Positions 1 to 33,475 of a stretch of 33,475 nt of DNA are shown here, piece by piece. The notes beneath the pieces were generated by a model that saw only the letters and a program-made list of their open reading frames with translations, did no database searches and was not told the origin of the DNA. Every line of letters begins with the position of its first letter. The first letter of the stretch is position 1. The DNA comes from Chloroflexota bacterium (lineage in GTDB: Bacteria; Chloroflexota; Anaerolineae; J102): assembly GCA_013151415.1 (NCBI GenBank), contig JAADII010000186.1, positions 1 through 33,475 on the forward strand, in the 5' to 3' direction. Made by a program: the position numbers and the translations under genes.

Positions 1-90
1 CCCGTGGCGCTGGAGGTGGGTTCGCGCTTCGCAATCCGCGAGGGCGGTCGCACCGTCGGCGCGGGCGTCATCACCAAAGTTTATGACTGA
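1..90 (+). CDS. tuf: Elongation factor Tu, C-terminal end (truncated by window start)
   Basis: Frame 1 reads PVALEVGSRFAIREGGRTVGAGVITKVYD*, the typical EF-Tu C-terminus; followed by rpmG, tRNA-Trp, secE, nusG. Confidence 0.95.
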   Translation, partial: PVALEVGSRFAIREGGRTVGAGVITKVYD

Positions 91-104
91 GGAGTTAATC
101 GACT

Positions 105-269
105 GTGGCAAAGAAAGGCAATCGCATTCTGGTCACTCTGGCTTGCACCGAGTGTAAAGAACGCAACTATCTCACCAGCAAGAACCGCCGAAACAACACC
201 GGCCGGTTGGAATTGAAGAAATACTGCCCGCGCTGTCGGACCCATCGCTTGCATCGCGAAACGAAATAA
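105..269 (+). CDS. rpmG: 50S ribosomal protein L33
   Basis: GTG start; [54 protein letters not shown]; CxxC pairs and context. Too short for the ORF track. Confidence 0.95.
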
Positions 270-308
270 GGTAAAATACATAGTCGAGTAGCTTGCATCC
301 CCCTTTGT

Positions 309-381
<73 letters not shown>

Positions 382-395
382 CTCTTCTTTCTATG

Positions 396-431
396 TAAGA
401 CACCGCTTCCGAGGCTCGGGGCGGTGTCTTA
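396..431. repeat. Hairpin between tRNA-Trp and secE
   Basis: TAAGACACCGC (396-406) pairs perfectly with GCGGTGTCTTA (421-431); inner CCGA/TCGG extends it. No U tract. Confidence 0.75.
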
Positions 432-494
432 GACCGTCAGGGGCCAGAACAAGCTACGCGACGCCAAGACCTTCAACCAGGAGTTCACCCCATC

Positions 495-719
495 ATGGCC
501 AAAGGGAAAACCGAAAGCGCGGTCAGTCAAAGCCTGAACCCCGTAACACGCTATCTGCGTGAAACACGCGCAGAATTGAAAAAAGTGACCTGGCCCACCC
601 GCGAAGAGTGGTTGCGATTGAGCGGCATCGTCTTGGTGGTGACAGTGGCCATGGCCATCATTCTCGGCTTGGCCGACGCCATTGGTTCGCAAATCGTGCA
701 ACTCTTGCTGAACATTTAG
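495..719 (+). CDS. secE: Preprotein translocase subunit SecE
   Basis: VTRYLRETRAELKKVTWPTREEW motif plus one TM helix; immediately upstream of nusG. Confidence 0.95.
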   Translation: MAKGKTESAVSQSLNPVTRYLRETRAELKKVTWPTREEWLRLSGIVLVVTVAMAIILGLADAIGSQIVQLLLNI

Positions 720-729
720 GCAAAAACTT

Positions 730-1416
730 GTGACCGAACCTCGCAAAGACCTCCTCGAAACGGAGGCGACTTCGCCCCCCGATGAGCGCCAACCTGCGCC
801 TGATGCAGTTGCGACGGAGCAGGATGCAATGGCCGCGCCCGCGGAAGAAACCGACGAAAAAGACGAGATCGCGGAAGAAGCGCCGGTGCAAGACAATCGC
901 GCCTGGTATGTGGTGCATTCTTATTCAGGCATGGAAAACAAGGTCAAGAAAAACCTGGAGCATCGCGTTGAATCCATGCAACTGCAACACAAAATTTTCC
1001 AGGTGATCGTGCCCACCGAGGAGCAGATCGAATTGCGAGAAGGCCAGCGTCGCGTGGTTGAGCGTCGCGTATTCCCCGGTTATATTTTGGTGGAAATGAT
1101 CCTGGATGATGAAAGCTGGTATGCTGTGCGCAATACGCCCGGTGTAACCGGCTTTGTCGGCATTGGCAATCGCCCCACCCCGCTCAGCCCGGCCGAGGTG
1201 GAGCGCATAATGAAGCGCATCGAGTCGGAAGAGCCGCGCGTGAAGGTGGACTTCAAGGTGGGCGAGCGCGTGCGCGTGACCGAAGGCCCCTTCGCCGAGT
1301 TCCAGGGCGTTGTTTCGGATCTGGATCTCGATCGCGGTAAAGCGCGCGTCCTCATCTCCATTTTCGGCCGCGAAACGCCCGTCGAAGTCGATTTTCTCCA
1401 GTTGCAAAAAGTCTAA
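730..1416 (+). CDS. nusG: Transcription termination/antitermination protein NusG
   Basis: [43 protein letters not shown] motif [15 protein letters not shown]; acidic N-terminal extension. Confidence 0.97.
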
Positions 1417-1477
1417 TCCCAAGATGACCTTCGCTCCACCGTGGCGAAGGCCTCTTGATCGTGTTTTTGGAGCACTC

Positions 1478-1906
1478 ATGGCCAAGAAAGTCAAAGCAAA
1501 ACTCACTCTTCAGCTTCCCGCGGGCAAAGCCACGCCCGCACCGCCTGTAGGCCCCGCTTTAGGCCAACACGGCGTAAACATCGTTGGATTCTGCAAAGAA
1601 TATAACGCCCGCACCTCGACCATGGTGGGAAATATCATTCCCGCCGAGATCACCATTTATCAGGATGGCTCGTTCTCCTTCATCACCAAGACTCCGCCTG
1701 CATCGGATCTGCTGAAAAAAGCCGCGGGCATATCTTCTGGATCCTCCAACCCTCTCACCGAAAAGGTGGGCGCGGTGACGCGAGCGCAGATTCGAGAAAT
1801 TGCCGAAATGAAAATGAAAGACCTCAACGCTGTTGATATCGAGGGCGCCATGCGCCAAATCGAAGGCAGCGCCCGCAGCATGGGCATCGAGGTTGTCGAA
1901 GGTTAA
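1478..1906 (+). CDS. rplK: 50S ribosomal protein L11
   Basis: [44 protein letters not shown]...; start reset from the longer ORF at 1310. Confidence 0.97.
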
Positions 1907-1909
1907 TCG

Positions 1910-2048
1910 TAGATATTTGGATATTGGGGACTGGATATTGGATACTGGATACTGGATATTCTTTGATCCCCTTTCCAAGCGCCCAGTATCTCAATACCCA
2001 ATATCTCAATACCCTAATACCTTAATACCCAATACCCTAATACCCAAA
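1910..2048. repeat. Low-complexity spacer of opposed GGATAYTGG / CAATACC units
   Basis: First half has repeated GGATATTGG/GGATACTGG; second half has AATACCCAATATCTCAATACCCTAATACC, the same unit inverted. Confidence 0.8.
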
Positions 2049-2093
2049 CTTGTGGGAGGACGTTAATTCGTCCGTTTGACCACGGAGGTTATC

Positions 2094-2813
2094 ATGCCGA
2101 AACATGGTAAGAATTATCGCATCGTCGCGGCGCAACTAGACCGCGACAAGTTGTATGAACCCGAAGAAGCCATCGAAACGCTGAAAAAACACGCTTTCGC
2201 CCGTTTCAACGAAACGTTCGAGCTGCACCTGCGCATGGGGGTGGACCCTCGACACGCGGACCAAATGGTGCGCGGTGTGGTGGTTATGCCTCGGGGCACG
2301 GGGAAAGAGGTCAAGATCCTCGTCTTTGCAGACGGCGAGGCGGCCCTTATCGCCGAAGAGGCTGGCGCCGACTATGTTGGCCTGGACGAATATGTTCAAA
2401 AAATTCAAAAAGGCTGGCTAGATTTCGATATGGTCATCGCCATACCCCAGGCTATGAGCAAAGTGGGGCGGTTGGGCCGCATCCTTGGCCCACGCGGCCT
2501 TATGCCCAGCCCCAAATCAGGCACCATCGTGCAGCCGCAAGACATCAAACGCGTCATCGACGAAGCGCGCAAAGGGCGCGTGGAATATCGCGTGGACAAG
2601 ACCGCCAACATCCATATTCCTTTTGGCAAGCGGGAATTCGAAACCGAAGCCTTGCTGGAGAATCTGGCTGCGGCGGTCGATTCGGTGCTACGCAACCGGC
2701 CAGCCGCCAGCAAAGGCGCATACATCCGCAAGGCCCATATAGCGCTAACCATGACCCCTTCGGTTCGCGTCGACGTAAACGCCCTCGCGGCCTTGCGCAC
2801 GGCATATAGCTAA
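2094..2813 (+). CDS. rplA: 50S ribosomal protein L1
   Basis: MPKHGKNYR...; GLMPSPKSGTIV; GGAGG RBS before ATG 2094. Confidence 0.97.
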   Translation: MPKHGKNYRIVAAQLDRDKLYEPEEAIETLKKHAFARFNETFELHLRMGVDPRHADQMVRGVVVMPRGTGKEVKILVFADGEAALIAEEAGADYVGLDEYVQKIQKGWLDFDMVIAIPQAMSKVGRLGRILGPRGLMPSPKSGTIVQPQDIKRVIDEARKGRVEYRVDKTANIHIPFGKREFETEALLENLAAAVDSVLRNRPAASKGAYIRKAHIALTMTPSVRVDVNALAALRTAYS

Positions 2814-2874
2814 GGCGAAATGCCATCTCTCTTAATACTTCTCCAAGAAACATGATAAACCAATAACCCCGCCA

Positions 2875-2946
2875 GCGTCGAAGACAGCAGGCGCTCTGAA
2901 CGGCCAGATGACATGGCCAGAGCTTAATCTTCCTGCCGAGGCGATG
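2875..2946 (+). ncRNA. Ribosomal protein L10 leader (autoregulatory cis element)
   Basis: GAAGACAGCAGGCGC ... CTTAATCTTCCTGCCGAGGCG matches the recalled AGACAGYAGG...TTAAT..CCTGCCGAGG core; directly upstream of rplJ. Confidence 0.85.
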
Positions 2947-2996
2947 GTCAAGAGCATGATTTCGAAACGTGCATGCGCGTTTTCTCGTCATCTCGA

Positions 2997-3031
2997 AGCC
3001 TTCGCGTCGGTGGAGCGAAGGCTTTCTTTTT
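2997..3031 (+). terminator. Attenuator/terminator in the rplJ leader
   Basis: AGCCTTCGC (2997-3005) / GCGAAGGCT (3015-3023) followed by TTCTTTTTT. Confidence 0.85.
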
Positions 3032-3081
3032 TGACGCTGAGGGTTCTTATCCATTCCATCCCAAGAAGGAGGTGATATCAC

Positions 3082-3621
3082 TTGCCTATCACACGAGCGC
3101 AAAAAGCTGAACTGATCGAATCATACAAAGCGATCATCGAAGGCAGCACCGCCATAGTGGTTGCGGATTACCGCGGCCTCACTGTGGCCCAAATGGAAGC
3201 TCTGCGTCGCTCTCTGCGCGAAACCGGCTCCCGGTTTCTCATCGCCAAAAAGACGCTGATGCGCCGAGCCCTGCAAGAAATGGACCGCCCCATTCCCGAA
3301 GATGCGATGGTCGGCCCTGTGGGCTTTGCTTTTTTGGGCGAAGACATCGGCGCGAGCGCCAAAGCGCTGCAAAGCTTTGCCAAGGAGTCGGGCGGCCTGT
3401 TCAACATCCTTGGCGGTTTGCTTGGCGACACAGTGCTCGACGCGGACGCGGCCAAATCGTTGGCCAACCTTCCCACTCGTGAAGTTCAGCTTGCCCAACT
3501 CGTTGGCGCGATCGTCGGTCCGCTCACATCGATGGCCGGCCTACTTACAGCGCCACATCGCGATATTGTCGGTTTGCTGCAAGCGCGCATCGACAAAGAA
3601 GGCGGAGCCGAAGCCGCCTGA
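3082..3621 (+). CDS. rplJ: 50S ribosomal protein L10
   Basis: TTG start with AAGGAGGTGAT RBS; ...STAIVVADYRGLTVAQMEALRRSLRETGSRFLIAKKTLMRRAL. Confidence 0.95.
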   Translation: MPITRAQKAELIESYKAIIEGSTAIVVADYRGLTVAQMEALRRSLRETGSRFLIAKKTLMRRALQEMDRPIPEDAMVGPVGFAFLGEDIGASAKALQSFAKESGGLFNILGGLLGDTVLDADAAKSLANLPTREVQLAQLVGAIVGPLTSMAGLLTAPHRDIVGLLQARIDKEGGAEAA

Positions 3622-3724
3622 TAGGGCGCGGATTCATCGGCAATACATCGCCATCGCATGAATCTCGCCAATCACTTTCGATCATTTCCCAACGAATCCC
3701 ACACTCTAAGGAGTATGATAAATC

Positions 3725-4105
3725 ATGGCAGATCTGGAAAAACTTTATGAAGAGTTAAGCTCGCTGACCCTACTCGAGGCGGCCGAGCTCAAAAAAATGC
3801 TGGAAGAGCGCTGGGGCGTCAGTGCGGCCGCGCCCATGATGGTGGCCGCGGGCGCGATGCCCGGCGCGGCGGCCGAAGAGGAAGTCGAGGAAAAGACCGA
3901 ATTCGACGTGATCCTCAAGGAAATCGGCCCCAAGAAGATTCAGGTCATCAAGGCCGTGCGCCAGCTCACAAATCTGGGCCTGCGCGAGGCCAAAGAGGTT
4001 GTGGACAGCGCCCCCTCCACCATTTTGGAGGCTGTCAGCAAAGAAGTGGCCGAAGAGGCCAAGGCCGCTTTGGAAGAGCAGGGCGCGGTGGTCGAGATCA
4101 AATAA
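3725..4105 (+). CDS. rplL: 50S ribosomal protein L7/L12
   Basis: [71 protein letters not shown]. Confidence 0.97.
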
Positions 4106-4133
4106 CCGCCATCGCGGCAACTGCACAACAAAC

Positions 4134-4185
4134 AAGAGGCGAAGGAGGGCGCATCGCGTCGTTTTCCTTCGCCTCTTGCCCTTTT
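4134..4185. terminator. Terminator hairpin between convergent rplL and the minus-strand gene
   Basis: AAGAGGCGAAGGA ... TCCTTCGCCTCTT then GCCCTTTT. Confidence 0.75.
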
Positions 4186-4912
4186 AGCCCTCTTCGCCTT
4201 CGCCAAACACGCGGCGTTTTACGCCCTGCGCCAGATTTTCGGCCTCGTATTTGGCCACGAAGAGCGCGCCCTTCCATGTTTGCGGATTAAGAAACTCCTG
4301 CCGCGGCGTGTCGGCCAGCATCTCGCGCAAGTCCTGAAGCGTGCTCACGCCCGGCAATTCCCCTAATCGCGCTCGCAGACCCTTGGTGCGTTCATTGGCT
4401 TCGAGCCGCACCAGGTAGTTCAGGGTGAACCACATCCCTTTCCAGGTTTCTACATCGCGAAAATCATCAACGGTCAGTCCATCCAGGATTTCTCGCAAAT
4501 CTTTGACGCGCTCTGGCGTAAAGCGGTCGAGATTGTTGCGCAGCAGGTCGGACATGCCCGAAGGCGTGTAGGGCGGCGGCGCATAGTCGGGAACGATTTT
4601 GTGCAAGTTCGCGGCCAATTGGTTCAATTCGGCCACCAACGCCTCCAGTTCGGCTCGTTCGGCCTTGCTCAAACCAGTAAACTGAGCGGCTTCGTCTGGG
4701 AGCGTCGTAAGCTCGGCCGATTCGACCAATGCTTGAGCTTGCCGCACCCAATCGGCATAATCCGCTCGCCATGCCGGCGCCTGAACAACGGCCTCCAGCG
4801 CCTCGGGTGAGCTGGCGGCCAACGTTTTAAGATCGGTGACGCCGCCATTCACCAGCGCCTCCGCATATTTGGGGCCAATCCCCCTAACCTTTTGAAGTTC
4901 GTGCGTGCTCAT
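4184..4912 (-). CDS. Helix-hairpin-helix (DUF4332-like) protein, function unknown
   Basis: MSTHELQKVRGIGPKYAEALVNGGVTDLKTLAASSPEALEAVV: HhH 'GIGPKYAEAL' motif. Start reset from 5056. Confidence 0.7.
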   Translation of the reverse strand: MSTHELQKVRGIGPKYAEALVNGGVTDLKTLAASSPEALEAVVQAPAWRADYADWVRQAQALVESAELTTLPDEAAQFTGLSKAERAELEALVAELNQLAANLHKIVPDYAPPPYTPSGMSDLLRNNLDRFTPERVKDLREILDGLTVDDFRDVETWKGMWFTLNYLVRLEANERTKGLRARLGELPGVSTLQDLREMLADTPRQEFLNPQTWKGALFVAKYEAENLAQGVKRRVFGEGEEG

Positions 4913-5018
4913 GATACCCCCTTTGAAACAGGTGCGTCTGGCGGATGGCGTCGATGACGACGTTGGCGTTGAATCGCGTTTGCTTATACCACAAAGTGAG
5001 CGCAACCGCCAAAGTGGT

Positions 5019-5049
5019 TTGGCGGGCCTCAACTTCAATGATGTATAAT
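5019..5049 (+). promoter_or_regulatory. Possible sigma70-type promoter for map
   Basis: TATAAT at 5044-5049; weak -35 TTGGCG 5019-5024 with a long 19-bp spacer. Confidence 0.4.
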
Positions 5050-5148
5050 AGACCATATGGGAGGCGTTTTACAATCAATCGCTTTTCTGTCTCACATCAG
5101 ACGACACATCATTTTCACCCTTCACAAGTTTGCTCATCCTCCCATCCC

Positions 5149-5976
5149 ATGATCCGTCGAAAGAAAAAGAAAAAGCAGGAAAAAATCATCTATAAAACGC
5201 CTGACGAAATCGCAAAATTACAGGCGGCGGGCCATCTTGTGGCGGAGACCTTCGCCATGCTCGCGGAATACGTCCAACCCGGCGTGACATTGCGCGACCT
5301 TGATCGCCTGGCCGAAGAGTTCATCGTTCGTCATGGCGCGCAATCGCTTTACAAAGGCTACCGCGGCAGCCAGGCCAATCATCCCCCCTTTCCCGGCGTG
5401 ATTTGCGCCTCGGTCAACCAGGAGATATGTCACGGTCTTCCCAATGGCCGCGTATTGCAAGAGGGCGATATCATCGGCATCGATATCGGATTGCGCTACA
5501 AGGGCTATTGCGGCGACGCCTGCGTCACTTTTGCTGTGGGCGAGATAGCGCCGGAGGCGCAGCGTCTGTTGGAAGTGACGCAAAAAGCCCTGGCCGTAGG
5601 CATTGCCGCGGCTCAGCCAGGCGCCCGACTTTATGACATCGGCGCGGCCATCGAAGATTTCGCGGATAGCCAGGGCGTGAGCGTGGTGCGCGAATGGGGG
5701 GGGCATGGCATCGGTCGTCAATTGCACGAACCGCCATCGGTTTCGCACACGCGCATGCCCGAACGCGGCCCTTTGCTTCGGCCAGGCATGGTTTTCACCA
5801 TCGAACCGATGATCAATTTGGGCAAACCGGAATGGCGATTGCTGAAAGATGGCTGGACGGTGGTCACACAAGATGGTTCGCTTTCGGCGCAATTCGAGCA
5901 CACCGTCGCCATCACGCCTCAGGGTCCTAAGGTGCTCACTCGTTTGGATGGTGCCCAAGACATTATCTTGACATAA
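5149..5976 (+). CDS. map: Type I methionine aminopeptidase
   Basis: Basic N-terminus MIRRKKKKKQEK; HGLPNGRVLQEGDIIGIDIGLRYKGYCGDACVTF; GHGIGRQLHEPPSV; GMVFTIEPMIN; EHTVAITPQGPKVLT. Confidence 0.95.
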   Translation: MIRRKKKKKQEKIIYKTPDEIAKLQAAGHLVAETFAMLAEYVQPGVTLRDLDRLAEEFIVRHGAQSLYKGYRGSQANHPPFPGVICASVNQEICHGLPNGRVLQEGDIIGIDIGLRYKGYCGDACVTFAVGEIAPEAQRLLEVTQKALAVGIAAAQPGARLYDIGAAIEDFADSQGVSVVREWGGHGIGRQLHEPPSVSHTRMPERGPLLRPGMVFTIEPMINLGKPEWRLLKDGWTVVTQDGSLSAQFEHTVAITPQGPKVLTRLDGAQDIILT

Positions 5977-5981
5977 CAACC

Positions 5982-6010
5982 TTGACGAAAAACAGCTCTC
6001 GTGGCATACT
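5982..6010 (+). promoter_or_regulatory. Putative sigma70 promoter upstream of the DksA/TraR gene
   Basis: TTGACG (5982-5987), 17-bp spacer, CATACT (6005-6010). Confidence 0.55.
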
Positions 6011-6194
6011 AACGGGAGCAAAAATGCATCGGTTGGTGGGTGCGCATATCGGTGAAGTTGAAATAACGCCGAACGGGGACTCGTCGGTCGCCGTTGTCAC
6101 AATCCACACGCAAAGCTCGTTCCTAAAACTGAATTCACGTCCCTCGCTCCACTCTCATTTCGCGCGTTTGCTCGCGGTCAAAAGGAGATGGATT

Positions 6195-6530
6195 ATGTTC
6201 ACGGCCAAAGAACGACTTAACCAGGAACTTCTGGAAAAAGAACAAGAATTGCAAAAAGTGCTGACGGATTTGGAAGAGAAGCCGGAATTCGGGCTTGGAA
6301 CCGGCAGCACGGGCGCTTTCACATGGGAAATGCTCCTTGCTCGACGAGAAGTTCTCGAGCAACAAATCGAAGAGATCAAGGCTGCGCTGACCCGGATCGA
6401 CGAGGGGACGTATGGACGATGCGTGGTGTGCGGGGCGGAAATTCCGCCCGAACGGCTTGAAATCGTTCCCACAGCTACAGAATGCGCCGAGTGCGCGCGC
6501 AAAGAGGCGGCCGGCGTGCGCGTGTTTTAA
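6195..6530 (+). CDS. DksA/TraR family C4-type zinc finger protein
   Basis: MFTAKERLNQELLEKEQELQKVL...DEGTYGRCVVCGAEIPPERLEIVPTATECAECA; AAAGGAG RBS. Confidence 0.9.
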   Translation: MFTAKERLNQELLEKEQELQKVLTDLEEKPEFGLGTGSTGAFTWEMLLARREVLEQQIEEIKAALTRIDEGTYGRCVVCGAEIPPERLEIVPTATECAECARKEAAGVRVF

Positions 6531-6538
6531 ATCACTCT

Positions 6539-7978
6539 ATGCCCGACCCTGCATCGACGCCCACAACTCAGCCCAACGACCAAACCTATCCCCGCAAATG
6601 GTGGATATTGGTGGCCGTTGGGCTTTCCCTTTTCATGGGTTCGGTGGATGGAACCATTGTCAATATTGCGTTGCCCACCCTAACGCGAGAGCTTTATCCT
6701 GAGTTTGCGGTGGTGCAATGGGTGGTTTTATCCTTTTTATTGGGATTGGTCATGCTCATGTTAAGCATGGGCCGCTTGGGAGATATGATCGGCAAAAAGG
6801 CGGTGTTCGCCAGCGGCCTTGTGGTGTTTGTGCTTGGCTCATTATTATGCGGCGCGGCGCCGAGCATCTATTGGCTTATCGCCTTTCGCTTTGTGCAGTC
6901 TATTGGCGCGGCCATGATGCTGGCCTTGGGCGTGGCCATCGTCACCGAAACCTGGCCGCCTTACGAACGAGGCCAGGCCATCGGCATTGCCGGAGGCATC
7001 ATTTCTCTGGGCATTGTGGCCGGGCCCATGCTGGGCGGCGTGATTTTACAGAATCTGAGTTGGCGTTGGATTTTTTATGTGAATTTGCCTGTGGGCGCGA
7101 TCGCGCTGGTCATTGTATTATTCGTCATGCCGCGGCTCAAGCCCACAGCCGCGGCGGGAACGTTTGATTGGCCCGGCGCGCTGACCGCGGGCGCGGCCCT
7201 TTTTTCCTTCGCCCTGGCCATGACGCTCTCGCAAAGGCGGGGTTTCGCCTCGCCGTGGGTGCTTGCTTTATTGGCGTTGGCCGCGCTGTTATTGGTTGTT
7301 TTCATCTGGGTCGAACAGCGACATCCCCATCCCATGATCGATCTCAACCTGCTCAAAAACCCCGATTTCAGCTTGAACCTGTTCAACGGTTTTCTCACGT
7401 TCGTGGCTATTGCTGGGGTCGTGCTCTTTTTGCCGTTTTATCTGGAACAGGTGCTGGCGTTGCCGCAACAGCAGGTGGGGCTGCTCATGGGCGTCGTGCC
7501 GCTGGTGTTGGGAATCATGGGGCCGCTGGCCGGAGCGATTTCCGACCGCGTGGGCACGCGGCCCGTGATCGTGGTGGGGCTGGCGTTTTTGCTCACAGGA
7601 TACGTGGCGCTCACCCGCCTGAGCGCGTCCGGCTCCCAGGCCATGTTCTTGCTCTTGCTCTTGCCCGTTGGTTTGGGCATGGGCATTTTTCAAAGCCCGA
7701 ACAACACGGCCATCATGAGCACCGCGCCGCGCGACCGCCTGGGCGTGGCGTCGGGCATTCTCAGCATGACGCGCACCCTGGGGCAGATCACGGGCATTGC
7801 CTTGCTGGGCGCGTTTTTCATCAATCGTCTGCAGGTTCATGCGGGGCGGGCCGTGGCCATCCATGAGGCCGCGGCCGATGTGTTCGTGCAAGCCATGCGC
7901 GATCAACTGTGGCTGGTGTCGGGCATGATCGCGCTGGCATTGCTTCTGGCCATCCAACGCTGGCGTCAAGAGCAATAA
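6539..7978 (+). CDS. MFS transporter, DHA2/EmrB-like drug exporter
   Basis: Many TM helices; SVDGTIVNIALPTL, GRLGDMIGKK, GPMLGGVILQNLSWRWIFYVNLPVG. Confidence 0.92.
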   Translation: MPDPASTPTTQPNDQTYPRKWWILVAVGLSLFMGSVDGTIVNIALPTLTRELYPEFAVVQWVVLSFLLGLVMLMLSMGRLGDMIGKKAVFASGLVVFVLGSLLCGAAPSIYWLIAFRFVQSIGAAMMLALGVAIVTETWPPYERGQAIGIAGGIISLGIVAGPMLGGVILQNLSWRWIFYVNLPVGAIALVIVLFVMPRLKPTAAAGTFDWPGALTAGAALFSFALAMTLSQRRGFASPWVLALLALAALLLVVFIWVEQRHPHPMIDLNLLKNPDFSLNLFNGFLTFVAIAGVVLFLPFYLEQVLALPQQQVGLLMGVVPLVLGIMGPLAGAISDRVGTRPVIVVGLAFLLTGYVALTRLSASGSQAMFLLLLLPVGLGMGIFQSPNNTAIMSTAPRDRLGVASGILSMTRTLGQITGIALLGAFFINRLQVHAGRAVAIHEAAADVFVQAMRDQLWLVSGMIALALLLAIQRWRQEQ

Positions 7979-8015
7979 TCTCTATGTGAACTCTATGCAC
8001 CCTGTTGATGGCAAT

Positions 8016-8044
8016 TTGACAGCGTAGAAGATTTTTGCTATTCT
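8016..8044 (+). promoter_or_regulatory. Sigma70-type promoter of the aromatic amino acid operon
   Basis: TTGACA (8016-8021), exact 17-bp spacer, TATTCT (8039-8044); about 450 bp upstream of aroH. Confidence 0.75.
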
Positions 8045-8095
8045 GCGCCACATCCAATCCTTTTCTTCCTTCCTTTTTTCCCTCCTTTTGCAGCC

Positions 8096-8263
8096 ATGTC
8101 CGGCCACTTGCGTGCACGAGAACAGCACTCAATAACCAACCGCCCGGTTGGAAGCATTGGCCCGCGCATGGCTGCCGCCTGGCGCGGGTTTTATTTTGCC
8201 TTCTATTTTACCTTTTTCGGCTTTAGAAGGTCGCTCCTCGCCGGGCGGGACATGCTGTTGTAG
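8096..8263 (+). CDS. Putative Phe/Tyr-rich leader peptide (55 aa from ATG 8096; 31 aa from ATG 8168)
   Basis: MSGHLRAREQHSITNRPVGSIGPRMAAAWRGFYFAFYFTFFGFRRSLLAGRDMLL*. Seven Phe and two Tyr codons in a 12-codon run (8189-8224). Not in ORF track. No strong SD seen. Confidence 0.5.
   Translation: MSGHLRAREQHSITNRPVGSIGPRMAAAWRGFYFAFYFTFFGFRRSLLAGRDMLL
8161..8197 (+). terminator. First terminator-like hairpin in the aro leader
   Basis: CCCGCGC (8161-8167) / GCGCGGG (8182-8188) followed by TTTTATTTT, which also encodes Phe-Tyr-Phe. Confidence 0.6.
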
Positions 8264-8290
8264 ATCGATCCCAACAACGACATCCCCAAC

Positions 8291-8321
8291 GAGCGTGGAG
8301 CGACAAGCCCACGCTCTTTTT
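8291..8321 (+). terminator. Second terminator-like hairpin (candidate attenuator) in the aro leader
   Basis: GAGCGTGG (8291-8298) / CCACGCTC (8309-8316) followed by TTTTT. Confidence 0.75.
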
Positions 8322-8493
8322 GTTGTCTGCACTGAGGACGACAAACGCCGAAAGGGGATGACGGCAGGCGGCGTGGGCTAAGCTCCCCACATACAAAGGA
8401 GCGAATCTCATGCTACAAGCCGGTCTCTGGCACTCACCTCCTATCACCCAACCTGTTTGGGCAATGACGCATCCCCCAAAGAAGGAGCCTCTC

Positions 8494-8940
8494 ATGGTTT
8501 GTCGCGGCGTGCGCGGAGCCACCACTGTCAGCGAAAATTCGCGCGAAGCCATCCTGCGCGAAACGCGACGCCTATTGGCCTTAATGATCCGCCTCAATGG
8601 CATTGAGGCGGAGGACGTGGCCAGCGCCATTTTCACCACCACCATCGATCTAAACGCAGAATATCCAGCCCTGGCCGCGCGTCAATTGGGCTGGATGGAC
8701 GCGGCCCTGCTCTGCGGCCATGAAATGAACGTGCCACAGGGGCTGCCGCGCTGTGTGCGCATCCTGGTGCATTGGAACACCACCAAATCCGCGGCCGAAA
8801 TCCAGCATGTATATCTGGGTGAAGCCAAAAGCCTGCGACCAGACAAGGCCGAACTGCCGCCGGTGGACGAAGCCGAGCTGCAGGCCTGGATCGAACAACA
8901 ATTGCACGCCTGGAATCACCGACAGGGGAGGTCGTTATGA
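8494..8940 (+). CDS. aroH: Chorismate mutase, AroH type
   Basis: [50 protein letters not shown]...[14 protein letters not shown]; start reset from 8410. Confidence 0.93.
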
Positions 8941-9806
8941 ACGGATCCCCTGTCGTCGCATTTCAGGGCGAACATGGCGCGTATAGCGAGGAGGCCATTC
9001 GTCAACACTTTGGCGCGCACGCCGACACATTGCCCTGTCACGCCTTCGAGGACATCTTCGCCGCGGTCGAAAAAGGTCGCGCGGATTATGGCGCTGTGCC
9101 GGTGGAGAATTCGGTGGCCGGATCCATCAACAAAGCATATGACCTGCTGTTGGAACGCGATTTGAAAGTGTGGGGCGAGATATTCCTGCGGGTGCGGCAC
9201 AATCTATTGGCCATGCCGGGAACAAGCATCGAAGACATTCACACCGTGCGCTCTCATCCGCAAGCCCTGGCACAGTGCGAACGTTTTCTCAACCGACACG
9301 GATGGCGGGCCGCGCCCTGGTACGACACGGCCGGCAGCGCCAAGGAGCTGGCTGCAGAACCGGCCGAAGGCGTCGCGGTCATCGCCAGCCGCCTGGCCGC
9401 GGAAATCTACGGCCTAAACATCCTCGCGCCCGGCATCGAAGACCTGACCTTCAACTTCACCCGCTTCTTCGTCATTGGCCGCGGGGATCCGCCCTACGCA
9501 GAAAACGCCAAGACATCGTTGGTCTTCTCCGCGCCGCACACGCCGGGCGCGTTGGTGGCCTGTCTCAACGAATTCGCCTCGCGCAACATCAATCTCACCA
9601 AACTGGAAAGCCGGCCCCGACGCAACCGCCCCTGGCATTATGTCTTTTATCTCGATTTCGAGGGCCACTGGCAGGATGAGGGCCCACGCGAGGCGTTGGT
9701 GGCCTTGCTGGCCAGGGCCGCGTTCGTCAAACTGCTCGGCTCCTATCCCGCGGCCTCCATGCCCGCCATCACCAACGGCGCCCAGGCCGAACTTTTGCAG
9801 ATATAA
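8937..9806 (+). CDS. pheA: Prephenate dehydratase with C-terminal ACT domain
   Basis: [55 protein letters not shown]-type ACT region '[26 protein letters not shown]'. 4-nt overlap with aroH. Confidence 0.96.
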
Positions 9807-9863
9807 TCAGAATATCACAAATCCAATTGCCTTCATCTTCACTTCTCATCAGGAAAGAAGCTC

Positions 9864-10934
9864 ATGATTATCGTCATGAAAACCAACTCCACTGCGGCCG
9901 AGATCGGCGCGGTCATCGCCCGCGTGCAAGAGGCCGGGGCCAGCCCGCACCCCATTTACGGCGTCGAGCGCACGGTTGTGGCCGTGGTGGGCGAAACGCG
10001 AGCCATCGATCGCGCGCTGTTCATGCAAATGCCCGGCGTCGAACGCATCACCACCATCAGCGCGCCTTTCAAGCTGGCCAGTCGCGAATCTCATCCCGAT
10101 GACACCGTGATCCGCATCAACGGCGTCAGCATTGGCGGCGAGGAGATCGTGGTTATGGCCGGGCCGTGCTCGGTGGAGAGCCGCAGCCAGCTTCTGGAGA
10201 CCGCGCACGCGGTGAAAGAGGCCGGTGCGCAGATTTTGCGCGGGGGCGCTTTCAAACCGCGCACCTCGCCTTATTCCTTCCAGGGCATGGGCTTGAAAGG
10301 GTTGGAAATCCTGGCCGAAGCGCGGGAATTGTACGGCCTTTACATCGTCACCGAAGTGATGACGCCCGAAGCCGTGCCCATGGTGGCCGAATACGCCGAC
10401 ATCTTGCAGATCGGCGCGCGCAACATCCAGAATTACGGCCTGCTCCACGCGGTGGGCCGGGTGCAAAGACCGGTGCTGCTCAAGCGCGGCATGATGAGCA
10501 GCATGGAAGAGTTGCTCATGTCGGCCGAGTATATTCTGGCGGGCGGCAATTATCGCGTTATGTTGTGCGAGCGGGGCATTCGCACCTTCGAGAAATACAC
10601 GCGCAACACTTTCGATTTGAACGCGGTGCCCGTGCTCAAACAACTCAGCCACCTGCCGGTGATCGCCGACCCCAGCCACGGGACGGGACGTTGGGACGCG
10701 GTGCCGGCCATGGCCCGCGCAGCCATCGCGGCCGGCGCGGACGGTCTCATGATCGAAGTTCATCCCAACCCGGCCAAGGCGCTTTCCGATGGGCCGCAAT
10801 CGCTCAAACCCAAGCGCTTCGCGGAGTTGATGCGCCAGATCAAACGGGTGGCCGAGGCCGTAGACCGCACCCTGAGCACTGTGCCCGAATCGCAACCCGC
10901 GGCCGAACCCGAACTGGAGCCTGTTTTCGCCTGA
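9864..10934 (+). CDS. aroF: DAHP synthase (class I-beta with N-terminal regulatory domain), copy 1
   Basis: [14 protein letters not shown]...; [53 protein letters not shown]. Confidence 0.95.
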
Positions 10935-10944
10935 GGAAGAAACC

Positions 10945-11958
10945 ATGATCATCATCATGAAACCCACCGCCAGCGAGGCGGATCTGACCAGAGTCATAGA
11001 AAGAGTGCGCATGCACGGCCTGGATGTGCATTTATCCAGGGGCGAGGAGCGCACCATCGTCGGCGTTTTGGGCAATGTGCAAGGGCTGGACCGCAACGCG
11101 TTCGAGGTGATGCCTGGCGTCGAAAGCACGGTGCGCATCACACAGCCGTTCAAAGTGGCCAGCCGCGAGTTCCACCAGACCGATACGATCATCGATGTGC
11201 GGGGCGTGAAGATCGGTGGGGAGCGGTTGGTGGTCATCGCCGGGCCGTGCTCGGTGGAATCGCGCGAGCAGATATTGGAAACCGCGCGGGCCGTGAAGGA
11301 GGCCGGTGCGCACATCCTGCGCGGGGGCGCGTATAAGCCGCGCACATCGCCTTATTCGTTCCAGGGCCTGGGCGAAGAGGGCCTCAAGTTGTTGGCCGAA
11401 GCGCGCGAACTCACCGGCCTGCCCATCATCACCGAAGTGATGAGTCCCGACGAAGTGCCCCTGGTGTGCGAATACGCCGACATTTTGCAGATCGGCGCGC
11501 GCAACATGCAGAATTATCGGCTGCTTCAGGCCGTGGGCAAAACGCAAACGCCGGTGTTGCTCAAGCGCGGGCTGAGCAGCACCATCCAGGAATTGCTCAT
11601 GTCGGCCGAATATATCCTGTCCAACGGCAATTATGACGTCATGTTGTGCGAACGGGGCATCCGCACTTTCGAGCGTTACACGCGCAACACGCTGGACATC
11701 AACGCCATACCCGTGCTCAAGCAGATCAGCCATCTGCCCGTGATCGCGGACCCCAGCCACGGAACGGGCAAATGGCGGCTGGTGGCGCCGGTGGCCAGGG
11801 CCTGCATTGCGGCCGGCGCGGATGGCCTCATGGTGGAGGTGCATCCGAACCCCGATCTGGCCTGGTCGGATGGCGCGCAGAGCCTGCGGCCCGACCGTTT
11901 CACAAGGCTCATGGCCGAATTGAAGCCGCTGGCCGCGGTCGTGGGTCGAGCGTTGTAA
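10945..11958 (+). CDS. aroF: DAHP synthase (class I-beta with N-terminal regulatory domain), copy 2
   Basis: [14 protein letters not shown]...; [53 protein letters not shown]. Confidence 0.95.
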
Positions 11959-12076
11959 TATGCTGCAACTGAATTTGCAGGCTATGCGCAGGTAAAATTT
12001 TCTTTCCTAGATTCGCGTGCATGTGCTAAAATCGTTTCACTGACGATAATGCTTTCGCACAGGTACAGAGGTTTTC

Positions 12077-12460
12077 ATGTCAATTTCGGCCCCTATTGCC
12101 CCCGATCCTATCCTCGTCGCCGATTCGCCGCCGCGAGAACTAGAAGAGCGTTACAGCTTTCGTAACGCTTCTGCGGTGTCTGCATATCTATCGAGACACC
12201 CCACGCTTACCGATCTTCTTTCGGATAGTTATGAGCATTTGAGGGATATTTTTGGCTCGGAGCCTGAATTTGTCTTGGAGGTTGTGCGAGACCCAGAAGC
12301 ATTGCATCCTGAAGACTATTTGTTCGTGAACATTCGCACCTCAATGCCTGTGGACGAGGCGATAGAGCGCCTGGATCGGTTCGATGAAATCTGGTATCTT
12401 GATCAAATCGAAAAGTTCGGAAATCTCATCAATTTTAGTTTAGAGCTGTATGAGCTTTGA
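12077..12460 (+). CDS. Hypothetical protein, partner of the downstream HEPN gene
   Basis: 127 aa, overlaps the HEPN start by 11 nt; no family recognised. Confidence 0.8.
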   Translation: MSISAPIAPDPILVADSPPRELEERYSFRNASAVSAYLSRHPTLTDLLSDSYEHLRDIFGSEPEFVLEVVRDPEALHPEDYLFVNIRTSMPVDEAIERLDRFDEIWYLDQIEKFGNLINFSLELYEL

Positions 12461-12839
12461 TTGGACTGACTACCTCAAATTGGCCAAAAAGCTTCTGGAC
12501 GCCGGACATGGTTCGGATGTGGCTGAGGCGTCTTATCGTTCGGCGACGAGTCGAGCTTATTATGCAGCCTATCATGTGGCATCCATTTTTGCCCAAACTG
12601 AGGGGTATATCCCGTATGGTAGTGGGGATGATCATCAAGGCGTAGCAAGGTATTTTCGAGAGGCTGCCGGCAATCGTTATCGCTTGAAAATCGCTGCGGA
12701 ATTGGATCGTATGCGAAAGGCGCGTAATCAAGCGGATTATGCAACAGTGTTCAGACGGCAAAGCCCGAAAGCAATGGCCGATTTAACGGTTCGCTCAGCT
12801 GCACGGGTTATCGAGATACTGGAAAAGTTGGAAGCATAG
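12450..12839 (+). CDS. HEPN-domain protein
   Basis: YRSATSRAYYAAYHVASIFAQTEG ... ELDRMRKARNQADY: typical HEPN 'SRAYYAAYH' and 'R..RN.ADY' motifs. Confidence 0.8.
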   Translation: MSFDWTDYLKLAKKLLDAGHGSDVAEASYRSATSRAYYAAYHVASIFAQTEGYIPYGSGDDHQGVARYFREAAGNRYRLKIAAELDRMRKARNQADYATVFRRQSPKAMADLTVRSAARVIEILEKLEA

Positions 12840-12845
12840 GCAAAT

Positions 12846-13733
12846 ATGTCAGTCACCCTCCGCGTCAACCTTGATCTTACAAATATTCGCGTTGCGATCG
12901 TCGGCTTAGGATTGATGGGCGCGTCGTTGGGGTATGACCTGCGCGGGCATTGTCGGCGGGTGACGGGCGTGGTGCGGCGAGAGGAGGCCATCGAAGAGGC
13001 CCTGACCGCCGGGTGTGTGGACGACGCCACCACCGACGCGGAAGCCGCGATCGCGGAGGCCGATCTGGTCATCCTGGCCACGCCGGCGCGGGTCATCCTG
13101 CGCCAGATCGCGCAATGGGGTCCGCTTTTGCGACCCGGAGCCGTCTTGATGGACCTGGGAAGCACCAAAGAGCAAATCTGCCGGGCCATGAGCCGCTTGC
13201 CGGAGCATGTGCAGGCCATTGGCGGGCATCCCATGTGCGGCAAGGAGCAGGCCGGGTTGGCCGCGGCCGAGCCGGGCCTTTATCGCGACTGCACATTCGT
13301 GCTATGTCCCTTGCCGCGCACCAACGAATCAACCCGCACTCTCGCACTGGAACTTGTGCAGCATATCCAGGCGCGGCCTTTGTGGCTGGACCCAAGCGAG
13401 CATGACCGTCTGGTCGCGGCCATCAGCCATTTGCCCTATTTGGCCGCGTGCAGCCAGGTCGCGCACGCCATGCGCGTGGCCGACGACGATCCCCGTGTGT
13501 GGGATGTGGCCGCGAGCGGGTTCCGCGACAGCACCCGCGTGGCCGCGTCGAGCGTGGACATGCTCATGGACATCTTGCTCACGAACAAAAAGGCCGTTTT
13601 GGCCTCGTTGGATGATTATCAGGAGCAACTGGAGCGACTGCGCCAACGGTTGGAAAGGGACGACGAAGCGGGGTTGCGGGCTTCGCTGAACGAGATAGCG
13701 CACGCGCGAAGAGCATGGCGTGAGCAAAGATAA
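12846..13733 (+). CDS. tyrA: Prephenate dehydrogenase
   Basis: IRVAIVGLGLMGASLGYDLRG Rossmann motif; GHPMCGKEQAGLAAAEPGLYRD; HDRLVAAISHLPYLAA. Confidence 0.95.
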   Translation: MSVTLRVNLDLTNIRVAIVGLGLMGASLGYDLRGHCRRVTGVVRREEAIEEALTAGCVDDATTDAEAAIAEADLVILATPARVILRQIAQWGPLLRPGAVLMDLGSTKEQICRAMSRLPEHVQAIGGHPMCGKEQAGLAAAEPGLYRDCTFVLCPLPRTNESTRTLALELVQHIQARPLWLDPSEHDRLVAAISHLPYLAACSQVAHAMRVADDDPRVWDVAASGFRDSTRVAASSVDMLMDILLTNKKAVLASLDDYQEQLERLRQRLERDDEAGLRASLNEIAHARRAWREQR

Positions 13734-13820
13734 AGCCATTTTCCGCCTTTGGCCCTGGCTCGCGCTCGTGCTACAATAATTTCCGACCTTGCTTTGTCCG
13801 TTCGTCGTCTCTCTTTCCTC

Positions 13821-14419
13821 ATGCAATACGACATCGCGCTCAAGGAACTCTTTCGCCACTGTCACCGCGCCATTCTCCAGGACTTGCTCGACCTTCCCAT
13901 CACCGACAGCGCGCTCATCGAGGAAATGCCCCGTGAAACAACCAGCGTGCGTCGCAGCGATTTCGTAGCCCACGTCACCCTGGAAAGCGGCGAGCAAATA
14001 CTGGCGCTCATTGAGTTCCAGACACGCTGGGAAAAGAACCTGGTTCCGCGCATGTTGGAGTATCGCTCCGCACCTTGTTATCGGGGCTGGTTTCAGAGAA
14101 GCTGGCCTTACGCTTATTGAATCGCAGGAGAGACATCATGATGGAATCTGTCGGTTACCAACTCATCAAAGAGGAGGGTTTGGAGGAAGGATACAAGAAA
14201 GGCTTTCAAGAGGGCCGCGAGGAAGGTCGCGAGGAGGGCTATCGCGAGGGGCTGTTGCGAGCCATTGCCAGCGGCCTGGACTTCAAGTTTGGCGTGGAAG
14301 GGCTCAAGCTCATGCTCGAGATCCGCGAAATCCAAGACATGGTGGTGTTGGACGCTATCGAAAGAGCCATCCATCACGCGGAAACCGTGGACGAAGTGCG
14401 CAGCATCTATCAAGGGTGA
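13821..14419 (+). pseudogene. Rpn/PD-(D/E)XK-type transposase-nuclease family, degraded
   Basis: N-terminal part QYDIALKELFRH...LIEFQTRWEKNLVPRMLEYRS, then frame break; C-terminal tail KEEGLEEGYKKGFQEGREEGREEGYREGLLRA in another frame (ORF 14075-14419). Middle missing. Confidence 0.7.
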
Positions 14420-14434
14420 TTCAGTTTTTATTCC

Positions 14435-15439
14435 ATGTCCGACAAATTTCGCATCCAACTCGAAACCTCGCCGGCCGAGATTTACGTGGCTCGCTACTTC
14501 AAGTTGCCATATCCCCAGCTGGTTCCCATGCAGGAGTTTGTCTGCGACGTGGGCATCACGGCCAACTGCACGGCCATCGTAACCGACTGCGTGTGGCGCG
14601 TATTCGCGGGGGACGATGTGTTCGCGGTGCGACAGCTTATCAATGAGGGGCTGATGAGCATGACCGGCGGAGAGGTGAGCGTGTCGCCCGAAGTGGGGTT
14701 GGCCTTGCGACGCTGCTATTTTCTCGAGCCGACCGTGCTCGAACTCACCCGCCTGCGCGTCTCCATCCATGCCTATGAGCGCGAGACGAGACAGGTGCTC
14801 TCGGCCCAACTGGATGTGCCTTTGCGCTATTTCGAGCAGAAAACGAAATTGCATTTACCCATGAAAGATGGAGCATGGTACGCGATCATGGGAGCGGATT
14901 GGACCGATCTGCACAAGGCCGATCCGGTAAGCCAGGCGTTCGCCTATGATTTTGTAAAATTAGGGCCGGATGGCCGCATGTACGCCAACGACGGCATGCG
15001 CAACCAGGACCATTACGCCTGGGAGCAACCGGTGCTCGCGCCCGCGCCGGGCAAGGTGCTCCTCGCGCGCGACGGCATGCCCGACAACGAACCAGGCCGA
15101 CCGCCCGATTTCTCTATTATCCAGGAAGACCAACGCCTCATCACGGGCAACACAGTGGTCATTGGCCACGGTCATGGAGAATGCAGTTACTTCGGTCATC
15201 TCAGACAAGGCTCCATCGAAGTGGCCGAGGGTCAGTATGTGCGGCGGGGCCAAGTTATCGGTCGGGTGGGGTCTAGCGGCATCAGCCCCGGCCCGCATCT
15301 TCATTATCATTTGCAAACGGGGCCGAATCTCTTTGTGGATCAAGGCCTGCCAGTGCAATTCAGTCAGTTTATCGTCACTGGAGACTTTATCGAACAAGGG
15401 GCGATCCCCTCACGCGCCCTGGTCACGCCTGTATGGTGA
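14435..15439 (+). CDS. M23 family metallopeptidase-like protein
   Basis: NQDHYAWEQPVLAPAPGKVLLA...GNTVVIGHGHGECSYFGHLRQGSIEVAEGQYVRRGQVIGRVGSSGISPGPHLHYHLQ. Confidence 0.85.
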   Translation: MSDKFRIQLETSPAEIYVARYFKLPYPQLVPMQEFVCDVGITANCTAIVTDCVWRVFAGDDVFAVRQLINEGLMSMTGGEVSVSPEVGLALRRCYFLEPTVLELTRLRVSIHAYERETRQVLSAQLDVPLRYFEQKTKLHLPMKDGAWYAIMGADWTDLHKADPVSQAFAYDFVKLGPDGRMYANDGMRNQDHYAWEQPVLAPAPGKVLLARDGMPDNEPGRPPDFSIIQEDQRLITGNTVVIGHGHGECSYFGHLRQGSIEVAEGQYVRRGQVIGRVGSSGISPGPHLHYHLQTGPNLFVDQGLPVQFSQFIVTGDFIEQGAIPSRALVTPVW

Positions 15440-15443
15440 GCTT

Positions 15444-15881
15444 ATGACCGATGGAAAGCTGGAGCAAGTTCATTTCAAATTGACCCCGGAAGCCTGGGAA
15501 GATTTATTTGCGTTGGTGGGAACGCCCATTGTTTCGTTGCTCGTTTGGGATGGTTCGCTTGTCGATGAAAGGCTCGATGAACCTGTGGGGGAGCGAAATC
15601 GTATTTATGTGGATAGCGAGCTTTACCTCGCCAATCAAACATTGCTGGAACTTTATGGCGCGGCCATTTTTCCCGACGAAAACAGTGAGCCCATTATGGG
15701 CTTAAACAACATCACCCAGGCGTTAGACAAACTGACCCGAGAAGGCGCTCGTTTAGAAGGCGTTTTCACCGATGAAGCAGAAAGCCTGATCCTGCAACTC
15801 AAAGGCGCCCGGGGCGCGCAAATCCTCATGTTGGTCACCGCCTGGATCGAGACCACCTGGAGCGAGTTGCCCGATGCCTGA
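15444..15881 (+). CDS. Hypothetical protein
   Basis: MTDGKLEQVHFKLTPEAWEDLFALVG...; start reset from 14970; overlaps the next gene. Confidence 0.7.
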   Translation: MTDGKLEQVHFKLTPEAWEDLFALVGTPIVSLLVWDGSLVDERLDEPVGERNRIYVDSELYLANQTLLELYGAAIFPDENSEPIMGLNNITQALDKLTREGARLEGVFTDEAESLILQLKGARGAQILMLVTAWIETTWSELPDA

Positions 15882-16686
15882 CAAAGCCCTTCGCATTCTC
15901 GCCATCTTCGCCCATCCCGACGATGAACTAAGCGTGGGCGGCATTTTGGCCCGTTATGCCGACAAGGGCGCGGCCATCACACTGGTGTGCGCGACGCGCG
16001 GGGAGGCCGCCACCATTTTTTGTGAGGATTGCGCCACGCGCGAAACCCTGGCCGCGGTGCGAACGCAAGAATTGGAATGCTGTTGCCGCGTGCTGGGCAT
16101 CCGCGATCTGCGTTGGCTAGATTGGCCCGATGGTGGGGTGGAGAAAGTAAACGAGGGCGAAGCTTTGCACCAACTCGTCCCCATCATGCGCGAGGTGCGG
16201 CCCCACATCCTCATCTCGCACCCGCCTCATGGAAATTACCCCCACCCCGACCATATCGCGGTGCATCGGCTGGTGGCCAAAGCCTACGAAGCCGCGGCCG
16301 ATCCGAATTATCTGCCCGCAGCCGGGCCCAGCTGGGCCATTCCCAAATTCTATGTACGCGCCATCCCCGAAGAATATTTCGATCTCATCCCCGGTTTCCG
16401 CGACTATCGCATCCAATTGAACGGCAAAGCCCTTCCCTTTCATGCAGACCCGCCCGAACACATTCATTGCACCATCGATTGCAAGGACTGGGTGGACCGG
16501 CGCATCGCGGCCTGGCAATGCCACCGCTCGCAACACAACCCCAACGGAACCTTCAGCACCATGCCAAAGGAGCTGCAACGGAAGGTGTTTCGCCGCGAAT
16601 ACCTGCGGCTTTTCGCCCATCATTTACCCCACGACCCGCCGCCTCACCAACGGCTGGAAGCCGGCCTGCCTGAATTCGATCAATGA
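15874..16686 (+). CDS. PIG-L family deacetylase
   Basis: ILAIFAHPDDELSVGGILARYADKGAAITLVCATRGE; HPPHGNYPHPDHIAVHRL. Confidence 0.92.
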   Translation: MPDKALRILAIFAHPDDELSVGGILARYADKGAAITLVCATRGEAATIFCEDCATRETLAAVRTQELECCCRVLGIRDLRWLDWPDGGVEKVNEGEALHQLVPIMREVRPHILISHPPHGNYPHPDHIAVHRLVAKAYEAAADPNYLPAAGPSWAIPKFYVRAIPEEYFDLIPGFRDYRIQLNGKALPFHADPPEHIHCTIDCKDWVDRRIAAWQCHRSQHNPNGTFSTMPKELQRKVFRREYLRLFAHHLPHDPPPHQRLEAGLPEFDQ

Positions 16687-17105
16687 CTGATCCCGCAACC
16701 CGCGACCTCGAAACCAATCTGCGCTTTCACATGGCCTGGGTGAGCATCGTGCGAACCTATTTGCGCAAGCAACCCAAGCCCGATGTGGCCCATTTTCTGG
16801 AGCGCATGTTAGAGACCGAACAACAGGCGGTGGATATGCTGGCTCGCGAGTTGCGTCGCCTTGGCGTGGCGGCTTCTCGCCTGCCGCCGCAGGACGATCT
16901 GGTGGCCGATGGATTGCGCCGCAAGAACGCGCGCAGTCGCCTGCAATTCATTCACGTGGGCCTGACGCGCTCGCTGGAATGGTATCGCCAACGTCTGGCC
17001 GATGAGAAAAATCCCCACCACGAACTCTGGCAAGCGCTCAACGATCTTCAATCGCCCCTCGCGGTCGCGGCCAAGGCGCTGTTGCAAGAGATTACGCACG
17101 GTTAG
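16683..17105 (+). CDS. Hypothetical protein (helical)
   Basis: 140 aa, 4-nt overlap with the deacetylase gene. Confidence 0.7.
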   Translation: MTDPATRDLETNLRFHMAWVSIVRTYLRKQPKPDVAHFLERMLETEQQAVDMLARELRRLGVAASRLPPQDDLVADGLRRKNARSRLQFIHVGLTRSLEWYRQRLADEKNPHHELWQALNDLQSPLAVAAKALLQEITHG

Positions 17106-17107
17106 AC

Positions 17108-17190
17108 AGAACACAGATGAACGCCGATAAACACGGAACCGGTTTGCATAACCTCAAAAAATCTGTGTCTATCCGTGTTTAGCTGTGTCC
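17108..17190. repeat. Imperfect inverted repeat, 'ACACAGATGAACRCCGATAAACACGGA' type
   Basis: Left arm ACACAGATGAACGCCGATAAACACGGA; right arm TCTGTGTCTATCCGTGTTTAGCTGTGT; 21 of 27 positions complementary by hand alignment. Confidence 0.8.
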
Positions 17191-17258
17191 AAAAAAGTTT
17201 GCTTTTTCGCCATCAAATTTTAATTTTTTTGATTCCCAATTCAAAAAGGAGTTTAGAT

Positions 17259-18107
17259 ATGGATATTCAAACCATCGGCGTGGTCGGTTGTGGATTGATG
17301 GGTTCGGGCATCGCCGAAGTGTGCGCTCGTTCGGGATTCGATGTCATCGTGGGCGAGTTGAACCAGGAATTTTTGGATGCGGGCATGGCGCGCATCCAGA
17401 AATCATTGGATCGGGCCGTGAAGCGCGGCAAGATCGAGGCGGCCGAGGCCGAGGCCGCGCTGGCGCGCATTCGCGGCACGCTGGAGCCGGCCGATTTCGC
17501 GCCGGCGGATTTGGTCATCGAGGCCGTGACCGAGGATGTCGATTTGAAAAAACGCATCTTCGGCAAGCTCGACGCGGTGCTCCGGCCCGAGGTGATCATC
17601 GCCAGCAACACCTCGTCCATTAGCATCGCGGTGCTGGCCGCGGCCACCAATCGTCCCGATAAAGTGCTGGGCATGCACTTCTTCAATCCCGCGCCGGTGA
17701 TGAAGCTGCTGGAGCTGGTGCGCGGCATTCTCACCAGCGACGAAACCATCCAAACCGCGGCCGATCTGGGCAAGCGGTTGGGCAAGACCACAGTCGTCGC
17801 CAAGGATAGCCCCGGTTTCATCGTCAATCGCCTTCTCATTCCTTATATGATCGACGCCATCGCGCTTTACGACGCGGGCCTGGCCAGCAAAGAGGACATC
17901 GACACAGCGGTCAAGCTGGGCCTGGCCCACCCTATGGGGCCGCTGACCCTGGCCGATCTCGTGGGCCTGGACACAACCCTGGCCGTGGCCGACGTGCTCT
18001 ATCGGGAATACGGCGACCCGCGCTTCAAAGCGCCGCCCTTGCTTCGCCAAATGGTCGCGGCCGGGCTATTGGGCCGCAAATCGGGCCGTGGATTTTACGA
18101 GTATTGA
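17259..18107 (+). CDS. 3-hydroxyacyl-CoA (3-hydroxybutyryl-CoA) dehydrogenase
   Basis: IGVVGCGLMGSGIAEVCARSGFDV; ASNTSSISI; GMHFFNPAPVMKLLELV; KDSPGFIVNRLLIPYMIDAI. Confidence 0.95.
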   Translation: MDIQTIGVVGCGLMGSGIAEVCARSGFDVIVGELNQEFLDAGMARIQKSLDRAVKRGKIEAAEAEAALARIRGTLEPADFAPADLVIEAVTEDVDLKKRIFGKLDAVLRPEVIIASNTSSISIAVLAAATNRPDKVLGMHFFNPAPVMKLLELVRGILTSDETIQTAADLGKRLGKTTVVAKDSPGFIVNRLLIPYMIDAIALYDAGLASKEDIDTAVKLGLAHPMGPLTLADLVGLDTTLAVADVLYREYGDPRFKAPPLLRQMVAAGLLGRKSGRGFYEY

Positions 18108-18895
18108 GACAATTGTTCACCGACGCATCACGTCCGCCGCGGTTTGCGGTGGAACTGGCGACCGCCTGGCTGGAACGCGAACCCGCTCGGGCATTGGAGA
18201 ATTTCACCTGGGTGAACAATGTCACGGTGGGCGCGAGCCATTGCCGTTTCGCGTTCGCGAGCCCAGACCACTGCCTCACCCATCATCGCGGCCTCCCTTT
18301 CACGGCCATCGCCGTCGAAGGCCATGACCCCGCGCTTATCGGGGAGCTGGCGAGCGCGCTTCTCGAACCAAACCAGGCCGCGTATTCGCTGGTTCCACAG
18401 CGCCTTCTCTCTCTTTTGCAAGAGGCCGCCGACATTCTGGAAATCCGACCCGAGTGGCAAATGCTCTATCGGGGCCGTCTCGACAAGCTACCCCCCGCAT
18501 CGGCCCGCTTGCTAGGGGCCAACGATTTGCCTGCCATGATGGCCCTGGCCGATGCAGGTGAGAGCATGGTGTTTGGGCCGGACGCCTTTGCTCGGGGCGA
18601 ATTCTTCGGCGTCGAGGTGGATGGCCGTTTGGCGGCCATGGGCGGCGTGCAAACGCGGTTGCCCGGCCTGGTGGAGATCGGCTCCATCACCACCCACCCC
18701 GATTATCGTCGTCGCGGCTATGCCACGCAGGTGGTGGCCGCTCTGGTGCGCCATTTGCGCGGCCAGGGAGAGGAGGTCTTTCTTTGCCTGTTCCAGACCA
18801 ATACACCGGCTCGCCGTTTGTACGAGAAGCTCGGCTTCGAGATCGTGCGCGAGCTGTTCCTGGTAAAATGGCGACTTTGGATGAAAAAAGCATGA
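18104..18895 (+). CDS. GNAT family N-acetyltransferase
   Basis: TTG start overlapping previous stop; VEIGSITTHPDYRRRGYATQVVAALVRHL...NTPARRLYEKLGFEIV. Confidence 0.88.
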   Translation: MRQLFTDASRPPRFAVELATAWLEREPARALENFTWVNNVTVGASHCRFAFASPDHCLTHHRGLPFTAIAVEGHDPALIGELASALLEPNQAAYSLVPQRLLSLLQEAADILEIRPEWQMLYRGRLDKLPPASARLLGANDLPAMMALADAGESMVFGPDAFARGEFFGVEVDGRLAAMGGVQTRLPGLVEIGSITTHPDYRRRGYATQVVAALVRHLRGQGEEVFLCLFQTNTPARRLYEKLGFEIVRELFLVKWRLWMKKA

Positions 18896-18958
18896 AAATT
18901 CGGTGATAGTTTCTCGTAATTGTCTGCAAGCTAACCGAGAATCGAGGGCCTTCGCCCT

Positions 18959-18980
18959 ATGGTCTTATCGTCTCATGGTC
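18959..18980. repeat. ATCGTCTY-type repeat, copy 1
   Basis: ATGGTCTTATCGTCTCATGGTC; matches 19501-19522 at 20 of 22 positions. Confidence 0.8.
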
Positions 18981-19038
18981 TGGCCGGAAATAAAAACCCA
19001 TCCAGGGCCAGAACCCAGAAGGAGACGAGGAAAACGCC

Positions 19039-19476
19039 ATGTCCTTTCTAGATCTTCCCCTTCACCCCCGCCTTGTTCATTTTCCCATCGCCCTTCTTTT
19101 GGTCGGGTCTGTGACCGTGGTCATTTTTTTATGGAAGCCTCGACCCCGACTCGAGAACATGGGCTTCATCAGCCTGTTATTGGGCGTGATCCTCACCCTG
19201 CCCGCCATCATCACCGGCCTAATCGACCGATCGCCCATCGAACCGGGTTCGCCCGCAGACCAGATCGCGAATCTGCACACCACGGCCATGTTCATCATGT
19301 GGGGCCTGTATGGTTTGGCCGTTTATTTTCGTTACATGTGGCGCGACCAATTGGATCAACCGCGGCGGCGCTGGCAACTGACTTTATTGCTAATATTGGC
19401 CGCCATCGCCCTACTTGTGGCCGCAGACTTCGGCGGCCAATTGGTGTATCAGTACGGCATCGGCGTCAGCGGCTAG
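19039..19476 (+). CDS. DUF2231-type membrane protein
   Basis: LHPRLVHFPIALLLVGSVT; four TM helices. Confidence 0.85.
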   Translation: MSFLDLPLHPRLVHFPIALLLVGSVTVVIFLWKPRPRLENMGFISLLLGVILTLPAIITGLIDRSPIEPGSPADQIANLHTTAMFIMWGLYGLAVYFRYMWRDQLDQPRRRWQLTLLLILAAIALLVAADFGGQLVYQYGIGVSG

Positions 19477-19500
19477 AGCGAACCGGACCGCCATCACCCC

Positions 19501-19522
19501 ATCGTCTTATCGTCTCATCGTC
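19501..19522. repeat. ATCGTCTY-type repeat, copy 2
   Basis: ATCGTCTTATCGTCTCATCGTC. Confidence 0.8.
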
Positions 19523-19569
19523 CAAACTTCAAGGCAACAATCAACGAGCTCAATACAACTTCTTCTCCC

Positions 19570-20420
19570 ATGTCTCCACGATTTGGCGCACACGCACGGC
19601 CGGCGGCGTGAGCAAAGCCTTCCAACGAGGGCGCAGCATCGGTTGCCAGGCCATGCAGATATTCACCCGAAACAACAACCGCTGGGCCAGCAAACCCATC
19701 TCGGCCGATGAGGTTGAGCGCTGGCGAGCGGAGGCCGCGTCCGGCGATATCTATCCCGTGGTCTCTCATGCCGCCTATCTCATTAATATGGCCTCACCCA
19801 AACCCGATGTCTGGCAAAAATCTGTGGATGCGTTTATAGATGAGCTGGAGCGAGCGGAAATGCTGGGGCTTTTGGGCGTGGTCGTGCACCCTGGCTCCCA
19901 TATGGGCGAGGGTGAAGCTTATGGCATCGAGCGCATTGCGGCCGCGCTCGATTTATGCCACCAACGCACCGAGGGCTTCAAAACCCTCACCCTCCTCGAA
20001 ACCACGGCAGGAACCGGCAATCATTTGGGTTATCGATTCGAGCAGCTGGCCGCGATTCGCGAACTGTGCGCGCAGCCCGAGCGCGTGGCTGTGTGCTTCG
20101 ACACATGCCATGTATTGGCCGCCGGCTATGAACTGCGCACCGACGAGGGCTACGCCGCCACCATGAGCGCCTTCGAGCAAAGCCTGGGTCTCGACTTGCT
20201 CAAATGCTTCCACCTAAACGATAGCAAATTCGATCTGGGCAGTCGCAAAGATCGCCACGCGCATATTGGCGAAGGCTTTTTGGGTCTCGAGGGCTTTCGG
20301 CGCCTGGTCAACGACCCGCGCTTCGAGCAAATGCCCATGCTTTTGGAAACGCCGAAAAGCAAGGACATGCACGAAGATGTGGAAAACCTGAGCCGCCTGC
20401 ACAGCTTGATCGAAGATTAA
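19570..20420 (+). CDS. nfo: Deoxyribonuclease IV (AP endonuclease), apparent 5' frameshift; intact frame from GTG 19608
   Basis: AGGVSKAFQRGRSIGCQAMQIFTRN, VVHPGSHMGEG, LLETTAGTGNHLG, VCFDTCHVLAAGY, FHLNDSKFDLGSRKDRHAHIGEG, LLETPKS. MSPRFGAH lies in the adjacent frame. Confidence 0.88.
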
Positions 20421-20475
20421 CGCTTGAGGATTGGGCGATCAAGCGCGCTTGAACTTCTTCATCCTTTATCGTTAA

Positions 20476-20763
20476 TCATGAATCATTTCTCCCCCCCTCC
20501 TCCTGCGGAACCCGGTCAAGAATGACCACCACCTCCTCTCCCACTTCGATGTCAAGCTTTCGCCTCAACCGGGCGTTGATCATGATGAAATGACGCCCGT
20601 CACCCGTGGGAAAAGCGGAGCCGTTGTAATCGCCGCCATTGATGGTGCCTTGCACCTTCACGCGGGAACGGCTCTTCAATTCACTGCTGAGAAAACGGGG
20701 GAACTCAACGCAATAATAGTTGCCCCGCTTCACCAAAGGTCCTGCAAAATGGATTGCCGCCAT
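20476..20763 (-). CDS. DUF1905-domain protein
   Basis: MAAIHFAGPLVKRGNYYCVEFPRFLSSEL...VKVQGTINGGDYNGSAFPTGDGRHFIMINARLRRKLDIEVGEEVVVILD; GGAG RBS. Confidence 0.75.
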   Translation of the reverse strand: MAAIHFAGPLVKRGNYYCVEFPRFLSSELKSRSRVKVQGTINGGDYNGSAFPTGDGRHFIMINARLRRKLDIEVGEEVVVILDRVPQEEGGRNDS

Positions 20764-20940
20764 CTTTAGCAACTCCTAAGCACACGTGGAGAGTGCGATG
20801 AAAAACAGACAGAATTATTTTAACTCGACTCGCCTTGGTCGGCAAAAAATAAGGATGTCAAATAGTCATCGCGCGCAATGCAATGGGGTGACTAAAAACA
20901 TGAACCTCTTCTAAAGTAGACGGCGCAACGCCGTCAGATA

Positions 20941-22023
20941 TTACGCCATCAAATCAATGGCCACCTTCGCCACTGTTGGGGGATGAAGAAGCATATTGGC
21001 ATAGGTGGCGTTGGCCATGGGGCAAGCGCACTCCTTATTGGCAATGCTGCGCCGCATGGCCTCCATTTCCGGGCCAAACCAAATAGGGCGAATATCGTAA
21101 TTGGTTTCACGTAAGTTGCCCGCCGACTCCGCTCGAATACAGCATGTCCAGACATCGCCATTGGGCGCGATTTGAGCGCTGGCCCAACCTGCGTAGCAAT
21201 CTATGATCTGGCGTTGCTCGAACAGGGTGCGTTTGGCTATCTGGTAATATTGGGCTCGGAATCCTTGGGTGAAGCGAGCAAAGCCGCTGGCCGGAGCCTT
21301 ACGCGCTTGCTCGCTCAAAAAATCGGCCAGAGGCGCATATGCATCGGGTTGAGGCGTGATGCCCCACCCCACAGTATCCAACTCGACCCGCTCCTCCGCC
21401 ACCTCGGTGATATAACTGTCTGGCTCCAGAAATTGCAAGCCTTCGTAGATCTCGCGAAAACGATGTTGGTTGAAACGGCTGATGACCGTGTGAACCGTAG
21501 CCACCAAATTATCGTGTTTCTTTTTTAAGGTTTTTAATCCGCGCCACGTGGCCATGGCCCGCTCCCAATTCCCGGGCACGCCCCTGATGTCATCGTGCTC
21601 CGGCCCTACGCCGTCCAACGAAAGATTGACGCCTACATCCGCGCCTTGACATTCGGTGCAAATGCGGTCCACCGCAGCCAAAATGCGGTCGGTGAGCAAG
21701 CCGTTGGTTGGGATGGTGATATAACTGGGGCGGCAATGACGGTGGCCGGAAAGCACCAGCTCGTCCAGGTCTTTACGCAAAAACGGTTCACCGCCGGTGA
21801 AGGTGAGATACTCGACCGAACGGCCAAGACTGGCGAAAACCTGGTCCCACTCATCAATCGTCATATCATCATTGGGCTTGCGCCACACATCGCAAGTGCG
21901 GCACTTACTGTTGCAACGATAGCTGACGGAAATGACCACAGAAAAGGGAAGCATTCGCGGCCAGCCAAATCGTCGAAAGGCCCAATACGCGGGAAGCTTT
22001 GGAACAAGCGTGAATAGAGACAT
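20941..22023 (-). CDS. Radical SAM protein with SPASM-like C-terminal region
   Basis: [14 protein letters not shown] (CxxxCxxC), [15 protein letters not shown]-terminal Cys cluster [25 protein letters not shown]...[18 protein letters not shown]. Confidence 0.9.
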
Positions 22024-22162
22024 GAAAAGGGCGAAAAAACGACGAGTCGATAAGGGTCATCGAGATCTCATCATGTCGACCAGACGATTTCGATCATCGT
22101 CGGCCAAATCAACATGATCTTTCTCCGATGAATTATAGGGGGCGTCAGGGCTTTAGGTCAAA

Positions 22163-22186
22163 TTTTTATGAAGAGTTTCATAAAAA
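22163..22186. promoter_or_regulatory. Perfect 10-bp inverted repeat TTTTTATGAA-gagt-TTCATAAAAA
   Basis: Read directly; lies in the divergent spacer between radical SAM and cytochrome c genes. Confidence 0.65.
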
Positions 22187-22344
22187 TACCCGCTTAAAAC
22201 CTTCATCAATCTGTCATATTTTGTTCACGGTGGCGTCACAAACGCGCGCGAGATTAGGGCGCGGTGCGCCGAGCGCGCGTAACCGCCCGAAATTTCCTTT
22301 GTTCGCGCCTCAACCAATAGACGCTTCATCGAAAGGAACGATTT

Positions 22345-22812
22345 ATGGCCCGCAGACGCAAACGATACAAAAATCGCCCCTCAAAACCACCGTCTCGGCA
22401 ATGGGCTTATATTGTCATTGCCGCAGGCGCCCTCTTATTATTGACTGTGGTTGGTCTCGCCTTTCTCAGTGGCGACAAAACAAATCAAACTCTCGTCGAG
22501 GCCGACGACGAGCTCATTGCATTGGGAAAACAGGTGTATGAGCAAAACTGCGCCGCTTGCCACGGCCCGCAAGGCGAGGGACACGCCGCCGTGGAAGAAG
22601 CGCCCGCACTCAACGAGACCGAACACGCCTGGCATCATCCTGATGGACAAATCCAGGAATTAATCACCAATGGCGGTCAGATCATGCCCGCATTTGGCGA
22701 TCAGCTCAGCAGAGAAGAAATCATCGCTGTTGTGCGGTATATTCAAACATGGTGGGAGCCTGAGCAGCTTCGCGCACAGCAACAACAGAGCCGGCAATAC
22801 CCTTTTCAATAA
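22345..22812 (+). CDS. Membrane-anchored c-type cytochrome
   Basis: Basic N-terminus and TM helix, then LGKQVYEQNCAACHGPQGEGH (CxxCH) and distal GGQIMPAFGDQLSREEIIAVVRYIQTWW. Confidence 0.92.
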   Translation: MARRRKRYKNRPSKPPSRQWAYIVIAAGALLLLTVVGLAFLSGDKTNQTLVEADDELIALGKQVYEQNCAACHGPQGEGHAAVEEAPALNETEHAWHHPDGQIQELITNGGQIMPAFGDQLSREEIIAVVRYIQTWWEPEQLRAQQQQSRQYPFQ

Positions 22813-22848
22813 AGCGAGCCTCGAAAACCGCGAATTCAACGATCTTTC

Positions 22849-24723
22849 TCAATCGCGACGAATGAACTCGACGCGGCCCCAATCGCCTTCGCGTACATAA
22901 TACACGCGCACTTCGCCGGTGGCCAGATGTTCGGCCCGCTGAGCAAGATATAACTTGCCTTCGATCTCCAGGGTGAATTCGGCGGAATTGGGCACGAAAC
23001 CATCCGCGAAGATGCGCTTTTGCAGCGCGGCGTCAGGATTGAATTGAATGACTTGGCGCTTATCGGCTTCGGCCAAAAGCCTCTCAGATAACGTTTTCAT
23101 TGGCGGCTCCTCCGCTTCTTTGGGATCAGGAGGAGGAGGTTGGGATGGGGCGTCCACCCATTGATAAGTCAATACAAAGTTGACATGGCGGTTCATAGGC
23201 AGCCCCATGCCAAACACCGTATCGCCCGGCTCATCGGCCGCGGTCGCGAATTCAAGGCCATCTTTTTTATCAGGATTAAAGTTGACCCAAAGCGGGATGT
23301 TCGCCTTTCCCTGCTCATCGGTCACGGCATAGGCCGGCTCTTGATTGGGCAGCCTTCCCTTCCAGTCTCGCAAGAAACGCACGCCGGCCGCGGGACGCCC
23401 ATCGGCGTCCAGGGCGATGAAATCCACGTGATGACGACCGCCTGACTCGGTCGGGTCTTGATATTGAGCTGAAATAAGACGCCATGCCGGGCGCTTGTTG
23501 GTGCGCTCTAAGCGCACGCCCAATTCATCCAGGCGCGGGTCCCAGGCAAGGGGCGGGGTTTGGGATGGTCGTTCAGCGTCAGGCTCATCGGGCGGAGGGG
23601 GTGAATCCTCCTCTGGCTCAGCAGGCGAAGCGTCAGGCTCATCCCAACTAAAACGGCGTTCAAAACGCGGGATGGCGGCCACAGCTTCGATGGTGGCCGT
23701 CAATTTCCCCTGTGGCGAAAGCGGGTTGTCCCACCAATTTTGCCCACCAAATGTCCATGAGCTCACAATCCATGCGGTGATGCTAAACAGATAATCGGGC
23801 AGGGGTTCGCCGTTGGCGAGAACGCCTGTGCGCAACCAATTGAACATTTCCGCGTGATAAAGGGCGTGAAGCTCTTCATCGACTTTGGGATATCGTCGAT
23901 CGTTTTCCGAGCCAAAAAGCCACCCGCCCTCGCCGCCAATGATGGGCAACACAAAACCGAGCCGTTCTTGCATCCAGGCGGCGTGGGCCAAAAAACGCAG
24001 GGTTGCGTTGTAGTCTTCCAAAATGGTCTGGCCAGGATTGTCCTTTTGGTTGCGCTCATCGTAGGGATAATCGGGGGGATGATTGGCGCCATAGTTATGA
24101 TGGATGAAAACCGCTCGCTGCCAAACGTCCTCGCGCCCCATGGCTTTGATTGCATCCACGGCCGCGTCGAATCCAGGGCGATCCAAAACTTGAATGCCGG
24201 GATATCCGCCAGCATCAAACACTTTGACAGCCAAAGAGGCCCAACTTTGGCCAAAGATGCGATCCCAACCAGGAGGAGGCCGCCCTGCTCGCCATTCGCG
24301 AACATCTTCTGGCTCGTTGTGCACCTGCACATAAGGGGGCGCGCCGATCTCCTGCAACGCCTTGACATAAGGAACCGGATCGAACGGCTCGTCAATAAGC
24401 TTTCCCGGTCTTAACACAGGCATGACGCCCACATCCCAACAGGCTTTGGCCGCGCGACGGGCCTGTTGCGCGTCCTGAGCATAGATCAGCGTCCAGGTGG
24501 CGTTAATGGACTGAAGGCGCTCCACCGTCTGTTTGATGAATTCATCGCGCAAGTCCAAATGAAAATGCAGGCCAATGCCGTTGTCCCGAGGCGGACGAGG
24601 GAAACGTCGCAGATGTTCGCGATTCTCTGGGCTGAGAACGACCGTAGGCGGTCGCGTCGCCCGAATGTTCGCGGCCAATGCGTCTTTGCCTGAGCTTGCG
24701 GGGGAAATATCACTTGGCGGCAT
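22849..24723 (-). CDS. Glycosidase-like TIM-barrel protein with Pro/Glu-rich linker and C-terminal domains
   Basis: VQVHNEPED, FIHHNYGANHPPDYPYDERN, LPIIGGEGGWLFG; linker DEPDASPAEPEEDSPPPPDEPDAERPSQTPP. ORF extends to 24804; start uncertain. Confidence 0.7.
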   Translation of the reverse strand: MPPSDISPASSGKDALAANIRATRPPTVVLSPENREHLRRFPRPPRDNGIGLHFHLDLRDEFIKQTVERLQSINATWTLIYAQDAQQARRAAKACWDVGVMPVLRPGKLIDEPFDPVPYVKALQEIGAPPYVQVHNEPEDVREWRAGRPPPGWDRIFGQSWASLAVKVFDAGGYPGIQVLDRPGFDAAVDAIKAMGREDVWQRAVFIHHNYGANHPPDYPYDERNQKDNPGQTILEDYNATLRFLAHAAWMQERLGFVLPIIGGEGGWLFGSENDRRYPKVDEELHALYHAEMFNWLRTGVLANGEPLPDYLFSITAWIVSSWTFGGQNWWDNPLSPQGKLTATIEAVAAIPRFERRFSWDEPDASPAEPEEDSPPPPDEPDAERPSQTPPLAWDPRLDELGVRLERTNKRPAWRLISAQYQDPTESGGRHHVDFIALDADGRPAAGVRFLRDWKGRLPNQEPAYAVTDEQGKANIPLWVNFNPDKKDGLEFATAADEPGDTVFGMGLPMNRHVNFVLTYQWVDAPSQPPPPDPKEAEEPPMKTLSERLLAEADKRQVIQFNPDAALQKRIFADGFVPNSAEFTLEIEGKLYLAQRAEHLATGEVRVYYVREGDWGRVEFIRRD

Positions 24724-24950
24724 CGTGTTCGTTCCTTGGAATATGCCAACGTCGGCGCACCATTGTGCAGGAATGCAAATCGGTCGTCGATCGTTGATCC
24801 TCAAACCTTGATCTTCAACCCCAAAAATTGTAACATGCCCTAAGCCCCTGTCAAATTAAGGGTTATAGGCCCCCGCGGTCGCGGCGCTCGAATCATCGAA
24901 AAAATTGAGCGACGCCGGCCTCTCGCCAAAACCAGCGCCGCTCTCCCGGC

Positions 24951-24974
24951 TTGCACCTCTCGCCATAGGTGCAA
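24951..24974. promoter_or_regulatory. Inverted repeat TTGCACCT-N8-AGGTGCAA
   Basis: Perfect 8-bp arms, upstream of the STAND gene. Confidence 0.5.
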
Positions 24975-25060
24975 ACAACGAACCCCAACGCAGACTTGTT
25001 CAGCTTCACCATTTGTGAAACCATTTCCGCCTGCGCTGTTATCATTATAGCCCATAATCC

Positions 25061-25088
25061 GTCTCACACGTGTCTCATTGTTGTCTCA
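25061..25088. promoter_or_regulatory. Triple GTCTCA direct repeat, 11-bp period
   Basis: GTCTCA at 25061, 25072 and 25083, ending 11 bp before ATG 25100. Confidence 0.6.
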
Positions 25089-25099
25089 CCTGATCTGAC

Positions 25100-26524
25100 A
25101 TGACCGACAAGCTCACCGTCGAGAGCATCTACGCCTCTTTGCGTCGCGAATTGGCTTTTAAGCCTCAAGTCGAGGCGGATAGCGCGCTTGATTTAGGCGA
25201 CCTGCGCATTGTTAGAAACGCTCGTCGCAGTCTTGGCATCTCTCGAAACGAAGCGGTGATCCAGGTGATTCGGGCTGCGTTGACGCCGTTAAAAGAGCAG
25301 GATTCCCTGAGCGCGGAAATTTTCGAGCTTCATAGACTGGAAGGTGAACCCACCAAAGATGTGGAAAAACGGGTTCGGATATCTCGCGCCAGCATTTACC
25401 GTCATGAAAAGCGTTGCTTCAACGAATTGGCCGAAATCCTTTACCGACAAGAGAAGTTCGCCCGAGAACAACATCGCAAGCGACAACTGGAACGACTCGC
25501 TCCGCCCACCTACATTCACTTGTTCGGAGTCGACGATCTACGGAATGAGCTGCTCGAAGTGGTGGAACGCGATGAGCCGCCCTGGCTGATTCTCTTGGAA
25601 GGTCTGGGCGGCATTGGCAAGACGGCATTGGCCGACTTGTTGGCCCGCACATTGATCGAACGGGGAAGGTTCGACGAAATCGGCTGGGTCACGGCGCAAC
25701 GTCATGAGTTTCTGATGCAGGGTCGCATCGCCGAGATGACCGAACCCTCGCTCACGGTGGCGTCTTTGCTCGACCGCTTGGCGCAACAGTTGCTCGACGA
25801 CATCTCTCTGCCCAGGCCGATTTCCCCCAAGATTGTGCTGCCAATCTTAAAGGAGCGTCTGAGCAAATTCCGACATCTCATCATCGTCGACAATTTGGAA
25901 ACCCTCACCGATGTCAGAGCGCTGGCGCCCATATTGCGGGAACTGGCCGGCCCCAGCAAGTTCTTGCTCACATCGCGTCGTAGTCTGCCCTCTGAGCCCG
26001 ACGTCTTTCATATTCCAACACCCGAACTTTCGTTGGAGCACGCCCTGGCGCTGGTGCGCCATGAAGCGCAGTTGCGCAACCTGCCCGAAGTAGCGGCCGC
26101 GACCGAGGACGCGCTGACGCCCATTTACGAAACGGTGGGGGGCAACCCTCTGGCTTTGCGTCTGGTGGTGGGTCAATTGCGCATTCATTCGCTTCCTCGC
26201 GTGCTTCAGAGCCTGCGCTCCGCTCAGGGCGCCAGTGTGGAAGCGCTTTACACGTATATTTATCGTCAGGCCTGGGATGACCTGAGCGAACTCGAACGTC
26301 GCGTGTTTTTGCTCATGCCCTTTTCACCGGCGTCCGGCAGCCATTTTGAGCATCTGGCCTTCGTGAGCGAGTTGCCGCACTCGGCGCTCCAGGATGCGCT
26401 CGACACATTGGTCAATCTCAACCTGATAGATCGCCGCGGGGGGCTGGAAGAGGCTCGCTACAGCATTCATAGTCTCACCCGCACTTTCTTGCTCGAGCAG
26501 GTCGTCAAATGGCAAACCTCATGA
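25100..26524 (+). CDS. STAND (NB-ARC-like) NTPase with N-terminal HTH-like region
   Basis: Walker A LEGLGGIGKTALA, Walker B RHLIIVDNLET, GGNPLALRLVVGQL; KRVRISRASIYRHEKRCFNELAEIL resembles an HTH. Confidence 0.88.
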   Translation: MTDKLTVESIYASLRRELAFKPQVEADSALDLGDLRIVRNARRSLGISRNEAVIQVIRAALTPLKEQDSLSAEIFELHRLEGEPTKDVEKRVRISRASIYRHEKRCFNELAEILYRQEKFAREQHRKRQLERLAPPTYIHLFGVDDLRNELLEVVERDEPPWLILLEGLGGIGKTALADLLARTLIERGRFDEIGWVTAQRHEFLMQGRIAEMTEPSLTVASLLDRLAQQLLDDISLPRPISPKIVLPILKERLSKFRHLIIVDNLETLTDVRALAPILRELAGPSKFLLTSRRSLPSEPDVFHIPTPELSLEHALALVRHEAQLRNLPEVAAATEDALTPIYETVGGNPLALRLVVGQLRIHSLPRVLQSLRSAQGASVEALYTYIYRQAWDDLSELERRVFLLMPFSPASGSHFEHLAFVSELPHSALQDALDTLVNLNLIDRRGGLEEARYSIHSLTRTFLLEQVVKWQTS

Positions 26525-27741
26525 CGCGCTCCGAGTTCGATGCACCAGCGGTGTTTCGCGCGCATATTCAAAACAACGTGCGCTATGCTTTGAAACAGGC
26601 GCCTTCGGCCAAGGACCCTCCGCCGCCCGCGCATGCTCGCGCTCAGATGCTCCTGGCCCTGGACTATGCCATGGCGCTTCCCGAGATCTGGCCACTGACA
26701 CGCGCCTTGGTATTGAAATTGGCGCCCAAAATGGAGCAAGTGGGCTATCGCCAGGAGTGGATCGGCTATTTGCAACGAGCGCTCGAGCAAAGCAAACAAG
26801 CGAATGACATAGCCTCTGAGGCGGCATTGCGCATGCATCTGGGCGAGCTTTATCGCATGATGGCGCGCTTCGAACTGGCGCAAAAGGAGATTGAGCAGAG
26901 CTTGCACCTTTTCAAGAGGCTCGGCGACGAACGCGGCGCCGCGCAGGCGCTCAATCGTCTGGCCTTTCTTTTGCGACAACAAAACGATCTCGAAAATGCG
27001 CAGCGGCTGGCCGAGCAAGCGTTGAGTCTCGTGGCAGAAGGCGACGAAGAGCAAGGCTACGCCTACTTCGTGCTGGGCAATGTGAAAACCAGCCAACGCG
27101 CTTGGAGCGAGGCCGCAGACTATTATCGACAAGCTCTGGCTATTTGGCGAAAAACCTCAAACCCGCGCTATCTGGGCTGGGCCCACAGCAATTTGGCAAG
27201 CGCGCTGATTCGCAAGGGGGATTATGAAGCCGCACAACAGCACATGGCCATAGCCATTGAGCACTTGCATTCATGCAATGACGCCCGCAATCTGGCCATC
27301 ACCACCATGAACCTGGGCAATTTGCACTTGAAACAAGCGCAATGGGATGTGGCCCTGACGCACTACATGAAGGCGAGGCGCGTCTTTCGCCGCACTCAAG
27401 ATTTGATCAGTCTCGCCATTGTGGAACTGAATATGGGCATTGCGCACCGCAAACTGGGGCGCTGGAGCCTGGCGAAAGCCGCTTATCAAAGCTGCATCGA
27501 AATGGCTGCTCGGTTGGGCGACGCCGAGCTTCAAATAAATGCAATGACAGGCCTATTCAAGGTGCATCTGGCGCAAGGACATGATGATTTGGCCCGCGCC
27601 GAATATCAGAAGGCCCGCGCCCTATTGCCCCAAATCAGAGAAACGCGTTCTCGCGAACATTGGCGCCAAGAGTTAGACAGTCTGGCTAACCAACTCCAGG
27701 AAAGGCGAAGGGTTTTCGCGTCGCGACGGAAGGCTCGATGA
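26521..27741 (+). CDS. TPR-repeat protein
   Basis: Repeated TPR units (LGELYRMMARFELAQKEIEQSLHLFKRLGD; LNRLAFLLRQQNDLENAQRLAEQAL; SNLASALIRKGDYEAAQQHM...). ATGA overlap with the STAND stop; ORF track start is 26509. Confidence 0.9.
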   Translation: MTRSEFDAPAVFRAHIQNNVRYALKQAPSAKDPPPPAHARAQMLLALDYAMALPEIWPLTRALVLKLAPKMEQVGYRQEWIGYLQRALEQSKQANDIASEAALRMHLGELYRMMARFELAQKEIEQSLHLFKRLGDERGAAQALNRLAFLLRQQNDLENAQRLAEQALSLVAEGDEEQGYAYFVLGNVKTSQRAWSEAADYYRQALAIWRKTSNPRYLGWAHSNLASALIRKGDYEAAQQHMAIAIEHLHSCNDARNLAITTMNLGNLHLKQAQWDVALTHYMKARRVFRRTQDLISLAIVELNMGIAHRKLGRWSLAKAAYQSCIEMAARLGDAELQINAMTGLFKVHLAQGHDDLARAEYQKARALLPQIRETRSREHWRQELDSLANQLQERRRVFASRRKAR

Positions 27742-27757
27742 CGGATCATCGAGCCTT
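27730..27757. terminator. Perfect 12-bp stem hairpin containing the TPR stop codon
   Basis: AAGGCTCGATGA (27730-27741) / TCATCGAGCCTT (27746-27757), 4-nt loop; no U tract. Confidence 0.5.
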
Positions 27758-27790
27758 CGCCCCCGCGTCCGGGCAAGAGAATCGGCGCGC

Positions 27791-27949
27791 TTAGCCGCAC
27801 GTATTCTCTTTGCACTCATCAAAATAGAGCCCTCCAAGCTGGGCGATGGTCGCGGCCGGGGCAGTGTGGCGGATCACGTTCAGGCCAAAGGGAGCGACCA
27901 AAATAATGGCCAGAACGATGGCGTAGACGAAGCGTCGAATGCCAGTCAT
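27791..27949 (-). CDS. Small secreted-looking peptide, 52 aa, with C-terminal CKENTCG
   Basis: MTGIRRFVYAIVLAIILVAPFGLNVIRHTAPAATIAQLGGLYFDECKENTCG*; strong GGAGG SD 8 nt before ATG. Below ORF-track size limit. Confidence 0.6.
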   Translation of the reverse strand: MTGIRRFVYAIVLAIILVAPFGLNVIRHTAPAATIAQLGGLYFDECKENTCG

Positions 27950-28131
27950 TTTCGTTTCCTCCAGAATAAGTGGAGGTCAACCGTTAGGGGCCCCACCGCC
28001 GAAGCGGCGCACGTGCTGGCGATCGACCCAATGCGAGTATCGTCTATAGGATATAACGAAACCGCCCCTTCCGTCCTTACACTAAACTGACTTTTGAAAT
28101 TCGATTTCTGACAACTTCCGCCGTCCAACCT

Positions 28132-28143
28132 CGCTCATGAGCG
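28132..28143. promoter_or_regulatory. 12-bp perfect palindrome CGCTCATGAGCG abutting GCGATCGC
   Basis: Read directly in the 480-bp divergent spacer. Confidence 0.4.
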
Positions 28144-28152
28144 ATCGCCGCG

Positions 28153-28262
28153 AGAAAACGATTTCAAACCAGATGAACCGAGGAGCAAAACAGGGCGTTT
28201 CAGACGATAAAACCACTTGAAACCGACAAAAATGACAGATTATGTCAATGAAATCGTTTTCT
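28153..28262. repeat. Inverted repeat AGAAAACGATTTCA ... TGAAATCGTTTTCT with inner palindromes
   Basis: 14-bp perfect arms 28153-28166 and 28249-28262; inside lie GTTTCA/TGAAAC and TGACA-gatta-TGTCA (28233-28247). Confidence 0.7.
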
Positions 28263-28430
28263 TATGGAACTTTCGCCATTGCCACATCCCGCACTGTTGA
28301 ACACCGATCGCCGCCTTAGATGTCTTTTGAAAAATCACTCTTCAACCTCCGCCCTCTCGCATGACCGCCAAATGCAAAAAACGTTTCCACAAAAATTGAC
28401 TTTTTCCACCATGTTGAGGGATAACAAGAT

Positions 28431-30155
28431 ATGAACGGCGGCGATATCATTGCAGCGGTTTTACAAGCCCAAGGCGTGCGCTTTCTCTACACTCTCACGG
28501 GCGGCCATATCGCGCCCATTTTGGTCGGCGCCAAACGCGCGGGCGTTCGCGTCGTCGACACGCGCCATGAGGCCACGGCCGTGCTGGCGGCCGACGCCAC
28601 CGCTCGGCTCACGGGCGTTCCCGGCGTGGCTGTGGTCACGGCCGGCCCCGGCGTCACCAACACGGTGACCGCGGTCAAAAATGCTCAGGTCGCCCAATCG
28701 CCCGTGCTGCTCATCGGCGGCGCGGTTCCCACCCTGTTGCGCGGTCGCGGCGCGTTGCAAGATATCGACCAAATTGCTCTCCTGAAATCGACGGTCAAAT
28801 GGACTCATCGCGTGAAGCGCGTCAAAGAGATCGTTCCGGTGATGGAAGAGGCGTTTCGTCGCGCGCAAGAGGGCGCGCCCGGACCGGTTTTCGTGGAGAC
28901 GCCGGTGGATTTGCTCTATGATGAGAACATCGTGCGCAGGTTGTATGGCCAGGCCGGAAAAGGGAAATCATTGGCGCAACGCCTCGAACGCGCCTATCTC
29001 AACTGGCATGTGAACCGTCTGTTCGCGGGAAGCCAGGAGCAAAGGGCGGGGTCGCGCGTGCAGGTTGAGCCGCCCCGGCCCGATGAAGGGAAAATCCGCC
29101 AGGTCGCCAAGCGCCTGCAAGAGGCCGAGCGCCCCGTGTTGGTGCTGGGAAGTCAGGTGGTGTTGGACATCCCGCGGCTGGAGGAGACCATAACGGCCAT
29201 CGAGCGCATCGCCGCGCCGGTCTATCTTTCGGGCATGGCGCGCGGGTTGTTGGGCCGAGACCATCCCCTGCACATGCGTCACAAGCGCAGCAAAGCCTTG
29301 CGCGAGGCCGATTTCGCACTTTTGGCCGGGGTTCCTTGCGATTTCCGCCTGAATTATGGTCGCCATATCCCCCGCCGCGCGTTCTACGCCTCGGTCAATC
29401 GCAGTCGGCATGACCTGAACCTGAACCGCCGACCCGACGTCGGCGCGTTGGCCGACCCGGCCGCGTTCTTGCGCGAATTAGCCGCTCGCTTGCCGAGCGA
29501 AACGCGTTGGTCGCCCTGGCTGGCGCACTTGCGCGAGCGAGACCAGGCGCGCAATGAAGAAATCGAACGCATGGCCCGCGAACCCGTTGGAGGCGTGAAC
29601 CCGCTTCACTTGCTTCGCGAACTCGACGCGCGGCTCGGCCCCAACGCGTTGTTGGTGGCCGATGGCGGCGATTTCGTGGGATCGGCCGCGTATATTGTGC
29701 AGCCGCCCGGCCCCATGCGCTGGCTGGACCCCGGCCCCTTTGGCGCGCTGGGCGTGGGCGCGGGTTTCGCGTTGGCGGCCAAGCTCAATCGCCCCGAAGC
29801 CGAGGTGTGGATCATCTACGGCGACGGCTCCGCGGGCTACAGTCTGGCCGAATTCGACACCTTTGTGCGGCATCAGGTCCCGGTCATCGCCCTGGTGGGC
29901 AACGACGCGGCCTGGATGCAGATCGCGCGCGAGCAGGTTGAGATGCTGGGCGATGATGTGGGAACCGTATTGCGGCACGCGGATTACCATCGCGTGGTCG
30001 AGGGATTCGACGCGGCGGGCGTGCGTTTGGACGATCCCGAATTGAGCGGCGAGGTGATCGAGCAAGCGCAAACCTGGGCGGCCGAGGGCCGACCCGTTCT
30101 CATCAATGCCATCCTGGGCAAGACGGACTTTCGCAAGGGGTCGATTTCGATGTAA
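28431..30155 (+). CDS. Thiamine diphosphate-dependent enzyme of acetolactate synthase/2-hydroxyacyl-CoA lyase type (ILVBL/HACL2-like)
   Basis: [116 protein letters not shown] (ThDP motif). Confidence 0.9.
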
Positions 30156-30362
30156 ACGCGTGCATCTCATATGGCGAAGAGGAGCGCAGAGGAAGGCCAA
30201 GCGGAGAAGCCCTCCTCGTCCATCGTCCTATGGTCAAACGCGGGAAAACAGGGGAAAGTGGAGCGAACGATGTAATCCCTATGATCTGGGTCATTGGCAA
30301 AGAAGGCGATTTAATGCACACTGAAGGATGCACCAAAAACGACCGGAAGGGATGCAAACGCC

Positions 30363-31319
30363 ATGAACTCATCACGCTCCGGGCCTTGGGCCGGGCGATA
30401 TTTTGTCCTGATGCTGACGGCGGCGCTGGCCGTATGGCTGCTCGCGGGGTGCGCCGCGGCCGAAGCAAGCGCCTTGCCCTATGTCGATCTAACCCAACGC
30501 GCGCCGGTTCCGTTGCCCACGCCCTCGCGCGATTTGCCGTTGCGTCTGGCCGTGGCGGCCATCATTTCGCCGCAAGGCAACATCGAAAGCTACAATGGCT
30601 TGGCCCGCTACCTGGAGGAGCAACTGGAGCGCGAGGTGGAGATCGTGCAACGCCGCACATACGCCGAGGTGAATCAACTGGTCGCCAATCGCCGCGTCGA
30701 TCTGGCGTTCGTGTGCACCAGCGCCTATGTGGATGGCCGAGATCGCTTTGGCATGGAGCTGCTGGCCGCGCCGCAAATCAACGGCGAAACCGTGTATTAT
30801 TCCGAGCTCATCGTTCCGGCCAATAGCCGGGCGCAGGGCATGGCGGATTTACGCGGCAAGGTGTTCGCGTTCACCGACCCCATGAGCTTCAGCGGTCGCG
30901 TGTATCCCACCTATTTGTTGCAGCAATTGGGCGAGCGTCCGGAAGACTTCTTTAGTCGCACCTTCTTCACCTACAGCCACGATAAGGCCATTCAGGCGGT
31001 GGCCGATGGCGTGGCCGACGGCGCGGCCGTGGACAGTCTGGTGTTGGACTACGCCATCAAGCGCGATCCGGCCCTGCAAAACCGCATCCGCATCATTCGC
31101 CGCTCGCCCCCTTTCGGCATCCCGCCCGTGGTCGCGCCGCCCACACTCTCTCCTATGGAGAAGCTCCGACTCCAGGAGATTCTCCTCACCATGCACGAGA
31201 ACCCCAAAGGCCGAGAAGTGCTCGCGTCTCTGGGCATCGATCGCTTCGTGCGCATCGATGATCAGGCATATCAGAGCGCGCGCGACCTGATCTACACCGT
31301 AGGCGTCACCCAGCCATGA
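30363..31319 (+). CDS. PhnD-like phosphate/phosphonate-type substrate-binding lipoprotein
   Basis: Lipobox LLAGC; LRLAVAAIISPQGNIESYNGLARYLEEQLEREVEIVQRRTYAEVNQLVANRRVDLAFVCTSAYV; LRGKVFAFTDPMSFSGRVYP. Confidence 0.9.
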   Translation: MNSSRSGPWAGRYFVLMLTAALAVWLLAGCAAAEASALPYVDLTQRAPVPLPTPSRDLPLRLAVAAIISPQGNIESYNGLARYLEEQLEREVEIVQRRTYAEVNQLVANRRVDLAFVCTSAYVDGRDRFGMELLAAPQINGETVYYSELIVPANSRAQGMADLRGKVFAFTDPMSFSGRVYPTYLLQQLGERPEDFFSRTFFTYSHDKAIQAVADGVADGAAVDSLVLDYAIKRDPALQNRIRIIRRSPPFGIPPVVAPPTLSPMEKLRLQEILLTMHENPKGREVLASLGIDRFVRIDDQAYQSARDLIYTVGVTQP

Positions 31320-32785
31320 CCCATGCCGTTTTACGCGCCCCTCATTGGCGTCCCTTCTTGAACGCCTGGAAGCAGCGCGTCTGGGAAATGACGGGCGGGG
31401 TGAGCATTCGCATGAAGATCATCGGCATGGTGGTCACGTTGAGCATCTTCCTGGGCGTCGTGGTGAGCTGGCAAGTGCGCGCGGCCATGGAGGAAACGCT
31501 CTCCACCGAACTGCGCACCCGCGGTTTCTCGGTCGTTAGTGATCTGGCCACGCGCAGCGCGGACCCGATCCTGCTCAACGACACCTACGCGCTCTACCAG
31601 TTGCTCACCGACACCACCGAAAACCACCCCGACGCGTTGTACGCGTTCGTCTTGGAGCCGGAAGGTCAGGTCTTGGTGCACACGTTTGGGGATGCGGGAT
31701 TTCCCGTTCAGTTGATGGACATTGTGCAGACGAATCCGGTCGAGGATCGCAAAGGCGATATTACGCACTTTCGGTTCGAGAGCAACGAGGGCGTGGTTCA
31801 CGATTTCGCCGCGCCTATTTTTGGCGGTCGAGCAGGCGTGGTGCATTTGGGGCTGACCGAAAATCGATTGCACGAAACCATCAACAGGGTGACCAAGCAG
31901 ATCATCCTCACCGCGGCCCTGGTGGCGTTGGTGGGCGTCGCGGCCGCGATCGCGCTCACCTGGATATTGACGCGGCCCGTGCTGGCGCTTGTTAAGACCG
32001 CGCAAGCAGTAGGCGGCGGCGATCTTCAAGCGCGAGCGCCTCATCTGGCCGACGACGAGATCGGCAAACTGGCCCAGGCGTTCAATCAAATGATCACGGA
32101 TTTGCAGGCGAGCCAGAAAGCATTGAAAGAAAAGGAGGCCGCGCGCACGCTCTTGCTGGAAAAACTGATCACCGCGCAGGAGGAGGAGCGCAAACGCATC
32201 GCGCGCGAGCTCCACGACGGCATTGGACAGGCTCTGATTTCATTGATGGTCGATATGAAGATGGCCTCTCAAATCGATGACGTGGCCAGACTGCACGAAA
32301 AAAATCGCGAGCTACGACAGGCCGCCGCCGAAACTCTGGAACAGGTGCGTCTGCTCAGCCGACAACTTCGCCCCAGCGCGTTGGACGATCTGGGCCTTGA
32401 GGCCGCGCTGACCGTATTCGTCGATGAATTCACCCAACTCCATCCCGACATTCGGGTGGACCTCCATTGCGAACTTAGCGACCGCCTGCCGCCGGTCGTG
32501 GCCATCACCTTTTATCGCATCATTCAAGAGGCCATGATCAACGCCGCGCGACATTCGGGCGGCGACATGATCAGCGTGTTGGTGTCGCAGCGAGGCCAGC
32601 GCGTGCGGGCCATCATCGAGGACAACGGCCGCGGGTTCGATGTGGAGGCCGCGCAGCGTTCGGGCCGAAGCGTGGGCATTCACGCCATGACGGAGCGGGC
32701 CGAGTTGTTGGGCGGCGACATCCACATCGAAAGCAGTGAGGAGGGCGTTTCCGTATATGTGGAAGCGCCGTTGAATCAGGGATGA
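31316..32785 (+). CDS. Sensor histidine kinase (HAMP, HisKA_3, HATPase; NarL-family partner)
   Basis: Two TM helices around an extracytoplasmic domain; HAMP; ERKRIARELHDGIGQALISLMVDMKMA; RIIQEAMINAARHSGG; EDNGRGFD. Confidence 0.95.
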   Translation: MTHAVLRAPHWRPFLNAWKQRVWEMTGGVSIRMKIIGMVVTLSIFLGVVVSWQVRAAMEETLSTELRTRGFSVVSDLATRSADPILLNDTYALYQLLTDTTENHPDALYAFVLEPEGQVLVHTFGDAGFPVQLMDIVQTNPVEDRKGDITHFRFESNEGVVHDFAAPIFGGRAGVVHLGLTENRLHETINRVTKQIILTAALVALVGVAAAIALTWILTRPVLALVKTAQAVGGGDLQARAPHLADDEIGKLAQAFNQMITDLQASQKALKEKEAARTLLLEKLITAQEEERKRIARELHDGIGQALISLMVDMKMASQIDDVARLHEKNRELRQAAAETLEQVRLLSRQLRPSALDDLGLEAALTVFVDEFTQLHPDIRVDLHCELSDRLPPVVAITFYRIIQEAMINAARHSGGDMISVLVSQRGQRVRAIIEDNGRGFDVEAAQRSGRSVGIHAMTERAELLGGDIHIESSEEGVSVYVEAPLNQG

Positions 32786-32788
32786 ACG

Positions 32789-33475
32789 ATGCATGAAGTC
32801 AAGGCAATGAAGCCCATTCGCATCTTTTTGGCCGATGATCATTCGGTTTTGCGGGCCGGATTGCGGGCCTTGCTCGAAGCCGAACCGGATATGCGCGTGG
32901 TGGGCGAGGCCGATGAGGGCGCGTCTTGCATCCAACAGGTGGTGGCATTGCAGCCGGATGTCGTGCTTCTGGACATCAACATGCCGGGCGTGAATGGGTT
33001 GGAGGCCCTGAAACGGCTCCGCGAGCAGGCTCCTGACAGCCGCGTGCTCATTCTGACCATGCACGACGACGCGGGTTATCTGCGTCAGGCCCTGGGGCTG
33101 GGCGGCGCGGGTTATGTGCTCAAACAAGCGGCCGGCGATGAATTGCTCATGGCCATCCGCACGGTGCACAGCGGCGGCGTGTATTTACACCCCAAACACA
33201 CACAGATATTGCTCGAACAATCGTTGAACCAACAAAAGGAAGATGCAGCCGCGCCCCAAACCGAGAAAGAAGCCCGTTATCGTTCTCTGAGCAGGCGTGA
33301 ATCGCAGATTTTCAAACTGGTGGCGTTGGGCTATCGCAACAACGAGATCGCGGAGAAGCTCTTTCTAAGCGTGAAGACGGTGGAAACCTACAAAGCCCGT
33401 TTGATGCAAAAATTGGGCGTCCGCAGCCGGGTTGAACTGGTGCGCTACGCGCTCGAGCTAGGGATTCTTGATGAT
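32789..33475 (+). CDS. NarL/FixJ-type response regulator (no stop before window end)
   Basis: [36 protein letters not shown]...[18 protein letters not shown]...[45 protein letters not shown]. Absent from ORF track because it runs off the end. Confidence 0.95.

Follow-up and report, generated by a model that had tools for sequence, protein, structure and literature searches.

A small secreted-looking peptide gene paired with TPR and STAND protein genes in Chloroflexota: a candidate peptide signaling cassette with a structured RNA leader

Introduction

Is a small, secreted-looking peptide encoded beside a STAND/TPR gene pair in a Chloroflexota genome a signal that its neighbors read? The question arises from a stretch of 33,475 nucleotides (hereafter the window, at its full length), in which a first-pass annotation pointed to a Cys-containing peptide gene facing the two larger genes and proposed a disulfide-cyclised signal. 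RRNPP quorum sensing, including Rap-Phr, PlcR-PapR, NprR-NprX, and others, has been delimited by five published criteria (PMC10075063), and in the literature searched TPR-receptor peptide signaling is described for Bacillota/Firmicutes (PMC10075063, PMC9765709). We herein examined the locus and its relatives computationally.

Results and Discussion

The peptide gene and its neighbors

The following features of the window are relevant to the pairing.

25100-26524, plus strand: STAND protein of 474 aa, with NB-ARC and a helical N-terminal domain that weakly matches sigma-70 region 4
26509-27741, plus strand: TPR protein of 410 aa, the candidate peptide receptor; the first 16 nt of its gene overlap the end of the STAND gene
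27775-27810, strand not given: imperfect inverted repeat with 80% complementary arms, where the two convergent stops meet
27949-27791, minus strand: gene for a 52-aa peptide precursor with a hydrophobic N-terminal signal, an Ala-rich site, and a tail ending in DECKENTCG
27962-27958, minus strand: Shine-Dalgarno (SD) sequence GGAGG of the peptide gene, within CTGGAGGAAACGAAAATG

The peptide ORF lies on the minus strand, and a plus-strand reading of 27791-27949 was rejected. It encodes MTGIRRFVYAIVLAIILVAPFGLNVIRHTAPAATIAQLGGLYFDECKENTCG, with the C-terminal tail ATIAQLGGLYFDECKENTCG and the tail stretch GLYFDECKENTCG. The first-pass description of this gene was accurate: the strong SD, the hydrophobic N-terminal stretch, TAPAA, and a pair of Cys with four residues in between are all present, and the gene converges with the plus-strand STAND and TPR genes, 49 nt separating the TPR stop from the peptide stop. 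The inverted repeat at 27775-27810 is possibly a shared terminator of the convergent genes.

Two further observations concern the other side of the peptide gene. A perfect 14-nt inverted repeat (AGAAAACGATTTCA at 28153-28166 and TGAAATCGTTTTCT at 28249-28262, 82 nt apart) sits between it and a TPP-enzyme gene. Past the TPP enzyme, at 30363-33475 on the plus strand, genes for a phosphonate-type binding protein, a Cache-HAMP histidine kinase, and a LuxR-type response regulator follow consecutively.

Recurrence at homologous STAND/TPR pairs

The 52-aa peptide itself had no match in Pfam, NCBIfam, or PADLOC. A sequence search of 20 genomes of the family returned its own locus as the only significant match, and a search of the wider contig collection found no significant match. 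Taken alone, this absence of direct homologues would have looked like a refutation of conservation. Searches with the neighboring proteins gave well over 100 STAND matches, and 111 STAND frames in the retrieved loci were analyzed. The STAND profile matched in 97 of the 396 sampled genomes of the window's class; its best matches in named records were from Caldilineaceae, Ardenticatenaceae, Promineifilum, and other Anaerolineae or Chloroflexota MAGs.

Candidate peptide genes at these loci were selected with a fixed ORF filter (30-110 aa, a hydrophobic 12-mer of at least 2.0, a net positive N-terminal end, and an SD match of 4 nt or longer). Since the filter was set after the first examples had been seen, our argument rests on the controls and not on the raw rate. 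An opposite-strand, signal-like ORF lay 3' of the TPR gene at 58 of the 95 testable homologous pairs, and 42 of these ORFs carried a C-terminal Cys pair. An ORF passed the filter at 2/95 pairs on the co-directional strand (none with a Cys pair), past 4/141 large ORFs elsewhere in these loci (one with a Cys pair), and in 20/475 dinucleotide shuffles (two with a Cys pair). These control rates imply that a few of the picks are probably due to chance. The gap between the TPR and peptide stops, 49 nt in the window, had a median of 43.5 nt over 56 loci.

Another clade lacks a peptide gene 3' of the TPR gene and has a divergent copy upstream of the STAND gene instead. Both flanks could be read at 89 pairs; counting both positions, 65 of these have an antisense peptide gene, and 24 have no candidate. 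Some divergent loci (including L102, L106, L111, and L126) have TTTGCAG-like direct repeats with a spacing of approximately 11 nt between the peptide and STAND genes, which look like a PhoB/SARP-type operator. Kinase and response-regulator genes lie past the TPR gene at several divergent loci. At 28 loci, such as L027 (4941-5402, minus strand), a divergent gene upstream of the STAND gene has a DJ-1/PfpI match just below the cut-off.

Profiles of two peptide subfamilies were also run blind to the neighbors and gave 27 strong matches (E <1e-8), 16 of which were the profiles' own source sequences. Ten of the 11 new loci adjoin a TPR and/or STAND gene; the sole exception is a 28-residue fragment without a TPR match, less than 1 kb from a contig end. 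Weak matches of one peptide profile (A6, E >1e-4) were mostly internal to long ORFs and were discarded. One locus found by profile, L244, has a TPR gene and no STAND gene within 8.5 kb.

The pairing of peptide and TPR genes is strongly supported because the ORF type is kept at homologous pairs and because 10 of the 11 profile-only loci have these neighbors. This is the part of the first-pass signaling proposal that stands: a secreted-looking propeptide gene does recur in relatives beside the TPR gene, and the condition that the first-pass annotation had set for its own refutation was not borne out. The signaling itself is a more conditional matter, to which we return below.

Copy number and gene structure vary among the loci. 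L060 (G160:C662), L067, and L071 have tandem STAND/TPR copies, with a distinct peptide for each readable TPR copy. At L248 (3738-6278, minus strand; G260:C157), one continuous frame matches both the STAND and TPR profiles, a natural fusion followed by a convergent peptide gene.

The STAND and TPR proteins

The STAND and TPR frames overlap in most homologous loci, by a few to approximately 30 nt. NB-ARC (PF00931) was found in all 64 of 64 STAND members and Sigma70_r4 in 18 of the 64; the Sigma70_r4_2 match of the window protein (E 0.0034) was below the cut-off. The AlphaFold model of the STAND protein (pLDDT 92) matches the folds of NLRs, CED-4, and Apaf-1, and the sequence-profile matches include AfsR and the TPR sensor PH0952. 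The TPR protein of the window matches PF13424 (E 3.2e-35) and is modeled as a confident superhelix (pLDDT 96). Its top fold match in the PDB was LGN; peptide-bound structures of Rap and RapF (4gyo, 4i9c) ranked lower, and the fold resembles those of many TPR proteins, LGN scoring better than Rap. These predicted folds and profile matches support a split AfsR/MalT-like regulator, the STAND component of which may bind DNA.

For the TPR protein of the window, PADLOC matches were limited to PDC-M71B and a generic TPR model, and a defense-system reading was dropped on this basis. The genome of the window (4.5 Mb, 197 contigs) encodes OppA-type binding proteins and two signal peptidases I. In the same genome (G000:C68), a gene for an OppA-like oligopeptide-binding protein (PF00496; L025, 10461-12149, minus strand) lies just upstream of a paralogous STAND/TPR/peptide cassette.

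Coding evidence and tails of the peptide family

In all close peptide pairs that differ, pN/pS was below 1 (0.05-0.83). These codon changes place the peptides under purifying selection, and their coding nature is computationally established. We counted 75 distinct peptides, including two short, probably spurious picks; leaving these two out, lengths range from 43 to 72 aa. The pattern C-x3..9-C-x0..4 ends 57 of the 75. The residue before the first Cys is usually D, A, or E, and that after the last Cys is most often G. The 18 tails without a Cys pair, most of them Gly-rich or acidic (for example, QEGGGDGFVG and GEGEDDVYG), indicate that a disulfide is not needed everywhere.

These features also bear on whether the peptide leaves the membrane at all. 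It may be a small membrane protein that is never released and that holds the TPR/STAND pair at the membrane or inhibits it there, as a tiny anti-regulator: a hydrophobic segment with a positive N-terminal end suits a single-pass anchor, and a cleavage site is not obvious in every peptide, an [AVSTI]xA motif preceding the Cys pair in 45 of the 57 peptides that have one. However, the positive-inside rule puts the tail outside, away from the cytosolic TPR and STAND proteins. Moreover, canonical AxA sites directly abut the Cys core in several families (PAYA-CQNGSGSGGGC, PAFA-DCSGAGSSTCSG), and the constraint falls on the extreme C-terminus. We regard a membrane-bound regulator as unlikely.

Many bacteriocins are small exported Cys peptides whose tails vary. 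The tails described here are hypervariable, and an antimicrobial or toxin-like peptide with no signal role, regulated by the STAND/TPR pair or against which the pair protects, would fit this property. Related NB-ARC/TPR proteins also occur with peptide-processing systems (PMC7159879). Nevertheless, the loci have no conserved immunity protein, dedicated exporter, or maturase, the tails are short, Gly-rich, and polar, and the partner common to all contexts is the TPR protein. There is, in our opinion, little chance that these peptides are antimicrobials. A RiPP reading was rejected because the radical SAM/SPASM gene of the window (20941-22023, minus strand) does not recur at other loci; its product matched peptide-maturase models below the cut-off only.

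An RNA leader upstream of convergent peptide genes

A recurrent element precedes the convergent peptide genes, in the order P1, a short P2, palindrome Pal-A, hairpin P3, palindrome Pal-B, P1', CTCC/CCTCC, and SD. Its parts in the window are as follows.

28020-28028, minus strand: P1 5' strand of the leader RNA, GGTCGATCG
28009-28016, minus strand: Pal-A, perfect palindrome, GCACGTGC
27996-28008, minus strand: P3 hairpin, GCCGCTTCGGCGG
27987-27994, minus strand: Pal-B, perfect palindrome, GGGGCCCC
27975-27983, minus strand: P1 3' strand, overlapping the anti-SD, CGGTTGACC
27972-27976, minus strand: anti-SD CCTCC, able to pair with the SD (OFF fold)

Two leader folds compete because P1' and the anti-SD can alternatively pair with the SD and start region. 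In permutation tests that leave kinship between loci in place, native P1 partners paired better than between-locus swaps (mean -26.4 vs -23.0 kcal/mol), with 0/2000 permutations as good; the composition control with the reversed strand was not significant (574/2000). Native anti-SD/SD pairing, tested in the same way, also gave 0/2000, with a contribution from composition (control 43/2000). The divergent clade showed neither signal.

No consensus fold emerged when mixed leaders were aligned with MAFFT (A7), and covariation was therefore tested alignment-free and in well-aligned subgroups. In alignment A8, P1-P3 covariation was 0.347 vs 0.170 in shuffles (0/500), and 77% of the P1-P3 cells were paired vs 37-42% after sliding. 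In two families, 78 and 92% of the OFF-helix cells were paired; within-family covariation of this helix was not significant. The covariance model of one family found six peptide leaders of other families (E <0.05), three of which are mutual close relatives. In 26 whole genomes, two leader models hit six places beyond their own sequences, each of which precedes such a peptide. Rfam gave no match at the gathering score in eight leader-bearing loci; matches in the window stretch were all weak and below the threshold.

The full architecture is present in the window leader and arises in 18/5000 of its own shuffles; under a strict definition, it is present in 17 of the 65 convergent leaders (0.25 expected). 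The constrained folds of the window leader differ little in energy (-28.1 and -29.8 kcal/mol), and its stability is not greater than that of shuffles (z 0.43). Palindromes of at least 8 nt are kept while their sequence changes, in 49/62 cases vs 11.8 expected and in 41/62 vs 8.2. Variants at the Pal-A position include CACGCGTG, CTCATGAG, CTGATCAG, and GCACGTGC, and those at the Pal-B position GGGATCCC, GGGGCCCC, and GGCGCGCC. The palindrome pair possibly serves an RNA dimer or as the site of a dimeric protein.

Two perfect palindromes with symmetry kept but not sequence are typical of dimeric DNA-binding sites, and the fold energy of the window leader is unexceptional. The element may then be a DNA operator, its inverted repeats and palindromes serving a dimeric regulator, and not an RNA switch. 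However, P1 covaries with G-U pairs and lies just ahead of the SD, and anti-SD/SD complementarity also beats permutations. In addition, the element spans P1 to the start codon, the usual place of mRNA leaders, and the layout of P1/P1' plus anti-SD makes no sense for DNA alone. While a pure operator deserves some consideration, we consider it rather improbable, and the leader is treated below as a covarying RNA.

TPR-CHAT contexts

The RNA model led to four loci (L276, L277, L278, and L279) at which the leader and peptide face a TPR-CHAT protein of 1072-1085 aa. In the two proteins scanned with Pfam, the TPR-CHAT (caspase-like) assignment was obtained with CHAT E values of 7.7e-44 and 6.2e-39. 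The peptides of L278 and L279 have lost the signal segment and kept NGGGSQSGCGG. At L276, a protein with nSTAND1 and OmpR-type HTH matches is encoded on the other side of the peptide gene. The TPR gene without a STAND gene at L244 and the sharing of leader and peptide by the TPR-CHAT loci argue that the TPR domain is the partner of the peptide, irrespective of the output domain.

Defense effectors are frequent among STAND and CHAT proteins; PADLOC gave no specific match. The sharing of peptide and leader by TPR-CHAT effectors, together with the two peptides that keep the core without a signal segment, is compatible with an export-failure alarm: the TPR protein would sense unexported precursor or tail upon secretion or membrane damage and trigger STAND or CHAT effectors. 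However, the AxA sites and diverse tails suit a released signal better, and the signal-less peptides may be decaying genes. Such an alarm appears quite unlikely to us.

A proposed mechanism

The reading that we favor, and hold to be reasonably likely, is that of an RRNPP-like peptide signal read by a TPR protein that controls a separate STAND regulator, with translation of the peptide gated by an RNA switch. In this mechanism, the N-terminal signal would direct export of the 52-aa precursor, and cleavage behind the Ala-rich site would release a short C-terminal peptide (in the window, from within the tail given above), the two Cys of which probably form a disulfide ring. The released peptide would re-enter the cell and bind the TPR superhelix. 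The TPR protein, putatively coupled to the STAND protein in translation, may contact it and switch the nucleotide state or assembly of this HTH-NB-ARC protein, which would then act on DNA. The bistable leader would gate precursor synthesis: the SD would be free when P1 is formed and covered when the anti-SD, in the region of the P1 3' strand, pairs with it, presumably in response to a trigger acting on the RNA.

Comparison with known systems

The cassette resembles RRNPP systems in having a small propeptide with a signal-like N-terminal end and a presumed C-terminal mature part, encoded next to a 250-500 aa TPR protein, and in occurring in several copies per genome with diverse tails. With respect to the published criteria, the propeptide of 52 aa falls within 10-100 aa, the receptor of 410 aa within 250-500 aa, and the genes are adjacent (49 nt between stops); signal-likeness was judged by the hydrophobicity and charge filter. 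Matches to the receptor were generic TPR matches only, the AimR model scoring below the cut-off (E 5e-4) and Rap being one of many fold matches. Since homology to RRNPP receptors is not established, we did not file the cassette as RRNPP. Moreover, it is found in Chloroflexota and not in Bacillota, has its NTPase and the part presumed to bind DNA in a STAND protein apart from the receptor, and usually has a Cys pair, an opposite-strand peptide gene, and a structured leader RNA.

STAND regulators of the AfsR, MalT, and PH0952 type similarly combine an NB-ARC core with a TPR sensor; however, the TPR sensor of the cassette is encoded by a gene of its own that overlaps the STAND gene, and it is adjoined by a small gene dedicated to the peptide. 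In the FxSxx-COOH/AP-ATPase-TPR systems too, a small peptide that diverges fast and keeps a C-terminal motif has an NB-ARC/TPR neighbor (PMC7159879; NCBIfam FxSxx_TPR and HaaT models). In contrast to these, the cassette belongs to another phylum, has a signal-type N-terminal end, and lacks a conserved radical SAM or other maturase; its tails end in C-x3..9-C or are Gly-rich, which sets them apart from the FxSxx-COOH motif. Translational riboswitches share the two alternative leader folds, one covering the SD, whereas the present leader has no Rfam match, carries two conserved palindromes, and has so far been seen only before these peptide genes.

Our literature search found no paper on this cassette, and its novelty is provisional because most subscription papers and preprints were outside the coverage of the search. 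The features of the cassette suggest a new variety of peptide signaling in bacteria. More tentatively, and with doubts that outweigh our confidence, it may represent a new class of cell-cell signaling in Chloroflexota, with hypervariable, mostly disulfide-type exported peptides, readers of the split TPR plus STAND and TPR-CHAT caspase-like types, a new strand-exchange RNA switch, and palindromes for RNA dimerization or regulator binding.

The cassette would extend TPR-receptor peptide signaling to the largely uncultured Chloroflexota. In it, a gene for a candidate ligand neighbors that of a bacterial STAND protein resembling NLRs, and the leader is in addition a structured RNA whose pair of palindromes is unusual. 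The peptide tails are amenable to immediate synthesis and testing.
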